This document shows positions 1-64,000 of a stretch of 64,000 nt of DNA, piece after piece. This stretch comes from Tepidanaerobacteraceae bacterium. Its GTDB lineage: Bacteria; Bacillota; Thermosediminibacteria; Thermosediminibacterales; Tepidanaerobacteraceae. Position numbers and translations under genes: made by a program. The notes below the pieces were generated by a model, which had not been told where the DNA came from, did no database searches, and saw nothing but the letters and a program-made list of their open reading frames with translations. Location of the stretch: assembly GCA_024655905.1 (NCBI GenBank), contig JANLFP010000008.1:1-64000 (forward strand), in the 5' to 3' direction. Position 1 is the first letter of the stretch. Each line of letters opens with the position of its first letter.

Positions 1-55
1 AAAAGCTACCGCTGTTTTATCGTTTTTTTCTTTTTTTTTAATGAAAGCTTTTTTA
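1..55. repeat. 55-bp direct repeat, copy 1
   Basis: This stretch is identical, base for base, to 114-168. It begins at the window edge, so it may extend further left. It carries two long T runs and ends in AGCTTTTTTA. The two copies are separated by 58 bases that form an imperfect hairpin. No coding potential is seen. Confidence 0.9.
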
Positions 56-56
56 T

Positions 57-108
57 AATGCGCAGGAAAGCATAGATTATCCTTAATATATGGCTTTCCG
101 TAGCGCAT
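57..108. other. Imperfect hairpin between the two repeat copies
   Basis: AATGCGC and GGAAAGC on the left arm pair with GCTTTCC and GCGCATT on the right arm, with a small internal mismatch and a loop of about 20 bases. It could be part of the transcription stop of the dehydrogenase operon, or part of a small repeated element. No long T run follows the stem directly. Confidence 0.5.
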
Positions 109-113
109 TTCAA

Positions 114-168
114 AAAAGCTACCGCTGTTTTATCGTTTTTTTCTTTTTTTTTAATGAAAGCTTTTTTA
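114..168. repeat. 55-bp direct repeat, copy 2, overlapping the E1 beta stop codon
   Basis: Perfect copy of 1-55. Its last three bases are the stop codon (TAA on the minus strand) of the E1 beta gene. On the minus strand AAAAAAGCT and AGCTTTTTT at its ends could pair as a weak, AT-rich terminator. Confidence 0.9.
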
Positions 169-1158
169 CTCCAGTATGTCTTTTATTGCTTTTACGATGT
201 CTTCCACCTGCGGAACGGCGTGTTTTTCCAGGTTGGGGTTGTATGGAATCGGGATGTCCAAACCCGCCAGGCGCTTTATGGGGGCGTCCAGGTAGTCAAA
301 GGCAGAGCTTGATGCGATTCCTGCGGCAACTTCCGCTCCCCATCCGAAGCTCATGGGGTCGTCTTCTACTATGATTACTCTGCCGGTCTTTTTTACGGAG
401 TCCACTATGGTGCCCATATCGAGGGGTTTTAAGGTCCTGGGGTCTACCACTTCCACGTCTATTCCTTCTTGTTCGAGTTGTTTTGCGGCTTCCAAGGCTC
501 TTATGACCATGATTGAGCCGGCCACTATGGTGATGTCTTTTCCCTTCCTTTTTATATCGGCTTTGCCCAGCGGCACTATATATTCTTCTTCGGGCACTTC
601 GCCTTTTACTCTGTATAGCAGCTTGTGTTCAGCAAATACTACCGGATTGTCGTCTCTTATGGAGGCTTTTATTAAGCCTTTTACGTCGTACGGCGTGGAA
701 GGCATGACGACTTTGAGGCCCGGGAAGTGGGCAAATACCGCGGGAAAGCTCTGGGAGTGCTGGGCGGCGGCTCCCGTCCCGCATCCCATAGGGCCTCTTA
801 TCACCATTGGCACTTTTGCTTTTCCTCCGAACATGTAGCGGTTTTTGGCCCCCTGGTTTACGAGCTGGTCCATGGCTATGGTGAAAAAGTCAAAGAACAT
901 TATCTCGGCCACGGGCCTCATGCCGCACAGGGCAGCTCCTACTGCTGCTCCCGCTATGGCGGCCTCTGATATGGGGGTGTCTTTTACGCGGTCTTCGCCA
1001 AATTCTTGAAAAAGGCCTTTTGTAACTCCAAAAGCACCGCCGTATAGGCCCACGTCTTCGCCGATTATGAATACGTTTTCGTCGCGCAGCATTTCTTCCC
1101 GCAGGCCTTCTCTCAAGGCATCTATATACAGTTTTTCTGGCATGGTTATCTCCTCCAC
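166..1158 (-). CDS. 2-oxoacid dehydrogenase E1 component, beta subunit (pyruvate or acetoin dehydrogenase, PdhB/AcoB type)
   Basis: A 330-residue protein of the transketolase beta fold. With the alpha subunit it forms the thiamine-diphosphate E1 heterotetramer that decarboxylates pyruvate or acetoin and passes the acyl group to a lipoyl E2. The N-terminal GEDVGLYGG region and the later PRTLKPLD segment are typical of E1 beta, and the length is normal for the family. It follows the alpha gene by 88 bases on the same strand. E2 and E3 genes are not in the window; they may lie to the left or elsewhere. The sigma-54-like promoter before the alpha gene favours acetoin over pyruvate as substrate, but the sequence alone does not settle this. 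Confidence 0.92.
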
Positions 1159-1246
1159 GTTTAGGCTTTTTATTTCGTTTTTCTTTTTGTTTTATCAGAG
1201 GGGCGTCAACAGCTAACGGCAGGTTTAACGCTGTTGCCCTCTATAT

Positions 1247-2206
1247 CTATGCGTATACGCCGTCCATGATGTCTTCTACTCTTGGCTCGGGGCTGTTTTT
1301 TGCGTATTCTATGGCTTCCTGTATGGCTTGTTCTACTTCTTTTTCTATTCTGTCCAGTTCTTGTTCCGATGCCGCGCCGTCATTTATGAGTTTTTGCCTG
1401 TATCGCTTGATGGGGCATCTTTGCTTCCATTCTTCTATTTCTTCTTTTGTCCTGTATACGTTGGCGTCGCTCTTTGAGTGGCCCAGCCAGCGGTATGTTT
1501 TGTTTTCTATCAAACTGGGACCTTCTCCTCTTCTTGCTCTGTCTACGGCTTCTTTTACCGCTTCGTATACGGCTTCCACGTCGTTGCCGTCAACCACTCT
1601 GCCCGGCATGCTGTATGCCGCTGCTCTGTCGGCTATGTTTTCTACCGAGCTTGCTTTTCTGAATGGCACGGACATGCCGTACAGGTTGTTTTCGCAGATG
1701 TAGACTATGGGGAGTTTATTTACAGCGGCAAGGTTTACCGCCTCATGGAAACAGCCCTGGTTTGCCGCTCCGTCTCCGAAAAAGCACAGGGTTACTTTGC
1801 CGTCTTTTTTCATTTTTGAGGCCAGGGCCGCGCCTGTGGCTATGGGTATGCCTCCGCCAACTATACCGTTAGCACCCAGATTGCCTTTTTCCAGGTCTGC
1901 TATATGCATGGAGCCTCCTCTGCCCCGGCAGTAGCCGGTTTCTTTACCTAAAAGTTCTGCGAACATCTCGGGCAATTCTCCGCCTTTGGCAAGGCAGTGC
2001 CCATGCCCGCGGTGGGTGCTTGTTATCATGTCACCGTCTTCCAGGGCTGCGATGGAGCCTACGGCAGAGGCCTCCTCTCCTACGGACAGGTGGCAGGTGC
2101 CCCATATCATGTTGGCTTTGAAAAGCCTGTCTACTTCCAGTTCGAAATGCCTTATTTCCAGCATCTTGCGGTACATCCATAATTTCTTGTCTCTTGTGAG
2201 AGACAT
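1247..2206 (-). CDS. 2-oxoacid dehydrogenase E1 component, alpha subunit (pyruvate or acetoin dehydrogenase, PdhA/AcoA type)
   Basis: A 319-residue thiamine-diphosphate-binding subunit. The cofactor motif is plain: GDGAANQG (about residue 144) followed some 25 residues later by CENN. The GHGH and GRGGSMH segments are also typical of E1 alpha. The start is supported by AGGGAG seven bases before ATG. It heads a two-gene unit with the beta subunit. Upstream lies a good -24/-12 (sigma-54) match at 2271-2286; the Bacillus acoABCL operon is known to use sigma-L. Acetoin dehydrogenase is therefore a real possibility, with pyruvate or branched-chain dehydrogenase as alternatives. Confidence 0.92.
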   Translation of the reverse strand: MSLTRDKKLWMYRKMLEIRHFELEVDRLFKANMIWGTCHLSVGEEASAVGSIAALEDGDMITSTHRGHGHCLAKGGELPEMFAELLGKETGYCRGRGGSMHIADLEKGNLGANGIVGGGIPIATGAALASKMKKDGKVTLCFFGDGAANQGCFHEAVNLAAVNKLPIVYICENNLYGMSVPFRKASSVENIADRAAAYSMPGRVVDGNDVEAVYEAVKEAVDRARRGEGPSLIENKTYRWLGHSKSDANVYRTKEEIEEWKQRCPIKRYRQKLINDGAASEQELDRIEKEVEQAIQEAIEYAKNSPEPRVEDIMDGVYA

Positions 2207-2270
2207 ATGATCAACTCCCTTTTTCGATTGTTAGAACATTAGTGAAACTATATTCCATTTGTTAATTCTA

Positions 2271-2286
2271 TGCAATTTTTATGCCA
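2271..2286 (-). promoter_or_regulatory. Sigma-54 (SigL) type -24/-12 promoter for the E1 alpha/beta genes
   Basis: The minus strand reads TGGCATAAAAATTGCA. GG at 2285-2284 and GC at 2273-2272 are ten bases apart, as the sigma-54 consensus TGGCACGN4TTGCW requires; two of the less critical positions differ. Transcription would start near 2260, giving a leader of about 50 bases. A sigma-A match overlaps it (TTGCAT at 2270-2275, 17 bases, TATAGT at 2247-2252), so both readings are possible. Confidence 0.6.
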
Positions 2287-2305
2287 TTAAAACAAGTCGA
2301 AAGAG

Positions 2306-2324
2306 AAAGGGCTTGACGCCCTTT
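2306..2324 (-). terminator. Hairpin after the PTS operon
   Basis: AAAGGGC and GCCCTTT pair around a five-base loop, 28 bases after the stop of the oxidoreductase gene. The minus-strand bases that follow are only moderately T-rich, so termination may be partial. It separates the PTS operon from the dehydrogenase promoter. Confidence 0.5.
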
Positions 2325-2351
2325 GTACTTAATCTTCCACAATATATGCCG

Positions 2352-3644
2352 CTATTTTATCAATTTCTCCTGCATTCTTCTCAACTGGAGAATGAGAGAT
2401 GTTTCATCAAGTTCTACCGCATCGTAGGTAATGGTCTCGCCCTTCCTGATATCTTTTTTTAATACGACATTTTTATTTACAAGGCCAATTGGAAGCGCAT
2501 TTTCTTTTCTGGCATTTTCATAAGTGTCTATCACTCCATATATAGTGTACCCGCCAATACCGTCCAAATGCTCACCTGCTTTCAAATCTTTTTTAGCTAC
2601 GGTAACCGTCTCCGAAACAGGAGCGCCTTTCGGAGCTATTGTCGGTTCGCGATAGATATACGCCCTGGCCGCTGATAGAGGAGTTTCAATGCTGGTGAGA
2701 TGATACGGCCTATATAACACATAATTCGGTCCTTCGCCCATTGAAAGATATGCCATTTCCTCCCTTACGGCTTCAAGGTTTGTCCTGACGATTAAAAATA
2801 CTCCCGGCGCTATTCCGTTTACAAATTCCACTACCTGGTATCTATCCAGGATTCCTCCTTCCGCTTTCAAACTCAAAAGCTTCGGCAGCTCTTTAACAGA
2901 AGCTTGAGGACCGATTAAACCCCTTCTTGTTGGTAAAAAACCTATTGCATTTGAAACAGCTGTCATCTCCACCATGGTCTTGGTCCCGTCCACAAAAGAT
3001 GCCAGCATCTTGGGATTCATTTTCTGCGCTTCAGCTTTTTCTCTCACGGTATCGGGATTCGCTTCAAGGTTTAAAGGATTGTTCTTGCCCTTTCCTGCCA
3101 CCACCACTTCAAAACCCATGGCATCGGCGAAATCATACAATTCTTTGATTGCACCGGGCTCGTCGCCCGCTGATACAGTATAAACCACTCCGGCGCTATC
3201 CGCCATTTTTTTTAGGATCGGCCCTACCGTCACATCTGTTTCCACATTCAGCATTACAATATGTTTACCGTTGTAGATTGATTCCAGAGCAAGCTGTGCC
3301 CCTACTTCCGGAACTCCAGTGGCGTCAATAACCACATCTACTGGCAGGGCCTTCGTTACTACTTCAAAATCATCGGTTATTACGTACTTACCCTTGCTGA
3401 TGGCTTCCTCGGCTTCAACAGTGGTTTTTGCCACAACAATATCGTCGCTGACTATACCTGCAAGTGTATAAGCTCTTTTTGCATTTTCCAGATTAATATC
3501 GGAAATAACAGCGGGTCTGATTCCTTTCATGCAGAACATCTGGCTGGTCATACCCCGGCCCATCTGGCCTGCGCCCACCAGACCTATATTTATCCTCTTT
3601 CCACTTTCCTCAAGCTGTTTTAACTTTGTGTTTAAATTCAGCAT
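2352..3644 (-). CDS. NAD(P)-binding oxidoreductase with C-terminal SAF domain (COG4091 type, related to homoserine dehydrogenase)
   Basis: A 430-residue protein. Near the N terminus GLVGAGQMG (residues 21-29) is a Rossmann dinucleotide-binding loop. The middle resembles the homoserine-dehydrogenase-like family and the last 90 or so residues, from about KKDLKAGEHLDG, look like a SAF domain. The Brucella enzyme DRL, which makes methylerythritol phosphate from deoxyxylulose phosphate, belongs to this broad family, so members can act on phosphorylated sugars or polyols. It is the last gene of a glucitol-type PTS operon, where a sorbitol-6-phosphate dehydrogenase would be expected. I infer that it oxidises or rearranges the polyol phosphate delivered by this PTS; the substrate is unknown. 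Confidence 0.8.
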   Translation of the reverse strand: MLNLNTKLKQLEESGKRINIGLVGAGQMGRGMTSQMFCMKGIRPAVISDINLENAKRAYTLAGIVSDDIVVAKTTVEAEEAISKGKYVITDDFEVVTKALPVDVVIDATGVPEVGAQLALESIYNGKHIVMLNVETDVTVGPILKKMADSAGVVYTVSAGDEPGAIKELYDFADAMGFEVVVAGKGKNNPLNLEANPDTVREKAEAQKMNPKMLASFVDGTKTMVEMTAVSNAIGFLPTRRGLIGPQASVKELPKLLSLKAEGGILDRYQVVEFVNGIAPGVFLIVRTNLEAVREEMAYLSMGEGPNYVLYRPYHLTSIETPLSAARAYIYREPTIAPKGAPVSETVTVAKKDLKAGEHLDGIGGYTIYGVIDTYENARKENALPIGLVNKNVVLKKDIRKGETITYDAVELDETSLILQLRRMQEKLIK

Positions 3645-3671
3645 TATAACATCTCCTCTAAATAATTTTTT

Positions 3672-4031
3672 TTAACCTTCTATGATAATCTTTTCCCCCA
3701 GATTCACCTCGGGCGGATATTCACCTGAAAGATGTATGTCTCCTGGCAATTCTGGGGAAGTCTTGCCGTCAAACTTAAGGCAGGTATGGCCCATGCGCCT
3801 CATATTTTTATTCGCAACTTCACCCACGGCTGTAATTGTATAAACTCGTTCTCCAAAGCTAAGTCTGTCTCCCGCCTTTATATCGTCCAAAAGTTCCCCC
3901 TCAGTATGAAGCACTGAAATTTCCTGCAACTCCAGGGGTGCATTTTCATTAAAAAGCACTATAATCTTCTGCCCCAGGAATTCTTTCACAAGTTCACCGA
4001 CACCCGTTACCGTTACTTCATATTTTTTCAT
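3672..4031 (-). CDS. srlB: PTS glucitol/sorbitol-type IIA component
   Basis: A 119-residue soluble protein of the GutA/SrlB family, which takes phosphate from HPr and passes it to IIB. Its length and the C-terminal EVNLGEKIIIEG-like end suit the family. The segment RRMGHTCLKFDG holds a histidine, though I cannot confirm from one sequence which histidine is phosphorylated. It lies 70 bases downstream of IIB, with a GGCGCC hairpin in the gap, and 27 bases before the oxidoreductase gene. The start has AGGAGGAGC upstream. Confidence 0.9.
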   Translation of the reverse strand: MKKYEVTVTGVGELVKEFLGQKIIVLFNENAPLELQEISVLHTEGELLDDIKAGDRLSFGERVYTITAVGEVANKNMRRMGHTCLKFDGKTSPELPGDIHLSGEYPPEVNLGEKIIIEG

Positions 4032-4050
4032 AGAGCTCCTCCTTCAAGGG

Positions 4051-4074
4051 CTATGGCGCCTTTCGGCGCCACAG
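4051..4074 (-). other. Intercistronic hairpin between IIB and IIA genes
   Basis: TGGCGCC at 4054-4060 pairs with GGCGCCA at 4065-4071 around TTTC, and the flanking GCT/AGC extend the stem. There is no T run, so it is more likely an mRNA-processing or stabilising element than a terminator. It would protect the 3' end of the IIC-IIB message from decay. Confidence 0.55.
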
Positions 4075-4101
4075 CTTCTTATAATTATTCCTTTATTGCA
4101 T

Positions 4102-5097
4102 TTATTTTGCATAAAGCCCAAAGCTGAACAGAAATGCAATCAATACTGCAAGAGGCCCTGTTATCAACCTTGAAATCAGAATAGCACTCACGCCTACTTC
4201 CACAGTTTCGGGTTCAGCCTCTCCAAGGCTCAAGCCTACGGGTATAAAATCGCATCCGACTTGAGGATTTATGGCAAACAGAGCAGGTAAAGCAAACTGT
4301 GGGGGAACGTTTCCTTTGCCTATTTCAACACCCACCAGCACTCCTACCACCTGAGCTATTACCGCTCCTGGCCCCAGCAGAGGTGAAAGAACCGGTATGG
4401 CGCAGATGACAGAAATGATCAACAGTCCGGGCAGCGTTCCCGCCATGGGAGATATGACATGGGCTATCCAGTCGCCCACTCCCGATTTTAAAATGATTCC
4501 TATAAGCGTAGCGACAAAAGCCATAAAGGGCAATATGTTTTTTATTATCTGATCTATGGTTTCTCTGCCAGCCTGATAGAGTATGCCCACTACTCCCCCC
4601 ATGCTGCGCCCAATCTTTTCTATAAATCCCATTTTGCGGCCGCTGCCATTTCCGTTCTTTTTAGCCATAACTTTAGCGTTATCTTCCTTTGTTGCATTTG
4701 CCGAAACAGCCCTTCCTGCTTCCTCGCCTGATGCGAGAATCACATTTTCCGGTTTTACTCCGGAAACATATATATCCTCCTTTATATATTGAGCCAGAGG
4801 TCCTACCTGGCCTACAGGAGTGAGATTTATTGTAGGAATCCTTTTCTTTGGATAAACCCCGCATCTCGCTGTGCCGCCGCAGTCAATAATCACGCAGCAT
4901 ATCTGGTCTTCCGGCACCGACGACTTGAACCCGTCAAAAGCTGTTCCTCCGGTGAGTTCTGCTATCCTTTGAGCCACGGGGTCAATCCCGCCTCCAGTCA
5001 CCGATACTATCTTATCCTTGCCGGCAGATGGTCTTATGATTAAAGGCCCGCCCCAGCCACTGGCGCCTTTTTCTATTTTAACCGCTTTATATTCCAT
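4102..5097 (-). CDS. srlE: PTS glucitol/sorbitol-type IIB (IIBC) component
   Basis: A 331-residue protein of the SrlE family. Residues 1-120 form the IIB domain with the sequence [11 protein letters not shown], which contains the likely phosphorylated cysteine. Residues from about 150 onward are membrane-spanning and include [16 protein letters not shown] and several hydrophobic segments, as in the family. The start has GAGGGGAG upstream. It follows IIC by 12 bases and is clearly co-transcribed with it. The transported polyol cannot be read from the sequence. Confidence 0.92.
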
Positions 5098-5109
5098 TTT
5101 TCTCCCCTC

Positions 5110-5634
5110 CTATGCCAAATCTCTCTGTCTCATCATTCTAAGAGTAAGCCATTCGGTAACCAAGCCGCGGATAAAAATTACTATAACGCCTACTATAAAG
5201 TATCGTATGGCCAGTTGGCCGAGAGGCAAACCCAATTGCTGTATTCCCTGCGCAATACCCATATAAACGAAAAGTTCGGCGGGATTTGCATGAGGGAACA
5301 GACCGGTAATCGGATGAACGAAAGAAACTGCCGCATCGTAAAATGCGGGTTTGTATTTTTCAGGCAAGAATCTTCCAAAAGTATATGCCATAGGATTTGT
5401 GAGGAAAAATACTGCAAGCACGGGCATAATCGTATATCTCAATATGGTATTTTTGCCAGCTGCCTGGGCAACACCGTTTATTCTGTCTTGCCCTACAAAC
5501 TTTGTCAATGCGTTAACGGCTGTCATAAGAGTTATCAAGGTGGGTAGTATTCCACCTGCAAGTCCCAGAAATGTCTGGCCACCCTGCTGAAATAGACCAA
5601 TAAAAGCCTGGGCAAAATTTGCTAATACATCCAC
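5110..5634 (-). CDS. srlA: PTS glucitol/sorbitol-type IIC component
   Basis: A 174-residue membrane protein with the GLFQQGGQTFLGL start and PLITLMTAVNALTKFVGQ-like segment typical of SrlA. It forms part of the sugar channel with the C domain of IIB. I choose the GTG at 5634 because GGAGG ends at 5643, leaving eight bases; the earlier GTG at 5643 overlaps the ribosome binding site itself. It sits at the head of IIC-IIB-IIA-oxidoreductase, 142 bases after GutM. Confidence 0.9.
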   Translation of the reverse strand: MDVLANFAQAFIGLFQQGGQTFLGLAGGILPTLITLMTAVNALTKFVGQDRINGVAQAAGKNTILRYTIMPVLAVFFLTNPMAYTFGRFLPEKYKPAFYDAAVSFVHPITGLFPHANPAELFVYMGIAQGIQQLGLPLGQLAIRYFIVGVIVIFIRGLVTEWLTLRMMRQRDLA

Positions 5635-5744
5635 ATTCTCCACCTCCAGAATTTTTGAAAATACATGAAGAGATAAGTCTGAATACTAAAATTGATTTTC
5701 CGGACATCACCTCCTTGAAAAATTCTGAGTATTTGCTTAATCTT

Positions 5745-5767
5745 TTCATAATATAACTTATTATGAA
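5745..5767. promoter_or_regulatory. Perfect inverted repeat before the PTS IIC gene
   Basis: TTCATAAT and ATTATGAA are separated by seven bases, in the gap between gutM and IIC. There is no T run, so it does not look like a terminator. A related but weaker sequence, TTCATATACATTATAA, overlaps the -10 box of the regulator promoter at 7171-7186. It may be the operator of the SorC-type regulator (inference). Confidence 0.45.
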
Positions 5768-5775
5768 TATATCGC

Positions 5776-6174
5776 TTAAAAAAATGTTTCAGTCATAACA
5801 GAACAGTCTGCCTTCATTTTTTTAGATAAAAAATCAGATGCCGCGGCAACAGCTTTTAACAAAACCTTGTTGGATTCATCAATCGCTCCAGGTGCTTCCC
5901 AGTAATGCAAACCCTTCAACTCCGGCAAATGCCTGAATCTCGCAAAAACCGATACTCCCGTCATTTTCTGTGCTTCTATAATTCTTCCCGTCTCATCAAC
6001 CGATAAAATCACTATAGCGCCGGAACCGAAGCGATTTTTGACAGTTCCAATGCCTACTATTCCCTTTTCTTTCATTTTTTTTAATTTAACTTGTAAATCT
6101 TTTATCTGAAAATACGTCAATACTCCCTGAAAAATCCACATAAGGCCGGCTGCCAGCAAAAGCTTCACCCACAT
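5776..6174 (-). CDS. gutM: GutM-like glucitol operon activator
   Basis: A 132-residue protein with one N-terminal membrane segment (LLLAAGLMWIFQGVLTYFQI) and a basic stretch after it, then GVGTVKNRFG-type sequence typical of GutM/SrlM. In enteric bacteria GutM acts as an activator of the glucitol operon. Here it sits directly between the SorC-type regulator (12 bases upstream) and the PTS genes, the same context in which the family is usually found. Its membrane location and true role in Firmicutes remain inferred. Confidence 0.85.
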   Translation of the reverse strand: MWVKLLLAAGLMWIFQGVLTYFQIKDLQVKLKKMKEKGIVGIGTVKNRFGSGAIVILSVDETGRIIEAQKMTGVSVFARFRHLPELKGLHYWEAPGAIDESNKVLLKAVAAASDFLSKKMKADCSVMTETFF

Positions 6175-6186
6175 ATTTATCTCCCC

Positions 6187-7131
6187 TCAGTTCCTGCTAA
6201 GAAGAAAATTGCCGGTATGTTCATCCGTTATAAGAACATCCAGGTGCTTGCCTTTAAGGGCCGCGAGAATGGCTTCCTGCTTATCCCTTCCCCCAGCCAC
6301 ACCGATTACGATCGGGATTTTATCGAGTTTTTCCAGCGATATGCTTATGACCCTTTGATTTATTTCAACCGGACATAATTTGCCGTTTTTATCTAAAAAA
6401 ATGGAACACAGGTCGCAGACTGCCCCGGCATTTTTGAGTTCCTCGAGTTCCTTTTCGGTAAAATATCCGGTTTGAAAAATGGTTGAATGCGACGTCAGAG
6501 GCGAGCCTATTCCTATAAGCGCAACACTGGATTTTTCCGCGAATTCCATAACTTGCCTGGTATTTTTATCCGACAATATGGTATTTTTCACATTTATACT
6601 GTCCACTATAGCCGGTGCATGTAGCAGCTGCCATTCTCCATCAAACGCTCTTGCTAGATTAATGACGATATGATTGGAGTGAACATCTAGCCTGGTCTGA
6701 CCTACGCCGCCTATCAGCGGCACAAATGTGACTTTAAGTCTGGGGGCGTTTTTTAGATATTCATATATATAGGCAAGAGTTGTTCCCATGGAAACACCAA
6801 CGATATCGCCGTCTTTCAAGATTCTCACGAGGAATCCCGCTGTGGCTTCTGCCAGCAGCTTCTTGAGGCCCTCGCCTTCTTCTTCAAAAGGAGTAATAAT
6901 AACTTCTTTTATTCCGAATGTTTTTTCCAGCGCATCCTCAAGGCGGGCAAAACTATCCCCGTAATTAATCTTTATTTCGACAATACCTTCCTCTCTAGCT
7001 TTTTGTAAAAGCCTGGAGATGGACGGCCTTGAAATGCCGAGCCTGTCAGCAATCTCCTGTTGTGTTTTGTTTTCGTCATAATACATGTGTGCGATTCTTA
7101 TAAGCAATCGATTATCTTTATTTTTGTTCAT
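6187..7131 (-). CDS. SorC-family sugar-binding transcriptional regulator
   Basis: A 314-residue regulator. Residues 1-55 form a helix-turn-helix (TQQEIADRLGISRPSISRLL) and the rest is the sugar-phosphate-binding domain, with GVSMGTTL, PLIGGVG and GVAGG loops typical of the SorC/DeoR-like family. I choose the ATG at 7131, which has AAGGTGA five bases upstream. A TTG at 7209 would give a longer protein, but that codon lies inside the -35 box of the promoter and cannot be the start. It heads the PTS operon and most likely responds to the phosphorylated substrate. Confidence 0.9.
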   Translation of the reverse strand: MNKNKDNRLLIRIAHMYYDENKTQQEIADRLGISRPSISRLLQKAREEGIVEIKINYGDSFARLEDALEKTFGIKEVIITPFEEEGEGLKKLLAEATAGFLVRILKDGDIVGVSMGTTLAYIYEYLKNAPRLKVTFVPLIGGVGQTRLDVHSNHIVINLARAFDGEWQLLHAPAIVDSINVKNTILSDKNTRQVMEFAEKSSVALIGIGSPLTSHSTIFQTGYFTEKELEELKNAGAVCDLCSIFLDKNGKLCPVEINQRVISISLEKLDKIPIVIGVAGGRDKQEAILAALKGKHLDVLITDEHTGNFLLSRN

Positions 7132-7179
7132 CAAATCACCTTGAACAATTGTGCTTTTATTAATCATTAGTTCATATAC

Positions 7180-7209
7180 ATTATAACTCTGTTTGTTTTT
7201 GTTTGTCAA
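7180..7209 (-). promoter_or_regulatory. Sigma-A promoter of the PTS operon
   Basis: TTGACA (7209-7204 on the minus strand) and TATAAT (7185-7180) are both perfect, with an 18-base spacer. Transcription would begin near 7173, about 40 bases before the regulator ATG. Confidence 0.8.
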
Positions 7210-7213
7210 GAAT

Positions 7214-7229
7214 TGTGATAAAAATCACA
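7214..7229. promoter_or_regulatory. CRP/FNR-type palindrome upstream of the PTS operon promoter
   Basis: TGTGATAAAAATCACA has the TGTGA-N6-TCACA form recognised by CRP-family proteins. It sits just upstream of the -35 box, centred about 48 bases before the expected start. It could bind a CRP/FNR-family activator or the SorC-type regulator itself. Confidence 0.55.
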
Positions 7230-7275
7230 TATAACGGTCGCTAACGCCAAAACAATTGGCATGCAAAAATCAATA

Positions 7276-7309
7276 ATAAAAAATTGGGGAATAGATTCCT
7301 CCATTCCCC
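7276..7309 (-). terminator. Terminator after the GerMN lipoprotein gene
   Basis: GGGGAAT and ATTCCCC pair around a ten-base loop and are followed on the minus strand by AATTTTTTA. It lies 17 bases past the gene's stop codon. Confidence 0.85.
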
Positions 7310-7325
7310 TTAAAAAAACAAATCA

Positions 7326-8441
7326 TCATTGTCTGCTGGAAATTATAATTGCCCGAGCTTTTTTATCCTTTGTGATAATTATGCCCAATTCGTCATTTGC
7401 CTTAATATCTTTTAAATCCACATCATATTCATCATATACATATCCGGAGGTGGAAACGCCTGTTTTCTCCTGATAATGGATGATGGCATCAGGCAATACG
7501 TAAATGTCCGGACCGGCTTTTATTCGTATGTCGGGTGAGTCAACGTATTCTCTTTCAATGATTATAATCCTTTTATCCGGGTCAACGTTCTTTACCCTGC
7601 CATATATAAATGCCTCACCGGCTTTGGGGTCTGATTCAGGTATAGGTGTCACTTTTCTGGATATGTGGTTTAATATCCATATACTTTTTCCCCCGGGGCC
7701 AAAAGGCTGAATGAGCTGAATGGTATATTGCTCTTCCTTGTGTTTTACATTTACATAGGCTTCTCCGGTGTCTTGATTTCCCTGGCTTTTTTTCAATACT
7801 AACGCATAATCATCCTCGGGCAAAAAACCGAAAGCTCCAGATTCCTTCCTGGCCACTGCCACAGGGTCATACAGCCAGTCTCCCTTGCCGCTTTCTGCAA
7901 GGTCTTTGAGGTATTCCTGCCGGCTCTTGCTCACATAAACGGGGCCTGTTTTTATTGTCCGTACATAAATCCCATTTTGCCCATTATCATAGGGTTTATT
8001 ATTAACTTCGATGGCCACTTTTTCAACATCCTTGATTTGAGTTAAGGAGAGCACTATGGATTGTATAAAGGCCGGTGACTTATCAAGATATTGTTTCGCT
8101 TCTTCTCTAAATTTAACCATTACTCCGTTTGTATCATACCAGTCGGCCGATTCCAGTAAATACTCATCTGCATCCCGTGATATTACCGGCAATATTCCTG
8201 GTTCTTCCGGGCCTTCGATTATTTTTTTGACTATTGACTCCAATAGGTTTCCATCCGATGGAATCTGTCTTTCTTCAGGAATCAACTGTTTGCCGTTGTT
8301 ATCAAGAAAATATAAAATTACTTTTTGAGTTTGTGGAGCTACCGGTGTATTTTGGTTATTCTCTCTGTTCTTTGCAATACATCCTGTCAGCAAAAAAAGC
8401 ATTACAGAAAAAACAATCAAAGACCTTGCTAGTTTAGGCAT
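7326..8441 (-). CDS. GerMN-domain lipoprotein
   Basis: A 371-residue secreted lipoprotein. The N terminus has a hydrophobic signal followed by LLTGC, a clear lipobox, so the mature protein begins at Cys21 and is anchored in the outer face of the membrane. Residues 40-150 match the GerMN domain (VILYFLDNNGKQLIPE, IVKKIIEGPEE). The C-terminal part is a beta-rich domain I do not recognise. GerM in Bacillus acts in sporulation and germination, but GerMN lipoproteins also occur outside sporulation. It is a single gene with its own terminator. Confidence 0.8.
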   Translation of the reverse strand: MPKLARSLIVFSVMLFLLTGCIAKNRENNQNTPVAPQTQKVILYFLDNNGKQLIPEERQIPSDGNLLESIVKKIIEGPEEPGILPVISRDADEYLLESADWYDTNGVMVKFREEAKQYLDKSPAFIQSIVLSLTQIKDVEKVAIEVNNKPYDNGQNGIYVRTIKTGPVYVSKSRQEYLKDLAESGKGDWLYDPVAVARKESGAFGFLPEDDYALVLKKSQGNQDTGEAYVNVKHKEEQYTIQLIQPFGPGGKSIWILNHISRKVTPIPESDPKAGEAFIYGRVKNVDPDKRIIIIEREYVDSPDIRIKAGPDIYVLPDAIIHYQEKTGVSTSGYVYDEYDVDLKDIKANDELGIIITKDKKARAIIISSRQ

Positions 8442-8601
8442 TATGGAACCTCCTTGGTTTTCTAAAACATCTTAATCGGCGAGCCCATTTTATTATACCA
8501 GATTAACAGTAGATTTGCACTTCGAAGAATCCGCTCTATCGCATAATGTGTTCCAATAAAACCAATAATAATTGCGGAAATTTCTTGTGGGAGGCTTTGT
8601 C

Positions 8602-8757
8602 ATGGAAAGAAGGCAGAAAAGAATCAGAATAATAGATGATTCTCAGCACAAGGTGAAATTTAATCTTAAGACGGCAGAGCGAAAGGAAGATTTGGATAGG
8701 ATAAGAGGATTGAGAAAGCTTATCGACCCGGAACGAGGGCCGGAAAACAAGCGTTGA
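8602..8757 (+). CDS. Small basic protein of unknown function
   Basis: A 51-residue protein rich in Arg, Lys and Glu, starting MERRQKRIRII. The ATG has GGGAGG seven bases upstream, which is better than any earlier start. The gene stands alone and is followed by a perfect 17-base-pair hairpin. No domain is recognised. The good ribosome binding site and terminator argue that it is a real gene. Confidence 0.6.
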   Translation: MERRQKRIRIIDDSQHKVKFNLKTAERKEDLDRIRGLRKLIDPERGPENKR

Positions 8758-8764
8758 CAATGTT

Positions 8765-8809
8765 AAAGGCGGCAGTAGATTCAAACACAGTTAATCTACT
8801 GCCGCCTTT
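8765..8809. terminator. Bidirectional terminator between the small basic gene and the aldolase gene
   Basis: A perfect 17-base-pair stem (AAAGGCGGCAGTAGATT with its complement) closes an 11-base loop. It ends the plus-strand small gene and the minus-strand aldolase gene, which converge here. T runs on both sides are short. Confidence 0.8.
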
Positions 8810-8831
8810 CCATTATATAACCTTCAAAAAG

Positions 8832-9482
8832 CTAATTCTTTTTAGGCACCTTCTTCCAATCCTCCAGGAAACGTTCCACACCTATATCCGTCAGAGGATG
8901 TTTTACCATCTGCTGAAGAACTTTATACGGGACTGTAGCGATATCGGCTCCCGCCTTTGCTGCGGCGATAACGTCCATGGGAGTCCTGATGCTTGCCGCT
9001 ATAATTTGGGTATGTATATCGTGTATGCTGAAAATCTCTGCAATATCCGATATAAGCGCGATGCCATCCTGGCTGATATCTGTGAATCTTCCTACAAAGG
9101 GGCTGACGTAAGTTGCGCCTGCCCTTGCCGCAAGGAGTGCCTGGTTTGGGTTAAACACCAGTGTAACATTGGTCTTGATGCCTTTTTTGCTTAGCTGGCT
9201 TACTGCCTTCAAGCCTTCCCATATAATGGGGATTTTTATAACAATATTTGGATGCCATGCGGCAATTTCCAGAGCTTCTTTAACCATTCCTTCAGCTTCA
9301 AGGCTTACCACTTCGGCACTGATAGGACCGTCAACTATGGATGTAATTTCCAAAATGGTTTCTTTAAAATCCCTGCCCTCTTTTGATACAAGAGTGGGGT
9401 TCGTGGTGACGCCGTAAATGACTCCCAGCGATGCCGCTTCACGTATTTCGTTTACATTTGCTGTATCGAGAAAAAACTTCAT
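8832..9482 (-). CDS. fsa: Transaldolase-like fructose-6-phosphate aldolase
   Basis: A 216-residue protein of the small transaldolase/FSA family. It has [10 protein letters not shown] at the start, GVTTNPTL, the Schiff-base lysine in NIVIKIPI (about residue 84) and SPFVGR. Such enzymes either interconvert pentose-phosphate sugars (TalC type) or cleave fructose-6-phosphate (FSA type). The sequence does not separate the two with confidence. The ATG at 9482 is preferred over a GTG one codon before; GGAGG is nine bases upstream. It is transcribed alone. Confidence 0.92.
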
Positions 9483-9630
9483 CACAAAACACCTCCGAAT
9501 TGCTGCTTTTTTATTATTTTATACTAACTCACGAAATATTTCCAGAGGTTTTTGGCATTTTTCAAAAATATTTTCATTGGTGAAATTAATTTCATATTTA
9601 TTAACAAACGTGCACTTATTGCATTTATAA

Positions 9631-9652
9631 AGCCCGGATAGTTTTCCGGGCT
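9631..9652 (-). terminator. Terminator after the DUF2148 gene
   Basis: AGCCCGGA and TCCGGGCT form an eight-base-pair stem with a six-base loop, 36 bases past the stop. The minus strand then reads TTTATAAAT, a weak T tract. The rest of 9486-9687 is AT-rich and shows no gene. Confidence 0.6.
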
Positions 9653-9687
9653 ATTAATAATAATTCTGCTATAATTTTATATTTATT

Positions 9688-10212
9688 TTATCTGTCAAAA
9701 TAGATATTCTTTCCGGTCGCAGAAAGGGGAATGCCGATTGCTATTTCTCCTTCAATATATCCTAACTTGCGGGCCGTCACACCTATGCGGTACATGATGC
9801 GGTTGTCAACGTTCAGAATGCTCGCGGTTTTGACGGCGGAACCTACTGCTATACCTAAGTCAATGAGCCTCCACGAACAAACGGGACCGGCAAATTCTGG
9901 CCCCTCCGTTAAGGGAGGCAATTTTGAGCATTCGGGATATCCACAGGCTCCACAGTTAAGGCCCGCTTTTTTGGATTCTTTTAGTGCCACGAGCAGTACT
10001 GCGTCGGAGTTTTCCACATTTTTACCATCTCTATCGTAGTTTTTTTTGCCCGTTTTTTCACCATAGGCGGCCATTTCTTTGCCCAGTCTGGTTAAATCTT
10101 CGCCTTCGACGATTTTTATTTCTATGAAATCCTTGCCCGCAGCCTTTGGAGCGGTTCTGGCGGATAATGCCATGAGCTCCGCCGCCATTTTTACCGTGTC
10201 CTTCATAAGCAA
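9688..10212 (-). CDS. DUF2148-family protein with Fe-S-type cysteine motif
   Basis: A 174-residue protein. The core NCGACGYPEC (about residues 81-90) plus a later cysteine in GPVCSWR make a likely four-cysteine Fe-S site. The same CGACGY signature occurs in the hydrogenase-like protein at 15608-17347. The family's role is unknown. Its start overlaps the mrfB stop by ten bases, so it is translated with the mrfA-mrfB pair, but a functional link is not established. Confidence 0.8.
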   Translation of the reverse strand: MLMKDTVKMAAELMALSARTAPKAAGKDFIEIKIVEGEDLTRLGKEMAAYGEKTGKKNYDRDGKNVENSDAVLLVALKESKKAGLNCGACGYPECSKLPPLTEGPEFAGPVCSWRLIDLGIAVGSAVKTASILNVDNRIMYRIGVTARKLGYIEGEIAIGIPLSATGKNIYFDR

Positions 10213-11498
10213 TTGCCTCCTTCAAAAAAATTATTTTTAATGGGTTTCCCCTGTTTTGACATTATCCTTGCCAAGCGTTTTTTAAGATCCTTTATTTCCT
10301 GTTCTGCAACTGCATTCGTTAGATTTTTCTTTTTATATGCCAGCTCCAGCGCATGGCGTGCAGCCTTTTCTGCTTTTTGATATTCTCTTGTTCTATGTTC
10401 ATACATTTTGGCAAGCTCGACCAGTGCAAAGCTCATATGTATATTGTCTTGAACCATCTGAATCCAAAGCTTTTGCGCTGCATCCCATTTGCCCAGGCGT
10501 TTGTATAAAAGCGAAAGCCTGATATAAGCCTTTTCCTTTACTCCGGTAATTTCCAGGGCTTTGGAATAACTCTTTATGCTTTCCTCGAACATCTCCATAT
10601 CTTCATAAAGTCTTCCCAGGCAGTAAAAATCCTGTTCTGCGCAACTGTCGGAGCCAAAGGGGTTTTGCAGGGCTTCGGCCATTTTTATGATTAGAGTTAC
10701 CATGGATAGGACGTCCATACGATTGTGGTAGAAAATGGGCTTTAAAGGATTCGGGTCTTGATCCCTCAAAAATTTAAAATAAATCGATGGTATCTCAAAA
10801 CTAGATATGTCCCCTTCCCTTTCCATTGAAAAAAGATTTGCCTCCAGTGACGGCAGACTGACACTTGCCAGACGCTCTTTGTATAATCTCCTTGCCGATG
10901 AAAGAAGGTCCAGGTGAAAGGGTTTATCCAGAGGATTTTCCATACGATTGATTAAAAATCTTGTTGCAAGAAGCGGTATGTCATACGCTTTTCCGTTGAA
11001 GCTAACAACGGATTCGAATTCTTTCACCATACTTTTTAAACTGTGCAGCACAGCCGGTTCTTCATCATAATCCCTCATAAAATATTGAATTAATTTGAAT
11101 TTTCGCCCTTCAAAATAACCCGTGCCTATCAAAAAGGCATAGGTGCCCGAACCTCCCGCAAGACCGGTAGTCTCTGTATCAATGAATACGGATTTCATGA
11201 AATTGAAACCATTATAACAGCTATCTTTCGCAATAAGTGCGATAATTTCCGGCGGTATTTCGAAGATTCCGGAAAGCTTTACTCCGGCATGGCAGAAAGC
11301 ATCTCCGTAAGAATTTACAGCTATCAGGTGCTCTCCCAGCGGGTTTTTTACAGGAGCAGCATTTAATGCCCTGACTATTTGCTCGCTTTTTTGAACTCCC
11401 AAAAAGTTTCCTGATTTAGTTCTCCGGTCATAAGACTGCAAACCGTGCCGATTTTCACCGCCGCCCATGTAGACTTTCAGCTTATCGTAGAGGTTCAA
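10203..11498 (-). CDS. mrfB: MrfB (YprB)-like RNase H-fold exonuclease with TPR region
   Basis: A 431-residue protein. Residues about 105-290 form an RNase H-like 3'-5' exonuclease domain with FIDTETTGLAGG (the DxE motif), VVSFNGKAYDIPLL and YHNRMDVLSM. The C-terminal third is helical and repeat-like (YIRLSLLYKRLGKWDAAQKLW), consistent with TPR units. Bacillus YprB/MrfB works with the helicase MrfA in mitomycin-C lesion repair. I prefer the TTG at 11498, with AGAGGTGG six bases upstream and two bases after the mrfA stop; an ATG at 11528 would overlap mrfA. Confidence 0.87.
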   Translation of the reverse strand: MNLYDKLKVYMGGGENRHGLQSYDRRTKSGNFLGVQKSEQIVRALNAAPVKNPLGEHLIAVNSYGDAFCHAGVKLSGIFEIPPEIIALIAKDSCYNGFNFMKSVFIDTETTGLAGGSGTYAFLIGTGYFEGRKFKLIQYFMRDYDEEPAVLHSLKSMVKEFESVVSFNGKAYDIPLLATRFLINRMENPLDKPFHLDLLSSARRLYKERLASVSLPSLEANLFSMEREGDISSFEIPSIYFKFLRDQDPNPLKPIFYHNRMDVLSMVTLIIKMAEALQNPFGSDSCAEQDFYCLGRLYEDMEMFEESIKSYSKALEITGVKEKAYIRLSLLYKRLGKWDAAQKLWIQMVQDNIHMSFALVELAKMYEHRTREYQKAEKAARHALELAYKKKNLTNAVAEQEIKDLKKRLARIMSKQGKPIKNNFFEGGNCL

Positions 11499-11499
11499 C

Positions 11500-13770
11500 T
11501 CAAACCACCTCTCTTGAAGACAAGGCATGTTTTATTATCTTTAAGGCGTAGTTCTTGCTGCCGGAACCCACTTCCTGGTATGGCCCCACGCAGGATGGGC
11601 ATCCATCCTCGCAGCTGCATTCCATTATAACCTGCCTGGCCGCCTTCAAAAGCATCCGACTCATATCATACAGTTTCTCCGAAAACCCGACACCTCCTGG
11701 ATAATTGTCATAAATATAAATTGTTGGTTTCAGTGTGAAAGGTGACTTTATCTGCACCACACCTCTAATATCTCTTGGATCGCACATCAGATAGAGTGGT
11801 GCGACGTTTGCCATTACATTGCATAGGCCCAGCAATCCGGATTGGAGTTCTTCCTTTGACAGACCCTCTATATCTTCCGGAATGGATATCCAGAATGCTG
11901 TCGTATGCATTTCCTCGGGCGGCAGGTGTATAGGGCCGGAACCCACATTTTCGTGCGTAAAAAGCTTTATCTTTTTGAACATAGTGGCTAGACCGGTAAC
12001 CATGACTTCGCCCATGTGTTTTTTAAAATTTTCTTCGGAATCCTGTTTGAATTCTTCCAGAACCTTTATTTCCACTGCCAGATTGGCGTCGGTATAATAA
12101 TCCACATCAACTTTTCTGACATATGCTTTCTTTTCTTCATAATCCAGCTTTTCCACCTGGTATTGCTGGCTTCCATGGATGTATATGGCTTCCTCGTGAA
12201 TCATCATTGGCGCGCTGAATCTGTCAACTTCCCCAATAACTCTTGCTCCCTCTGTGATATCTACCACAACAAAGTTTTCCGGTGTAGCGCTTCGGAGACT
12301 GATGTCATCTGCCGGAAAGGACTCAGCCATCCAGTGCCATCGGCCGCCCGCGTGCCTCAGAATCCTTTCGTTTTCCAGAAAAGCCAGAATTTCATCAATG
12401 CCTTTTTCTCCAAAAGTCTCTCCATCTTCAAAGGGCAATTCAAAAGCGGCGCATTTTATGTGGCTAACGAGTATGTATAGATTGTCCGGATTTATGAGCC
12501 CGTTTTCGGGCGATGCCTCAAAAAAGTAATCGGGATGGTTTATTATAAACTGGTCTAAAGGGCTGCTGGAAGCCACCAAAATCGATACAGAAGACGCCAT
12601 CCTCCTGCCGGCTCTTCCTGCCTGCTGCCACGTGCTTGAAATGCTGCCGGGATACCCGGCAATGATGCTGACATCCAAATTGCCTATATCTATTCCCAGT
12701 TCCAGTGCATTGGTGCTTACGACCCCCAGGATTTCCCCCTGTCTAAGACCCCTTTCTATCTCTCGGCGCTCTTTTGGCAGATAACCGCCACGGTATCCCC
12801 TTACCGTTTCGGCAAGATATGGACTCTTTTTCAATTCTTCTTTGATATAAGTAAGGAGAAGCTCGACAGCGAGACGGCTCCTGGCAAAAGTTATAGTCTG
12901 AATGCTGTTTTTCAAAAATATGAGGGCCAGATTCTTTGCTTCCAGGATGCTGCTCCTTCTTATCCCCAATTGACGGTTAACCACCGGGGGATTGTAAAAA
13001 ATTATATTTTTTTCCCCTGAAGGAGCGCCGTTTCTATCTATCAGTATCATGTTTTGTCCGGTCAGCTTCTCGGCCAGTTCTTTGGGATTTGCTATAGTGG
13101 CGGAAGAGCAGATAAAAATGGGATTTGAACCGTAAAATCGGCATATTCGCAAAAGTCGCCTCAGAACATTGGCGGTATGGCTGCCAAAAACTCCACGGTA
13201 TATGTGCACTTCATCAATGATTACGAATTTGAGATTCGAAAAAAGTTTAATCCACTTAGTATGGTGCGGAAGAATTCCGGTATGCAGCATATCGGGATTT
13301 GTGACCACTATATGGCCGTCTTTTCTTATGGCATTCCGGGCACTGACAGGAGTATCCCCGTCATAGGTGAATGTTTTTATGTCTTCTCCCATGGCGTCCA
13401 CCAGATTCATGAGTTCCGATACCTGGTCCTGGGAAAGGGCCTTTGTCGGAAAAAGATATATTGCCCTGGCATTCTTATCGGCCATCAATTCATTAAGCAC
13501 CGGAAGGTTGTAGCACAAGGTCTTTCCGGATGCCGTAGGTGTAACTACAACCACATTATGTCCTGCCTTCACCTCATCGAGAGCCTGCCTCTGGTGGCAA
13601 TAAAGCCGGTGGATGCCCTTTTTTTTCAGAACATTTATCAGTTTTTCGTTGAGATATAGAGGAAAATCTTCATACTCAGCCGGCTTTTGGGGTATAATCT
13701 CCCAATGAGTCACATTTTGCATGAATCGTTCGTTAGTCTTTATACTATCAAGCAATTGCTCGAGGTTCAT
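11500..13770 (-). CDS. mrfA: MrfA (YprA)-like DEAD/DEAH-box helicase with DUF1998 domain
   Basis: A 756-residue helicase. Walker A is TPTASGKT (about residue 78), the DEVH box is IIDEVHIYRG, the second RecA domain has ALELGIDIG and QQAGRAGRR. The C-terminal DUF1998 region carries four cysteines in CSCEDGCPSC, which bind zinc in the family. MrfA and MrfB form a dedicated repair pathway in Bacillus subtilis. The two genes are adjacent here too, with two bases or an overlap between them, and share a promoter near 13820-13848. Confidence 0.92.
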   Translation of the reverse strand: MNLEQLLDSIKTNERFMQNVTHWEIIPQKPAEYEDFPLYLNEKLINVLKKKGIHRLYCHQRQALDEVKAGHNVVVVTPTASGKTLCYNLPVLNELMADKNARAIYLFPTKALSQDQVSELMNLVDAMGEDIKTFTYDGDTPVSARNAIRKDGHIVVTNPDMLHTGILPHHTKWIKLFSNLKFVIIDEVHIYRGVFGSHTANVLRRLLRICRFYGSNPIFICSSATIANPKELAEKLTGQNMILIDRNGAPSGEKNIIFYNPPVVNRQLGIRRSSILEAKNLALIFLKNSIQTITFARSRLAVELLLTYIKEELKKSPYLAETVRGYRGGYLPKERREIERGLRQGEILGVVSTNALELGIDIGNLDVSIIAGYPGSISSTWQQAGRAGRRMASSVSILVASSSPLDQFIINHPDYFFEASPENGLINPDNLYILVSHIKCAAFELPFEDGETFGEKGIDEILAFLENERILRHAGGRWHWMAESFPADDISLRSATPENFVVVDITEGARVIGEVDRFSAPMMIHEEAIYIHGSQQYQVEKLDYEEKKAYVRKVDVDYYTDANLAVEIKVLEEFKQDSEENFKKHMGEVMVTGLATMFKKIKLFTHENVGSGPIHLPPEEMHTTAFWISIPEDIEGLSKEELQSGLLGLCNVMANVAPLYLMCDPRDIRGVVQIKSPFTLKPTIYIYDNYPGGVGFSEKLYDMSRMLLKAARQVIMECSCEDGCPSCVGPYQEVGSGSKNYALKIIKHALSSREVV

Positions 13771-13819
13771 TTAATCTCCCTTCTTTGCGGGCAACCCTGC
13801 ATCAATAAACATCAGTCCC

Positions 13820-13848
13820 ATTTTATCACAACCTTTTATTGTCAGCAA
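13820..13848 (-). promoter_or_regulatory. Probable sigma-A promoter of the mrfA operon
   Basis: TTGCTG (13848-13843) and TAAAAT (13825-13820) have a 17-base spacer on the minus strand. The start would lie about 45 bases before the mrfA ATG. No LexA-like box was noticed beside it. Confidence 0.5.
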
Positions 13849-13999
13849 TAACAATTGTCGAAACAAACGGCAAGCAACCATATTTTACCTTAATTATTTG
13901 TAATATTTTAAGTGTTATATCAAAAAATAATATCAAATGTATGAATTAGCATTCGATAGAACCATATTATAAAAATAAAATCTCGGGGAGGCAGGATAT

Positions 14000-14194
14000 A
14001 TGGTAAGCAAATTTCAACTTCATGCAGTGGGTGAAATGTGTCCCGGTTATGTTAATAACAGCAATGCATCCGGAATAAATTCATCCATCACTGAAGAAAA
14101 AATGGTGAGCTGCGAGACGTGCATTCACTGGGAGAGGGGAAGATGCAACATAAATTTGTTCGATAAGGTTCTAACAGATCTAGACCAAACATAG
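14000..14194 (+). CDS. Small cysteine-containing protein of unknown function
   Basis: A 64-residue protein whose second half reads CETCIHWERGRC, giving a CxxCx7C pattern (residues 38-49) that could bind a metal; a further cysteine is at residue 14. GGGGAGG lies eight bases before the ATG. It is the first of two small plus-strand genes separated by a GGGACGG hairpin repeat. The function is unknown; the metal-site idea is inference. Confidence 0.65.
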   Translation: MVSKFQLHAVGEMCPGYVNNSNASGINSSITEEKMVSCETCIHWERGRCNINLFDKVLTDLDQT

Positions 14195-14213
14195 TAAGTT
14201 TCAGCCTAATTCA

Positions 14214-14260
14214 GGGACGGATTGAGTCAGAGAACCGTCCCCTGACTCGCTGACTCAGGG
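14214..14260 (+). repeat. Nested inverted repeat of the GGGACGG...CCGTCCC / TGACTCA type
   Basis: GGGACGG (14214-14220) pairs with CCGTCCC (14235-14241); inside and beyond it, TGAGTCAG and CTGACTCGCTGACTCA also pair or repeat. It can act as a terminator for the first small gene. Its end supplies the AGGGAGG ribosome binding site of the next gene. Similar GGGACGG units recur in other clostridial genomes, from memory. Confidence 0.6.
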
Positions 14261-14269
14261 AGGTTTCAT

Positions 14270-14458
14270 ATGGCATTTAAGAAAAAGCTTTTTGCTCAGA
14301 AAAGGACATTTGCACGGCAAGAAACGGGAGCCAATATTTTCAAGCCTGCAGGAAGGCCGCATCCGCGCGAGGTCCGATCTCAAATGGCACAGTTGGAAAG
14401 CAACCAGCCCGGCACCAGAAAAGATGTAAAAATAAAGATGGATAAAAAATTGAATTAA
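14270..14458 (+). CDS. Small basic protein of unknown function
   Basis: A 62-residue, Lys/Arg/Gln-rich protein beginning MAFKKKLFAQKR. AGGGAGG lies seven bases before the ATG. Its stop overlaps by four bases the end of the converging phosphatase gene. No domain or signal peptide is seen. It may be nucleic-acid-binding given its charge, but this is only inference. Confidence 0.6.
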   Translation: MAFKKKLFAQKRTFARQETGANIFKPAGRPHPREVRSQMAQLESNQPGTRKDVKIKMDKKLN

Positions 14459-15624
14459 AAGTACATTACATTAACGTTTTTTCCCATTTTTTCCAATATC
14501 ACTATTATATCGCGAACTATGTTCAGCTTTATGGATAAGTCTCCCGGAAAATCTGGATTCTGATGCGCGGGGTTTACTGCTTTTCCCAGCAGAAAGGTTA
14601 AATCCGTGGCGTCTGCAAGTAGTTTCGCAAGCCTTGAGGCGCCATCTTTTTTTTCCATCTGCTTTAATTCAGAAAGTCCCACCCCAGGCAAAACAAACTG
14701 CCGCAATATCTGTCTCGCGCGTGCAAGCGTGAGCACTCCTTCCGTAACTAGGTCGATCCCCTGTATGCTTGCCGCGGGAGGAACATCAGGGTCTATAAAT
14801 TCTGTTGAGGTGACAAGTTCACGCTTTAATATTCGAGACACTATGCCGGCAGCAGTTCCGCCGCATACAACTTTTTTCCCGGGGCTTTCCATAAGAATTT
14901 TAACCACTTTTTCATCGTCGGCCATGTTCTGGGGAGGACCGGCAAATATTGTTGCTCTTCGCGGTCTTATTATCTTTATTGCCGCAATAGTGGCATCGTC
15001 TCCCGCCCGCTCCATATAAAAATTCGAAGTAACAGTGGACAGAATCCTTGCAATGTTTCTTGGAGCTGTCTCTGTCTTTGAAATTTTCTCAATATATGCG
15101 GCTATATTCTCCCACTGCCATCCCAAATTCAAAAGACCACCAACTCCAGCATGCACCACTCCGTCGCTCACCGCTATCAGCATGTCATTTTCCTCTGCCT
15201 TCAAATGGGTCTCTTTGATTAATTTGCCGGCAATCTCCCGTGTCATCCCATTCAGATGTTTAATCTTTCCATTCCTTAATAGAAAAACCGGAGGATTGTC
15301 ATACTCCACTATATAGCAATTGCATTTTTCATCTATCACAATTATCGTAAATGTCGAATAGGCTATCTTTCTGATTTTGCATACCGGAAGCGTGGATACA
15401 ATGGTTTTTACCGTATCTTCTATTGAAGCCCCGCCTTTTAGCATCGTAGCAGCTATTTTGGTAGTAAGGGTAGAAAGTATATTGGCTTTCACACCGCTTC
15501 CAAGGCCATCTGCCATTACAAAAATGGTTTTCCCGAAACAGCGGACTAACTCCACGCTGTCACCGCAGAGTTCCTCTCCGAATTTGTTTATGCTTTCCCA
15601 GTAAATGTCAGTCCTTATATCCAT
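14455..15624 (-). CDS. SpoIIE/PP2C-type serine phosphatase linked to the sensory hydrogenase
   Basis: A 389-residue protein. Residues 5-215 have the PP2C fold of the SpoIIE group, with MADGLGSG near residue 37, the metal-binding AVSDGVVHAG, and GDDATIAAI. The C-terminal 170 residues are an extra domain (CGGTAAGIVSR, later GLSELKQ) that I do not recognise. The ATG at 15624 is preferred over 15645, as GGGTGA precedes it. The gene overlaps the HydS-like gene by 17 bases, so it is translationally coupled. In such operons the phosphatase is thought to relay the hydrogenase signal to a downstream target. Confidence 0.85.
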   Translation of the reverse strand: MDIRTDIYWESINKFGEELCGDSVELVRCFGKTIFVMADGLGSGVKANILSTLTTKIAATMLKGGASIEDTVKTIVSTLPVCKIRKIAYSTFTIIVIDEKCNCYIVEYDNPPVFLLRNGKIKHLNGMTREIAGKLIKETHLKAEENDMLIAVSDGVVHAGVGGLLNLGWQWENIAAYIEKISKTETAPRNIARILSTVTSNFYMERAGDDATIAAIKIIRPRRATIFAGPPQNMADDEKVVKILMESPGKKVVCGGTAAGIVSRILKRELVTSTEFIDPDVPPAASIQGIDLVTEGVLTLARARQILRQFVLPGVGLSELKQMEKKDGASRLAKLLADATDLTFLLGKAVNPAHQNPDFPGDLSIKLNIVRDIIVILEKMGKNVNVMYF

Positions 15625-17347
15625 TTTCTTCACCCGGTATTTCATCTATAAGCAGTTGTTTTACTTTGTTTAACATCACTTTGGTCTCTGCCGTGGTTTC
15701 ACCAAGCAAACTCGCTATCTCCTGCGCCACCCTCATCTGCTTTTCGATGACCTCCTGCGTGGTTTCCAGTGTTTTTTGCCTTACTTCCATATTTTTCATC
15801 CGAGCCATCTCCTGAGCCGTAATGTCCGAAATTATTCCTACAATAAGGTTGTGTTCCTTTAAATAACAAATATTTTGCTGTGTTATAAGGCCATAGTTTT
15901 TTATTATCACCTTTTTGTTTAATATATTTTTAAAAGTCGTGCCAACCAGCCTGAAATTCTCATCATTGAATAAACTACCGAGCGGTTTATGTTTAATTCT
16001 GTCTGCCTTTATCTGGAACATTTTCTCTGCCGATGGATTCATCTCCTGAACATTCATGTCTTTATCCACCACGATTATGGCATTCGGTGTCGATTCTATG
16101 ATGATGTTTGAAAAAGACTCCGCTCTGTTTCGCATGTATGGCATGCACATATGAATTTCAGCCATGCCGTTGTAAACGGCAACAGCCTTCTCACGGCACG
16201 TATTGTAACCGCAGGCACCGCAGTTGAGTTCGTCTTCCGGGGCAATCTTGCCGATTTTTTTCAGAATATTTTTAATCTCTGTTTCGGAAGGATATCTCAT
16301 CTTAACTACTTTCGGCGAAAAATGTTTCGATAGTTCTATGTTTTGACATTCTTCAGCGGTGAAGGCTGCATATTCTCTGTCTCTTGCATTAGTATTGCAA
16401 GCAAAATCCTTTATTCTTTCAATACGCTCAAATACACCGCAATCTGTACTGCCCTCCGCCGGTCCATTGCTGCAGCTTCCGTGACAGGCATTCATCTCTA
16501 TCCAGGTGTTTTGAAGCTTTCCCTTTTTTAACTCCTCAAGAAGTTTCATGCAGGCTTCCAAACCATCAACGCTGATAAAGCGCCGCCATAGCTGCTTCAG
16601 CAAAGGTTTTATGGTTAAAAACGTACCGCCGGGAACAGGATAAAAATTTGCATCATCGGAAAAGCCGCCTTTATTGTCGGATTCTGCAGCAGGGTCTATG
16701 CCTTGTTCAAAAAACCACTTTCTCACTTCTTCAAAAGTCAATACAGCGTCTATATCATTACTATCATCATCGTATATCTCCATTTTCTTGGCAAGACATG
16801 GCCCGATGAAAACCACCTTTGAATGTCTTTTAACCTTTTTTAAATATCTTCCATGAGCCACCATCGGGGATACTATGGGAATCATGCAATTCACCAGTTC
16901 GGGGTAGTATTTTTGAATTAAGTAATTTACAGCAGGGCAGGCAGTTGTAATGATATTTGATATGCTTTTATCATTATATATTTTCGCATAATCTCCTGCT
17001 ATAATGCGGGCCCCCATCGATGTCTGATAAACTGCCGAAAACCCCAGCCTTTTTAAAGCGCTGACCACCTGACCGTAATTTTGAAAACAAAAAGCTCCCG
17101 CAAAGGAAGGAGCCAGGCTTACAGCTATATCCTTATCCTCTTCAATAAGTCTTTTTACCTTTTCCACGTCACTCTTTACCGTTTTGGCATTTTGAGGGCA
17201 TACTGTAAGACATGTGCCGCAGGTGATGCATCTTTCCTCCACAATCTCGGCCTGATTGTCCTTCATTCGTATGGCTTTAACGGGGCATGCTCTGATACAT
17301 TTATAACAATTTTTGCAATTCGCCTTGGTAAAATTGATAACCTCCAT
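15608..17347 (-). CDS. HydS-like sensory [FeFe]-hydrogenase with ferredoxin and PAS domains
   Basis: A 579-residue protein. Residues 1-60 hold two [4Fe-4S] motifs (CKNCYKCIRACP and CITCGTCLTVCP). Residues 75-360 resemble the [FeFe]-hydrogenase H-cluster domain: TTACP (about 135), GPCLAKKME (about 181) and NACHGSC (about 286) keep the H-cluster cysteines, but the first loop lacks the extra proton-relay cysteine of the catalytic TSCCP motif. Residues 370-400 carry NCGACGYNTC, a further Fe-S domain, followed by a PAS domain (about 415-515) and a helical end. This is the layout of group C sensory hydrogenases, which probably sense hydrogen rather than make it. Confidence 0.88.
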   Translation of the reverse strand: MEVINFTKANCKNCYKCIRACPVKAIRMKDNQAEIVEERCITCGTCLTVCPQNAKTVKSDVEKVKRLIEEDKDIAVSLAPSFAGAFCFQNYGQVVSALKRLGFSAVYQTSMGARIIAGDYAKIYNDKSISNIITTACPAVNYLIQKYYPELVNCMIPIVSPMVAHGRYLKKVKRHSKVVFIGPCLAKKMEIYDDDSNDIDAVLTFEEVRKWFFEQGIDPAAESDNKGGFSDDANFYPVPGGTFLTIKPLLKQLWRRFISVDGLEACMKLLEELKKGKLQNTWIEMNACHGSCSNGPAEGSTDCGVFERIERIKDFACNTNARDREYAAFTAEECQNIELSKHFSPKVVKMRYPSETEIKNILKKIGKIAPEDELNCGACGYNTCREKAVAVYNGMAEIHMCMPYMRNRAESFSNIIIESTPNAIIVVDKDMNVQEMNPSAEKMFQIKADRIKHKPLGSLFNDENFRLVGTTFKNILNKKVIIKNYGLITQQNICYLKEHNLIVGIISDITAQEMARMKNMEVRQKTLETTQEVIEKQMRVAQEIASLLGETTAETKVMLNKVKQLLIDEIPGEENGYKD

Positions 17348-17593
17348 TTAGTCTTCCCCCAATACTTTTTGCCTGAAAAAATCTTCTACTTTATCTTTGT
17401 CCACTGAATAAGGCCCTTTTTCATCAATCTTTACTGAAACGGGTTTGGTACAATGCCCAAAGCAGAATTGAGCCTTAAGCTCCACCTGCTGGTCCAGTTG
17501 ATGTTGTCTTATAAGCCGCTCCAGTTCTCTTATAATATCATAAGAACCTTTAAGATGGCAGGAACTTCCCACACAAACTCTTATAGTTTTCAT
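17348..17593 (-). CDS. Thioredoxin-like [2Fe-2S] ferredoxin (NuoE-type) of the sensory hydrogenase operon
   Basis: An 81-residue protein. CVGSSCHLKGS and FCFGHC supply the four cysteines of a thioredoxin-fold [2Fe-2S] cluster, as in NuoE and hydrogenase small subunits. It probably passes electrons to or from the HydS-like protein. The ATG at 17593 has AGGGG six bases upstream; the earlier start at 17647 has none. The gene abuts the HydS-like gene without spacing and is the first of the operon. Confidence 0.87.
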   Translation of the reverse strand: MKTIRVCVGSSCHLKGSYDIIRELERLIRQHQLDQQVELKAQFCFGHCTKPVSVKIDEKGPYSVDKDKVEDFFRQKVLGED

Positions 17594-17669
17594 TTCTATC
17601 CCCTTGCCTTTATTATATAATACCTGAAAAATCTTATTCAACAGCAATTATCAGGTTTGCCACAATATT

Positions 17670-17699
17670 ATATTACATCATTCCATCTGTGTTTGTCAA
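17670..17699 (-). promoter_or_regulatory. Sigma-A promoter of the sensory hydrogenase operon
   Basis: TTGACA (17699-17694) and TAATAT (17675-17670) have an 18-base spacer on the minus strand. Transcription would start about 70 bases before the ferredoxin ATG. Confidence 0.6.
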
Positions 17700-17815
17700 G
17701 TTTTTAACAATTTAGCATAAATAAAATAATTTGCCAGCAATTGATTGAGCCACCGGAAGATGATGTTGTTTTGCCCTTAACCGTGGCGGTATGAATATAT
17801 AGCGTTAGAACCATT

Positions 17816-18052
17816 TTATGGGAGTAGATCTTTCTTATAAGCAAGCCCGATTTCACTTCCCACATTTCCCAATCTCTGTCTTACTTTTTTAACCTTATCC
17901 AGATCGTATCCGATGACGTCGGAAATTTCCTCATCCTTCAAGCCCAGAGCAACAGCATCCAAAAACAGGTAAAGATCTATTCCGTATTCCCTCTTTATTC
18001 CATCTTCACTAACTCCAAGTCTTTTGAAAAAACCATCTTTAACACCTTTCAT
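17816..18052 (-). CDS. Small protein with possible helix-turn-helix, unknown function
   Basis: A 78-residue protein. The middle, ALGLKDEEISDVIGYDLDKVKKVRQRLG, resembles a helix-turn-helix in spacing, but no family is recognised. It lies 12 bases after the DUF421 gene on the same strand, so it is probably co-transcribed. The 163 bases after it hold a possible GCCAC/GTGGC hairpin without a T run and no gene. Confidence 0.6.
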   Translation of the reverse strand: MKGVKDGFFKRLGVSEDGIKREYGIDLYLFLDAVALGLKDEEISDVIGYDLDKVKKVRQRLGNVGSEIGLAYKKDLLP

Positions 18053-18064
18053 GCCGCCACCCCA

Positions 18065-18793
18065 TTAATGAATTTTATAATTTTCTTCATCTTCAATATT
18101 TCTATCAATATTCAAGTTCCCTTCTTCATCCAGCCATGCCGATTTAATTTCATTCAAATCTTTTATTCCTTTTTTATTCAATTCCGTTAGCATCTGGTCT
18201 ATGCTTGCACCTAGTTTGTCCAGATTATTCTGCAAAACCTCTCCCCGGTCCACCACCAGTGTAGGAAAAATGCCCTGATTTGACCACAAACCAAGATCTT
18301 TGGATGCAACCGACTGCGCTTCCTTTTTCTTTATTATGCTGAGCTTTCCGTTGGGTTCGATGGTAGCTTCCTGCACCTCGTTTATATTAGCGATACTTTT
18401 TTCTCTAAGAAGTATTAATAAATCAGCCAGAGTTATTCTTTCTTTTTTCATATTGCGTATAATAACTTCCCCATCACGCACCAGCACGGTGGATGTACCC
18501 TGAAAAAAGTTTTCCAGTTTGCGGTTTTTGGTGATAATCAAAGACAACCCGTAATTGAGCGCGGACATTATTATTACCGGGACAATGCCATAAGTCAGTT
18601 TTATTTTGTCGTCTTCAAGCGGTATGGCAATGGCAGAGCCCATTATTATTACAACTATAAGGTCGAATGGCGAAAGCTGAGCGATGGTCCTCTTGCCCAT
18701 AAATCGAACCAAAAATAGACTCACTGCAAATAGTATTATAGATCTGTAGGACAGCATAAGAATTTCTTTCACGGCAAATCCCTCAAATATCAA
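18065..18793 (-). CDS. DUF421 (YetF-family) membrane protein
   Basis: A 242-residue protein. Three membrane segments fill residues 5-85, with RFMGKRTIAQLSPFDLIVVIIMGSAIAIPLEDD-like sequence typical of the family in several short pieces (FMGKRT, SPFDLI). Residues 90-215 form the DUF421 soluble domain. YetF proteins occur in spore formers, and some are germinant-pathway partners in Bacillus; the role here is unknown. It follows the coiled-coil gene by eight bases. Confidence 0.87.
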   Translation of the reverse strand: MIFEGFAVKEILMLSYRSIILFAVSLFLVRFMGKRTIAQLSPFDLIVVIIMGSAIAIPLEDDKIKLTYGIVPVIIMSALNYGLSLIITKNRKLENFFQGTSTVLVRDGEVIIRNMKKERITLADLLILLREKSIANINEVQEATIEPNGKLSIIKKKEAQSVASKDLGLWSNQGIFPTLVVDRGEVLQNNLDKLGASIDQMLTELNKKGIKDLNEIKSAWLDEEGNLNIDRNIEDEENYKIH

Positions 18794-18801
18794 ATGTAAA
18801 A

Positions 18802-19224
18802 TTATATGTTATTGATTTTTTCTTCGACATAATTAAATTTTGCTGTTAAATCATCAAAGCCTACCATCAAAATCAGACCATTTTCTGCCTCAGCGAGGTC
18901 CTGCGTAGCCTTTAGCATGGATTTTTGTATGCCTTTTGCCAGTAAGAGCCGGGTTTCATAAATTATTTTATGCATTTTTCTAAGAATTTTTTCCGCTGCC
19001 TTAATATTATTATCACTCAATGAATCTAATACCATCCTGATTGCCAGTTGAAGTTCCTCTATTTTTTTGTTGATATCCAGCAGGCCGGAAGTTTTCATAA
19101 TAGTTTTTTGAAGTTCGTCATCCACTTCTTTTTTTAGGGTCTTTATTTCTGTCAGTGCATTATCTATATCTTCTTTCAATCCTAGCATTGCTCCACCCAT
19201 TTTTAATATTGCCGGGTTATTCAT
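18802..19224 (-). CDS. Helical protein of unknown function
   Basis: A 140-residue, nearly all-helical protein with a coiled-coil middle (ALTEIKTLKKEVDDELQKT region). There is no signal peptide, cysteine or recognised motif. It heads the three-gene set with the DUF421 protein. AGGGAGG stands before its ATG. Confidence 0.6.
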   Translation of the reverse strand: MNNPAILKMGGAMLGLKEDIDNALTEIKTLKKEVDDELQKTIMKTSGLLDINKKIEELQLAIRMVLDSLSDNNIKAAEKILRKMHKIIYETRLLLAKGIQKSMLKATQDLAEAENGLILMVGFDDLTAKFNYVEEKINNI

Positions 19225-19311
19225 TAAAACTTTCCTCCCTCTTTTCTTCTTCTATTTATTTTAAGGATTCAACAAGTTTTTATTCACCAATTTTTGCAAG
19301 TCCTATTGAAC

Positions 19312-19340
19312 TTGGCACATTGAACAAATTTTGTTATACT
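19312..19340 (+). promoter_or_regulatory. Sigma-A promoter of the carboxypeptidase gene
   Basis: TTGGCA (19312-19317) and TATACT (19335-19340) are 17 bases apart. AGGAGA precedes the ATG at 19374. The leader is about 28 bases. Confidence 0.7.
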
Positions 19341-19373
19341 TAAAGTATAAAAATCATACATAGGAGATCACCA

Positions 19374-20618
19374 ATGAAGAGAACAGCAAGCTTGTTTGTT
19401 GCTATGATTTTCGCAATGATGGTATTTATGACGGATGCATCAGCAGAACCAGGTTCGACGGCTCCGGGATATCCTCCATCCATAACGGGTGAAACCGGCG
19501 TATTGATAGATGTTAAAACAGGAAAAGTGCTTTACGATAAAAATTCGCATATCCGCATGGAACCCGCCAGCATAACCAAAATCATGACCGCGATTGTCGC
19601 TCTTGAGAGGGGAAAATTGACCGATACGGTGGTCACTGAAAAGGAGCCTACACTGGCAGATGGCACCAGGATTTATCTGGAAGAAGGCGAAAAATTGACC
19701 CTTGAGCAAATGCTATATGCCATGCTCTTAAACTCGGCCAACGATGCGGCAGTGGCCATAGCCCAACATATTGGCGGAGACGTGCCGTCTTTTGTAAAAA
19801 TGATGAATGATAAAGCGCGGGAAATCGGTGCCTTGGACACCACATTCGTAAACCCGAATGGTCTTCCTGCCGATGGCCATCTTACGACAGCCTATGATAT
19901 GGCGATTATAGCTAGGTATGCTATTTTGAATTTTCCGGTATTCAGAAAGATAGTGGCTACAAAAACATATGATATCCCCTGGCAGGGGAAGGAATGGAAT
20001 CGCAGGCTGATTAACCTGAATAAACTCCTGTGGAATTATGAAGGGGCTGATGGGGTAAAGAGCGGGTATACCCATTCTGCAGGCCAGACCCTCGTGGCAT
20101 CCGCCACAAGAAACGGCTGGCAGCTTATTGCTGTTGTTCTCAAATCACAGGGAAAGAATGTCTGGAACGATGCAGAAACTCTATTAAATTATGGATTTGA
20201 GAATTTTAAACCTGTAAGCGTTGTGGAAAAGGGGAAGATAATAGCTTCTGAAAAGTTAAAATATGGTGATGTAGTAGAGATGGAAACTGATGGAGAATTT
20301 TCAACAGTGGTGCCCAAATCTAGCATTCCGATAACTACCAGGACGGTGTTGAAACCCAATATTGAAGCCCCTGTTAAAAAGGGTGAAGTCCTTGGAGAAC
20401 TGGAAATTTTTCAAGGCGCTCAAAAGATAGGCAGCATCCCTCTGGTGGCAGTAGATAACATTCCCAGAAAATTGTATACTCTATGGTGGTTCTGGCTCGG
20501 TATAATATTTGCGGGTTTTTATGCTCCCTTTAGAGTAATGGTGGGTATTAGACGTTACAGAAGGTATAGGAATCGGAAGTATTATACACCTTACATCAAT
20601 AAATATAGATTAAAATAA
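19374..20618 (+). CDS. dacF: D-alanyl-D-alanine carboxypeptidase (DacF type, penicillin-binding protein)
   Basis: A 414-residue protein with a signal peptide (cleavage near ASAEP, about residue 25) and the serine peptidase S11 fold. Catalytic motifs are SITKIM (SxxK, about residue 64), SAN (about 122) and KSGYTH (KSG, about 231). Residues 300-360 match the DacF-type C-terminal domain, and one membrane helix follows near residue 370, as an anchor. It trims the terminal D-Ala of peptidoglycan stem peptides. In spore formers DacF also shapes spore cortex cross-linking; a vegetative role is equally possible. Confidence 0.9.
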   Translation: MKRTASLFVAMIFAMMVFMTDASAEPGSTAPGYPPSITGETGVLIDVKTGKVLYDKNSHIRMEPASITKIMTAIVALERGKLTDTVVTEKEPTLADGTRIYLEEGEKLTLEQMLYAMLLNSANDAAVAIAQHIGGDVPSFVKMMNDKAREIGALDTTFVNPNGLPADGHLTTAYDMAIIARYAILNFPVFRKIVATKTYDIPWQGKEWNRRLINLNKLLWNYEGADGVKSGYTHSAGQTLVASATRNGWQLIAVVLKSQGKNVWNDAETLLNYGFENFKPVSVVEKGKIIASEKLKYGDVVEMETDGEFSTVVPKSSIPITTRTVLKPNIEAPVKKGEVLGELEIFQGAQKIGSIPLVAVDNIPRKLYTLWWFWLGIIFAGFYAPFRVMVGIRRYRRYRNRKYYTPYINKYRLK

Positions 20619-20646
20619 AAGGGCCGATATCAGCCCTTTTATTTTA
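20611..20646. terminator. Bidirectional terminator shared by dacF and the YabE-like gene
   Basis: TAAAATAAAAGGGC and its exact complement (20633-20646) enclose an eight-base loop. T-rich tails occur on both strands within the stem. The stop codons of both converging genes lie inside the stem. Confidence 0.85.
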
Positions 20647-21598
20647 ATACGTAAACAGTGACCCATTTTCTTCCATACCTATCGGCCTCTGACTGGGACT
20701 CCATAAACAGATCAATTTTATTGCCTTTTATGGCACCCCCGGTATCCTCTGCCCTGGCAAACCCGTAACCGTCGATATAAAGCCTTGAACCGAGCGGTAT
20801 GACATCGGGGTCTACAGCAGCTACTCCAACCCTGGGTTTTGTATCCATTGCCGTCAGGTTGCCCGTATGAGTATAGGCAGTAGCCAGCATCCTGAGCTTT
20901 TTTGTATAGGCGAAGTCAACGCCTCCACGGGACGCTACAAGCATGGAACCCGTAAGAATAATACGGGGTTTCGCCTGCTTTATCACCGTGCTTGTTGTAT
21001 TTTTCGAAACGATTTGTCCATTCTCAATGATTAGTGTGGTGACTATTTTCTCCTGACCGTTTTCACCATCCTGCAATACCTTTTTCTGACCCATGGGAAT
21101 ATCGGGATCCACTCTTGAAACGGTTTCATAAGCGATGGTCTTAATTTCTTCGACTACCTTTTGACTCACCCTGGTAACGACTACCTCAACCGGTGCGCTG
21201 ATGTATGTATCGAGCTGCGGCTTTACTTTGTCTTTTTCCCCAATTAAAATATGTGCTTTCGCCAGGAGATTCGCAACCGTATCGGATGTGGTCTTTACCG
21301 TGTATTCTTTTCCATCTGATAATATTTTCACATCAAATGCTCTTTTTATCCGAATGTTCAAACCATCTACCAGTTTTTCATCAATTCCGGGGCTGATTTC
21401 GTCCTCCGGGATTACCTTTATATCCGCCTCTTTTAGCGCCTCACCTACAGTATTGGCGCAAGTGGATATATTAAATGTTTTCCCATCTACCTGAACGACT
21501 ACATCCTTTTCAAGGTAAGAATAAATTCCCAGGGCTACGGCAAATATTAAAAAAACTGCCATACACAAGAGCGCCCGATGGGTCTTTAATAATGTCAC
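20639..21598 (-). CDS. YabE-like cell-wall protein with DUF348, G5 and 3D domains
   Basis: A 319-residue secreted or membrane-anchored protein. After an N-terminal hydrophobic segment (about 11-30) come two DUF348 repeats (about 35-140), a G5 domain (about 145-215) and a C-terminal 3D domain (about 230-319) with the three aspartates in AMDTKP, VDPDVIPLG and AEDTGG. The layout matches YabE and other resuscitation-promoting-factor-like muralytic enzymes. It likely cleaves peptidoglycan glycan strands. It converges with dacF. Confidence 0.87.
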   Translation of the reverse strand: MTLLKTHRALLCMAVFLIFAVALGIYSYLEKDVVVQVDGKTFNISTCANTVGEALKEADIKVIPEDEISPGIDEKLVDGLNIRIKRAFDVKILSDGKEYTVKTTSDTVANLLAKAHILIGEKDKVKPQLDTYISAPVEVVVTRVSQKVVEEIKTIAYETVSRVDPDIPMGQKKVLQDGENGQEKIVTTLIIENGQIVSKNTTSTVIKQAKPRIILTGSMLVASRGGVDFAYTKKLRMLATAYTHTGNLTAMDTKPRVGVAAVDPDVIPLGSRLYIDGYGFARAEDTGGAIKGNKIDLFMESQSEADRYGRKWVTVYVLK

Positions 21599-21751
21599 AG
21601 TATTCCCCCTTTGAAAAATTTACATTAAAATATATTCGATATAGATATCCAAAAATCCTTTTTGTTTATATATTATTACACATTTAAGTTGAAATATGCA
21701 CAAATTTTCTCTTTATTTATATCAGTTTTCTTTACTTCTGTCAAATAAATT

Positions 21752-21779
21752 AAAAAGGGCGGATATTTTAATGTCGCCC
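21752..21779 (-). terminator. Terminator after the MATE transporter gene
   Basis: AGGGCG and CGCCCT form the stem, followed on the minus strand by TTTTTAATTT. It lies 16 bases past the stop. Confidence 0.75.
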
Positions 21780-21795
21780 TATCCGGCAATAGTGT

Positions 21796-23151
21796 TCATA
21801 ATACTATTTTCTTCCATTCGCCTTTCCAAAACCTTATGGTCATCAGAAAAGCTTCTATCAAAAATTGAATTACTATTGCCATCCATACGTATTCAAGGTT
21901 TTTGTGCAGAATAAAAATTACAATATATAGCAAAGGCAGTCTTATCAGCCATGTACTTATCATCGAGACAAGAAACGGCCCTTTAGTATCTCCGGCTCCT
22001 CTCAAAGCACCGCTCAAAGTTGCTGAAATGGCTATGGCAGGTTGCTCGAAGGCACCTATTTTTATACAGGCAGCCGCCAGATCGCGAACTTCTTTTATGT
22101 TTGTAAAAAAACCCATCAGCCACACCGGAAACAAAAAGAAAATTATTCCTGCAGAACCCATTAAAATCACAGAAAATTTCATGGCTTCCCATCCACTTGC
22201 TTCAGCGCTTTCTTCCCGCCCTGCCCCCAGGTTCTGCCCCACCATGGTGGAAGCGGCCACTGAAAATCCATAACCGGGCATGAAAGACATGGACTCGGCG
22301 CTGACCGCTACCTGATTTGCAGCAAAGGCCAGTGTCCCCAGGCTGGCAATCCACATTGAAGATATAAGTCGGCTGCCGCTGTATGAAAATTCTTCCAGTG
22401 ATGCCGGAACGCTCAACAATATAATTTGTTTGATTGTATTGGGATTAATTTTTATTATGTCCCGCATTTTCAGCCTTACTTCACTTCCGGGCCGCACGAC
22501 ATATCCTACGGTTATTGCCGCACCACAAATCTGGGCAAAAGTCGTTGCAAAGGCCGCTCCGCTGACTTCCCATCGAGGAAATCCAAAATGGCCGAAAATC
22601 AGCACATAGTCTCCCACTATATTAATTGCGTTTGCCACCAGCGCCGAAATCATTGGAAGTTTTGTGTTGCCCGCTCCTCTCAGAGCAGAATTTATGACCA
22701 TAGTTGGAATCATAAACATGATACCAACCGACACTATTCTCATATAATCGATACCCTCTAATACTACTTTGGCATCCTTCATGATGTACGAAAAAAACAA
22801 CTCTGCACCGGAATAATTTAAAATTCCGAGAAAAACACCAATCACACAGGATATTAAAAAAGATTGTCCCGCCACATGGTCCGCCTTTTCAGTTTCGCCG
22901 GCTCCGGTGAATCGCGCCACCATTGCCGATGCACCTACTCCAATAGCAGCAAAAACAAAGGTCATGGTATATGCCAGTTGACCTCCAAGTCCTACTGCAC
23001 TTAAAGCTTCGGCGCTCAACCGTCCAACCATGGCAGTGTCAAAAATCCAGACCGCAGTATGCAGCACCATCTCCATAATGGCAGGCCATGCAAGGTGAAA
23101 AATTTCCCTTCTTAAAAAAGCAATATTGATATTATTTTCCAGTTGTTTCAT
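21796..23151 (-). CDS. MATE-family multidrug/sodium antiporter
   Basis: A 451-residue protein with twelve predicted membrane segments in two repeats. LAWPAIMEMVLHTAVWIFDT near the N terminus and GAGNTKLP and GAGDTKGP (one per repeat) are family marks. It exports drugs or metabolites in exchange for sodium or protons; the substrate cannot be read. The ATG at 23151 has GAGG seven bases upstream and gives the usual family length; longer starts at 23208 or 23295 lack a convincing site. It is a single gene. Confidence 0.9.
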   Translation of the reverse strand: MKQLENNINIAFLRREIFHLAWPAIMEMVLHTAVWIFDTAMVGRLSAEALSAVGLGGQLAYTMTFVFAAIGVGASAMVARFTGAGETEKADHVAGQSFLISCVIGVFLGILNYSGAELFFSYIMKDAKVVLEGIDYMRIVSVGIMFMIPTMVINSALRGAGNTKLPMISALVANAINIVGDYVLIFGHFGFPRWEVSGAAFATTFAQICGAAITVGYVVRPGSEVRLKMRDIIKINPNTIKQIILLSVPASLEEFSYSGSRLISSMWIASLGTLAFAANQVAVSAESMSFMPGYGFSVAASTMVGQNLGAGREESAEASGWEAMKFSVILMGSAGIIFFLFPVWLMGFFTNIKEVRDLAAACIKIGAFEQPAIAISATLSGALRGAGDTKGPFLVSMISTWLIRLPLLYIVIFILHKNLEYVWMAIVIQFLIEAFLMTIRFWKGEWKKIVL

Positions 23152-23301
23152 GAATTGCCTCGCTTTTTCGGATTTATTGCTGAAGAGTTGCTTTTTCTTT
23201 ATACTCATGCCTATTATTATATCACATGCAATATGGGTTTTTCCAATATTGATTTTGTATGCCAGAAGACGGCCAGGTTGAGTTGGAATTAGCAATTCAA
23301 A

Positions 23302-23331
23302 GGGCAGGTCTTAACTGTTTATGACCCGCCC
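23302..23331 (-). terminator. Terminator after the lysine aminotransferase gene
   Basis: GGGCGGGTC and GACCTGCCC form a nine-base-pair stem, with one G-T pair, followed by TTTG. It begins about 20 bases past the stop. Confidence 0.65.
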
Positions 23332-23351
23332 AAAAGGAAAATCGTTTTTCT

Positions 23352-24680
23352 TCACATGCTAATCTTTTTCAATGCCTTTCTCATTCTTTCATATCCGTCA
23401 TTCAAATCATCTTCAGTCACGGTAAGAATTGGTCTAAAGCGAATGCTATGAGTACCTGAAGGCAGCACCAGCATCTTTTCTTCATAGCAGGCCTGACGGA
23501 ATTTGTCTCTTAGCGCCGGGTTCGGCAAACTGAAAGCCGCCATTAGCCCTTTATATCTCACATTGCTTATAAGTTCCGGGAATTCCCTCTCCAATGCATG
23601 CAAATGTTCATGCAATATAGCGGAAATTTTATTTACATGATCCAATACATTGTCTTCTTTGATTATTTCCAGTATCCTAGTGGAGCGGACCATATCGGTC
23701 AGATTCCCGCCCCATGTGGAATTTATGCGGCTACTTTCCGCAAAACAATTGTTTTCAATTTCATCCACGCGACCGTTTGCAAGAATGCCGCATACCTGGG
23801 CTTTTTTGCCAAAGGCAAAAATGTCGGGTTTAACGCCATAGTGCTGCCATGCCCACATCTTTCCGGTTATACCCATACCGCACTGAACTTCATCGAAAAT
23901 AAGCATTATATCGCTTTCATCGCAAATGTTTCTCAATTCACGGAAAAATTCAGGTCTAAAATGATTGTCGCCGCCTTCACCCTGGATAGTCTCGATAATT
24001 ATGGCGCAGATATCGTCAGGATTATCCTTTATAGCCGCCTTTATTTGTCCCAGTGATTCTTCCTCGGCTTTTATTACCTCTTCTAGATGCTCTTCCAGAG
24101 GCCATATTATCTTTGGATTTAGAACTCTCGGCCAATCGTTGAATTTGGTAAAGTACATATATTTTCTCGGGTCTGCCGTATTGGTAAGAGAAAGTGCATA
24201 TCCGCTTCTACCGTGGAATGCTTCTTTGAAATGAATTACTTTTGTGCCCTTTTCAGCGCTCTCCTTATATCCTTTTGCAATGTTTTTTCGAACTTTCCAG
24301 TCCATTGCTACTTTAAGCGCATTTTCAACAGCCAGAGTCCCATAATCAATTAAAAACAAATGCCTGTAACCTTCTGGAGCAGCCACTTCCATAAAGGTCT
24401 TTACAAAGTCGGCCATTTCCATTGTATAAATATCCGAATTTGCAACTTTATTTACAGCCGCTCTGAAAACTCTCTCTTTGAATTCATCGTTTGCAAGTTT
24501 AGGATGGTTTATTCCCAGTGGCGACGAAGCAAAAAAAGTATAAAAATCCAGCCATTCCGTATTGTCTCTGGCATCGATTATGTGGCTTCCGTAGGATTTT
24601 TCAAGATCCAGCACTATAGGGAATCCGTCAACCAGAATATACTTTTCCAGTGTTGAAAGAACTTCATGGGGCTTAATCAT
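23352..24680 (-). CDS. lat: L-lysine 6-aminotransferase
   Basis: A 442-residue class III PLP-dependent aminotransferase. It moves the epsilon amino group of lysine to 2-oxoglutarate, giving aminoadipate semialdehyde. The family-specific features are YGSHIIDARD, AFHGRSGYALSLTNT, the PLP-contact FDEVQCGMG and the Schiff-base lysine in FAFGKKAQVCG (about residue 300). LAT-type sequence is distinct from the ornithine aminotransferase encoded divergently at 25008. A sigma-54-like promoter at 24799-24814 suggests induction by an amino-acid-responsive enhancer-binding protein, as for other amino-acid catabolic genes of Firmicutes. GGGAGG precedes the ATG. Confidence 0.9.
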   Translation of the reverse strand: MIKPHEVLSTLEKYILVDGFPIVLDLEKSYGSHIIDARDNTEWLDFYTFFASSPLGINHPKLANDEFKERVFRAAVNKVANSDIYTMEMADFVKTFMEVAAPEGYRHLFLIDYGTLAVENALKVAMDWKVRKNIAKGYKESAEKGTKVIHFKEAFHGRSGYALSLTNTADPRKYMYFTKFNDWPRVLNPKIIWPLEEHLEEVIKAEEESLGQIKAAIKDNPDDICAIIIETIQGEGGDNHFRPEFFRELRNICDESDIMLIFDEVQCGMGITGKMWAWQHYGVKPDIFAFGKKAQVCGILANGRVDEIENNCFAESSRINSTWGGNLTDMVRSTRILEIIKEDNVLDHVNKISAILHEHLHALEREFPELISNVRYKGLMAAFSLPNPALRDKFRQACYEEKMLVLPSGTHSIRFRPILTVTEDDLNDGYERMRKALKKISM

Positions 24681-24798
24681 TTAAATCCTCCCTTTCCAAA
24701 AAAAAATATTTCAGAAAGCTATGCTTTGCAAATTCAACCTCCTTTCCATCGTTTTCATATCCAGATTTTTTCGCATGGTTATTTTTTCAACATTTAAT

Positions 24799-24814
24799 TG
24801 CAAGTTTAATGCCA
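24799..24814 (-). promoter_or_regulatory. Sigma-54 (SigL) type -24/-12 promoter for lat
   Basis: The minus strand reads TGGCATTAAACTTGCA. GG at 24813-24812 and GC at 24801-24800 are ten bases apart, matching the sigma-54 consensus. Transcription would start near 24788, leaving a leader of about 108 bases. That leader holds a second GGAAAGGAGG (near 24740), perhaps for a very short leader peptide. Confidence 0.6.
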
Positions 24815-24871
24815 CTGCTGCATATGCAATTTTCTTTATTATTCCAATATTATTTCAAGCGAAGCGCTGGT

Positions 24872-24908
24872 TATATTGCATATCTGCTGCCCAATTTTGA
24901 GCAATATA
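24872..24908. promoter_or_regulatory. Candidate upstream activating site (inverted repeat) for the lat promoter
   Basis: TATATTGC (24872-24879) and GCAATATA (24901-24908) are a perfect inverted repeat centred about 100 bases upstream of the expected start, a usual distance for sigma-54 enhancer sites. A shorter palindrome, TGCATATGCA, sits at 24819-24828. Binding protein not in the window. Confidence 0.35.
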
Positions 24909-24931
24909 TCGCCTGTTTTTCATTTTTTAAC

Positions 24932-24960
24932 TTGACATCTTCAGTTTAAGAGTGTATTAT
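24932..24960 (+). promoter_or_regulatory. Sigma-A promoter of the ornithine aminotransferase gene
   Basis: TTGACA (24932-24937) and TATTAT (24955-24960) have a 17-base spacer. Start near 24967, about 40 bases before the TTG start codon. The stretch 24681-25007 otherwise holds only the divergent lat regulatory region and no gene. Confidence 0.8.
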
Positions 24961-25007
24961 TATTCATATATTTGTATAATAATAAATCATTTCAGGGGGT
25001 ATTTAAA

Positions 25008-26201
25008 TTGTCAAATAATCAAGAGATAATCAATATCACAGAAAAATACAGCGCTCATAATTACCATCCTTTGCCGATAGTGATTTCCCGTGCCGAAGGT
25101 GTATGGGTAGAAGACCCTGACGGCAATCGCTACATGGATATGTTAAGTGCATACTCCGCACTCAATCAGGGACATCGGCATCCAAAAATCATAGCTGCTT
25201 TAAAGGAACAGGCTGATAGGGTAACTCTGACATCAAGGGCTTTCTATAACGACAAACTGGGACCATTTTGCAAAAAAGTGGCAGAAATAACCGGAAAAGA
25301 TATGATTCTTCCGATGAATTCCGGTGCTGAAGCCGTGGAAACAGCTATCAAAGCCGCCAGGAGATGGGCTTACGATGCAAAAAAAATACCGGAAAATCAA
25401 GCTGAAATCATTGTTTGCGAAGGCAATTTTCACGGCCGTACCACCACCATAATATCCTTTTCCTCCGATGAAGACTATAAGCGGGGATTCGGTCCGTTTA
25501 CCCCTGGTTTTAAAATAATCCCCTACGGAGACATAAATGCATTGAGTGCCGCAATATCGCCAAATACAGCCGCTTTTCTTGTAGAACCCATTCAGGGTGA
25601 AGGCGGAATCAGGATTCCTAAAGAAGGATTTTTAAAACAAGCGTATGAGCTTTGCAAAACAAACAACGTACTTTTTATAGCCGATGAAATTCAAACGGGT
25701 CTTGGCCGTACCGGCAAGCTTTTTGCCTGCGAGTGGGAAAATGTGGTGCCCGATGTCTATATCCTTGGAAAAGCTCTGGGAGGCGGCATACTTCCAATTT
25801 CTGCAGTGGCCGCCGATGAAGACATTATGGGTGTGTTTGAACCGGGTTCCCATGGTTCCACATTCGGCGGAAACCCTCTGGCCTGCGCCTGTGCTATCGC
25901 CGCTCTTGATGTAATCGAGGAGGAGAATCTGGTTCAAAGATCCCTCGAAATGGGCGAATATTTCATAGACAAATTGAGGCAAATAAAAAATCCCTCCATC
26001 AGGGAAATCCGCGGAAAGGGCCTTTTGATAGGAATCGAGCTGGATAAAAACGTTAGACCATACTGCGAAAAGTTGATGGAGTTGGGCCTGCTGTGCAAAG
26101 ATACCCACGAAACAGTCATCCGATTCGCCCCGCCATTGATTATAACAAGAGAAGAAATCGATTGGGCTGTAGAAAGAATAAAAGCGGTTTTTATCAATTA
26201 A
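25008..26201 (+). CDS. rocD: Ornithine aminotransferase
   Basis: A 397-residue class III PLP enzyme that converts ornithine and 2-oxoglutarate to glutamate semialdehyde. Marks are [37 protein letters not shown], the [15 protein letters not shown] stretch and the PLP lysine in [10 protein letters not shown] (about residue 255). I choose the TTG at 25008: CAGGGGGT lies eight bases upstream, and the promoter start near 24967 makes the TTG at 24972 unlikely. It is divergent from lat, so lysine and ornithine degradation genes share an upstream region but use different promoter types. Confidence 0.92.
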
Positions 26202-26808
26202 CCTTAATCTTGTCTTTAAGTTGCTCAAACTTTTTGTCTCCTATTCCGGAGACATTTTTTATGTCATCTATAGATTTGAAAGGGCCATTTTGGGTTCTAT
26301 AATCGATGATTTTCTGAGCTGTAGCGGGGCCTATGCCCGGTAGCGCATCCAATTCAGAAAGCCCCGCGGTGTTTATGTTTATCTTCCCATCACCTGAAGA
26401 AGCAATGCCCGCAGAATTTTGCTGCAAAGTTGATTCGCCCATTATTTCCCCGATTTCAGGGATATATAATTTATCCTCATCGTGGAGCTTTTGAGCAAGA
26501 TTAATTCGCAATAGGTCAGCTTCAGGAAGGGGCCCGCCTGCCAAATCAATGGCGTCCTTTACCCTCATACCGTCTTCCAGAGTATACACTCCGGGATTCC
26601 TGACTGCGCCGGTCACGTATACCACGACTTTTTTAGGCTGTTCCTGAGATGCGGGAGCTGTGACCGGTATTGCAGGAGCTTCCTGCAGTCTAAATGCCAC
26701 ATTGTCATTTCTTTCGTAAAAAGCATAGTAAACAAGCCCTCCGCTTATTATAGCTATAGCCAGCACAAACCCAAGCAAAATTTTTTCCCTGCTGCTCAAG
26801 TTGAACAT
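26194..26808 (-). CDS. comEA: ComEA-like DNA-binding protein
   Basis: A 204-residue protein with one N-terminal membrane helix (about 9-30), a SLBB-like domain (residues 60-120, [18 protein letters not shown] start), and a C-terminal double helix-hairpin-helix ([36 protein letters not shown]). ComEA binds incoming DNA outside the membrane during transformation. No comEC follows here. Its end overlaps rocD by eight bases in convergent orientation. Confidence 0.9.
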
Positions 26809-26867
26809 TTATTCTCACCCGCACTATTCAATTGCTTCTATCCCGAAAATATAGATATATATTTTCA

Positions 26868-28505
26868 TCATCTTATGGTAATGCGTTTTGCATCATGTAT
26901 GTCTAAATCTATTATTTTATATATCATGCCTATATCCAGACTTTTTCGCAAAACATCGGCCCATCTATCGTATTCCTTCTGCTTGAATCTTGCAAAGTCG
27001 AATATTCCATTCGGTCTAAATCCGTTATCATTTTCATCATTCAGAACATCTCCGGTGGAATGGCTTTTCTGCTTCTTTAAAAAGTCCACAAACCTGGAGG
27101 TAAATTGATAATTGTCGAAAATGCCATGTATATAAGTGCCAAAAACCCGGCCGTCTTGATTTACGCATCCGTCTACAAGATTTACATCTTTCTCCAGGCG
27201 CTTTTGAATATTTACAAAGCCGTGAGAATTTCCATTAGACACGGTTTTACCCATATGTATCTCATAACCTTCCACCCGCGCCCCCCCCAAAGCGCCCGCA
27301 AGTCCCGGCAGACCCTCCATCACGACTCCGGAAATTCTTGTGGTGACCTTTTCCGTTTCTATCTGTGTCTGAACATCCAGCAATCCCAGCCCCTCGCTTT
27401 TCTCAATGTCTCCTTCAATATGATCCGGGTCGCTAATAGTTTTCCCCAGCATCTGATAACCTCCGCATATTCCTACGATTACCGCTCCTCTTTCATATAG
27501 ATGTACGATTTCTTTATGCCATCCTTGAGATTTTACAGCTGCCAGGTCTTCCAGGGTATTTTTTGTCCCGGGAATAATAACCGCATCGGCTTCTCCGATG
27601 ACCATGCCTTTCCTTATATAGGTCAGGCTAACACCTGGATATTCTGCTAGAGGCACAAAATCGGTAAAATTTGATATATGGGGAAGGCAGAGCACTTTTA
27701 TATCAACTACGTCCGAGTCACTGCCGGTACCATCTGAAGCAAAAACTTGCTTTTGCTTTTTTGAATATTTCATTCTATAAATTTCGGCTTCGGGTGAATC
27801 CTCCTCATCCACATATATATCGGTGTACGGCACTACGCCAAGTACGGGCCTTTTTATAATGTCTTCCAGCATTTCAAGGCCCGGTTTTAAAATCTCCAGA
27901 TCTCCCCTGAATTTATTAATGATAACGCCTTTTATCCGGCTTCTTTCATTTTCGTTTAAGAGCAGGAGTGTACCTGCCAGGGAAGCAAAAACCCCTCCTT
28001 TATCAATATCCCCGACAAGTATGACGGGAGCATCCACCAGTTCGGCCATCCCCATATTAACTATATCTCTATCCCTCAGATTAATCTCAGCCGGGCTGCC
28101 CGCTCCTTCTATCACTATTATGTCGTTTTGCTCGGCAAGTCTGTCATAGGCCATTTTTACAGTTTCAAGCAGCTTTGGTTTGAACTCATGGTAATCCATG
28201 GCAGAAAGGTTGCCATACACTTTTCCCATTATTATTACCTGGCAATTTTTGTCAGAACTAGGCTTTAAAAGTACCGGATTCATGAGAACCGAAGGTTCCA
28301 GGCCGCAGGCTTCTGCCTGTGCCACCTGGGCTCTGCCCATTTCAAGGCCTTCCCGGGTTATAAAAGAATTCAAGGCCATATTCTGGGATTTAAATGGCGC
28401 CACTCTATACCCATCCTGTTTAAACACCCTGCATAAACCGGCTGCTATGCGGCTTTTGCCCACCGATGATCCGGTTCCCTGCACCATAATGCAACGAGCG
28501 CTCAT
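26868..28505 (-). CDS. cobQ: Cobyric acid synthase
   Basis: A 545-residue ATP-dependent amidotransferase of cobalamin synthesis, which amidates four side chains of adenosylcobyrinic diamide. The N-terminal ATP-binding domain has GTGSSVGKS (about residue 10), and the C-terminal glutaminase-like domain has [10 protein letters not shown] with the nucleophile cysteine, and [10 protein letters not shown]. Length is slightly above the norm through a charged insert near residue 250. No other cobalamin gene is in the window. Its ATG overlaps the stop of the upstream Suf-like gene by four bases, so it is co-translated with it. Confidence 0.93.
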
Positions 28506-29425
28506 TGCAAAAAACCCCTCAATATGACGTCTTCGGCTTCCTTTTCGGAAAGCCCAAGAGTCTCCAGCTTCATCAACTGTTCCTCAGCAATTTTCCCAAT
28601 GGCGGCTTCGTGCGTGAGCTGAGCATCGGGATGCTCGGCAGATATGGCAGGTGAAGAGCTTATTCTGGCACGATTCATTATGATGGAATCGCATTCCACA
28701 TGGCCTTTTGCGGACGCTTTTGCCAGCATTACCGGGCGGAAAACCTGTTTTGAATCATCTTTTGCCACTGAACGGGAAATCACTTTTGCACTGCAGTTTT
28801 CTCCTTCAAGTTCTATGAGCATGTCGGATACTGCCTCCTGATGGCCATGAGTCATAAGCCGTTCGATAATTGTCAGGCTGGCGCGTTCTGCAAGTTTTGC
28901 CTTGGTATCGCGGACGGTGCTGTCGACACCCTTTATTTGAGTTAGTTCCATCTCAACCACAGAATCCATTTCCATTACAAGAATGGTCTTTGGATTCAAC
29001 ACCCTTTCGCCGGTACCATCGCCTTCACCATAGTGCTTTTCAACATATTTCATCCTAGCGCCTTTACGCACGATAATCTCATGAATACCGTCGTGCTGAG
29101 CTTTTTTTGAACCCGGATTATGTATCCCGCATCCCGCCACGACCGTTACATCCGCTCCTTCACCTATTTCGATGGTATTATACACCACATCTACAATTCC
29201 CGAAAGGGTGATAAGCACCGGTATATGTACTGCTTCGTTTTTTGTGCCCGGAGACACAAAGATGTTTATACCGGGCCTGTCCGTTTTAGGAATTACCTGT
29301 ATATGGGCAGACGACCTTCTGTCCACGCCCTGCCCATCCTTGCGAATGTTGAAAGCTCCTGAAGGAATGTTGTGAAGGTCGGCTATTGTTTTTAAAAGTT
29401 CCTTATCTATAGCATTCAACGGCAT
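28502..29425 (-). CDS. SufB/SufD-like Fe-S cluster scaffold protein (SmsB type)
   Basis: A 307-residue SufB/D-family protein, much shorter than SufB (about 470). It has the beta-helix core ([39 protein letters not shown]) and the C-terminal family motif ([23 protein letters not shown] in pieces: [15 protein letters not shown]). With the ATPase next to it, it forms the SufBC-type complex for building clusters. I choose the ATG at 29425; GGAGG stands seven bases upstream, while longer starts overlap it. It overlaps the ATPase gene by 23 bases. Confidence 0.87.
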
Positions 29426-30149
29426 CTTCATCACCTCCGCAATTTTGCTGCCAGCGGCATTTGAAATCACCTTTGAGGGCATCCCACATCTCTTCTCTGG
29501 GGCCTCGTTCCTTTATCTCGCCTTCCGCCATGAGTATTATTTCATCTGCGAGAGATATTACCTTTTCGTGATGGGTTATTACTATGCTGGTAATTCCTCC
29601 CCTCAAATGGTATTTTTTTATCAGGCTAAGCAGTTTTTCAAAACTCCACAGGTCAACTCCGGCTTCAGGCTCATCGTATATCACTATTCTGGAAGGTCTG
29701 GACAGCACTGTTGCAAGTTCGATCCTCTTTATTTCGCCTCCAGAAAGGCTGGCATCACATTCCCTATCCAGATAGTCCTGGGGGCATAAGCCTACAGCTC
29801 TCAATCTCGCATAAGCCGTATCTTCTTCACCGCTCGATGATATTTTCAGAAGATCCTTTACTTTCAAGCCCTTGAAGCGGGGAGGATTTTGGAAAGCATA
29901 ACTGATGCCGGCTTTAGCCCTTTCAGTAATAGTAAAATCGGTTATATCGACATCATCGAGATAAATTTTGCCGCCTGTAGCCTTATAAATTCCCATTATA
30001 GCACGTGCCAGGGAAGTCTTACCCCCACCATTCGGACCGGTTAGAGCGTAGAATTTATTATCCTCCAGTTCTATATTGATGTTTTTTAAAATTGATACCT
30101 CATCTGTGCCATTTGAAACATCAAGATTCAATGATTGTATTTTCAACAT
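29403..30149 (-). CDS. SufC-like ABC ATPase of Fe-S assembly (SmsC type)
   Basis: A 248-residue soluble ABC ATPase. Walker A is GPNGGGKTS (about residue 39), the signature is LSGGEIKR (about 138), Walker B is IVIYDEPEAGVDL. SufC-type ATPases drive the SufB scaffold. The pair stands without SufD, SufS or SufU, resembling the two-gene minimal SUF-like system (SMS) proposed for anaerobes. An ATG at 30149 fits AGAGG spacing better than the one at 30158. Confidence 0.87.
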   Translation of the reverse strand: MLKIQSLNLDVSNGTDEVSILKNINIELEDNKFYALTGPNGGGKTSLARAIMGIYKATGGKIYLDDVDITDFTITERAKAGISYAFQNPPRFKGLKVKDLLKISSSGEEDTAYARLRAVGLCPQDYLDRECDASLSGGEIKRIELATVLSRPSRIVIYDEPEAGVDLWSFEKLLSLIKKYHLRGGITSIVITHHEKVISLADEIILMAEGEIKERGPREEMWDALKGDFKCRWQQNCGGDEDAVECYR

Positions 30150-30240
30150 GCTGCTCATCCTCTTTCAATTGATATTGCTTTATCATCATTTAAGAATAAT
30201 TTTACCTTACTTCGCTCAATATTACAATATTCAGATTGAA

Positions 30241-30283
30241 AAATGAATCAAAAAGCCGGAAAATCCGGCTTTTTGATTCATTT
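30241..30283 (-). terminator. Terminator at the end of leuS
   Basis: A perfect 20-base-pair inverted repeat (30241-30260 with 30264-30283) has three bases in the middle and a core of AAAAAGCCGG and its complement. The leuS stop codon lies inside the stem. T-rich stretches occur on both strands, so it may work both ways. Confidence 0.85.
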
Positions 30284-32728
30284 GACAACTACATTTACCA
30301 GCTTTCCCGGTACAACAATTACCCTGGCAATGCATTTTCCTTCAATATGCGGTTTTAGTTTTTCGCTGCTTAGAACCTGCTTCCTCGCTTCTTCATCGCT
30401 TATTCCTGCTGGAAGGCTTATTTTGCACTTTAATTTACCGTTTACCTGGACAACTATTTCAATTTCTTCCTCGACAATTGCCTCCTCACTGTATTTAGGC
30501 CATCGCATGAGATGGATGCTTTCCCTTTTGCCCATCCTTGCCCATAGTTCCTCAGTCATATGAGGCGCAAATGGCGCAAGCATCAAAAGCAAGCTTTCCA
30601 CTGCTTCTTTCAAAACTGCTCCCGAAAATTCCTGCTCTTTTGCTGCATACAGTCCGTTTACCATTTCCATTATTGCACTTATAGCCGTATTGAAATTAAA
30701 TCTTTCGGATATATCCAGAGTAACCTTTTTTATGGTCCTGTGAACCAAACGCCGCAAATCTTTATCGGCTTTTAAGTGCGCATCTTCTTCATTTATTCGT
30801 GCAGAAAGTTCTTCCACCAGACGCCAAACCCTCTGAAGGAATCTGAAACAACCTTCCACGCCCTGGTCGCTCCATTCAAGGTCTCTTTCCGGAGGCGAAG
30901 CGAACAAGATAAAAAGCCTGGCGGTATCTGCTCCGTATTTATCGATGATATCTTCCGGGCTCACTATGTTGCCCAGGGATTTTGACATTTTCGCACCATC
31001 TTTCAGCACCATGCCCTGGGTTAACAAATTCACGAAGGGCTCATCCACATGCACCAAACCCGCATCGCGCATGGCCTTGTTAAAAAACCTTGAATACATC
31101 AGATGCAGTATCGCGTGCTCAACACCACCGATATATTGATCAACAGGCATCCAGTAATCAAGTTTTTCCTTGTCGAAAGGTTTTTGAGCATTTCTTGCAT
31201 CAGTATATCTGTAATAATACCAGGATGAGCACATGAAGGTATCCATGGTATCTGTCTCCCGGCGAGCAGGTCTTCCGCATTCCGGACATGTGGTATTCAA
31301 AAATTCCTCGCATTCCAGGAGCGGAGATGTCCCTTTAGGATTAAACTCAACATTTGGAGGAAGCATTACAGGCAAATCTTCTTCTGGTACCGGCACCACG
31401 CCGCATTTTTCGCAATATACCATTGGGATAGGCGCTCCCCAGTATCTCTGTCGGGAAATTAGCCAATCCCTGAGCTTATAATTTACTTTTTCTCTGCCCA
31501 TTCCATTTTGTTCCATATACTTTATTATGGCCGCTATAGCCTCAACGTTATCCATACCGTCAAATTTGCTCGAGTTGACAAGGATTCCTCTGCCCACATA
31601 CGCTTCAGTCATTGAGGCTGCATCCATAGCTTCTCCCGAGGGCGATACTACTACCTTAATCGGAAGATTATATTTTCTTGCAAATTCGAAATCCCTCTGG
31701 TCGTGGGCGGGCACTCCCATAACCGCGCCGGTGCCGTATTCCAAAAGCACATAGTTGGCGGTCCATATGGGAATTCTCTCATCGTTCATGGGATTTACGG
31801 CATATGCACCGATAAAAAGTCCTTCCTTTTCGGTTTCAGTTGATGTTCTGGTCACTTCATTCAACTTCTCAATTCTTTTTTGGAATTCCTTAACCGCATT
31901 TTCCTGCATAGTTCCTGCTGACAGTTTGCTTACCAGAGGATGCTCGGGTGCCAGAACAATATAAGAAACACCGTATACGGTATCTGGCCTTGTAGTAAAA
32001 ACCGGTATTTTTTCTCCAGACCCTTCGACCGTGAATGAAAACTCCACGCCTTCACTGCGGCCTATCCAGTTTTCCTGCATTATTTTAACTTTGTCCGGCC
32101 AGCCCGGAAGTTTCTCTAAATCTTTCAACAGCTCATCGGCATACTCGGTAATCTTGAAAAACCACTGTTCCAGATCCTTTTTACCCACCTCAGAGCCGCA
32201 ACGTTCACACCTGCCTTCCACCACCTGTTCGTTGGCAAGCACCGTAGCACAGGATGGGCACCAGTTTACGAAAGACTTTTTGCGGTATGCGAGGCCCATT
32301 TTATATAGTTTTAAAAAAAACCATTGCGTCCATTTGTAATATTCGGGATGGCATGTAGCTATTTCCCGCTCCCAGTCATAGCTCAAACCGAGACTTTTCA
32401 ACTGATTTCTCATATTGTCTATATTATCCCAGGTCCATTTTGCAGGCGGGATTTTATGCTTTATGGCTGCGTTTTCAGCGGGAAGTCCAAAGGCATCCCA
32501 TCCCATGGGATGCAGCACATTGTAGCCGTTCATTCTTTTGAATCTTGCCACCACATCTCCTATGGAATAATTCCTTACATGACCCATGTGAAGCTTTCCC
32601 GACGGGTAGGGGAACATTTCAAGACAATAATATTTCGGCTTCTCCGAATCTTCTACCGCTCTGTAAAGTTTTTGCTCCGCCCATCTTTTTTGCCATTTGT
32701 TTTCAATGGCTTTAAAATCGTAGTTCAA
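30278..32728 (-). CDS. leuS: Leucyl-tRNA synthetase
   Basis: An 816-residue class I synthetase that charges tRNA-Leu. Marks are [16 protein letters not shown] (HIGH, about residue 40), a zinc-type CPSC...CERC cluster (about 155), the CP1 editing domain (about 220-415), [10 protein letters not shown] (KMSKS, about 577) and the C-terminal anticodon and tail domains. It is controlled by the leucine T-box just upstream. The gene starts the conserved leuS block in this genome's minus strand order. Confidence 0.96.
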
Positions 32729-32756
32729 GCCAAAATCCTCCTTTGAAGTGAAAGTT

Positions 32757-32965
32757 AAAAAAATTAAAGCCTCTCAATCCCTTTAGGGACGAGAAGCCTT
32801 CTCGCGGTACCACCCTAATTGGCTAAAAAAGCCCTGCTCTTTTGCCTTTTAACGCCTGCCGGCTTTTTATTCAAGGCGAGTTCAAAGCTATCTCCTTCCG
32901 GATTTTCACCAGCTTCCGGTCTCTGCAAAGGGTTTTAGCCTCTACTACTCCTTTTGACACCTTTT
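32757..32965 (-). promoter_or_regulatory. T-box leader, leucine-specific, upstream of leuS
   Basis: The T-box core AGGGTGGTACCGCG lies on the minus strand at 32816-32803. Further upstream, GAACTC presents a CTC codon (32880-32878) as specifier, which reads leucine. The AGTA motif of stem I is near 32950. The terminator is AAGCCTTCTCGTCCC paired with GGGATTGAGAGGCTT and ends in TTTTTTT (32763-32757). Uncharged tRNA-Leu would stabilise the antiterminator. The promoter is directly upstream. Confidence 0.93.
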
Positions 32966-32971
32966 TTAGAT

Positions 32972-33000
32972 ATTATATGAAACATCGCTAATTCTGTCAA
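32972..33000 (-). promoter_or_regulatory. Sigma-A promoter of the leuS T-box transcript
   Basis: TTGACA (33000-32995) and TATAAT (32977-32972), both perfect, with 17 bases between. The start would be near 32965, which fixes the left end of the T-box leader. Confidence 0.88.
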
Positions 33001-33052
33001 TATGCTCCTCGCTTTTCTACAGGGATTTGCCTTTTTATGGAACAGCCTTGCA

Positions 33053-33415
33053 TCATTCTGTTTTTGCTATACTGCGCAATCTGCCTGCATCGGCCCAAAG
33101 TCGCTCCAGCATGTAGTATTCCCTCTCGTAAGTATAAAATATATGAACTATTACATCATAAAAATCCAGCAGTATCCATTTCGCTTCGTCGTATCCTTCC
33201 TTGCCCCGCAAAACGAAACCCTCTTCCAAGAGTTTTTTCTCCACTTCGTCAGCCAGGGCTTTTACATGCACAGATGATTTCCCCGTTGCTACAACAAAAT
33301 AGTCCGCCAGAAGAGAAATCCCGCTTATGTCAAGTATTACCACATCCTGACCCTTTTTATCTTCCAGAACTTTTGCAGCAATTATGGCGCAATCTTTGGG
33401 CTCTTTTGCCATCAA
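33053..33415 (-). CDS. rsfS: Ribosome silencing factor
   Basis: A 120-residue RsfS/YbeB/Iojap protein that binds L14 and blocks 30S-50S joining in poor conditions. LDISGISLLADYFVVATG, VKALADEVEKKL and EGYDEAKWILLDFYDVIVHIF (in pieces) are family marks. It ends the nadD-yqeK-lcp-rsfS run, with ten bases to the LCP gene. Confidence 0.93.
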   Translation of the reverse strand: MMAKEPKDCAIIAAKVLEDKKGQDVVILDISGISLLADYFVVATGKSSVHVKALADEVEKKLLEEGFVLRGKEGYDEAKWILLDFYDVIVHIFYTYEREYYMLERLWADAGRLRSIAKTE

Positions 33416-33425
33416 TGTCCCTCCA

Positions 33426-34601
33426 TCAATTGATATCTTTTCCGATTATCACAGTGGTCAAACCCGCTTGAAGCTGGGATTCTTCCTTCATCTGAGCATT
33501 GGTGAAAATCTTTGCGATCTTTTCCGCATCATCTTTTTTTTCTTTGGGGTATAGAATTGTGGTCGTTTCATAGTCAAAGCTATCCGCATTGGCTACCCTG
33601 ACTACTTTAAACCCGTTTTGTTCCAACAATCTGGCGATTCTGGAAGCTATGCCGGAAGAACCGTTTCCGTTCAGCACGGCTACTTTTGAATATCCTCCAT
33701 CGAAAAATATATTATCCACCATCTCGTTCATCTGGGATTGATATGGTATGAAATAGCTTATACCGGAAATATATTTGCCTTCGCCGGGCAGCATGAATGT
33801 TTCAATATTATCGGCTCCGACCTGTCTCGCGAGGTTGGCAAGGCTCGCGATTTCCAAAGGTTGCATATCCGTTTCAACGTTTTCCTGAATCGTGTTTATT
33901 ATTTTAGGTAATTTTAATAAAGTCGAGGGTTTCAAAACGGTCTTTGCCAAAGCCTCAATAAATTTCTGCTGAGCTTTTATTCTGTCAATATCACCGCCCG
34001 GATAGTGCCTATATCTTACAAACTGTTCAGCCTTGTCACCATCCAATACCTGCAGCCCTGGTTTTAAATCAATATGAAGATTGCCCGCATTGTCATCGTA
34101 TTTCATTGCTTTTTCTATATTTATTTCTACTCCGCCCATAGCATCAACTATTTCTTTAAATCCTTTATAATTGACGACGACATAATTATGGATCGGAACA
34201 CCAAGAAAATCCCTAACTGTTTTCACGGCCAGATCCGGCCCGCCGAAAGCCATTGCCGCATTTATCTTCTCGATTCCTACCCCCTGAATTTTAACCCTGG
34301 TATCTCTGGGTATCGACAGCACTTTTATGTTTTTTTTATCCATATCAATACTGAAGACCATCATCGTGTCCGACCTGCAACGGTTATGCTCTTCACTGGC
34401 TCCTATAGTGCCGGCATCCAAACCCAGCAATAATATATTCATTCTGCCGCCTTTGATGAATTCATCAGTACTTGTGCCTTGATTATCAGAACTGCGGGAA
34501 TCTGTCCTGTTTAAACTGTGAACTACGTAATAAAAACCGCTGCCTACTGATAATACTATAAACAATACCGCAATCAATGTATATTTTAAGATTTTTTTCA
34601 T
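33426..34601 (-). CDS. LCP-family (LytR-CpsA-Psr) cell-wall polymer transferase
   Basis: A 391-residue protein with an N-terminal membrane helix (about 5-30), the LCP catalytic domain (about 50-260; LLLGLDAG, SIPRDTRV, RYRHYPGGDIDR) and a C-terminal LytR_C domain (about 300-390; AVLNGNGSSGIASRIA). LCP proteins attach teichoic acids or other polymers to peptidoglycan on the cell surface. It overlaps yqeK by four bases. The nadD-yqeK-LCP-rsfS order is common in Clostridia. Confidence 0.92.
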   Translation of the reverse strand: MKKILKYTLIAVLFIVLSVGSGFYYVVHSLNRTDSRSSDNQGTSTDEFIKGGRMNILLLGLDAGTIGASEEHNRCRSDTMMVFSIDMDKKNIKVLSIPRDTRVKIQGVGIEKINAAMAFGGPDLAVKTVRDFLGVPIHNYVVVNYKGFKEIVDAMGGVEINIEKAMKYDDNAGNLHIDLKPGLQVLDGDKAEQFVRYRHYPGGDIDRIKAQQKFIEALAKTVLKPSTLLKLPKIINTIQENVETDMQPLEIASLANLARQVGADNIETFMLPGEGKYISGISYFIPYQSQMNEMVDNIFFDGGYSKVAVLNGNGSSGIASRIARLLEQNGFKVVRVANADSFDYETTTILYPKEKKDDAEKIAKIFTNAQMKEESQLQAGLTTVIIGKDIN

Positions 34602-35179
34602 GTTCTCTCCTCTCTCCCTTTATGCAAAAGAATAAAGTTTCTGGCGCTTACGGTTCTAGGATGCAGCAGTCTATGACTTTTAATCACATATCTTATGGTG
34701 GAATCAAAAGCGGATGTTAAAGCTTCTTCCAAATCCTTGAAGGCTTTTACTCTCAGGTCTTCAACGCCAGGGAAACATCTTCCGGGTTCGATATAATCGG
34801 AAATATAAATTATTTTTTCAAGCAGCGTCATGTTTTTATCTCCGGTGGTATGCAATCTCACCGCATTCAGTATCTCTTCATCATTGATGCCAAAATCATT
34901 CCTTGCAATTTCCGCCCCCAGCGGTCCATGAATCAATACGGGTTCTTGTTTTTGAATATCATCCAAAAGTATACCAAAATTTTCAGCCATTTTCAACTGT
35001 GCATCAAACGGCACATCTCTTGCGCAATCATGTATGAGCCCCGCAAGTTCAGCCTTCTTAGCATTTGCGCCATATCGGCGGGCGAGTATTAAGGATGTTT
35101 CCATAACCCCGAGCGAATGCTTGAAGCGTCCTTCGTCCATAGATTCCTTTAATTTTGATATAATATCTTCCGGCGCCAT
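34598..35179 (-). CDS. yqeK: YqeK-like HD-domain diadenosine tetraphosphatase
   Basis: A 193-residue HD-domain protein (HSLGVME, GLIHDCARD). Family members hydrolyse Ap4A symmetrically to ADP and clear alarmone-like nucleotides. The ATG at 35179 is preferred, with AGGTGA seven bases upstream; an ATG at 35203 would overlap nadD. It overlaps the LCP gene by four bases. Confidence 0.9.
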   Translation of the reverse strand: MAPEDIISKLKESMDEGRFKHSLGVMETSLILARRYGANAKKAELAGLIHDCARDVPFDAQLKMAENFGILLDDIQKQEPVLIHGPLGAEIARNDFGINDEEILNAVRLHTTGDKNMTLLEKIIYISDYIEPGRCFPGVEDLRVKAFKDLEEALTSAFDSTIRYVIKSHRLLHPRTVSARNFILLHKGREERT

Positions 35180-35186
35180 ATTTCCA

Positions 35187-35801
35187 TCACCTGTAAATTC
35201 CATGTTTTTTTATATACTTTTCTATGCTTTCAGGGAGAAGATATTTTATGGAAAGCCCTTCGCGCACTCTTCTTCTTATCTCCGTAGAAGATATATCCAT
35301 TCCGGTGACCTCCATGGGATAAACTTCGCTATTGTATAATCGCTTTATTTCCTGAAGCTTTTGTTTCAATTTGTCCATCGGATATCCAGGTCTTGTAGCG
35401 GCGATAAAAGTGCACATGCTTAGAACTTCCCGCACATCTTTCCAAGTCAGAATGTCCAGTATTGCATCGGCTCCACTTATAAAAAAAAGAGCCGTATCAT
35501 TCCCATATTCTCTTGCAAAATATCGTAAAGTATCTACGGTATAGGTATAGCCTTTTCTATCGATTTCAACCCTAGATACTTTAAAAAAGGGATTGTCGTT
35601 TATAGCCAGAGCGGTCATCAAATATCTATGCTCCGCAGAAGTGACGGCATAATCTTTTTTGTGAGGCGGATTACCCGTTGGAGTGAAAATAACTTCATCG
35701 AGATTGAAGTTTATCCTGGCGGCTTCGGCTGTAACAAGGTGGCCATAATGAATAGGGTCAAAAGTACCCCCCATTATTCCTACCCTATTCTTTTTAGTCA
35801 A
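35187..35801 (-). CDS. nadD: Nicotinate-mononucleotide adenylyltransferase
   Basis: A 204-residue enzyme that makes deamido-NAD from nicotinate mononucleotide and ATP. GIMGGTFDPIHYGHL (the GxFxPxHxGH motif, residues 8-22) and DISSTEIRRRV (ISSTxIR motif) are clear. It sits between obg and yqeK, the usual clostridial order. Length is normal. Confidence 0.95.
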   Translation of the reverse strand: MTKKNRVGIMGGTFDPIHYGHLVTAEAARINFNLDEVIFTPTGNPPHKKDYAVTSAEHRYLMTALAINDNPFFKVSRVEIDRKGYTYTVDTLRYFAREYGNDTALFFISGADAILDILTWKDVREVLSMCTFIAATRPGYPMDKLKQKLQEIKRLYNSEVYPMEVTGMDISSTEIRRRVREGLSIKYLLPESIEKYIKKHGIYR

Positions 35802-35861
35802 ATTTAATCCTCCCCCAATAATTCTTTAAAAATTATATCATTTGAATGCGTATTTTTCAAT

Positions 35862-37139
35862 TCACTCCAAATAATAAAATTCAGCACTACCTATTTTTAC
35901 GCAATCCCCCGGCTTTATGCCTTCTTTTTTAAGAGCTTCATCCAGACCTATTTGTTTGAAAACTCTCTGAAGTCTTCTAACAGCGGATTCATTCTCCAGG
36001 TCTGTCATAGCCACAAGTTTTTCCACTGTGTTTCCGGAAACGGTAAAAACCTGGCCCCCTTTGTTTATCTTAAAAGGTTCGCCTGCTTGAATGGTATATT
36101 GCTTTATTTCTGCAGTCTCTGCTTTGTCAGGAATCTCATCCAATTTTTGCCGAACTTTCAATATAAGTTCTTTCACTCCCTGCCCCGTAGCGCTTGAAAT
36201 CGGCATCACTTCATAACCTTCTTTTTTCAATGCCGCTTCTATCCTTGCATAATTTTCGCGGGCTTCAGGCAAGTCCATCTTATTGGCTGCAACCAATTGG
36301 GGCTTTTGGGATAGCCTTATACTGTATTGATTAAGTTCGCGGTTTATTATATAAAACCCTTCAATGGGATCATTTTCCAAACCGGCCGCGTCTATCACAT
36401 GCACCAGCAGTCTGGTGCGTTCCACGTGCCTTAAAAACTCATGACCCAATCCCATGCCCTCATGCGCGCCTTCAATAAGTCCCGGTATATCCGCTACCAC
36501 AAAGCTCCTGCCTTCTCCCGTACCGGGATCCACTACGCCAAGATTTGGAGATAGTGTTGTAAAGGGATAATCCGCTATTTTGGGCCGTGCTGAAGTAATT
36601 CTAGATAAAAGAGTGGATTTTCCCGCGTTGGGAAAGCCAATTAAACCCACATCCGCAATAAGCTTTAATTCCAATACAATCCATCTTTCTTCTCCAGGTT
36701 CTCCCTTTTCCGCAAAGTCCGGCGCTTTATGAATCGATGAGGCAAATCTGGCGTTGCCGCGACCTCCGCGACCTCCCCTGGCGGCAATGAATGTTTGACC
36801 CTGTTCAACCAGATCAGCCAGCACCTCTCCAGTCTCTGAATCCTTGACTACCGTACCAGGTGGAACCCGAATAATTAAATCCTCGGCGCTTCTGCCTATT
36901 TTATTGGAGCCCTGGCCGTGGCTTCCCCTTTCAGCCTTATAGTGAACTTTGTATCTAAAATCCATCAGTGTCGAAAGGCCCGGATCCACTTTAAGTATTA
37001 CATCGCCTCCTTTTCCGCCATCGCCGCCGCTCGGGCCTCCCCTGGGCACATATTTTTCCCGCCTAAATGCCACCACGCCATTGCCTCCGTCTCCGCCTTT
37101 TACATAAATTTTCGCCCTGTCTATGAACAATTGAATCAC
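35862..37139 (-). CDS. obgE: Obg-family GTPase
   Basis: A 425-residue GTPase needed for 50S maturation and stress control. The glycine-rich Obg fold fills residues 1-158, the G domain has GFPNAGKSTL (P-loop, about 165) and NKMDLPE (G4, about 283), and the last 75 residues form the OCT domain. In Bacillus obg follows spo0B and links growth to sporulation; the same neighbour is present here upstream. Confidence 0.96.
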   Translation of the reverse strand: MIQLFIDRAKIYVKGGDGGNGVVAFRREKYVPRGGPSGGDGGKGGDVILKVDPGLSTLMDFRYKVHYKAERGSHGQGSNKIGRSAEDLIIRVPPGTVVKDSETGEVLADLVEQGQTFIAARGGRGGRGNARFASSIHKAPDFAEKGEPGEERWIVLELKLIADVGLIGFPNAGKSTLLSRITSARPKIADYPFTTLSPNLGVVDPGTGEGRSFVVADIPGLIEGAHEGMGLGHEFLRHVERTRLLVHVIDAAGLENDPIEGFYIINRELNQYSIRLSQKPQLVAANKMDLPEARENYARIEAALKKEGYEVMPISSATGQGVKELILKVRQKLDEIPDKAETAEIKQYTIQAGEPFKINKGGQVFTVSGNTVEKLVAMTDLENESAVRRLQRVFKQIGLDEALKKEGIKPGDCVKIGSAEFYYLE

Positions 37140-37295
37140 CCTTTTCTAATCATAAATACATATTTTTCCTTATAAAGGATACCCTTTTTTTGAATTTATA
37201 TCAATGATTCAGCGCAATAACTCCACCGGCGGAGAAACCGGCTCCTCCGTTCAGTCCGCCGCAGCCGATGCAGATGACTTTTGCCCGGACCCAAT

Positions 37296-37886
37296 TTATG
37301 CAGTAAAAGAATTTTCATTGAACAGGCAAAATTCCGCTCTGGTTTTATTCAAAACTATTCTCACTTTTTTAGGCCCATTGCTTTCATTTAATCTGGATAT
37401 AATCGCATTTGCCTTTTTTATCAAATCCGCAGAAGAAATCCTGTTAATATTTACATTTTCAACCGCTTCTATCGTGACATCGATTTCAAACTTTCGGAAA
37501 AGGTTGACCGCCTCCAGCAGATTGCAAACCAGCGCCTGATTTTCCAGGTGACATATGCGTTCGTACACAGAATCAATTGTTTTAATATTGTTTATGTAAC
37601 TTATTGCTCGATCATATTTCTTCAATTGTATCATGCCATAAATAATCTGCAGGTGATTGTGAAAATCGTGCCTCTGCGCTCGATACGCCGCAAGCAGCTT
37701 GTACCATCTCGCATCAGGGTTCCTGCAAATCTCATAATATGCAATCAGACCTTCAGCAATTAAAAGCAAAACGCTCAGTCCCAAAACAATCTTGATAGTT
37801 TGTTCCAAGTAAAGTATTTTGGCAAGCATAGTAATAATAATAATCTGGATGCACATAATTGCAGCAATTAGCTTAAACTTTTGCAA
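37296..37886 (-). CDS. Spo0B-like sporulation phosphotransferase homologue, degenerate kinase domain
   Basis: A 196-residue protein. Two membrane helices fill residues 5-50; then a Spo0B_a-type helical hairpin holds the histidine in RHDFHNHLQIIYG (about residue 75). The rest resembles the start of a HATPase domain but its N-box is not recognisable and the protein ends early, like Spo0B. Position before obg and after rpmA is that of spo0B in Bacillus. It may relay phosphate in a sporulation phosphorelay, or be a truncated sensor kinase. The frame after its stop reads a glycine-rich peptide without a start codon. Confidence 0.75.
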   Translation of the reverse strand: MQKFKLIAAIMCIQIIIITMLAKILYLEQTIKIVLGLSVLLLIAEGLIAYYEICRNPDARWYKLLAAYRAQRHDFHNHLQIIYGMIQLKKYDRAISYINNIKTIDSVYERICHLENQALVCNLLEAVNLFRKFEIDVTIEAVENVNINRISSADLIKKANAIISRLNESNGPKKVRIVLNKTRAEFCLFNENSFTA

Positions 37887-37967
37887 AAGATCAACCCTTT
37901 CATTAGAAATGTGTCATTAATGTGTTTATTCTATTTTTTTTTGCAATTTCCTTCTTTGATTTTTCAA

Positions 37968-37993
37968 TAAAAAAGCTCCTCATTCAAGGAGCT
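37968..37993 (-). terminator. Terminator after rpmA
   Basis: AGCTCCT and AGGAGCT form the stem around six bases, followed on the minus strand by TTTTTT. The hairpin begins in the rpmA stop codon. Confidence 0.8.
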
Positions 37994-38265
37994 CACATCT
38001 GCGCATATACACTGACCTGTTTTTTGTCTTTGCCATTTTTCTCAAATTTAACATAGCCATCGACTTTTGCGAAAAGAGTGTGGTCGACGCCTATTCCGAC
38101 ATTTTTCCCGGGATATATTCTGGTGCCTCTCTGCCGGACCAGAATGCTTCCCGCATTTACAAACTGCCCGTCAAACCTCTTGACCCCCAGGCGTTTGGAT
38201 TCACTATCGCGGCCATTTCTGGTACTTCCCATTCCCTTTTTGTGAGCAAAGAGCTGTAAATTCAT
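37993..38265 (-). CDS. rpmA: Ribosomal protein L27 with cleavable N-terminal extension
   Basis: A 90-residue L27. The start, [11 protein letters not shown], carries the firmicute extension; cleavage after MNLQLF exposes the mature AHKKG end that reaches the peptidyl-transferase centre. The protease Prp, which does this, is encoded directly upstream. The rest ([30 protein letters not shown]) is typical L27. Confidence 0.97.
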
Positions 38266-38604
38266 CTATAGCACCTCCTTTGCAATCTTCACCTGAACAT
38301 ATTGCGGATATGATTTTGAAATGTCCTGGAGCCCCAGCAATATTGTTTCAACGATTATGTCTGCCTTTTCCCTTTCGCATGCGGAAACGCCTTTGGGGAT
38401 TTCCAACAATACATAACCCTCTTTTTTTATGACATGCGGTTTGAACTTTGCAATATTTTCTAACCCAATAATACATGTTTCAATCAAAGCCGATACGCCG
38501 GCACAAACTATATCCCTTCCATAATCTGCAAATTCCGCATGCCCAAAAACCTTAAGCCGCACGAACTTTTCGTCCGAATCTTTTACTGCGGTTACTGCTA
38601 TCAT
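38266..38604 (-). CDS. prp: Ribosomal-processing cysteine protease Prp
   Basis: A 112-residue cysteine protease that removes the N-terminal extension of L27. The catalytic pair is in GHAEFADYGRDIVCAGVSAL: His22 and Cys34. It stands between rplU and rpmA, its usual place in Firmicutes, six bases after rplU and directly before rpmA. Confidence 0.95.
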   Translation of the reverse strand: MIAVTAVKDSDEKFVRLKVFGHAEFADYGRDIVCAGVSALIETCIIGLENIAKFKPHVIKKEGYVLLEIPKGVSACEREKADIIVETILLGLQDISKSYPQYVQVKIAKEVL

Positions 38605-38610
38605 AATATT

Positions 38611-38922
38611 TTAAAATTCTATTTTTTCGATTTTAACCTCGGTGAAAGGCTGACGATGGCCCCGTTTTCTGCGGTAATTCTTTTTCGGCTTGTATTTGAA
38701 TACGATAATCTTTTCTCCTTTACCATGCCTCAAAACCGTGGCTTTAACCTTCACATTTTCAAGGCAAGGTTTGCCCACCGAAAGCTGATCTTCTTTTGAT
38801 AGCGCCAGCACCCTATCAAATTCAACGGTTTCGCCTTCTGCCGCGGCAAGCTTTTCCACTTGCAGCACATCGCCTTCGGATATACGATATTGTTTCCCGC
38901 CGGTTTCTATAATTGCATACAT
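38611..38922 (-). CDS. rplU: Ribosomal protein L21
   Basis: A 103-residue L21 starting [12 protein letters not shown]. The reading frame stays open upstream to a TTG at 39072, but that lies in the -35 box of the promoter. The ATG at 38922 is preceded by AAGGAGGGTG at about ten bases. [15 protein letters not shown] near the end is the family signature. Confidence 0.97.
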
Positions 38923-39037
38923 AAATAAAAACACCCTCCTTAATATCTCGCCGAATCCTAAGGTCGGAGCAAGCAAAAACAAAAACCTGCCCTGTCTTAA
39001 ACCCGATCCGTGCGGCAGGCGGCAAGCTAATGCCACC
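38923..39037 (-). ncRNA. L21 leader RNA of the rplU operon
   Basis: The 115-base leader of the rplU-prp-rpmA message has a GC-rich start with GGTGGC and GCCGCC elements, as in the Firmicute L21 leader family, which is thought to bind L21 and control the operon. The match is by position and general content, not by a covariance search. Confidence 0.6.
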
Positions 39038-39043
39038 CATGCT

Positions 39044-39072
39044 ATTTTAGCACAAGAGGGTCTTTGTGTCAA
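39044..39072 (-). promoter_or_regulatory. Sigma-A promoter of rplU-prp-rpmA
   Basis: TTGACA (39072-39067) and TAAAAT (39049-39044) have a 17-base spacer. The start would lie near 39037. Confidence 0.8.
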
Positions 39073-39189
39073 TGATGGTCTAAAATACTTAAAATACTTA
39101 AATCACATTAAAAGAAGTCTTTAAAAACGATTGCTGCAAATTCCTGCCCGTTTGGCCAACCAATCTCAAGTTCACGCTGCATAATTTGG

Positions 39190-39651
39190 CTATCTTTTTG
39201 AAGTAGCCTTGGGAAAGTGCCACACCAGAGCCTTTAAAGGTTCTTTTGATTCCCTGAGATTTTCCATAGTTTCTTTTAAAGATTCCCTAACCTTGATTTC
39301 TTTGACGGCTTCTCTAAAGTCTATTACCTTTTCGCTGGCAGAATCATCGCGGTGGTTATCATCTTCACCGATTTTGAAGGTTTCATCAAAAAATTTCTCC
39401 GCATTCTGCATTATCTCTTCATCTGCGGTACTTTCCCTCATCGTCGGCAACTCCTCAGTTCTCAATGGTTGCGATATCATTTTATCTTGAATTACATCCC
39501 GACCGCCAGCCTTATTTATTTTTGGATGATTCCCAATATTTTTCTCCAAAAAAATCGAAAGCCCTAAAACGTTGGTCAATAAAAGCATATATACAAGAGA
39601 TGATTTGCCCACATTTCCCGAACCGGTTATAACATCCTGAAAACTTGCCAT
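39190..39651 (-). CDS. Hypothetical protein with Walker-A-like N terminus and one hydrophobic segment
   Basis: A 153-residue protein not recognised. Near the start GSGNVGKSS fits a Walker A loop (GxxxxGKS), but it is followed at once by a hydrophobic stretch (LVYMLLLTNVLGLSIFL), not the usual beta-alpha fold, so nucleotide binding is doubtful. The rest is charged and helical with Lys/Glu repeats. AGGGGGGG stands seven bases before the ATG. It opens the sporulation islet. The 270 bases upstream to ypeB hold no gene; CCGCC/GGCGG arms there could pair. Confidence 0.6.
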   Translation of the reverse strand: MASFQDVITGSGNVGKSSLVYMLLLTNVLGLSIFLEKNIGNHPKINKAGGRDVIQDKMISQPLRTEELPTMRESTADEEIMQNAEKFFDETFKIGEDDNHRDDSASEKVIDFREAVKEIKVRESLKETMENLRESKEPLKALVWHFPKATSKR

Positions 39652-39921
39652 TGAAAACCCCCCCTATATAATTTTGCCGCCTGGCGGGTTGCGGCTGCAG
39701 TGAAATTTGCCGTTCCCCGCCGCCTAAAAAAAATCCATCCTGATTATATATATGCTTGAAATATTCTTTATGACACTCATTCCGCTAAAAAGAGCAATAT
39801 CAATACCAAAAATATGATGAATGTATCATGCAAAGCATCTTCAGATAGAATCAAAGAAGACCCCTCCTTACTCTGCTTTTCTATTTATAACATATTCACC
39901 CTTAAATATTTAGTTGCATAT

Positions 39922-41304
39922 TTACATAGTCATAGTTCCTTTTTCGGTTTCTACGATCTTCAGTATCTGTTCTTCCAATCCGTTTTCAGCATTTATATAA
40001 ACTAAATACCTTTCATCTTTCAAATTGCCGTCTACTTCATAACACAGCTTTTCTTTCATTGCAGAATCGGGAATTAATGCGAGCCTTATTCTATTTATTT
40101 TCAAATTTTTATTTATTTTATTCACCACTTCGCTTTTGGAAATTTTTATATGAGGAAGACTTCTCGTCCTATGAAACGTCAGGTAGCCGGCACCGTCAAA
40201 CCCAACTATCTGACCGTTGTCCAGCGCCACTTCGACCTTGATAAAATCAGGATAAAGCAGTATGTCATTCAAAATTGGAACAAAAGTTATGGTGATTGTG
40301 CCGTCCTGGGTCAGCGACCCGGTAGCTTCCATTCCGGCAAATCCCCTTGAACTCAAGAATGCTCTTGCCCGGTCAACCGATGCTTTCAAATCAATTTTTT
40401 GCGGTCCAATTGCTCTTGTATTTAAATACCATATGACATTACCGCCCTTTTCACTGACATCCATCATTACTTCAGGAGCACTTGCACCTTTCCTGGTTAA
40501 TTCCACACTATAAGCCGGTATGTTTCCCCTGGCCCTTCCTGCAATGCCTGTATCATATCGATATTTATCCGGGTTGTCAACAAAATCGGCTGCAATTTCT
40601 TTCGCCTTGGATTCTGTTATTGCCGAACCGGTAACACCCATTGGTTTTACATTTTCCACATGGTCTGAAAATGGCCCATCATATGTTATCGTAGGCGCCT
40701 CTTCTTTTAATTTCTGGTCAATTACGGCAAATTTATCAGCCATAGCCTGAGGAAGTTTACTCATTTTGCCCGCCGCATAAGCTCTGTTTTCCCATTTTAT
40801 TCTACCCGCAGCCACATCATTTTGGAGTTCCCGGAGTTTTCGGCTTAAATCCTGAGAATATTTTTTAAAATTCTCCATTTTTTTCCATTCATCTGTTGTG
40901 ACCTCTTCGCCATTCACTATCTTTTTAGAAAGACTGTATGAAAAGTCTCCCAACTGAGCGAAGAATTTTTGGCTGTTGGTCATGTCCCTCTGGCCAAGCG
41001 GAAGTTGAGAAAGGCTTGTCCTGGCCCCTTCCGCCTGATGCCATATGGTCGTGAAGGTCATTATTCGCTGGGCGTCGGAAGAAGTCACAAGGCTTTTTGA
41101 AATAAGCAGATTCAAATTGTTAACCTGATCTATTAATTCAAAAAAGCCCCTTTGATATGAAGCTTCAAGGGCGTTTTCCGCTGAATACGCCCTTTTTGAA
41201 ATCGACCAGAAACCGAATATTATCCCCCCTGCCAGCAAAATGCCGATTATCCAGAAATATGCTCTTTTCAAATCAACCCCTCCAAATCTATTTTCCAAAT
41301 ACAT
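39922..41304 (-). CDS. ypeB: Germination protein YpeB
   Basis: A 460-residue spore protein needed to hold and stabilise the cortex hydrolase SleB. After an N-terminal membrane helix (about 14-32) comes the helical YpeB domain (to about 200), then three PepSY-like repeats (about 215-450), for example SKAEVVNKINK-type and YLVYINAENG. The sleB gene lies directly upstream with a 17-base overlap, the standard sleB-ypeB arrangement. Confidence 0.92.
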   Translation of the reverse strand: MYLENRFGGVDLKRAYFWIIGILLAGGIIFGFWSISKRAYSAENALEASYQRGFFELIDQVNNLNLLISKSLVTSSDAQRIMTFTTIWHQAEGARTSLSQLPLGQRDMTNSQKFFAQLGDFSYSLSKKIVNGEEVTTDEWKKMENFKKYSQDLSRKLRELQNDVAAGRIKWENRAYAAGKMSKLPQAMADKFAVIDQKLKEEAPTITYDGPFSDHVENVKPMGVTGSAITESKAKEIAADFVDNPDKYRYDTGIAGRARGNIPAYSVELTRKGASAPEVMMDVSEKGGNVIWYLNTRAIGPQKIDLKASVDRARAFLSSRGFAGMEATGSLTQDGTITITFVPILNDILLYPDFIKVEVALDNGQIVGFDGAGYLTFHRTRSLPHIKISKSEVVNKINKNLKINRIRLALIPDSAMKEKLCYEVDGNLKDERYLVYINAENGLEEQILKIVETEKGTMTM

Positions 41305-41788
41305 GTCTGCCTATCTGGGTCATTACGCGTCTAGTCCATACCCATGGGCTCACCCATTTGTATGGGTTCCAGAAATAAAGGCTTCCATAAGTGGGATCCC
41401 ACCCATTAAGCGCTTCCCGCGCTGCATTGAAATTACTTCGGCTTGGATATGAAGCCCATATCTGCCCGTTGCTAACAGATTCAAAAGCTCCCGGTTGGAA
41501 TATTACCCCGGCCACTGTCGGAGGAAATTTTGGATGCTTTGCCCGGTTTAAAATTACCGCAGCTACTCCGACCTGCCCCGGAAAGGGTTCACCTCTAGCC
41601 TCGCCTGACACCAACCGTGCGAGAAGCATGTAGTCGCCGTTCCATGAAGAAACGGCATAATCTTCCGTTCTTGCTTGCAAAGTGCGTCTAGCAATATTTC
41701 TGCTGCAAAATAAAAATATACTCAACGGAATCAAAACAACCAATAAGATTGATATTGACCTGCGAGCTCTCATTAATAAAAACACCAC
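41288..41788 (-). CDS. sleB: Spore cortex-lytic enzyme SleB, short form
   Basis: A 166-residue protein with an N-terminal signal or anchor (about 8-30) and a Hydrolase_2 domain (about 50-166). GEARGEPFPGQVGVAAVILNR in pieces, and NPYKWVSPW near the end, are family marks; the first Glu of GEARGE is the expected catalytic residue. Bacillus SleB also has a peptidoglycan-binding domain at its N terminus, which is missing here. The ATG has AAGGTGG upstream. Confidence 0.9.
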   Translation of the reverse strand: MVFLLMRARRSISILLVVLIPLSIFLFCSRNIARRTLQARTEDYAVSSWNGDYMLLARLVSGEARGEPFPGQVGVAAVILNRAKHPKFPPTVAGVIFQPGAFESVSNGQIWASYPSRSNFNAAREALNGWDPTYGSLYFWNPYKWVSPWVWTRRVMTQIGRHVFGK

Positions 41789-41837
41789 CTTGCTTTTTTT
41801 TTTTTAGTTTATGACTTTTTTAAATCATTATTCCGGC

Positions 41838-41866
41838 ACCTTTTAACGCCTTTCATTCATATAATA
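41838..41866 (+). promoter_or_regulatory. Sigma-K-like promoter before the first tiny membrane protein
   Basis: AC at 41838-41839, 18 bases, then CATATAATA (41858-41866). The sigma-K consensus is AC-N17-CATANNNTA, so only the spacer is one base long. The start would lie about 25 bases before the TTG of the gene. Confidence 0.45.
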
Positions 41867-41897
41867 TTTTAGAAAAGCACTTTAAGGAGGGGATCCT

Positions 41898-42044
41898 TTG
41901 ATTAAAGAAAATAATAAAAAAGCCCCCCCAACCAGCCCTAACCCTTACACACTTTTTCTTATTCTGATACTTTTAATTAATTCGACAGGAAGCACATGTA
42001 TTTTTAAAAAAAATAAAAAAAATACTTCGGGACCGGGAGGGTAG
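41898..42044 (+). CDS. Tiny membrane protein 1 of the LFLILILL set
   Basis: A 48-residue protein starting at a TTG with AAGGAGG upstream. Residues 1-17 are polar and Pro-rich, residues 18-27 read YTLFLILILL, and a basic, Gly-ended tail follows. The hydrophobic core repeats in three other small genes here (42377, 43469, 43597). Such tiny single-helix proteins recall the small spore-membrane proteins of Bacillus (YjcZ/SspO-size proteins), but no family can be named. Four bases separate it from the next gene. Confidence 0.65.
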   Translation: MIKENNKKAPPTSPNPYTLFLILILLINSTGSTCIFKKNKKNTSGPGG

Positions 42045-42047
42045 AAA

Positions 42048-42359
42048 ATGAAAATTCAAACGCTGGCAGAAGACGATCTGCAGATTTTAAAGGCCATAAA
42101 ACCTTTCATGAGTTCCAAAGGCCAGGGAATTATTGATGCATTCGTTACTGTAATGAATATTTTCAGACCATCGGAGCCTCAACAAAAAATAAATATTGAT
42201 GCTCTCGTAAATTTTTTAACGATCATGAATGAAACTTATGAAAATAATAAAGCTCATCAAAAGGCAGATATAGACAAAAATGACCAGCAAAACGAGACTA
42301 AGTCTCAAGATGTAGAAAATCTATTGAATGTGCTTGCAGATAAAAAATTACCCAACTGA
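42048..42359 (+). CDS. Hypothetical protein of the sporulation islet
   Basis: A 103-residue protein with ILKAIKPFMSSKGQGIIDAF and INIDALVNFLTIMN helices and a polar C-terminal tail. No domain is recognised. GGGAGG lies seven bases before the ATG. A similar helix-and-tail layout appears in the 121-residue protein at 42872. It is part of a five-gene plus-strand set with the tiny proteins and a YbaB homologue. Confidence 0.6.
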   Translation: MKIQTLAEDDLQILKAIKPFMSSKGQGIIDAFVTVMNIFRPSEPQQKINIDALVNFLTIMNETYENNKAHQKADIDKNDQQNETKSQDVENLLNVLADKKLPN

Positions 42360-42376
42360 TGCGAGGAGGTGCTGAC

Positions 42377-42499
42377 GTGGACAATAGAGCTGTATTCTCA
42401 CTCTTTTTGATACTTATTTTGCTGTTTTTTTCCGATGGCAAATTAGCAAAAGAAACTGCCGATTCAAAAAAGACCGAACCGTCTGTTACTTCAAAATAA
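42377..42499 (+). CDS. Tiny membrane protein 2 of the LFLILILL set
   Basis: A 40-residue protein starting at GTG, with GAGGAGGTG upstream. Residues 8-18 read SLFLILILLFF and the tail is polar (SDGK, then Lys- and Glu-rich). It lacks any other feature and was found only by reading the gap between neighbouring genes. Confidence 0.65.
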   Translation: MDNRAVFSLFLILILLFFSDGKLAKETADSKKTEPSVTSK

Positions 42500-42577
42500 T
42501 TTTTAGGGCTAACAGCCCTAATTTTTGTTCATTTTTCACATTTCGCAAACATATACATAATTACGGGAGGTGTAAAA

Positions 42578-42871
42578 ATGCTCGGTGATATGGAAAAAAT
42601 GGCTAAAATTTTTCAGGATGAAATAATTCATTTAAAAGAGCAGTTGAAAAATGCTCATTTCACGGAGATATCTTCTGACGGCCTGGTAACTATTACTGCA
42701 AATGGGCTTGAGGAAATTGTAAAAGTCAATATACAACTTAACGATTTGAATCCAGAAATTAAGCACTATATAGAATGTTCGACAGTCGAAGCCACCAATA
42801 AAGTACTCGCTGAAGTAAAAGAGCACTTAAAACAGAAATTCTCAAATACAGGCCTATTTGGAGGGATATAA
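42578..42871 (+). CDS. YbaB/EbfC-like nucleoid-associated protein
   Basis: A 97-residue protein whose MEKMAKIFQDEI, SSDGLVTITANGLEEIVKVNI and LEEIV core match the YbaB/EbfC fold, a small DNA-binding protein that forms dimers. The usual chromosomal ybaB lies next to recR and dnaX, so this copy in a sporulation islet is likely a paralogue. It stops where the TTG of the next gene begins. Confidence 0.75.
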   Translation: MLGDMEKMAKIFQDEIIHLKEQLKNAHFTEISSDGLVTITANGLEEIVKVNIQLNDLNPEIKHYIECSTVEATNKVLAEVKEHLKQKFSNTGLFGGI

Positions 42872-43237
42872 TTGGCTGAAAGCGATAGCAATATAAGGAC
42901 CGATCTTTTGAGCACGATAATGGATGTCATTCATGGAAGGCGAGGTCAGAGCATAAATGAGCTGGTGAGCTTGTTGGCTCTTAGCAATCTGCTGGGTATC
43001 ATAAGCTTTTTGAATTCTCAGGACATTAAACTTGACCTCGGTTCCTCAAAATCCAGCAATGCGGATTTGAAAGAAATGGCCATGAACCTTTTGGGCTCTA
43101 TGGGTGGTGGATCTTCCGATAAAAAAATAAATCCAGCCATGCTTCTAAATCTCTTAAAGACCATGTCTTCTGGCGAAGGAGCATCCTCAGAGTCAAAGAG
43201 CAGTGAAAAAAGCGAAAACAAGCCTAAAAACAACTAA
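42872..43237 (+). CDS. Hypothetical low-complexity-tail protein of the sporulation islet
   Basis: A 121-residue protein starting TTG directly after the YbaB-like stop; GGAGGG is eight bases upstream. The first half is helical with a hydrophobic patch (LVSLLALSNLLGIISFL), the second half has MAMNLLGSMGGG and NPAMLLNLLKTM helices and ends in a Ser/Lys/Glu-rich tail. No domain is recognised. It is the last gene before a strong terminator. Confidence 0.6.
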   Translation: MAESDSNIRTDLLSTIMDVIHGRRGQSINELVSLLALSNLLGIISFLNSQDIKLDLGSSKSSNADLKEMAMNLLGSMGGGSSDKKINPAMLLNLLKTMSSGEGASSESKSSEKSENKPKNN

Positions 43238-43248
43238 TCGAGTAGGTC

Positions 43249-43277
43249 AACGCCGCATAAATTATGCGGCGTTTTTT
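43249..43277 (+). terminator. Terminator after the sporulation islet plus-strand genes
   Basis: AACGCCGCATAA and its complement form the stem, followed by TTTTTT. It lies 12 bases past the stop of the 121-residue protein gene. Confidence 0.9.
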
Positions 43278-43356
43278 CCCTCACAGACTTTTATATAACT
43301 TTTGGTGTAAAAACCACATATGGGTGGGCATTCTGCAGTCGGGGCGGGGCAGCGTT

Positions 43357-43412
43357 TAGAAGTTTCAGCCCATGCCGGGCACGCTAGAAGTTTCAGCCCA
43401 TGCCGGGCACGC
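43357..43412. repeat. 28-bp tandem direct repeat, two copies
   Basis: TAGAAGTTTCAGCCCATGCC followed by GGGCACGC occurs perfectly at 43357-43384 and again at 43385-43412. Each copy carries GCCC and GGGC, so it can also form a small hairpin. It lies in the gap between the two terminators, in no gene. There is no spacer, so this is not a CRISPR. Confidence 0.85.
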
Positions 43413-43417
43413 GGCAC

Positions 43418-43460
43418 GCAAAAAATGAAGCCGGCTTTTAAGCGCGGCTTCATTTTTTGC
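43418..43460 (-). terminator. Terminator after the tiny minus-strand genes
   Basis: GCAAAAAATGAAGCC (43418-43432) and its exact complement (43446-43460) form a 15-base-pair stem; the minus strand then has TTTTTT within the stem. It follows the stop at 43469. Confidence 0.85.
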
Positions 43461-43468
43461 TAAATTTA

Positions 43469-43552
43469 TCAGTCATCAGAGAAGAATAGGAGAATCAGTA
43501 TTAAAAATAAGGCAAATGCCATCCTGCTGTCGAATCCGCCAAATCCTCCCAT
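43469..43552 (-). CDS. Tiny membrane protein 3 of the LFLILILL set
   Basis: A 27-residue protein: a glycine/phenylalanine-rich start (MGGFGGFDSR), then MAFALFLILILLFF and SDD. AAAGGAGGAT is about seven bases before the ATG. Its second half is almost identical to tiny protein 4, 45 bases upstream, so the pair arose by duplication. Such short Gly-rich plus helix proteins resemble YjcZ-type spore proteins. Confidence 0.75.
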   Translation of the reverse strand: MGGFGGFDSRMAFALFLILILLFFSDD

Positions 43553-43596
43553 TTTTATCCTCCTTTCCCTGTTCATCTCGCTTTATACATAAGTTA

Positions 43597-43677
43597 TCAA
43601 TTGTCACCGAAGAATAGGAGTATTAGTATCAGGAACAGTGCAAATGCCATTCTTCCACCAAAGAATCCATCTGCCAT
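43597..43677 (-). CDS. Tiny membrane protein 4 of the LFLILILL set
   Basis: A 26-residue protein, MADGFFGGR then MAFALFLILILLFF and GDN. AAGGAGGTTATCAAAT precedes the ATG. A sigma-K-like promoter lies 33 bases upstream. It is the best of the four for a direct test, as promoter, ribosome site and stop are all plain. Confidence 0.78.
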   Translation of the reverse strand: MADGFFGGRMAFALFLILILLFFGDN

Positions 43678-43709
43678 ATTTGATAACCTCCTTCGTCTTT
43701 AGCCTAATA

Positions 43710-43737
43710 TAATATATGCATTTCATGTGGATGCGGT
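43710..43737 (-). promoter_or_regulatory. Sigma-K-like promoter before tiny protein 4
   Basis: The minus strand has AC at 43737-43736, exactly 17 bases, then CATATATTA (43718-43710), an exact fit to AC-N17-CATANNNTA of the late mother-cell sigma factor. The leader is about 25 bases. Confidence 0.55.
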
Positions 43738-43771
43738 TACTGATGCCTATGTCAATCTACAAAATTAGACT

Positions 43772-43804
43772 GAAAAAAAAAGCAGTACACTGTTATACAG
43801 TTAC
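43772..43804 (-). terminator. Terminator after RNase G gene
   Basis: GTAACTGT pairs with ACAGTGTAC around ATA, with one bulged base, and is followed by a nine-base T run on the minus strand. It lies about 18 bases past the stop. Confidence 0.75.
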
Positions 43805-43822
43805 CGCTTGAATATGAAATAA

Positions 43823-45520
43823 TCATATTAATCTTGCTCTAGCATACGTCCGAAATGTCTTATATATTTCAACCCTAACTTTTTCCCCAATTAGACCCGC
43901 GGCTTCTTCAACATCAATTATATAACCATCTACCCTTGCTATACCATCGCTGGTATTAGAAACATGAACTTCTTCTATGACCACATCCATTATCTGCCCT
44001 TCTCTCACCGGCATGGCTAGGTTTTCGAGCTTTGCCTTGGTTCCCACGGCTTTTATTCTGATTTCTTCAGGGTGTAGGCTATCATTGCCTTTTATATAAA
44101 TATATTTTTCATACCTGCTTTCCATCTGAGAAAGACGATTTCCACCGCTTCCAATAACTACTGAGGCAACCGTAGGGTGAACTTCTAATAATACTGCTTC
44201 TCCCTTCCGTTCACGGAAAACTCTGTCAAGTTCCCTTTCCACCTTTTTTGCGACCGTGTCTTCTGATAAGATCCTTCCTCTGCCTTCACAGTAAGGACAG
44301 GTTTTTTCAAGCACTTCATCCAGGCTCTGGCGAACTTTTTTTCGGGTTATCTCCACAAGACCCAGTTGAGTTAGACCAAGTATATGTGCTCTGGTCCTGT
44401 CTTTTTTCAATTCTTCCGCCAATGTTGAAAGCACCATTTTTTGATGTTCTGGAGAAGTCATGTCGATAAAATCAATGATTATAATACCTCCGATGTCACG
44501 CAGCCTCAATTGTCTGGCTATTTCACGGGCCGCTTCAAGATTTGTCTTTAAAACAGTATCTTCCAGATTCACACTTCCCACAAACTTGCCTGTATTGACA
44601 TCTATGGCGGTCAATGCTTCCGTCCTGTCTATCACAATATATCCGCCGCATTGAAGCCATACTTTGCGCTGAAGGGCCCTATCAATCTCCGATTCAATAT
44701 TGAAATATTCAAAAATTTCCTCCTGGCCTCTATAAAATACTACTCTTTCTTTTAGCGTAGGAGAAATTACCGATAGCATTTCCTGAACCTTTTCGTACTC
44801 ATAAGAACTGTTTATGTAGAACCTGCTGATTTCGGGAGTAAAGAGGTCTCTCACTATTCTAGATATTAGATTCATATCTTTGTAAACAAGTTTTGGAGAA
44901 GCGCATTTTTTTTGTCTTTGAAGTATATCTTCCCATTGCTTTTTTAAAAAATCTATATCTGCTTTTAACTCGTCTTTCCCAATGCCTTCGGCAATGGTCC
45001 TCACTATTACTCCCATATGAGGGGGACGGATGCTTTCCGCCAGGGATTTGAGACGGTTTCTTTCATCATCCTTTTCTATGCGTCTTGATATGCCGACATA
45101 GTCTACAGTCGGCATGAGCACAACATATCGGCCGGGGATAGTAATATTTGTGGATACTCTAGCTCCCTTGGTTCCGATAGGTTCTTTTACTACCTGCACC
45201 AATACATCCTGCCCAATTTTCAGCATATCCTTAATAGATACTTTTTTCAAGCCTTCAATCAGCTCTTCATCTTCGGGCGCCGATGCTTCGAAATTCAGAT
45301 TTATATCCCCTGCGTATAGAAAGGCGTTTTTGCCCAGACCGATATCAATGAAAGCAGCCTGCATGCCCGGCAAAACATTAGCCACTTTTCCCTTATATAT
45401 ATTTCCTACAACTCGCTCATTATTGATTTTTTCCACATAAATCTCCGAAAGTTCCCTTTCTTCCAGAACGGCCAAACGTATCTGGTCTCTGTTTACATCC
45501 ACAACAATCTCCCTTGACAT
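43823..45520 (-). CDS. rng: Ribonuclease G/E family protein
   Basis: A 565-residue endoribonuclease. An S1 domain spans residues 38-120 (GNIYKGKVANVLPGMQAAF), the catalytic DNase-I-like part holds RTEALTAIDVNTG (about 306), and CPYCEGRG near 412 gives the two cysteines that link subunits through zinc. Length exceeds E. coli RNase G by a C-terminal extension of about 80 residues. It follows the radical-SAM-associated gene by 33 bases. In other Clostridia rplU comes next, but here a sporulation islet intervenes. Confidence 0.92.
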   Translation of the reverse strand: MSREIVVDVNRDQIRLAVLEERELSEIYVEKINNERVVGNIYKGKVANVLPGMQAAFIDIGLGKNAFLYAGDINLNFEASAPEDEELIEGLKKVSIKDMLKIGQDVLVQVVKEPIGTKGARVSTNITIPGRYVVLMPTVDYVGISRRIEKDDERNRLKSLAESIRPPHMGVIVRTIAEGIGKDELKADIDFLKKQWEDILQRQKKCASPKLVYKDMNLISRIVRDLFTPEISRFYINSSYEYEKVQEMLSVISPTLKERVVFYRGQEEIFEYFNIESEIDRALQRKVWLQCGGYIVIDRTEALTAIDVNTGKFVGSVNLEDTVLKTNLEAAREIARQLRLRDIGGIIIIDFIDMTSPEHQKMVLSTLAEELKKDRTRAHILGLTQLGLVEITRKKVRQSLDEVLEKTCPYCEGRGRILSEDTVAKKVERELDRVFRERKGEAVLLEVHPTVASVVIGSGGNRLSQMESRYEKYIYIKGNDSLHPEEIRIKAVGTKAKLENLAMPVREGQIMDVVIEEVHVSNTSDGIARVDGYIIDVEEAAGLIGEKVRVEIYKTFRTYARARLI

Positions 45521-45553
45521 GAATTTTCAGCTCCTCGATATGGCAAAGATTTA

Positions 45554-46225
45554 TCATAAAGGAGGCATGGCGTTTCCCTCTTTTATAAAATACAATTCCT
45601 TTCTGTGAATATGTTTTATTTTCAATTCTTTCGAAAGAGGTTTCCCCAATGCTTTTACTATCATATCAGGAGATGCGCACCCTTCCTGACCGATAGCTAT
45701 TTTCATCCGGAGCAAAATCTCATCAGCATTATTCCCCAATACTTCAATACTATGAATCATAGGGGCTATATTCACTTTTTTTATTCCTTTCTTTGAAACT
45801 TTTTCCACGGTTATCTCGGCTTGATTCAAGAGTTCTTGTACAGCCTTCACTATATCTTCTTTTATAAAGTTGCCCGTTATTGTTACAGTATATAGTGCTG
45901 CGTTTACTTGTGAAATATTGTATTTCCCATCGGAATTGCAGGCTTGCAATACTTTTAATCCTTTCGGCAGACAGGAATTCAAACGGCTCAATACCTCTTG
46001 GGCAGGAATATCTTCATAAAACTCCGCATCCATGTACTCGCCGCTGCTTGTGACCCCGACTGATAATGCCGGAGAAAATGTCAATTTGGGATGTGGAGTA
46101 AATCCTTCCGAATATGCAAGGGGGAGCTTTGCTCTGCGGAATGCTCGTTCAAACGTGCGCATCATATCAAGATGCGAAATATACTTTACCGGGTCAGCCT
46201 TTTCAAATTTTATTCTGAGCTTCAC
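45554..46225 (-). CDS. TIGR03936/DUF2344-type radical-SAM-associated protein
   Basis: A 223-residue protein starting KLRIKFEKADPVKYISHLD, with the FRRAKLPLAYSEGFTPHPKL and FSPALSVG segments that mark the family. It is usually fused to or paired with the B12-binding radical SAM protein, as here. I choose the GTG at 46225, with AAAGGTGG eight bases upstream, over the GTG at 46237. It overlaps the radical SAM gene by 23 bases. The reaction is unknown. Confidence 0.87.
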   Translation of the reverse strand: MKLRIKFEKADPVKYISHLDMMRTFERAFRRAKLPLAYSEGFTPHPKLTFSPALSVGVTSSGEYMDAEFYEDIPAQEVLSRLNSCLPKGLKVLQACNSDGKYNISQVNAALYTVTITGNFIKEDIVKAVQELLNQAEITVEKVSKKGIKKVNIAPMIHSIEVLGNNADEILLRMKIAIGQEGCASPDMIVKALGKPLSKELKIKHIHRKELYFIKEGNAMPPL

Positions 46226-48059
46226 AAAAACCACCACCTTTCAATCTCATTATGCCGCAGGCATGACACCGGTTAAACCTGCAATCCGGAGTAGTTATTC
46301 CCTTTTTCGATTTTTCGCGTTCCTTCAGCAGATACTCTCTATCAATGCCGGCGTCGATTATTTCCCACGGAAAAATTTCATCCGTTTTTCTTTCCCTGTT
46401 TGCATAAAACTCCGGGGAAATACCGGCATCCTTAAATGCAGACAACCATTTTTCAAAGGAAAAAATATCGTTCCATCCGTCAAACTTGCAACCCTTTCCA
46501 TGGGCCAGCATCAAGACCTTCCCAAGTTTTCTATCTCCCCTTGAAAAAACCGCTTCAAGAAAACTCAATCTTCCGTCATGCCAGCTATAAGATATATTCT
46601 TTGATTTTAACAATGTTTTTAACAATTTTTGGCGCCTTTCTATCTCAGAAAGCGAAATCTGGGATTCCCATTGAAAAGGTGTGAATGGTTTGGGAACAAA
46701 TGTTGATGTACTGACAGCAACTCGCAAGCCTCGGGCTGAACCTTTTACACTCCTATAAACGTCAACTACGCCCATGGCAAGCTTTGCTATGCCTTCAATA
46801 TCTTCATCTGTTTCTGTAGGAAGGCCTATCATGAAATATAATTTGACAGAATTCCAACCACACAAAAAGGCATCTCTCGCTGAAGACATTAAATCCTTTT
46901 CAGTTACCCCTTTGTTGATTACATCGCGCAACCTTTGAGTCCCAGCCTCCGGCGCAAAGGTAAGCCCGCTTTTTTTAATTTCCTGGACCTTCCTGGCCAG
47001 TTGAATGGAAAAAGCATCGATTCTCAGAGAAGGTAAAGAAAGGCCCACATTGCAGCTTCGAAATTCATCGGTCAGGATTTCGGTGAGTTCCTTCAATGAA
47101 GAATAGTCGCTGGTACTCAATGACGCCAGTGATATTTCCCCGTAACCGGTCTGCTCAATGATATTTTTTGCCAGTTTCGTCAGCCGGCCCACGGATTTTT
47201 CCCTAACAGGCCTGTAAATCATCCCGGCCTGACAGAATCGGCAGCCGCGGGTACATCCCCTGAAAATTTCCAACATAGCTCTGTCATGTACGATATTAAG
47301 ATACGGAACAATAAATTTTGTGGGGTAATATGCTTCATCCAGATTTCTTATGACCTGCTTTTGAACCCTATGGGGAATGCCGCATTTTTTGGGTATAATC
47401 TTATATATGGTTCCATCATCATTATATGACACATCATATAATGATGGCACATAAACGCCGGGGATGCAGGCAACCTGTTCAAGAAATTTTTTGCGGTCCA
47501 TTCCCTCTTTTTTGAAATTCCTGTACGTATCGATTATGTCAAAAATTGCTTCTTCAGCTTCTCCTATTACAAAAAAATCTATTATATCCGCCAGCGGTTC
47601 GGGATTATATGCGCAGGGACCGCCTGCAATGACAATAGGGTGTCCATCGGATCTATCCTTTGCAAAAATCGGGATGCCCGACAATTCAAGCATGTTTATT
47701 ATATTTGTGTAGCTCATTTCGTACTGAAGTGTAAACCCCAAAAAGTCAAATTGTTTTAGAGGAGTCCTGCTTTCAAGACTGAAAAGCGGTATTTTGTTCT
47801 TCCTCATGAGCTCTTCAAAATCCACCCACGGTGCAAATACTCTTTCCGCATAGACGTCTTCCTGTTCGTTGAGCATGTGGTACAGTATTTTGATGCCTAG
47901 ATGGGACATCCCAACTTCATAGATGTCTGGAAAGGCCAGAGCAATATGAACTTTTATTTTTTCTACTTGTTTATGGATGCTGTTATACTCGTTGCCTGTA
48001 TAGCGGGTTGGTTTTGATACCTTTAATAAATTTTCTTCCAGCCACCGATTTATTTCCAA
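46203..48059 (-). CDS. TIGR03960-type B12-binding radical SAM protein
   Basis: A 618-residue protein. Residues about 30-190 form a B12-binding-like domain and RGCTRGCRFCQAGM near residue 272 is the CxxxCxxC radical SAM cluster, preceded by MLEIFRG. Late in the chain, CRFNRCHACG offers a further cysteine set. I choose the TTG at 48059, as GGAGG is seven bases upstream; an ATG at 48098 has no ribosome site. The family is linked to tRNA or ribosome modification by context, but no reaction is proven. Confidence 0.88.
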   Translation of the reverse strand: MEINRWLEENLLKVSKPTRYTGNEYNSIHKQVEKIKVHIALAFPDIYEVGMSHLGIKILYHMLNEQEDVYAERVFAPWVDFEELMRKNKIPLFSLESRTPLKQFDFLGFTLQYEMSYTNIINMLELSGIPIFAKDRSDGHPIVIAGGPCAYNPEPLADIIDFFVIGEAEEAIFDIIDTYRNFKKEGMDRKKFLEQVACIPGVYVPSLYDVSYNDDGTIYKIIPKKCGIPHRVQKQVIRNLDEAYYPTKFIVPYLNIVHDRAMLEIFRGCTRGCRFCQAGMIYRPVREKSVGRLTKLAKNIIEQTGYGEISLASLSTSDYSSLKELTEILTDEFRSCNVGLSLPSLRIDAFSIQLARKVQEIKKSGLTFAPEAGTQRLRDVINKGVTEKDLMSSARDAFLCGWNSVKLYFMIGLPTETDEDIEGIAKLAMGVVDVYRSVKGSARGLRVAVSTSTFVPKPFTPFQWESQISLSEIERRQKLLKTLLKSKNISYSWHDGRLSFLEAVFSRGDRKLGKVLMLAHGKGCKFDGWNDIFSFEKWLSAFKDAGISPEFYANRERKTDEIFPWEIIDAGIDREYLLKEREKSKKGITTPDCRFNRCHACGIMRLKGGGFCEAQNKI

Positions 48060-48114
48060 AGTTATACCTCCAATTTTATTATCGGAATCATATATCATTT
48101 ATTATTATATCTTA

Positions 48115-48981
48115 TTATATCAGGTCCTCCAATTTTCTGTCCAACCCTTCCCGTATAATTTTGTCAAATATTTCCGTTTCTGTCAAACAGTTTTTTATTT
48201 TCATGCTGCTATCCAGCATATATACAATATAATATTTATTGGGCATAAACTCGTAAAGCAGCCGCTTTACCGGAGTATTGCCCACAGCCGCAAGGGTTTC
48301 CATGGGTAAAAAACCTTTTTTGAACAGCATCTCTTTTTTTCTGGCAATGTTTTTTATGAAAAATATAGGGGCATCTTTTTGTTCTTTAAAAGCATAACTC
48401 AAAAGAAAAAAACCGGCTATGGCAAAATTGATAAAAAGTCTGCCCACAAACAAACCAACAACAGATACGAGAAACATCGCCAGCGCAAAGGCTTTGCTGA
48501 GTCCAGCGGCAACCCGTACCGCCGAAATATAGTTCATGTGCTGCCTAAGCCATAAAACAAAAACCCTTCCGCCATCTAATGGAAGGGCCGGCAGCATATT
48601 GAAAAAACCTATCATTAATTGATAGTCAATAAAATTTTTGCCCAGTTTTGACACTATTTCACTCTGATTGAATAAAAGCAACAAGAAAATCGATACGGCA
48701 AAATTCATCATGGGACCTGCCAGCACAGTAAGCATTTCAGCCTCGGGAGATGCCTCGTCTAGGTTTAATATTTTTATTCTTCCTCCCAGGGGAAGAATAT
48801 CTATTTTTTCCACCTTTAGGCCCAAAGCTTCCGCAGCAGCAATATGTCCCAATTCATGAAACCCAAGCGCGGCTATCGCGGCAAATACATCGTTCCATAA
48901 CCCGGCAGACAGGCAAAATAAAACAAGCAATATAAAAAAAAAGTCAATCTTTACTTCCATATCCTTAATTTTGATAGTCAT
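48115..48981 (-). CDS. spoIVFB: SpoIVFB-like site-2 protease (M50)
   Basis: A 288-residue membrane protease. GFHELGHIAAA (about residue 41) is the HExxH zinc site and NMLPALPLDGGRVF near 138 carries the third metal ligand (the NPDG-type loop). In Bacillus SpoIVFB cleaves pro-sigma-K in the mother cell. An M23 protein (SpoIVFA position) lies immediately upstream. It is part of a run with the radical SAM gene. Confidence 0.9.
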   Translation of the reverse strand: MTIKIKDMEVKIDFFFILLVLFCLSAGLWNDVFAAIAALGFHELGHIAAAEALGLKVEKIDILPLGGRIKILNLDEASPEAEMLTVLAGPMMNFAVSIFLLLLFNQSEIVSKLGKNFIDYQLMIGFFNMLPALPLDGGRVFVLWLRQHMNYISAVRVAAGLSKAFALAMFLVSVVGLFVGRLFINFAIAGFFLLSYAFKEQKDAPIFFIKNIARKKEMLFKKGFLPMETLAAVGNTPVKRLLYEFMPNKYYIVYMLDSSMKIKNCLTETEIFDKIIREGLDRKLEDLI

Positions 48982-48994
48982 TTTCTCACCTTAA

Positions 48995-49654
48995 TCAAGG
49001 TATTTTCAGCCATTTTTCGGGATCCTGTGGCATGCCATATTTCAGTATCTCAAAATGCAGATGCGGAGAAGTAGCCAGGCCGGTTTTGCCTACGGTCCCA
49101 ATTATATAGCCCTGTTTTACGGGTTGATTTTGACTTACGTAAATATCCCTCAAATGACCATATACAGTTGTCAAATCGCCATCATGACTAATTTTTATTA
49201 TACGGCCCAGTTCCGGGTCCTCACCTACATATAGGACAACACCATCTAAAGCTGCTTTCACCGGAGACCCTTCTGTCTGGTCTATATCGATGCCGTTGTG
49301 CATTCTTTCGACATTTAAAATGGGATGCAGCCTGTTGCCAAAACGTGATGTTATTTCACCCGACACAGGCAATATCATAGATGTAGAAGTCGTTTGTTTG
49401 AAAACCGGGATGCTGTCCTCAATACTTGAAATTTTTTTGAGGGTTTCGTACAAATCGCCAAAATCATATTTATAATCCAAGACATAATAATCTATTTTTA
49501 AAAGTACAGATTTTGTAAGAGGGGTGTCTATTTTTTTCAGTAAAATTATCATTATCAGGATTAATACGCTAATAAGCATTTTTTTCAAATCCAACCTGCC
49601 AGCCCAACTTCTTTTTGGACTTTGTTCGTAATAATTGTAGTACAATCTGAACAC
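48995..49654 (-). CDS. M23-family peptidase at the SpoIVFA position
   Basis: A 219-residue protein with one membrane helix (about 28-45) and a C-terminal M23/LytM domain (about 115-215). HNGIDI and SPHLHFEI keep the HxxxD and HxH zinc ligands, unlike many SpoIVFA copies, so it may be active as a peptidase or serve as the SpoIVFA-like regulator of SpoIVFB. It is directly upstream of spoIVFB, which supports the latter. Confidence 0.8.
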   Translation of the reverse strand: MFRLYYNYYEQSPKRSWAGRLDLKKMLISVLILIMIILLKKIDTPLTKSVLLKIDYYVLDYKYDFGDLYETLKKISSIEDSIPVFKQTTSTSMILPVSGEITSRFGNRLHPILNVERMHNGIDIDQTEGSPVKAALDGVVLYVGEDPELGRIIKISHDGDLTTVYGHLRDIYVSQNQPVKQGYIIGTVGKTGLATSPHLHFEILKYGMPQDPEKWLKIP

Positions 49655-49710
49655 CCCCTACCCAAACAATTCCTATATATATCTATTTTGCTCAAGGCTC
49701 GTTTATTACA

Positions 49711-49738
49711 AAAAAAATGCTCTTGAAAGAGCATTTTA
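49711..49738 (-). terminator. Terminator after rodA
   Basis: ATGCTCT and AGAGCAT form the stem around TTCA, followed by TTTTTTTT on the minus strand. It begins at the rodA stop codon. Confidence 0.85.
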
Positions 49739-50833
49739 AAACAGTATTTTCTGTCTTCTCATACCTACATTCAATACGATTCCAACCGACATCATATTCA
49801 TCAAAAATGAACTCCCCCCATAACTCATAAAAGGCAATGGTATACCTGTTACAGGCATAATTCCCAATGTCATGCCAATGTTCACCATTATTTGGAATGC
49901 CCACATCGTCGCTATCCCAACAACCATATAAGTCCCCAGCAAATCTCTCGCTTTAAATGCTATCTGAACTGTACGGTACAACAGCAGAAAAAACAAAACA
50001 AGAAGCAGCATCGCACCAATAAAACCAAGCTCCTCCCCAAGAACGGCGAAAATAAAATCGGTGTGTTGTTCGGGAATAAAATCCAACTGGTTCTGGGTTC
50101 CTTGGAATAAGCCTTTTCCCAGGATTTTCCCTGAACCAATCGCAATCTTTGATTGAATCACATGATAGCCGGCCCCAAGAGGGTCTAGATTCGGATTTAA
50201 AAAAACCAGAATCCTTTTTTTTTGATAGTCATGCAGAAAACGCCATAACAGTGGCAAAGACATTACGCCGCTTCCTATAATGGCGCCAAAAAGTTTATAA
50301 TTAATGCCCGCCACGAAAATCATTCCAAAAAGTATTGCCAGCAAAACTAGGGAAGTGCCTAGATCCGGCTGTTTCATAATGAGAACCAGGGGCAAACCAA
50401 CATGCAAAAATGCCAGAGCCACATCCTTTATGTTGTTTAAAGCTTTTTTCCTTTCCAGATACTTTGCCAGGGTTATAATTACGGCCAGTTTCGCAAATTC
50501 CGACGGCTGCAGTCCAAAGGGGCCTATTGAAAACCATCTCTGAGCACCCATGCTTTCCTTTCCAAGAAACATTACTGAAATAAGCAATAGAATGTTTGCA
50601 ATATATATTACATTCGCCCAATGAGCTATCGTATGATAATCCATGGACATTATAAAAAACATGGCCACAAGGCCAATGCAAAAAAATAAGAACTGCATTT
50701 TTGCATAATGAAAATTGCCTCCCGGAGAGGTGGCATGAGTGGCGCTTGATATTATCAAGATGCTGATAGTCGTTATAAATAATATCAATATCAATATCTG
50801 ATAATCGATATACTTCAACAATTTGCGGTCCAT
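49736..50833 (-). CDS. rodA: RodA-like SEDS glycosyltransferase
   Basis: A 365-residue SEDS protein with about ten membrane segments. KESMGAQRWF, GLQPSEFAKL, KKRILVFLNP and TGIPLPFMSYGGSSF are family marks. It polymerises peptidoglycan with PBP2, which is also in this block. The ATG at 50833 has AGGAGG seven bases upstream. SpoVE or FtsW is also possible, but the min/mre context favours RodA. Confidence 0.9.
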   Translation of the reverse strand: MDRKLLKYIDYQILILILFITTISILIISSATHATSPGGNFHYAKMQFLFFCIGLVAMFFIMSMDYHTIAHWANVIYIANILLLISVMFLGKESMGAQRWFSIGPFGLQPSEFAKLAVIITLAKYLERKKALNNIKDVALAFLHVGLPLVLIMKQPDLGTSLVLLAILFGMIFVAGINYKLFGAIIGSGVMSLPLLWRFLHDYQKKRILVFLNPNLDPLGAGYHVIQSKIAIGSGKILGKGLFQGTQNQLDFIPEQHTDFIFAVLGEELGFIGAMLLLVLFFLLLYRTVQIAFKARDLLGTYMVVGIATMWAFQIMVNIGMTLGIMPVTGIPLPFMSYGGSSFLMNMMSVGIVLNVGMRRQKILF

Positions 50834-50906
50834 ATACAAGCCTCCTGAAAATCCGATGACCATTATATCACAAAATACCGGCGATTATAAGCCCTTTTTT
50901 GGTCTT

Positions 50907-52673
50907 TCAAGAGGGTATGTTTTTCCAGTAAATTTCTACCTCGTCGCCGTTTTTTACGGTACTGGCAAATCCGGCTTCATTTCCGTTTATTTTAATGACG
51001 ATCTTGCCTGCCATGCTTTCGGGTTTAAAGTCTATGATGTTGAAAATATCGCTAATAATAATGTCTTTTGGCTTCATGACAATCGAGGCATTGTCTACTA
51101 TGTCTTCTTCGGGAGAGACAGATTTTCCATTCATGATTATATCCGGATCTATGCTGAAATCATGTCCGTTGACTTTTATTTTCAATCTGTAGGCATCGGA
51201 AATAAAATCTTTTATTTTTGCCTTGCCAGGCTCTCCATCCGCTGCAGGCTCAAATTTGATTAAATCGCCATCGGAAATCATGGAATCAGGCTCAGCCTTT
51301 TTGCCATTGACCGTTATTATGGCGGGTTTTGCCATTTTGCCTTTAACGACGTTTATTTCACCGTTGATTTTAAATGTCAACGCCATGCCGGGCATCCCAT
51401 AAACTAAAGAAGGCGTAATCCCGGCATACAGCAATGCTTTCAAAACCGTAGGCCTATCCTGCCCGAGGAGATTTACCGTTGCATCATTTACTTTAACATT
51501 AATAAAAGAAAGGGTGGTGCCTTCCAGCGCATTGACTGCAATGCCCAGCGGAGTTACTGCAAATGGGCCCGATAGTTCTTCCTCTCCGCTTATAAATGTT
51601 ATGCTTTCTCTTGTTCTTATACCAACTCGCTCTTTCGGAAGCTCTAGTTGGGCTGCTATGCTTTCTGCAAGACCGGGCAACAGGCTGCCGCCTCCGACAC
51701 ATATAACTGCTGCAGGGGCTTTGCCGTTTAGACTCATTATTTTCCGCGCTATCTCGGAAGACAGCTGATATGTAGATGTTTTTATCATTTCAAGAATATC
51801 TTCTGCGTCAAGTTCATGATTCTGGCCCAAAATATCCTGAAAAAGCACTTTTTTCATTGCCAAAAGCTCCCGTTTAACCCTTTCGCCCTCACCAAAATCA
51901 AGAAGATATGTTTCACAAATTTTTTCAGTTATCTCGTCGCCGGCTAATGGGACCATTCCGTAAGCGAAAATGCTTCCTTCTTTTGATATGGCTATATCCG
52001 AGGTTCCCGCGCCTATATCCACCAGGGCTATATTTAGCTTTTTCATTCCGGGGAGAATGACAACGGATCCGGCCGCTATAGGTTCCAGCGTAATGCTGAA
52101 AAGCTCTAGGTCGCATCTTCTTAATACGGTCAACAGGCTTTCCACAACAGACCTGGGAAGAAACGTCGCTATGATTTTCACCGAGATGGATCTGCCCTTC
52201 TGGCCTATCAGGTTGTCCAGCTCTTCGTCTTCAAGATACCATTTTATTATGCTGTATCCTACACAATGATAATCCGAAAAAGATTCGGCAGCGCTTTTTC
52301 CCGATAGTGATTTTATGGCATTTGCCAGAGCATCGGCTTTCAGTCTCTCAATATCCTGCTGGGTTATTTCCACAAAAGGGGACATGGCTTTACCCGCTAC
52401 AGCCTCAACCGTATATAAGGCTCTACCCGCAGCCGCCACTGCAGCTTTTTCCAATTTTTTACCCAATTTTTTTTCTAGAGATTCCTTTATTTGCCTTACG
52501 CTTTTCGCAACTGCCTCAACATCATGTATCTGCCCGTCATACATTGCTCTGCCTTTGTGTTCCAGGACATTATGCGCAATAATTTCATATCCATTTTCGC
52601 GTTTTCTCACCACCAGCCCCACTACTGTCCTGGTTCCAATATCCAGGGCGAATACCTCCTGTCCGATTTCCAC
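50907..52673 (-). CDS. FtsA-like actin-fold protein with beta-grasp-like tail
   Basis: A 588-residue protein. Residues 1-385 form an FtsA/PilM-type actin fold (FALDIGTRTVVGLVV, DIGAGTSDIAI, CVGGGSLLPGLAESI). The last 200 residues are extra: several repeats of the form VNGxxxxxDSxIxDGD (for example IITVNGKKAEPD...ISDGD and KINGNEAGFASTVKNGD) that resemble beta-grasp folds. The GTG start has GAAGGAGG upstream. It sits between minE and rodA, so a link to the division or elongation machine is likely. It may recruit proteins by its tail (inference). Confidence 0.82.
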   Translation of the reverse strand: MEIGQEVFALDIGTRTVVGLVVRKRENGYEIIAHNVLEHKGRAMYDGQIHDVEAVAKSVRQIKESLEKKLGKKLEKAAVAAAGRALYTVEAVAGKAMSPFVEITQQDIERLKADALANAIKSLSGKSAAESFSDYHCVGYSIIKWYLEDEELDNLIGQKGRSISVKIIATFLPRSVVESLLTVLRRCDLELFSITLEPIAAGSVVILPGMKKLNIALVDIGAGTSDIAISKEGSIFAYGMVPLAGDEITEKICETYLLDFGEGERVKRELLAMKKVLFQDILGQNHELDAEDILEMIKTSTYQLSSEIARKIMSLNGKAPAAVICVGGGSLLPGLAESIAAQLELPKERVGIRTRESITFISGEEELSGPFAVTPLGIAVNALEGTTLSFINVKVNDATVNLLGQDRPTVLKALLYAGITPSLVYGMPGMALTFKINGEINVVKGKMAKPAIITVNGKKAEPDSMISDGDLIKFEPAADGEPGKAKIKDFISDAYRLKIKVNGHDFSIDPDIIMNGKSVSPEEDIVDNASIVMKPKDIIISDIFNIIDFKPESMAGKIVIKINGNEAGFASTVKNGDEVEIYWKNIPS

Positions 52674-52689
52674 GGAAAAATATCCTCCT

Positions 52690-52971
52690 TCAAATTTTAG
52701 CCAGGTGTTTCATTCGTCTAATGGGAATATTTGCCACCAAGGCCGGTACTGTTGTGTCTTCGTCTTTTTTCATTCGTGTGAGCTTAATCTCCATCCCGTC
52801 TTCTTCAATTTCCATGTAGTCCGATATTATGTTTATCAACTGGCTTTTAATCATCTCAAGAAATTTTGGCGATACATTCGCTCTGTCATGGACAAGAATC
52901 AAGCGCAGTCTTTCTTTGGCAATATCCTTGCTTGAAATATCTTCCCTGCCGAAAATTTTTAAAAAGTCCAT
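52690..52971 (-). CDS. minE: Cell division topological specificity factor MinE
   Basis: A 93-residue MinE. The N-terminal DISSKDIAKERLRLILVHDRANVSP carries the anti-MinCD helix in pieces, and the C-terminal IEEDGMEIKLTR is the topology part. It overlaps minD by 13 bases. Presence of MinE with MinCD suggests an oscillating Min system, as in some Clostridia, rather than DivIVA anchoring. Confidence 0.93.
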   Translation of the reverse strand: MDFLKIFGREDISSKDIAKERLRLILVHDRANVSPKFLEMIKSQLINIISDYMEIEEDGMEIKLTRMKKDEDTTVPALVANIPIRRMKHLAKI

Positions 52972-53798
52972 TTAGCTCCCTCCCCTTTTGCTGTGCGGGT
53001 TTTTATTCCGAACAACATGCGAAGCTTATCCATAAAGGTGGGTTCAACTTCTTGCAGGGTCATTAGGGGTACTTCTTCTCCTTCTATTCGCCGTGTAATA
53101 TTCCTGTAGGCCTGACCAGCCCTCGACGTTTCGTCAGCCACTGCGGGTTCTCCGCGGTTGGTGGATACAACTATCTTCTCATCTTCGGGAACCACCCCCA
53201 GTAATTCTATCGCCAGGATGTCTATCATATCTTCAATACTCATCATGTCTCCGCGCTTCACCATATCCGGCCTTATTCTATTTATCAGCAACTTTGGCTC
53301 TTCAAAACCCGAAGCTTCCAGCAGGCCAACTATCCTGTCCGCATCTCTTACAGCGGACACCTCAGGGGTTGTGACAATTATGGCCTTGTCCGCTCCAGCT
53401 ATGGCGTTTTTGAAACCCTGTTCTATTCCGGCTGGACAGTCTATAAGCACATAATCAAAATCCTTGCGGAGTTCGTCGCACAACTTTTCCATCTGCTCAG
53501 GTGTCACAGCAGTTTTATCCTTCGTCTGGGCAGCCGGCAAAAGGTAAAGGTTTTCAAAGCGCTTGTCCTTTATAAGCGCTTGTTTCAACCTGCATAAACC
53601 ATGAGTCACATCCACCAGGTCATACACTATCCTGTTTTCCAATCCCATAACCACATCAAGATTTCTAAGCCCGATATCCGCATCCACCATCACAACCTTT
53701 CTCTGTTTGTAAAGCGCGAGTCCCGTTCCGATGTTTGCGGTGGTAGTTGTTTTCCCAACGCCTCCTTTTCCCGATGTAATTACCAGCACTTGACTCAT
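52959..53798 (-). CDS. minD: Septum site-determining ATPase MinD
   Basis: A 279-residue ParA-family ATPase. SGKGGVGKTTT (deviant Walker A, about residue 10), DADIGLRNLDVVMG and VLIDCPAGIEQGF are typical. The C-terminal helix binds the membrane when ATP is bound and recruits MinC. It overlaps minC by four bases and minE by 13. Confidence 0.96.
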   Translation of the reverse strand: MSQVLVITSGKGGVGKTTTTANIGTGLALYKQRKVVMVDADIGLRNLDVVMGLENRIVYDLVDVTHGLCRLKQALIKDKRFENLYLLPAAQTKDKTAVTPEQMEKLCDELRKDFDYVLIDCPAGIEQGFKNAIAGADKAIIVTTPEVSAVRDADRIVGLLEASGFEEPKLLINRIRPDMVKRGDMMSIEDMIDILAIELLGVVPEDEKIVVSTNRGEPAVADETSRAGQAYRNITRRIEGEEVPLMTLQEVEPTFMDKLRMLFGIKTRTAKGEGAKWTF

Positions 53799-54442
53799 TT
53801 GATCCCCTCCTGTTTTCGTTTTATACAGTTAAAGCTAAATTGATAATATGGTTCTATTATAATGGTTTTATCCTTTAAACGCGCTATTTCAGGAAATCGC
53901 GGGATTTCCTGGATTTCCTCGGGGGGTCTGGATATGACGTCAGCAATGCGGAGTTGAGTGGGTTGCAGGCGAAAAGCAGCCACTATCGCTGAGACATCGC
54001 CATCGGCTCCCGCATGCGCCATGCCTCTCAATACTCCCATCACCAGAATATCCCCGTACGCTACGATCTCGCTTCCCGGATTTGCATCACCCAGAATCAC
54101 AACGGTTCCTTTGTAGGATATCTTTTGGCCTGATCTAATGGTCCTCTTTAACAGCAATATGGGAATTCGGGACTGATCCGGAAATATGTAAGTTTTGGGA
54201 TGCAGCTGTTTTTTCAAGCTAACCCCATAATCTTCCAAAAGCTGTTCAAGTTCCAGATATTCTTCATCGCTCAAAGAACCGTTTTTAACCTTCACGCGCG
54301 CCGTGCCTCCGGCAAAGAAGTCTCTACCGTTTTCCAGCTTTTCAACGATGGAGTTTTTTACTCTTTCAAAATCGGCATATCTTTCTATTATTATTGTAAT
54401 ACCATCCCGGGTGCCTTTTATAATAACTGGTTCGAGAGCCAT
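53795..54442 (-). CDS. minC: Septum site-determining protein MinC
   Basis: A 215-residue FtsZ inhibitor with an N-terminal domain (about 1-95) and the C-terminal beta-helix (about 105-200; VVILGDANPGSEIVAYGDILVMGVLRGMAHAG region in pieces). I choose the ATG at 54442, with GGAGGG eight bases upstream, over the one at 54484. A terminator separates it from PBP2, so minCDE may have its own promoter. Confidence 0.93.
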   Translation of the reverse strand: MALEPVIIKGTRDGITIIIERYADFERVKNSIVEKLENGRDFFAGGTARVKVKNGSLSDEEYLELEQLLEDYGVSLKKQLHPKTYIFPDQSRIPILLLKRTIRSGQKISYKGTVVILGDANPGSEIVAYGDILVMGVLRGMAHAGADGDVSAIVAAFRLQPTQLRIADVISRPPEEIQEIPRFPEIARLKDKTIIIEPYYQFSFNCIKRKQEGIK

Positions 54443-54512
54443 AATAATTCCCTCCAACGCTTGCATAACATAATTATTCTTCAAAAAACAGGCAAATCCT
54501 TCTTTTTATGCG

Positions 54513-54544
54513 AAAAAAACCAGAATCTGTAAAGATTCCGGTTT
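54513..54544 (-). terminator. Terminator between PBP2 and minC
   Basis: AAACCGGAATC and GATTCTGGTTT form the stem, with one G-T pair, followed by TTTTTTT on the minus strand. It begins at the PBP2 stop. Confidence 0.8.
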
Positions 54545-56623
54545 CTACGGCTGTGTCAGGAAATCTTCCCTGTCAATGTTATCATTGATATGGAAATATT
54601 CCTCCAGTATGGCTTTTGCTACAGGACCACCTGTACTTCCGCCGGAACCAGCCTGTTCTATAAAAACGGCAACAGCAATTTCCGGGTCATCAAAGGGAGC
54701 AAAAGCAACAAACCATCCGTGAGGAGTTTTTGTCGTATCCCACTGAGCCGTCCCGGTCTTTCCTGCCAGCGAAATGGGAAGGTCTGCAAACACCGAATAA
54801 GCGGTGCCTCCAGGCGAGACAACTCCCTTCATACCTTTTTTTATTATTTCAAACGTTTTGGCCGATACATCCAATTTCCCGGCGACTTCCGGCTTCTTTT
54901 CCAGCACCACTTTGCCGTTAGCATCAACAATGGATTTAATTATGTGAGGCTTCATCCAATAGCCATTGTTTGCAACCGCAGCCACATAGTCGGCAATCTG
55001 CAGCGGGGTGTAGCTGTGATACCCCTGTCCTATGGCTGCATCCAGAGTTTCTGCAGGATACCATATTTTATCTTCTGGCCTTTTGAAGGTGTTGGTTTTA
55101 TAATCCCTGCCCGCTACCGTTCCGGCTTTTTCCCCCGGCAATTCAATTCCCGTAAGTTTTCCCAAACCGTACATCCTTGCGTAATTTTCTATATTGTCTA
55201 TTCCCAGGCGCCTTCCCATCTCATAAAAAAATATGTTGCACGACTGAGCAAGAGCCTTCACAATGTTAACGCTGCCATGTCCGCCTGGCTTCCAGTCCTT
55301 TTTTGGAGCTATGGTCCAGTAAACGCCTGTATCATAAATATATTCGCTTTCCGTTGTTACCTTTTTTTCCAGAGCTGCAGTAGCAGTCACCATTTTAAAT
55401 ACTGAACCCGGCGGGTAGGTGCCGGATATGGCCGTATTCACCATAGGTCTTAGCGGATTGTTGACAATGCTCTGCCATTCTTTCTGGGTAATTCCCCGTG
55501 CAAACATATTGGGGTCAAAGTCAGGAATGCTAGCCATAGCCAAGACTTCTCCGGTTTTTACATTTAGAACCACTACGGCTCCTTTTTTTGCATTCGGAAA
55601 CGGATGGACTTTATCGGTTTGTAGTTTTATTAGCTGCTCCTGAAGAGCGTTTTCAGCCACCTGCTGCAATCTGGCATCTATCGTAAGGTATACCGTGTCT
55701 CCGGGAACCGGCGGCTCCTCCCCCAAAACTTTTATAGGTTTGCCGGTTGAAGTAACCTCTACCTGTTGGCCGCCATCTTTGCCCTTCAGATAAGGCTCCA
55801 GCTCTTTTTCAAGCCCCATCTTGCCAACCAGGTCACCTGGCCTATAACCCTTATCCTTAAGGGATTGAAGTTCCTGCTGATTGATTTCTCCTACATAACC
55901 GTAGATATGGGAGCCTATATTTCCATACAAATAGTTGCGTATGGGCTCCACCTCAATTACTACTCCCGGGAGACGGCTTTCCTCTATCCTAGAAACGGTT
56001 TGAAAATCCACATCGGTTTTCAAGCGCACAGGCATGTATTTTTTATACCCCTGGTCCCTTATTCTATTTCTGAATGTGTCATAACGATACGTGACCAGCA
56101 CCCGTGTACCCGGTTTTAGATTCAGACCTATTTTGCCGGTGGAAAAATCTATGCTTTTGGGTTTTACTTGTTTATGCGAAGATTCTTCGATGATTTTTAC
56201 ATCATCTCCATTGAGTTTTCCGTCGCCGTTAAAGTCTACCACCGGTATTTGATTCAAGACAAACTCTTCATTATCATCGAGTTCATATTGTTCATCTGAA
56301 ACCTCAGTGAAAAGCGGTATGTCTAAAATTCGGCCCAACGTCCGAAAGACTTCGTCCTGTTCCTCGGGCTTTGAATTAACATTCATGTAAGACACCGTAA
56401 AACTGGGCCGGTTGTTGACAAGTTCCCTGCCGTATCTGTCTTTAAACACCCCCCGGGGGGCCGTTACAGGAATCAGCCTTATCCGGTTTTCCTGAGCCAG
56501 TTTTTCATATTCGTCACCCCTGACGATCTGAAGCGTAGAAAGGCCGGCAATTAAAAATAAAAAAACGCATACTATGGCACCTATAAAAATATATAAGCGT
56601 TTTTCCAACTTCTTAACATCCAC
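54545..56623 (-). CDS. mrdA: Penicillin-binding protein 2 (elongasome transpeptidase) with EF-hand-like loop
   Basis: A 692-residue class B PBP. A membrane helix covers residues 8-32, the pedestal follows, and the transpeptidase domain has GSVFK (SxxK, about 413), SCN (about 469) and AGKTGTA (KTG, about 626). In the pedestal, residues 130-145 read DFNGDGKLNGDDVKII, which matches a calcium-binding EF-hand/dockerin loop. This is unusual in PBP2. With RodA, MreB, MreC and MreD it forms the elongation machine. Confidence 0.93.
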   Translation of the reverse strand: MDVKKLEKRLYIFIGAIVCVFLFLIAGLSTLQIVRGDEYEKLAQENRIRLIPVTAPRGVFKDRYGRELVNNRPSFTVSYMNVNSKPEEQDEVFRTLGRILDIPLFTEVSDEQYELDDNEEFVLNQIPVVDFNGDGKLNGDDVKIIEESSHKQVKPKSIDFSTGKIGLNLKPGTRVLVTYRYDTFRNRIRDQGYKKYMPVRLKTDVDFQTVSRIEESRLPGVVIEVEPIRNYLYGNIGSHIYGYVGEINQQELQSLKDKGYRPGDLVGKMGLEKELEPYLKGKDGGQQVEVTSTGKPIKVLGEEPPVPGDTVYLTIDARLQQVAENALQEQLIKLQTDKVHPFPNAKKGAVVVLNVKTGEVLAMASIPDFDPNMFARGITQKEWQSIVNNPLRPMVNTAISGTYPPGSVFKMVTATAALEKKVTTESEYIYDTGVYWTIAPKKDWKPGGHGSVNIVKALAQSCNIFFYEMGRRLGIDNIENYARMYGLGKLTGIELPGEKAGTVAGRDYKTNTFKRPEDKIWYPAETLDAAIGQGYHSYTPLQIADYVAAVANNGYWMKPHIIKSIVDANGKVVLEKKPEVAGKLDVSAKTFEIIKKGMKGVVSPGGTAYSVFADLPISLAGKTGTAQWDTTKTPHGWFVAFAPFDDPEIAVAVFIEQAGSGGSTGGPVAKAILEEYFHINDNIDREDFLTQP

Positions 56624-56639
56624 GGGTATCCCCTCAAAT

Positions 56640-57143
56640 TCAGTACTTCACGTTAAAATAAAAATCAAAAAATTTTTCTATTTTTACAACAGCACCGTAT
56701 ACAAATGGTGAAATTAGCATATTAAAGAGAGCCGAAGGCAGAACAATCGGCATTAAAAAATGCCACGGATTTGTCATCTCTCCAAATATTAAGCCCATAA
56801 AAATTAAGATAATATTGTAAACCAGGGTCCCTAAAAAAGTAAAACTCATGGTTAAAATGATTGGACCCTTAAATATATCTCTTGTAATATACCCTTGAAT
56901 ATAACCGGTGAGAAATTTTATAAGAGCAGCGAAACCCAAAAATTTTCCATATATTATGTCTTCCAAAACACCATTTACAAAACCCAGAAAAGCGCCCATA
57001 TTTTCACCCTTTGCCATGGCTGTGCATAATGCAAAGACCAGCGGCAAATCCGGTTTTATTCCACATATTTTAAAAAGTTCCATTACAGTAGATTGAAAAA
57101 TCATTATTGCACACATAATTAGAACATATGCCGCCATTCTCAA
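56640..57143 (-). CDS. mreD: Rod-shape protein MreD
   Basis: A 167-residue membrane protein with about five hydrophobic segments and the conserved NGVLEDIIYGKFLGF start of the MreD core. It overlaps mreC by four bases and is followed by PBP2. Membrane partner of MreC and MreB. Confidence 0.9.
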   Translation of the reverse strand: MRMAAYVLIMCAIMIFQSTVMELFKICGIKPDLPLVFALCTAMAKGENMGAFLGFVNGVLEDIIYGKFLGFAALIKFLTGYIQGYITRDIFKGPIILTMSFTFLGTLVYNIILIFMGLIFGEMTNPWHFLMPIVLPSALFNMLISPFVYGAVVKIEKFFDFYFNVKY

Positions 57144-58003
57144 GGATTGCTGCCTCCCCGAGAGCCATCATGGCTTTTTATTACAAAAACCTGTTCCAGC
57201 TTCTGAAAATCGACCTCGGGTTTTACAATTGCGTACTGCATAAATTCGTTGGGTTCCTTCTGAGCCTCCACCACTTCTCCTATTATAATGCCCTTTGGAA
57301 CGAGACCGCCCAAACCCGATGAAATTACCACATCTCCCTTTATGATATTTGCCTCTTGGGGCAAATAAACCATTTTTATATATCCCATTGGCGCCGGGTC
57401 TATAGTCCCCTTCAATATGCCGTTGTCTCGCGTGCGTTCTATCATTGCGCTGACGGAACTCCTATTGTCTGTTATGAGCATCACTTTCGCATAATTTTCC
57501 CCCGCGCTCAACACATATCCTACAAGCCCCTGATCAGTAACAACTGCCATATCTTTTTTTATGCCGTTTTCTTCTCCCTTGTCAATCAAGATCACATTGA
57601 ACCAGTTCCCAGGTTCCCTGCCTATAACCTCCGCCGCTTCCAGTTCATATTGTAGATTTCGCTGCTTTAAACCCAACATGCTTCTAAGATTTATATTTTC
57701 TCTCTGGTATTCCAGATACTTTTGCTTGTATTGTTCCAGTTCTCTGATTTGTTTTTGGAGTTCCTCATTTTGCTTTTTGAGCGTGAGCATCTCAGGAATG
57801 GTGCTGAAACCCTCTTTTATGGCAACGCTTACTGCAGATAAAACTTTTTGCGCGGGGCTAAACACCGTTATTACAGGAAACTCCAGTCTGTTGAAAAAGT
57901 ATTGATTCCTTGCGGTATAACTAGTAGCAAATATGAGCAAAGACAAAACAAGGCCCAGAAGCCAAAATCTTTTGCTTCTGAAAATATTAAACAAAAACAC
58001 CAC
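57140..58003 (-). CDS. mreC: Rod-shape protein MreC
   Basis: A 287-residue protein with an N-terminal helix (about 12-30), a coiled coil (about 65-110) and the beta-domain ending in VISSGLGGLVPKGIIIGEV. It links MreB inside to PBP2 outside. Five bases separate it from mreB. Confidence 0.93.
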   Translation of the reverse strand: MVFLFNIFRSKRFWLLGLVLSLLIFATSYTARNQYFFNRLEFPVITVFSPAQKVLSAVSVAIKEGFSTIPEMLTLKKQNEELQKQIRELEQYKQKYLEYQRENINLRSMLGLKQRNLQYELEAAEVIGREPGNWFNVILIDKGEENGIKKDMAVVTDQGLVGYVLSAGENYAKVMLITDNRSSVSAMIERTRDNGILKGTIDPAPMGYIKMVYLPQEANIIKGDVVISSGLGGLVPKGIIIGEVVEAQKEPNEFMQYAIVKPEVDFQKLEQVFVIKSHDGSRGGSNP

Positions 58004-58008
58004 GCCCT

Positions 58009-59070
<1,062 letters not shown>

Positions 59071-59081
59071 TCATGTTTATA

Positions 59082-59777
59082 TTATATTATTCCTTTTTCT
59101 CTAAGGCTAATATAAATCCCGTTGCCGATTATGACATGATCAACAACATCTATACCCAATAACTTCCCCGCTTCCACCAGTCTTCTTGTGATATCCACAT
59201 CCTCCTTGCTCGGCGTTGGGTCACCGCTTGGATGGTTGTGGACCAAAACTATGGAAGCGCTGCTTCTTCGAATGGCCGGTTTAAACACTTCCCTTGGATG
59301 CACAATGGAAGAATTGATGCTTCCCACCGATATGTCTTCCACGGAAATAACATGATTTTTTATATTCAGCAAAATAACTTTAAAATGCTCTTTTTGCAAA
59401 AATCTCATCTCTTCCATGAGCAAGCTTTTAACATCGGCGGGGGTGCTTATTATATACGGGTTTTGCCCCGCATATGAAGAAATCCTGCGGCCCAGTTCCA
59501 CCGCAGCCTTTATCTGAACGGATTTTGCGAGTCCTATGCCGCGAATCTCGGACAGTTCTTCGAGACTGCTGTCGGCTACAAAAGCAAGGCCGGATTTTGC
59601 TCCATTGCCTTTAAGTATCCGCTGTGCCAGAACCAGTGCCGATTCGGATGGTGTACCTGTCCTTATCAAAACCGCCAAAAGCTCCGCATCGCTTAATACA
59701 TGTGCTCCGTAACGTTCCATGCGCTCTCTCGGGCGTTCTTCCTTGGGTAAATCCTTAATTGTAAAACTTTCAGCCAA
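59082..59777 (-). CDS. radC: RadC-family JAMM protein
   Basis: A 231-residue protein. Residues 60-95 hold a helix-hairpin-helix (LSEIRGIGLAKSVQI) and HNHPSGDPTPSKEDVD (about 178) is the JAMM metal site. Its role in repair is doubted despite the name. It lies between maf and mreB, the usual order. Confidence 0.92.
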   Translation of the reverse strand: MAESFTIKDLPKEERPRERMERYGAHVLSDAELLAVLIRTGTPSESALVLAQRILKGNGAKSGLAFVADSSLEELSEIRGIGLAKSVQIKAAVELGRRISSYAGQNPYIISTPADVKSLLMEEMRFLQKEHFKVILLNIKNHVISVEDISVGSINSSIVHPREVFKPAIRRSSASIVLVHNHPSGDPTPSKEDVDITRRLVEAGKLLGIDVVDHVIIGNGIYISLREKGII

Positions 59778-59796
59778 TTATGACTTCCTCCCGATG

Positions 59797-60375
59797 TTAA
59801 AGTATTTCTATGCCAAATTTCATAAGCATGGTATTCAGTTTAAACAGAGGCAATCCCACAATATTATAATAACATCCTTCAATTTTCTCAACAAGCAGCG
59901 AACCCTTTCCCTGAATCCCGTAAGCCCCAGCTTTATCAAAAGGCTCACCGGTACTGATATAGTTTTTTATTTCTCTTGCTGTAAGATTTTTAAACTTCAC
60001 CCTGCTTTGCTCATAATCTTTAATTATCCTTCCTGTTTCAGTATCGATAATTGCCAGCCCGGTATATACGAAATGCCACCTTCCACTCAAAAGGGAAAGA
60101 ATTTCCACCGCCTGTTGGCTATCTGTGGGTTTTCCAAGAATACGGCCATCTATAACTACTATTGTATCAGCACCCAGTACAAGGCTGCTGTCGTGACGCG
60201 ACGCGACATTTTTTGCCTTGTTTTCCGCCAGGCTAACCGCCAGGATATGGGGCGGCAGGCTATAATCTATATTTTCTTCATCGGTGCTTGGTTCTGCAGT
60301 AAAATCTATCCCCAATTGCGATAAAAGAAATTTACGCCTCGGTGATGCCGATGCAAGAATTAATTTCTTCCCCAT
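59797..60375 (-). CDS. maf: Maf-like nucleotide pyrophosphatase
   Basis: A 192-residue protein with ASASPRRKFLLSQLG, LGADTIVVIDG and the later GKPTDSQQAVEIL segment of the family. Maf enzymes remove modified or excess nucleoside triphosphates (dTTP/UTP type), and overexpression blocks septation in Bacillus. It precedes radC in transcription. Confidence 0.93.
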   Translation of the reverse strand: MGKKLILASASPRRKFLLSQLGIDFTAEPSTDEENIDYSLPPHILAVSLAENKAKNVASRHDSSLVLGADTIVVIDGRILGKPTDSQQAVEILSLLSGRWHFVYTGLAIIDTETGRIIKDYEQSRVKFKNLTAREIKNYISTGEPFDKAGAYGIQGKGSLLVEKIEGCYYNIVGLPLFKLNTMLMKFGIEIL

Positions 60376-60387
60376 ATTTATTCGCCT

Positions 60388-60636
60388 CTACATACGCTGA
60401 TACAAAATTATGCCAATAATCAAACCAATCGCTGCCGCAAGGTTAAGCGTAATGTTGAAGCCAAAAGTAATCGTAGCGATGCCCAGATCCAACTTGGCTG
60501 GCGAAAGTCCGACAACTTTTCCATAAGCGAGAAATGGCAAATATTTTCCTATGACTTGTCCCAAACTGCCTCCTATTATCATGCCCACCATTAATATTAT
60601 AATAAGCAATGCAGTACTATGATAATTCCGTCTCAT
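60388..60636 (-). CDS. DUF4321-family small membrane protein
   Basis: An 82-residue protein with two hydrophobic helices (about 8-30 and 55-80) and a GKYLPFLAYG loop. GGGGAGG lies before the ATG at 60636, two bases after the stop of the Gx transporter gene; the earlier ATG at 60693 overlaps that gene. The function is unknown. It is a common neighbour of maf in Clostridia. Confidence 0.8.
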   Translation of the reverse strand: MRRNYHSTALLIIILMVGMIIGGSLGQVIGKYLPFLAYGKVVGLSPAKLDLGIATITFGFNITLNLAAAIGLIIGIILYQRM

Positions 60637-60638
60637 CT

Positions 60639-61169
60639 TTATCTTCTCCTCCCCGGCAAATTGATTTCTAAAAGCGCGATAAGGTTCTGGCATATAAAGG
60701 CGGCTGCAAAACCCGTAAAAATTCCGGTTAAAAGCCCTATTACCATCAATAATGGCAGGTAAACATATAACCCAAAAGTTGAAAGAATAATACTTGCTAC
60801 TGTTACCTGAGCAAAATTATGGGCAACTCCTCCGATAATGCTTATCCCTACCAGGCTGAAAACCTTTTTAAAATATTTATAAAACAAAGCCATCATCAGG
60901 GTGCTCAATATGGCTCCTGACAGGCTGTATAAGAGACTTGCCGTAGAACCCGCCAGCACCGCTCCAATAAGGCATCGAAGTATATTTACCGTCAAGCCTT
61001 CCTTAAAACCATAAATCACTATGGCAAGAAGCGAAATTATATTGGCCAACCCTAGCTTCGCACCTGGAATGGGAAATGGAACCGGTATCATGTTTTCTAT
61101 GATGTGAAGTACAAGACCAAATGTCACAAGAAGGGAAAGAAATATCATCTTCCGTCGTTCAATCAACAA
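60639..61169 (-). CDS. Gx transporter family (heptaprenyl diphosphate synthase component I-like) membrane protein
   Basis: A 176-residue protein with about six membrane segments, including ENMIPVPFPIPGAKLGLANI and GAILSTLMMALFYKY. Family annotations vary between Gx transporter and prenyl-transferase subunit; the sequence is an integral membrane protein, so an ECF-like transporter role is more likely. It lies in a run with the NusG-domain and DUF4321 proteins. Confidence 0.82.
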   Translation of the reverse strand: MLIERRKMIFLSLLVTFGLVLHIIENMIPVPFPIPGAKLGLANIISLLAIVIYGFKEGLTVNILRCLIGAVLAGSTASLLYSLSGAILSTLMMALFYKYFKKVFSLVGISIIGGVAHNFAQVTVASIILSTFGLYVYLPLLMVIGLLTGIFTGFAAAFICQNLIALLEINLPGRRR

Positions 61170-61192
61170 TAGTCATCCTTTATTATCCTTGT

Positions 61193-61576
61193 TTAAAAGC
61201 TTACGCCGTCCAGGTCGCTCGGGGTCCTGTCACTTTCAATTTTAACAACCACTCGATTCGGCAGGCAGACTATCATCTGACCCGGTCGGCTCACCCATCC
61301 CTGACGCATGCAATCTTTATCGGGGCACGGCGAATAAAGCATCCTCGCCTTATCCCTGTCTACTTCCACTATGCTTTCTCCCAGATTTCCCGGAACCCTA
61401 ATCTCCAATCTGGCGCCGCTTTGCCCCAAGGATATTTTCTGAAAAAGCTTTCCATTTACCTCTATGACGGCATAGGTTTTATGGCCGCCAAAACTGTACG
61501 CTTGAAAGCCGATAAACATCAGAGCTGCACTGATAAAAATAAACACAATAAGTATCCTGTCGCCTTTTGTAAGCAT
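61193..61576 (-). CDS. NusG domain II-containing protein
   Basis: A 127-residue exported protein with an N-terminal helix (about 10-28) and a NusG domain II (about 35-120), with RVPGNLGESIVEVDRDKARM in pieces and CPDKDC near 94. The CPDKDC motif has two cysteines that may bind metal or form a disulfide outside the cell. It commonly stands beside Gx transporter genes, as here. The ATG at 61576 has AGGGG six bases upstream. Confidence 0.85.
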   Translation of the reverse strand: MLTKGDRILIVFIFISAALMFIGFQAYSFGGHKTYAVIEVNGKLFQKISLGQSGARLEIRVPGNLGESIVEVDRDKARMLYSPCPDKDCMRQGWVSRPGQMIVCLPNRVVVKIESDRTPSDLDGVSF

Positions 61577-61607
61577 TAAATACCCCTGCCTGCTTCAATC
61601 TAAAAAT

Positions 61608-61636
61608 AGTGTAACATTTTATTCCAACCAAAACAA
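61608..61636 (-). promoter_or_regulatory. Probable promoter of the NusG-domain/Gx/DUF4321/maf/mre run
   Basis: TTGTTT (61636-61631) and TACACT (61613-61608) have a 17-base spacer on the minus strand. The start would lie about 25 bases before the ATG at 61576. Confidence 0.5.
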
Positions 61637-61661
61637 GTGGAAAAATTCCCTAAGAAAAAGC

Positions 61662-61704
61662 AAAAAAAAAATTTTATGAAGCAAATGATAAGGCTTCATA
61701 AAAT
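61662..61704 (-). terminator. Terminator after copZ
   Basis: ATTTTATGAAGC (61671-61682) and its exact complement (61693-61704) form the stem, followed by nine Ts on the minus strand. It starts about 30 bases past the stop. Confidence 0.9.
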
Positions 61705-61734
61705 CCGACAAACTTTTTAGTATTATGTCTCGAC

Positions 61735-61974
61735 TTATTCCTTCACATCATATCCAGCATCTTCAATGGCTTGTTTTATGTCATCCAGATTTGCCTTTGA
61801 CGGATCGAAAGATACATTTACTTTGCCCAGACTGACTTCAGCTTCTACTTTATATACTCCGGGCAAAGCTCCCACTGAAGTTTCTATGGCCTTCTTGCAG
61901 TGGGCGCAGGACATGCCTTCTACATTAAGCGTAATATCTGCTCTTACCGGTTTGTTGCTGCAGCAGTTGCACAT
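61735..61974 (-). CDS. copZ: CopZ-like copper chaperone (HMA domain)
   Basis: A 79-residue protein. A cysteine-rich start (MCNCCSNKP) precedes the HMA domain, with the metal site GMSCAHCKK (about 21-29). Such proteins carry Cu(I) to a CopA ATPase. No copA or csoR gene is in the window. The start has GGAGGTG upstream. It is divergent from bioY and has its own promoter with a possible CsoR-type half site. Confidence 0.9.
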   Translation of the reverse strand: MCNCCSNKPVRADITLNVEGMSCAHCKKAIETSVGALPGVYKVEAEVSLGKVNVSFDPSKANLDDIKQAIEDAGYDVKE

Positions 61975-62040
61975 TTTTTACACCTCCGACTTTGTAAAGT
62001 TTTATAAATATCCTCATAGCATAAAGTTAAATCGAGATAC

Positions 62041-62055
62041 TGTATAGGGGTATAT
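62041..62055. promoter_or_regulatory. Possible CsoR-type element downstream of the copZ promoter
   Basis: TGTATAGGGGTATAT (minus strand ATATACCCCTATACA) has the G-tract and flanking TATA arms of copper-responsive operators, though only one half is well kept. It lies just after the -10 box, where repressor binding would block transcription. Confidence 0.35.
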
Positions 62056-62057
62056 TT

Positions 62058-62086
62058 ATTTTAATGCAATATTAAAACAAAGTCAA
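62058..62086 (-). promoter_or_regulatory. Sigma-A promoter of copZ
   Basis: TTGACT (62086-62081) and TAAAAT (62063-62058) have a 17-base spacer on the minus strand. The leader to copZ is about 75 bases. Confidence 0.7.
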
Positions 62087-62093
62087 GAAACTA

Positions 62094-62125
62094 TTGTCAA
62101 CTATTATTTTATTATTAGTTGACAT
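62094..62125. promoter_or_regulatory. BirA-type biotin operator overlapping the bioY -35 box
   Basis: TTGTCAACT, 14 bases, then AGTTGACAT. The arms are complementary except for the last base and resemble the firmicute BirA sites (TTGTTAAC type). The right arm contains the -35 box of the bioY promoter, so BirA with biotin would repress bioY. Confidence 0.7.
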
Positions 62126-62147
62126 TTGCCAAAATATAGGGTATCAT
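62119..62147 (+). promoter_or_regulatory. Sigma-A promoter of bioY
   Basis: TTGACA (62119-62124) and TATCAT (62142-62147) have a 17-base spacer. Start near 62154. Confidence 0.75.
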
Positions 62148-62200
62148 ACAATCAAAATAATTGCATTTAAAAATCCCACAAAAAAGGAGAGACAGCAATC

Positions 62201-62758
62201 ATGGAAAGGCAGAATCAATCCTTGAATTTCATTCAAACCCGCGAAATTCCTTTCATAGGGCTTTTTGCAGCTGTAACAGCAGTATTGAGCTATGTCCAAA
62301 TCCCCTTGCCGCTTGTTCCTATAACCGCTCAGACTCTCGGAGTTATGCTGGCAGGAAGCCTGCTTTCTCCTGGGCCGGCTTTTCTCAGCATGGTTTTGTT
62401 TTTGCTTTTGGGGGCAATAGGCCTTCCCGTATATGCAGGAGGCTCCAGTGGCGTAGGCACCATTCTGGGACCCACGGGGGGTTTCCTGCTGAGCTGGCCT
62501 CTTGCGGCATTTGTAATGGCACATCTTACAAAAAGGGTTAAACCCAACTTCACAACCGTATTTATTATCAACGTTCTGGGTGGGGTTTTGCTTGTTTATT
62601 CCATAGGAGTGCCATATCTTGCCCGAATTGCTCATCTCAATTTTACTTCTGCCCTTACGGTCGGAGCATTGCCTTTCATACCGGGCGATTTAATAAAAGC
62701 CTTCATTTCAACAACAATTTCAATTTCTATAAGGAAAGCTGGCAAAAAGCTTGTCTAG
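62201..62758 (+). CDS. bioY: Biotin transporter BioY (ECF S component)
   Basis: A 185-residue protein with about six membrane segments; GALGLPVYAGGSSG-like and GPTGGFLLSW segments (GLPVYAGGSSG near residue 73) are family marks. It binds biotin and works alone or with the shared ECF EcfT/EcfA modules. AAAGGAGAG precedes the ATG. A BirA-type operator overlaps its promoter. It is a single gene, divergent from copZ. Confidence 0.94.
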   Translation: MERQNQSLNFIQTREIPFIGLFAAVTAVLSYVQIPLPLVPITAQTLGVMLAGSLLSPGPAFLSMVLFLLLGAIGLPVYAGGSSGVGTILGPTGGFLLSWPLAAFVMAHLTKRVKPNFTTVFIINVLGGVLLVYSIGVPYLARIAHLNFTSALTVGALPFIPGDLIKAFISTTISISIRKAGKKLV

Positions 62759-62826
62759 AGCAACAAATCATCATTTGAGTTCCGTGTTCGGGGCATAAGT
62801 TTCAACTCGCAGCATTTTTTCAGCTA

Positions 62827-62855
62827 TTGCAAAAAACATAACGCAGGTATAAAAT
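62827..62855 (+). promoter_or_regulatory. Probable promoter of the tandem ThiF-like gene
   Basis: TTGCAA (62827-62832) and TAAAAT (62850-62855) have a 17-base spacer. The leader to the ATG at 62912 is about 50 bases. The rest of 62759-62911 shows nothing else. Confidence 0.5.
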
Positions 62856-62911
62856 AATGTACAGTAAATTTATCTATTAAATATGCTTTTTAAAAAATGG
62901 GGGGGTGTTGA

Positions 62912-64000
62912 ATGATACTTCCAAAAGAAAAAATTTATAGGTATATGAGACACATAATAATGCCGGAAATCAGCGGCCCGGGTCAGAAAACCCTGCTGGA
63001 ATCACGCGCGGTCATTTTTGCCAGATCGGCCCGGCCAGCAGCTCCAATGCTGTATTACTTGGTATCTTCGGGTATTGGACATATAAAGTGTTATTTTGAT
63101 GACAGTGCAGGCATGGAGTCTCTAAAGGAAAATTTGAGAGATTTAAATCCGGATGTGTGGATTGAAATGAATGAGTTCGCAGAAACAAAAGCAAAATCTC
63201 AAAACGCTTCCGAAAAAATATCATGCCTGATAGTTTTTGGGGATATTAATTTTATTCAAAACATGAGAAATAATATGAATGAGCCATTTGACATCGATAC
63301 CGTCTCTGGCCTTCAATCGCATCATGTTCCAACTGTTTTTGCCGCTGCAGAAGACTGGTGGGGAGTGATTCAAACCGTCAAGAATCCCGAAAATGCTTTT
63401 TTATTCAGCGACACAGTTTTCGGTAATACAATTATCTCAACATCCCCTAAAGATGATCAGCCTGTGGGATATTGGCTCTCCTGCTGCCTTGCAGGGGCTC
63501 TTGCGGCAATCGAATCCATCAAGCTATGCCTGAATCTCGGAAATTCGTCGGAAAACCCGCTTTATTTTGATCTACTTGCGATGAATTTTGAGAAACTAAA
63601 ATATAATATCGCTCCTCCACCTCTTCCGTCTAAACAAAATACAGATGATATTATAAAAAAACTTTTGGACTCCAAAGTGCTTATTGTAGGCACCGGCGGT
63701 CTCGGCTCTCCCGCATCCTATGCACTTGCCCTGGCCGGAGTAGGTACTTTGGGATTGGTGGACAGCGACTGTGTGGAAATCAGCAACCTTAACCGACAAA
63801 TACTTCATTCCACCTCTCGCATAGGGACTCCGAAGGTAAAATCTGCTGAAATATTTATCAAAGATTTGAATCCAATAGTAAATGTTGTTACATACGAAGC
63901 ACGTTTTACCAAAACCAATGCCATGCAAATAATAAAGGATTATGATGTGATAATAGACGGAGTTGACAATCTCCCCACTCGATACCTTTTAAACGATTCC
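62912..64000 (+). CDS. Tandem ThiF/MoeB/E1-like protein, inactive-plus-active domains (right end cut)
   Basis: The frame is open from the ATG at 62912 (GGGGGGTG upstream) to the window end, 363 codons. Residues 1-245 resemble a whole ThiF/MoeB adenylation domain: it starts YMRHIIMPEISGPGQKTLLESRA like MoeB in pieces and ends GYWLSCCLAGALAAIESIK. But the ATP loop is ARSARP (about 37-42) in place of GxGGxG, so it cannot bind ATP in the usual way. Residues 254-363 start a second, intact domain: VLIVGTGGLGSPAS (256-269), VDSDCVEISNLNRQ and IIDGVDN. The layout resembles eukaryotic E1 (inactive then active half) more than the single-domain MoeB or ThiF. The C terminus, any cysteine and any zinc site lie outside the window. 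Confidence 0.82.
   Translation, partial: MILPKEKIYRYMRHIIMPEISGPGQKTLLESRAVIFARSARPAAPMLYYLVSSGIGHIKCYFDDSAGMESLKENLRDLNPDVWIEMNEFAETKAKSQNASEKISCLIVFGDINFIQNMRNNMNEPFDIDTVSGLQSHHVPTVFAAAEDWWGVIQTVKNPENAFLFSDTVFGNTIISTSPKDDQPVGYWLSCCLAGALAAIESIKLCLNLGNSSENPLYFDLLAMNFEKLKYNIAPPPLPSKQNTDDIIKKLLDSKVLIVGTGGLGSPASYALALAGVGTLGLVDSDCVEISNLNRQILHSTSRIGTPKVKSAEIFIKDLNPIVNVVTYEARFTKTNAMQIIKDYDVIIDGVDNLPTRYLLNDS

Follow-up and report, generated by a model that had tools for sequence, protein, structure and literature searches.

The three genes hfsA, hfsB (hydS) and hfsC of a Tepidanaerobacteraceae bacterium, located on the minus strand of the window (the whole 64,000-nucleotide stretch of DNA that was analysed), are an hfsABC module of HydDB class C3 ("phosphatase-linked, putative"), a kind that has already been described. 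It is likely that in this module the hydrogenase-like protein HydS senses H2 and alters the activity of the phosphatase HfsC, thereby shifting fermentation, and that the system is under the control of Rex. To what is known of the class, this analysis adds the conservation of a Rex-like site, the fold and stand-alone copies of the C-terminal domain of HfsC, and the missing adjacent hfsD. The features of the region are as follows.

17348 to 17593, minus strand: hfsA-like gene for a thioredoxin-like [2Fe-2S] protein, 81 aa, cysteines 7, 12, 44 and 48
15608 to 17347, minus strand: hfsB/hydS-like gene for a putative sensory [FeFe]-hydrogenase with a PAS domain, 579 aa
17186 to 17332, minus strand: pair of [4Fe-4S] motifs near the N-terminus of HydS, with cysteines 11, 14, 17, 21 and 40, 43, 46, 50
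16460 to 17131, minus strand: H-cluster domain of HydS, residues 73-296, with TTACP at 134-138, FIGPC at 180-184 and EMNACHGSC at 284-292
16139 to 16228, minus strand: C-terminal Fe-S motif of HydS (PF04060), residues 374-403, cysteines 376, 379, 384 and 401
15956 to 16102, minus strand: PAS domain of HydS, residues 416-464 being the best match to Pfam PF00989 (E 3.1e-7)
14455 to 15645, minus strand: hfsC-like gene, 396 aa, for a PP2C phosphatase of the SpoIIE type that carries an additional C-terminal domain
14971 to 15606, minus strand: PP2C (SpoIIE-type) domain of HfsC, residues 14-225, with D29, D46, D161, D216 and D217
14458 to 14970, minus strand: unnamed C-terminal domain of HfsC, predicted alpha/beta, residues 226-396
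17670 to 17699, minus strand: predicted promoter, TTGACA at 17699-17694, 18 nt, TAATAT at 17675-17670
17693 to 17710, no strand assigned: palindrome resembling a Rex operator, TTGTCAAGTTTTTAACAA, which departs from TTGTTAA-N4-TTAACAA at one position

All three members of the operon named in the preliminary description are present. The HfsA-like protein matches PF01257 (E 6.1e-8, profile search), and an alternative, longer open reading frame for hfsA that reaches 17647 opens at TTG and is less likely than the start at 17593. The ATG of hydS lies immediately 3' of the hfsA stop codon. The hfsC gene does overlap hydS, by 38 nt if read from its first ATG or by 17 nt from an internal ATG at 15624 (Met8), which is probably the true start given that most aligned homologues begin there. 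That the overlap signifies a direct signal output, as was proposed earlier, is a reasonable reading, but the arrangement is equally that of ordinary translational coupling. HydDB defines class C3 as putative sensory [FeFe]-hydrogenases encoded with a serine/threonine phosphatase (as given in the accessible text of PMC5037454), and the operon matches that class definition, with which it was compared in place of HydDB's classifier, in its H-domain, PAS domain and linked phosphatase.

The hfsABCD operon of Thermoanaerobacterium saccharolyticum (PMC5707799, in part) is described as beginning, like the operon here, with the genes for a [2Fe-2S] protein, a PAS-containing HydS and a PP2C phosphatase, and a Thermoanaerobacterium locus among the relatives collected here (L016) shares this order at 48% identity for HydS and 52% for the phosphatase. 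In 49 of 50 relatives, a biased sample since the search used short peptides of one protein, a HydS frame immediately precedes the phosphatase gene; the fiftieth locus (L055) is cut by a contig end. By the first-start rule 47 of these 49 pairs overlap, and the genes of the remaining two stand 2 and 6 nt apart. L015 and L053 have a broken or split frame for HydS. An HfsA-like gene occurs in 43 of the 50 loci, HfsD in 17 and HydA in 12, some loci ending early. In T. saccharolyticum hfsC is followed by hfsD, which encodes a group B hydrogenase, whereas hfsD does not adjoin the operon studied here and the listing of open reading frames in the window holds no hydrogenase after hfsC. A candidate for an hfsD acting in trans, the 428-aa monomeric hydrogenase of the genome, is group-B-like but was rejected at 369.6 bits against a B1 cut-off of 450.

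The H-domain of HydS matches Fe_hyd_lg_C (PF02906) over its whole extent (E 8.5e-51) and, as noted previously, retains the cysteines C137 (inside TTACP), C184, C288 and C292, which we take to be the ligands of the H-cluster. The position of the proton-relay cysteine (C299 in CpI) is occupied by alanine in HydS. The loss of this cysteine had been put forward as the mark of a hydrogen sensor, but it is not diagnostic: among the 47 phosphatase-linked HydS sequences that could be scored (four of 51 had no letter there) the position is Cys in 20, Ala in 17 including HydS of the window, Ser in eight and Tyr in two. Since 20 of the 47 keep the cysteine, its loss is not a defining trait of class C3, and some members of the class may be catalytically competent. 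All 47 retain the cysteine directly after the relay position and have Gly at the M353 position. HydS of Thermotoga maritima, a group C protein, likewise combines an H-domain and a PAS domain with altered residues around the H-cluster, a likeness drawn from its description in the accessible text of PMC10055695.

In a tree of 83 H-domains (IQ-TREE; midpoint root, long branches), HydS falls within the phosphatase-linked sequences, which are split from the rest with support of 98/89, and groups A (100/100) and B (89/93) form separate clades. A placement with the catalytic groups, which the preliminary description had named as a refutation, was thus not seen, where group labels were given by gene context and protein length rather than by HydDB itself. 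The 83 sequences remained after 11 of 94 were dropped for a missing H-domain; the HydS frames of L015, L042, L044, L045 and L052 (short, cut or lacking the dipeptide CP) were also left out, and five sequences have long end branches. The tree does not unite the sensory-type proteins: the genome's own sigma-54 fusion and its group-D-like protein branch on the A/B side. The idea of a sensory hydrogenase operon with a phosphatase output is therefore upheld by phylogeny and gene content, but not by the chemical argument from the relay cysteine.

The sequences themselves show which genes are present and conserved, the class to which HydS belongs in the tree, intact aspartates in the PP2C domain and a Rex-like site in many relatives; that HydS senses H2 and signals to HfsC, the sign of that signal and what it acts on, and an equal role of the module in the present organism are inferred. 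At its H-cluster, slow and of the sensor type, HydS (HfsB) would react with H2, electrons would move through the Fe-S clusters of HydS and HfsA, and the PAS region would change its state. This change would alter the activity of the co-translated phosphatase HfsC, which would dephosphorylate a serine/threonine-phosphorylated protein and so shift fermentation between H2/acetate and ethanol. The mutant phenotypes that bear on this scheme are those published for relatives in PMC5707799, as far as its accessible text goes. When hfsA, hfsB or both were deleted in T. saccharolyticum, ethanol and the adhE transcript increased, whereas deletion of hfsC and/or hfsD gave no such rise and deletion of all four genes gave no substantial increase. 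The Thermoanaerobacterium genetics indicate that HfsA and HfsB restrain HfsC/HfsD. Deletion of hfsB raised ethanol in every organism tested in that study. These phenotypes may not carry over to the present organism because hfsD is not adjacent and the nearest monomeric hydrogenase falls below the B1 cut-off. Phosphatase-linked sensor operons are common.

HydS could alternatively sense redox state (ferredoxin or flux) through its Fe-S chain and HfsA, the H-cluster serving as an electron valve or slow catalyst. The eight N-terminal cluster cysteines, the C-terminal Fe-S motif, the separate [2Fe-2S] protein in the operon and the retention of the relay cysteine in 20 of 47 relatives are consistent with such a role. 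A pure ferredoxin sensor has no need of an H-cluster, however, and both the invariance of the cysteine after the relay position and the separation of the clade from catalytic groups A and B make this reading unlikely. The many relatives with an intact TTCCP cysteine also fit a working fermentative hydrogenase that is regulated by its phosphatase, as do the view of Shaw et al. 2009, cited in PMC5707799, that the hfs operon accounts for much of the H2 produced, and the report in the same source that deletion of hfsA or hfsB cut H2 production more than deletion of all four genes. That HydS is such an enzyme is nevertheless very improbable given the alanine at its relay position, the uniform glycine at the M353 position, the phylogeny apart from A and B, and the finding, within the accessible text of PMC5707799, that deletion of hfsB alone raised hydrogenase activity in a viologen assay.

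HfsC matches the SpoIIE/PP2C family PF07228 over residues 38-225 (E 3.6e-14, 53.6 bits against a cut-off of 25), and its aspartates 29, 46, 161, 216 and 217, presumably metal-binding, are invariant in all 48 aligned sequences. The model of HfsC shows a SpoIIE-type PP2C fold whose nearest PDB neighbour is SpoIIE (Foldseek E 2.5e-16, 21% identity to 5mqh, from B. subtilis). This likeness might suggest that HfsC is a sporulation-type phosphatase that acts on SpoIIAA and links H2 to a sporulation sigma factor, and the sole STAS place found in the genome does adjoin a SpoIIAB-like kinase. HfsC differs from SpoIIE in carrying the C-terminal alpha/beta domain, and its score of 44.8 bits with the spore_II_E equivalog TIGR02865 is far below the cut-off of 490.8. 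A separate 713-aa frame at C9 with a weak phosphatase-profile match (E 1.8e-4) may be the true SpoIIE, and the relatives include Fusobacteriaceae, which are not known to form spores, leaving a sporulation role for HfsC a remote prospect. A STAS anti-anti-sigma target near the operon was sought and rejected, two STAS models matching the one genomic place (C32) beside the SpoIIAB-like kinase; an evident target for a partner switch did not emerge, which counts against the preferred reading of the module. A more interesting candidate for the opponent of HfsC is a DRTGG-HATPase kinase-like protein encoded in the hyd operon at C22.

Transcription of hfs is probably gated by Rex, judging from the DNA upstream. 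The palindrome differs at one position from the Rex consensus quoted in PMC8457756 and is overlapped by TTGACA, the first hexamer of the predicted promoter; a second promoter-like match lies closer to hfsA (17641-17612), and these calls are consensus matches only, 13 having been found in the scanned region against 9.4 expected. Of 45 hfs operons, 27 are preceded by a Rex-like site with at most two mismatches, where mononucleotide shuffles predict 0.54, although these 27 are not independent since near-copies occur among them (L011-L013, L037/L049, L050/L051). The other 18 operons have no Rex-like site within two mismatches. The 45 include the operon of the window; L028, L041, L042, L044, L052 and L055 were left out for want of upstream sequence or of an upstream partner. 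Among 141 further transcription units of these loci, four have such a site, compared with five of 15 "redox" units that were kept apart from these controls. The start of one "redox" unit, which BLAST labelled HydB (L049), reads like that of an aldo-keto reductase. A Rex site at hfsABCD was predicted earlier (PMC5886521, in its accessible text), so that the operon here resembles that of Thermoanaerobacterium in this respect. With Rex gating, the module would combine an NADH/NAD+ signal (Rex) with an H2 signal (HydS).

The unrecognised C-terminal domain of about 170 residues noted in the preliminary description proved to be 171 residues long, with no family over residues 226-396 at E values up to 1 and no name from Pfam or NCBIfam. 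Across the 48 members of the domain alignment (the window and 47 of 50 loci, three incomplete or split frames being excluded) no family is consistent, the best two occurring in eight and three members with non-significant or marginal E values. A PDB sequence search with the domain gave no match of note, and Foldseek none at E 1e-3. The domain is confidently predicted to adopt an alpha/beta fold, is found in all 48 aligned sequences with 18 invariant positions, and occurs in 122 of 398 genomes of the phylum, this genome included. In three genomes of one genus it stands alone as a gene after hydABC and is under purifying selection. The best VIA-align matches are to the alpha/beta domain of molybdopterin/tungstopterin oxidoreductases (FwdB, FhcB, NuoG, FdhF), ranks 1-6 having Z 9.2 to 8.1 over 116-124 residues at 10-13% identity and rank 10 being an Nfn-ABC chain. 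Ranks 1-15 span Z 9.2-6.6 and other folds start at Z 6.0, but best Z values of 7-8 are commonplace for this aligner, so the resemblance is a coherent but weak hint, without sequence support, which may reflect a mere common arrangement.

It is conceivable, if doubtful, that the domain is an autonomous redox/hydrogenase signalling module: it would sense a ligand or bind to subunits of hydrogenases, function also where the phosphatase is missing, and make HfsC integrate H2 (via HydS) and a metabolite signal under Rex. On this reading one clade of relatives would have added a domesticated, nuclease-dead-looking TnpB with its own structured RNA to the module, and control of fermentation would be partly RNA-guided in that clade. 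Which part of HfsC senses, which part signals and how the H2 and NADH signals combine can be approached from the boundary of the C-terminal domain, its stand-alone copies and the Rex-like site.

One clade of relatives carries, beside hfsC, a TnpB-like gene that looks nuclease-dead, together with a structured RNA. No guide target was found inside the loci, the 13-mers downstream of the TnpB-like gene matching mainly their own terminator hairpins. The gene occurs in none of the 398 genomes of the phylum, a set that held no genome known to carry it and so gives no meaningful negative. Two of five covariation measures for the RNA were not above shuffles; there are four double-change pairs (reached by 74 of 500 shuffles) and eight further pair types (475 of 500), and one of the five pairs of the pseudoknot varies. 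The start of the putative guide has scattered matches, 8-10 bases long, and a few A+T-rich 13-mer matches occur in L030 and L057.

The sensory hydrogenase operon proposed in the preliminary description is compact and comprises three genes on the minus strand (window positions 14455-17647). Open reading frames and domain matches bear out the gene content that had been read there:

17348-17593, minus strand: hfsA-like gene for a thioredoxin-like [2Fe-2S] protein of 81 aa (PF01257)
15608-17347, minus strand: HydS-type protein of 579 aa (open reading frame and domain matches)
14455-15645, minus strand: SpoIIE-type PP2C phosphatase (hfsC-like), overlapping the HydS gene

By profile search, HydS has an H-cluster domain accompanied by two ferredoxin clusters, a C-terminal Fe-S motif and a PAS domain. 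The HydS start codon lies directly behind the stop codon of the hfsA-like gene. The reported overlap of the phosphatase and sensor genes is present; it is 38 nt from the first start codon, but the probable start of the phosphatase is Met8 (15624), where most aligned homologues begin, which would make the true overlap 17 nt. Some 220 bases beyond hfsC, GGGACGGTTCTCTG (14228-14241, minus strand) occurs within a palindromic-looking stretch and looks like a dispersed repeat, with one exact copy in the window and 0.01 expected with up to one mismatch.

The operon shares its arrangement with hfsABC(D) of Thermoanaerobacterium, where the gene order at one locus is HfsA, HydS, phosphatase and HfsD. 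HydDB recognizes a putative phosphatase-linked class, C3 (PMC5037454), and a C3 enzyme and a group B enzyme are recorded at peg.96 and peg.98 of the Vallitalea guaymasensis genome (PMC6163223). A search with the window phosphatase gave 50 loci in named genomes, mostly of Bacillota with some Fusobacteriaceae. A HydS frame is the next gene upstream of the phosphatase in 49 of these, overlapping it in 47, and the remaining locus is cut by a contig end; HfsA-like, hfsD-like and hydA genes occur in 43, 17 and 12 of the 50, respectively. Well conserved and unexceptional, the window operon belongs to a signalling class that has been described but is poorly understood. The present analysis adds evidence on the C-terminal domain of HfsC and on how widely a Rex-like site occurs, and the most surprising observation belongs to relatives of the operon rather than to the window.

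In a tree of 83 H-domains (LG+C20+F+G4, midpoint root, five rows with long end branches), where labels A, B and C3 were given from gene context and length, the window HydS is placed among 45 phosphatase-linked rows on a side of the tree with values of 98/89. Group A rows form one set (100/100) and group B is recovered at 89/93; the window HydS stands apart from both rather than grouping with catalytic enzymes, and its sensory assignment survives the comparison. The phosphatase-linked side also contains one short, long-branched protein from this genome. Its sigma-54 fusion and its group-D-like protein are placed on the A/B side, so that sensory-type proteins overall do not make up a single group here. 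The argument from the missing proton-relay cysteine is weak: the relay position of CpI is Ala in the window HydS, as described, but among the 47 phosphatase-linked rows with a residue there, 20 keep Cys (Ala 17, Ser 8, Tyr 2). The statement that group A relay residues are missing in related subclasses (PMC8163306) is, at this position, not true throughout the sampled phosphatase-linked set. The constant change is instead Gly at the M353 position (47/47 rows), and the M497 position is variable, with Asn in 28 of 45 rows.

The sequence TTGTCAAGTTTTTAACAA at 17693-17710, 100 nt before hfsA, is the sole match with two or fewer mismatches to the clostridial Rex consensus TTGTTAA-N4-TTAACAA in the 64-kb window. 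Shuffled windows are expected to hold 0.54 such matches and 44 of 100 had at least one, so the position of the site matters more than its count. The palindrome shares bases with the first hexamer of a putative promoter, a prediction that is weak on its own. A site with two or fewer mismatches lies upstream of 27 of 45 hfs operons (window counted; 10 of the 27 have one mismatch), versus 0.54 expected in shuffles, some of the 45 rows being near-copies of one another; the other 18 have no such site upstream. Only 4 of 141 other transcription units in the same loci have one. Such a site was already predicted at hfsABCD of T. saccharolyticum (PMC5886521), and the window's own genome has a Rex gene at its hyd locus.

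The full-length AlphaFold2 model of HfsC (mean pLDDT 85.4, pTM 0.75) finds its best structural match in the SpoIIE PP2C domain (5mqh, E 2.5e-16), and all 48 aligned sequences keep aspartates 29, 46, 161, 216 and 217. Within the PP2C domain, cysteines C27 (15565-15567, minus strand) and C89 (15379-15381, minus strand) are likewise kept in 48/48, for which we offer no explanation. Residues 226-396, the domain of about 170 residues that the preliminary description called unrecognised, have no family match in Pfam or NCBIfam. Modelled alone, this C-terminal domain is a confident alpha/beta structure (pLDDT 86.8, pTM 0.84) with invariant GPP, D, GG, PP, EG, T, N, A-H and K positions. Foldseek gave no match at E 1e-3. 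In VIA-align, almost every top row belongs to the alpha/beta domain of molybdopterin/tungstopterin oxidoreductases (FhcB, FwdB, NuoG, FdhF), the first 15 having Z of 9.2 to 6.6 over 109-131 residues and other folds appearing from Z 6.0; Z of such size can reflect a common arrangement, and the resemblance is taken here as a hint. The domain is present in 122 of 398 genomes of the phylum (own genome counted), mostly in frames of ~380-410 residues. In three genomes of one genus it stands alone (156-159 aa by ORF calls) and comes immediately behind a hydC-hydB-hydA set. These copies are 63-69% identical and appear to be under purifying selection, because dN is 0.25 and dS 2.8 for the sole pair with computable dS, other pairs being saturated. 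They retain GP, D19, G37, the TDG motif, N133 and K148, and H136 and T81 are not kept. Since two other genomes have a divergent HydS-HfsC pair at the same place behind hydA, the stand-alone copies look like a remnant kept from such a pair. Their position behind a hydrogenase set and their apparent selection suggest that the domain probably serves a function in its own right, tied to hydrogenase operons.

According to PMC5707799, ethanol is high after deletion of hfsA and/or hfsB, and the adhE transcript rises two- to threefold; deletion of hfsC and/or hfsD does not give high ethanol, nor does deletion of all four genes give a substantial increase. This epistasis places HfsC/HfsD downstream, restrained by HfsA/HfsB. 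In the simplest model, H2 at HydS would change the PAS region, which would release or restrain HfsC, and HfsC would in turn dephosphorylate a target protein. Profile searches of the genome found no dedicated STAS target for HfsC. A DRTGG-HATPase protein of the hyd operon (4760-5569 of locus L060) is a possible candidate for the opposing kinase.

The genome has nine Fe_hyd_lg_C places, including a HydA that NCBIfam assigns to group A6, a short enzyme that resembles group B but scores under the cut-off, a protein adjoining hydABC that we label group-D-like from its H-domain and FeS without PAS, and the 885-aa fusion listed below. Two loci of this genome are as follows:

L059 (contig C1), 9340-11997, minus strand: 885-aa fusion of [FeFe]-hydrogenase H-domain, FeS, PAS, sigma-54 AAA+ activator and HTH
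L060 (contig C22), 4131-13086, plus strand: hyd run with Rex, DRTGG-HATPase, group-D-like hydrogenase (448 aa), HATPase and HydA

The 885-aa fusion is possibly a one-protein H2-responsive transcription activator. BLAST-similar genes occur at two other loci (L037, L049), a likeness that may cover part only, and one limited literature search found no H-domain/sigma-54 fusion among the matches listed. The gene adjoins nuoE/hydB/hydA-like genes. Interspersed in the L060 run, a putative second sensor system, are genes that we read as DRTGG-like, PHP-like, HydC-, small ferredoxin- and HydB-like.

In 7 of the 50 loci a TnpB-like gene directly follows hfsC or hfsC-adhE, and the HydS proteins of these seven form exactly one clade (100/99). 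The genes, with examples of an RNA element just behind the stop codon, are:

L019, 10047-11651, plus strand: TnpB-like gene
L025, 7213-8682, plus strand: TnpB-like gene
L027, 7213-8799, plus strand: TnpB-like gene
L030, 7191-8672, plus strand: TnpB-like gene
L047, 7302-8840, plus strand: TnpB-like gene
L056, 10014-11633, plus strand: TnpB-like gene
L057, 7182-8732, plus strand: TnpB-like gene
L019, 11664-11779, plus strand: RNA element
L030, 8726-8800, plus strand: RNA element
L115 (a further locus), 2636-2710, plus strand: RNA element

Each of the seven source genomes has the gene in one place. Within the family to which L030 belongs, 10 of 11 genomes (L030's own counted) have the gene, and it adjoins hfsC in all 10. 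The proteins (489-539 aa) match Cas12f1-like_TNB weakly, below cut-off, in two of three scanned. Four zinc-finger cysteines are kept, and the first RuvC aspartate, positioned by the canonical motif, is replaced by Ser, Thr or Ala in 7/7. The gene looks like a domesticated, nuclease-dead TnpB. For the RNA element we propose a fold of three helices, one a pseudoknot. In an alignment of 16 rows (15 distinct), 98.6% of cells are paired and 16 cells have double changes, and the covariation score was reached by 0 of 500 shuffles; two other covariation measures were not above shuffles, and only one of five pseudoknot pairs varies. Behind the invariant GCTATCT end comes a short stretch of variable sequence, after which most loci have a terminator-like hairpin. 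The element had no Rfam match in four loci searched and looks like a TnpB guide-RNA scaffold, for which searches of the loci found no guide target. Gene and RNA resemble TldR, the nuclease-dead TnpB repressors at flagellin and csrA loci (PMC13418256); among the literature matches listed, none mentions such a protein at loci of hydrogenase or adhE genes.

Elsewhere in the window, a T-box leader is recognized at 32782-32967 (minus strand), scoring 93.3 bits against a gathering score of 93.

Follow-up and report, generated by a model that had tools for sequence, protein, structure and literature searches.

The four tiny open-reading frames clustered in the window, by which we mean the whole stretch of 64,000 nucleotides analysed here, are certainly real and strongly conserved genes. 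Together with three larger neighbors, P103, YbaB2, and P121, they form a cassette that recurs across several families, often divergent from sleB-ypeB, and that is apparently activated late in sporulation. Judging from sequence, its tiny proteins probably help to build the outer layers of the spore.

An earlier note on this DNA had described frames of 48, 40, 27, and 26 residues, lying on both strands and all containing the string LFLILILL, each with a good ribosome binding site. The coordinates, lengths, and shared string were all confirmed (Table 1), and each of the four frames is preceded, at an appropriate distance, by a strong Shine-Dalgarno sequence (AAGGAGGGG, GAGGAGGTG, AAAGGAGG, and GAAGGAGGT). 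A degenerate DNA pattern covering all codons for LFLILILL matched exactly four times in the 3.2-Mb genome, and all four sites fall within 1.7 kb, between 41952 and 43638, on both strands and each inside a short frame with a ribosome site. The pattern had no matches in 100 shuffles of the window, and a reversed control pattern had none in the genome. The codons spelling the string are unlike between the four copies, indicating that these are not copied DNA. The last two frames had been called near copies; they are indeed similar, but the wording was a little strong, as the proteins are 79% identical and the DNA, over 72 nt, is 74% identical.

Table 1 Features of the cassette and its borders (positions counted from the first letter of the window)
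Feature	Position	Strand	Remarks
Sigma-G-like promoter region of sleB-ypeB	41805..41834	-	Pattern GGAATA ... CATAAACTA; matches a sigma-E pattern too
Sigma-K-like promoter of type A gene	41838..41865	+	Pattern AC-N18-CATATAAT
Type A micropeptide, 48 aa	41898..42044	+	Core NPYTLFLILILLINS; TTG start
P103, 103 aa	42048..42359	+	Helical, no known family; N-terminal part like FUS N-terminal domain
Third micropeptide, 40 aa	42377..42499	+	Type B relative with polar tail; GTG start
Terminator-like hairpin	42503..42521	+	After first transcription unit
YbaB2, 97 aa	42578..42871	+	Divergent second YbaB; PF02575, E=4e-12
P121, 121 aa	42872..43237	+	No known family; conserved cassette member
Terminator-like hairpin	43249..43273	+	After P121
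Inverted repeat	43418..43460	-	16-nt arms, 100% complementary; likely terminator after type B genes
Type B micropeptide, 27 aa	43469..43552	-	MGGFGGFDSRMAFALFLILILLFFSDD; ATG start; pN/pS 0.03
Type B micropeptide, 26 aa	43597..43677	-	MADGFFGGRMAFALFLILILLFFGDN; ATG start; pN/pS 0.06
Sigma-K-like promoter of type B pair	43711..43737	-	Pattern AC-N17-CATATATT

All four frames are kept, in the same order, in three genomes of the same family (L087, L088, and L092). Pooled pN/pS was 0.37 for the frame at 41898 and 0.36 for that at 42377, and at 0.03 (43469) and 0.06 (43597) the two type B frames are under strong purifying selection; the larger cassette genes gave 0.23 (P103), 0.18 (P121), and 0.29 (YbaB2). 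Among the loci compared, the eight residues LFLILILL are spelled in 121 synonymous ways at the DNA level, which, with the low pN/pS, indicates that the peptide sequence itself is kept.

By alignment, the peptides fall into two families. Type A comprises proteins of 46-72 aa with NPYxLFLILILL, while type B comprises peptides of 25-36 aa with a Gly/Phe-rich start, often an Arg or Trp before the core, the core F-A-(L/I/V)-LFLILILLFF, and acidic last residues such as GDN or ADD. The peptide at 42377 matches the type B HMM with E=4.4e-7. Of 396 genomes searched in the phylum, 93 gave matches to that HMM, with up to nine in one genome, which upholds the claim of an expanded family. A pattern scan of GTDB yielded ten true LFLILILL carriers; 22 further loci from that scan proved on translation to be chance and were ruled out. 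Among the carriers with names are Tepidanaerobacter sp. DTU063 and GT38, other Tepidanaerobacteraceae, a Thermosediminibacterales bacterium, and Thermoanaerobacterales bacterium 50_218. Types A and B, P103, and P121 have no credible family in Pfam, NCBIfam, or PADLOC, and 27 type B members gave no NCBIfam match. Literature searches returned one irrelevant match for the string LFLILILL and none for "tiny transmembrane protein" with spore.

The suggestion in the note that the peptides are spore-related gained support from their distribution, as they are nearly restricted to spore formers. SpoIVA was found in 336 of 398 genomes and in 91 of the 93 with type B matches (78.4 expected); it is missing from two of the 93 type B genomes and from two of the 94 with FUS (14.6 expected each), in both cases the same two incomplete genomes, which are 75% and 61% complete. 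Since the genomes compared are related and the counts are not independent, the P values for these comparisons are indicative only. The main text of a Moorella spore proteome study names no such protein.

In other families, outside the class of the window, the NPYxLFLILILL module sits at the C-terminal end of proteins of about 105-125 aa, here called FUS. Their N-terminal domain (xxLxSFRPYLGPRG...) is similar to P103, which is encoded next to type A in the window. Profile comparison gave E=1e-9 and a probability of 96% for the module, while the likeness of the N-terminal domain to P103 was modest (hhalign E=1e-4, probability 57%). At E<=0.01 the FUS HMM had matches in 94 of the 398 genomes, 48 of which fell below 1e-8, the weak matches including plain type B and type A sites; of the 48 genomes with strong FUS matches, 36 also have type B matches, compared to 11 expected. 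Three genomes of one family (L168-L170) have a separate type A gene followed by three P103 copies and P121, and YbaB2 was recognized in L168.

In six species of one genus (L122, L123, L124, L125, L127, and L134), the FUS gene is interrupted by an in-frame TGA whose position, between the N-terminal domain and the LFLILILL module, is common to all six; no in-frame ATG, GTG, or TTG stands before the core. The part 3′ of the TGA evolves as protein (pS 0.28, pN 0.01), and two further species of the genus (L129 and L132) are without the stop. The six loci also carry one and the same stretch that can form a hairpin and ends in T7, and selB is present, yet the residue at the TGA position is not Cys in relatives. 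Recoding, slippage, a non-AUG start, and a split gene are the candidate explanations.

The surroundings of the four frames were as the note had named them, namely a YbaB-like gene, two genes without a family, and the adjoining sleB and ypeB. YbaB2 scores 46.6 bits against PF02575, above the gathering score of 25.5, and 48.2 bits against the NCBIfam equivalog, just below the cut-off of 49.45; the canonical YbaB is encoded on another contig of the genome (E=1.4e-35). PDB sequence searches with P103 and P121 gave chance matches only, and their AlphaFold models are helical and of low confidence; a Foldseek hit of P103 in the PDB (best E=3.5) was discarded, and with an hhalign probability of 32% on one stretch we do not claim the two proteins as paralogues. 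SleB itself (41288-41788, -) is short, matching only positions 74-201 of the 201 of its profile, and its N-terminal peptidoglycan-binding part is apparently missing. Behind ypeB, at 39190-39651 (-), lies an uncharacterized, fast-diverging gene of 153 aa that occupies the same place in most relatives.

Within the class of the window, the cassette order is, with losses, sleB-ypeB (divergent), type A, P103, the 42377 peptide, YbaB2, P121, type B, and rng. Elsewhere, FUS directly adjoins sleB-ypeB in ten loci (L102, L146, L149, L150, L152, L154, L159, L161, L163, and L164), and P121 stands between the two in four (L147, L148, L151, and L153). The cassette is also found apart from sleB in several families (L136-L145, L155, L165, and L167), where the order YbaB2-P121-FUS is kept in L165 and L167 and FUS is accompanied by two to four tandem type B genes in L136, L139, L140, L142, L143, and L145. 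No paper on the cassette was recognized among those retrieved on sleB-ypeB neighbors. Beside FUS in two families with the cassette away from sleB, we also observed a murF-like Mur ligase gene (L155, 6291-7739; L165, 8186-9661).

Two promoter patterns stand back to back between sleB and the type A gene in the window, a sigma-G-like (forespore) and a sigma-K-like (mother-cell) one. Across loci, the sigma-K-like pattern AC-N16..18-CATANNNT was present upstream of 14 of 18 type A, 22 of 38 FUS, and 21 of 45 type B genes, compared to 0.3-0.7 per set expected from shuffles (type A 0.26), and in a second type B set from other loci it was present in 14 of 26 against 0.44 expected, with the reservation that these calls are consensus matches and that sigma-K and sigma-E sites are similar. 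Controls gave 3 of 160 for neighboring genes and 1.7% for random 110-base stretches. About 40% of the genes are without a sigma-K-like match, some of them being later genes of tandem arrays. The sigma-E pattern was absent upstream of the type A, FUS, and type B sets (0/45 and 0/26 for type B). None of the sleB upstream regions of 32 loci had a sigma-K match, while a relaxed sigma-G-like pattern was found in 19 of the 32 (1.2 expected), a pattern that belongs to sleB and not to the cassette. Sigma-70-type promoters in the region were not above shuffles. Sigma-K is encoded in the genome, and according to PMC517825 the spore formers surveyed in that paper conserve the residues through which sigma-E and sigma-K recognize the -35 box. 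An exact 28-base tandem duplication (43357-43412) lies in the space that separates the two convergent transcription units.

Several known systems bear comparison with the cassette. YjcZ of Bacillus (tiny_TM_bacill, TIGR01732) is likewise a tiny protein of similar length with a single segment, and has a Gly-rich start before its hydrophobic stretch. The TIGR01732 model matched no type B site at E<=1 in six carrier genomes (G000, G094, G288, G352, G194, and G027), and membership of type B in that family was rejected on this ground; type B further differs in its acidic end, its fixed LFLILILL core, and its place in a cassette with a fused relative. The small gene yjcZ is in the sigma-K regulon of B. 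subtilis (PMC517825), whereas for type B sigma-K control is suggested by the promoter matches given above. By analogy, the peptides may work like YjcZ-type tiny coat-stage proteins without being members of that family. SpoVM and other short sporulation peptides resemble type B in their length of about 26 aa, their link to sporulation, and their relation to membranes. SpoVM, however, is an amphipathic peptide under sigma-E, while the type B core is uniformly hydrophobic and the type B genes lack the sigma-E pattern upstream. YbaB2 is by sequence a member of the YbaB/EbfC nucleoid-associated family but, unlike canonical YbaB, is a divergent second copy inside a sporulation cassette. The germination pair SleB-YpeB, although a direct neighbor of the cassette in many families, differs from it in strand and promoter class and has no sequence relation to it.

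Given these results, we favor, with some reserve, the reading that this is a conserved clostridial sporulation cassette of the late, sigma-K-controlled mother cell, whose LFLILILL peptides sit in the outer forespore membrane or coat and pack against one another. Sigma-K would switch on the cassette late in the mother cell, so that type A or FUS and the type B peptides would be made there at the end of sporulation, and the LFLILILL segment would insert either into the outer membrane of the forespore or into the coat layer next to it. The note had spoken of spore-membrane micropeptides beside sleB-ypeB, and a narrow form of that idea, in which forespore-made peptides of the spore inner membrane work with the pair in germination, appears improbable. 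The close and conserved sleB-ypeB neighborhood in many families and the hydrophobic segment would suit it, but the cassette is transcribed away from sleB-ypeB, the sigma-K-like pattern was found for the cassette and never for sleB, the sigma-G-like one for sleB and not for the cassette, and the cassette lies away from sleB at the loci listed above. We replace a description as partners of SleB-YpeB in the spore membrane with that of late mother-cell (sigma-K) spore-envelope peptides.

Whether the segment has a specific partner is a separate matter, since mother-cell genes could also carry it as a plain anchor or filler, with the likeness of types A and B arising from composition or an old duplication; this we regard as rather unlikely. 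In its favor, membrane helices often contain Leu, Ile, and Phe, and the sequences flanking the core are unlike between the two types. A plain anchor would, however, be free to drift among hydrophobic residues, whereas identity across species is 75-78% for the 16-residue segment that holds the motif and only 22-33% for the membrane segments of the SleB and YpeB proteins encoded at these loci, from which we infer a specific partner; the 121 synonymous spellings and the confinement of the four sites to 1.7 kb of the genome also speak against a mere anchor. The simplest partner would be the same segment in other cassette proteins. A highly improbable alternative is that the peptides are toxins of type I toxin-antitoxin systems, which are very small, hydrophobic membrane peptides encoded in tandem and repressed by an antisense RNA. 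Such toxins are of similar size, with a single hydrophobic segment, a charged end, and tandem copies, and in this the peptides resemble them, but searches of 41200-44200 for antitoxin RNAs already described in Rfam gave chance matches only, the region's sigma-70-type promoters did not exceed shuffles while sigma-K-like ones are present, and the module is fused to another domain, syntenic across families, and nearly confined to spore formers.

Under the favored reading of a late mother-cell cassette, segment identity together with the late mother-cell promoters points to assembly in the outer forespore membrane or coat. Type A or FUS and type B peptides would pack through their identical segments, type B would form a hydrophobic layer held by type A or the fused proteins, and P103, P121, and YbaB2 would be soluble structural partners, the whole perhaps serving coat assembly or resistance. 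Tentatively, we put forward the possibility that several different proteins have LFLILILL in common as a motif for sequence-specific packing, and that the cassette is an undescribed sigma-K-stage scaffold of the spore envelope in many clostridia.

Less is known about the spore coats of clostridia than about those of Bacillus, and the smallest genes of the cassette are shorter than common gene finders accept. The cassette is a widespread gene set that, YbaB2 excepted, has no Pfam or NCBIfam family; the cell type and stage that it predicts are clear, and its nearly invariant motif is open to mutation. If structural, the peptides would be among the smallest conserved components of the spore envelope in these bacteria, with several copies per genome. 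The same core also occurs in another setting at L105 (7457-7842, -), in three tandem peptides of 30-49 aa with EA(G)AA(T)LFLILILLVIMTM, which are perhaps a third family.
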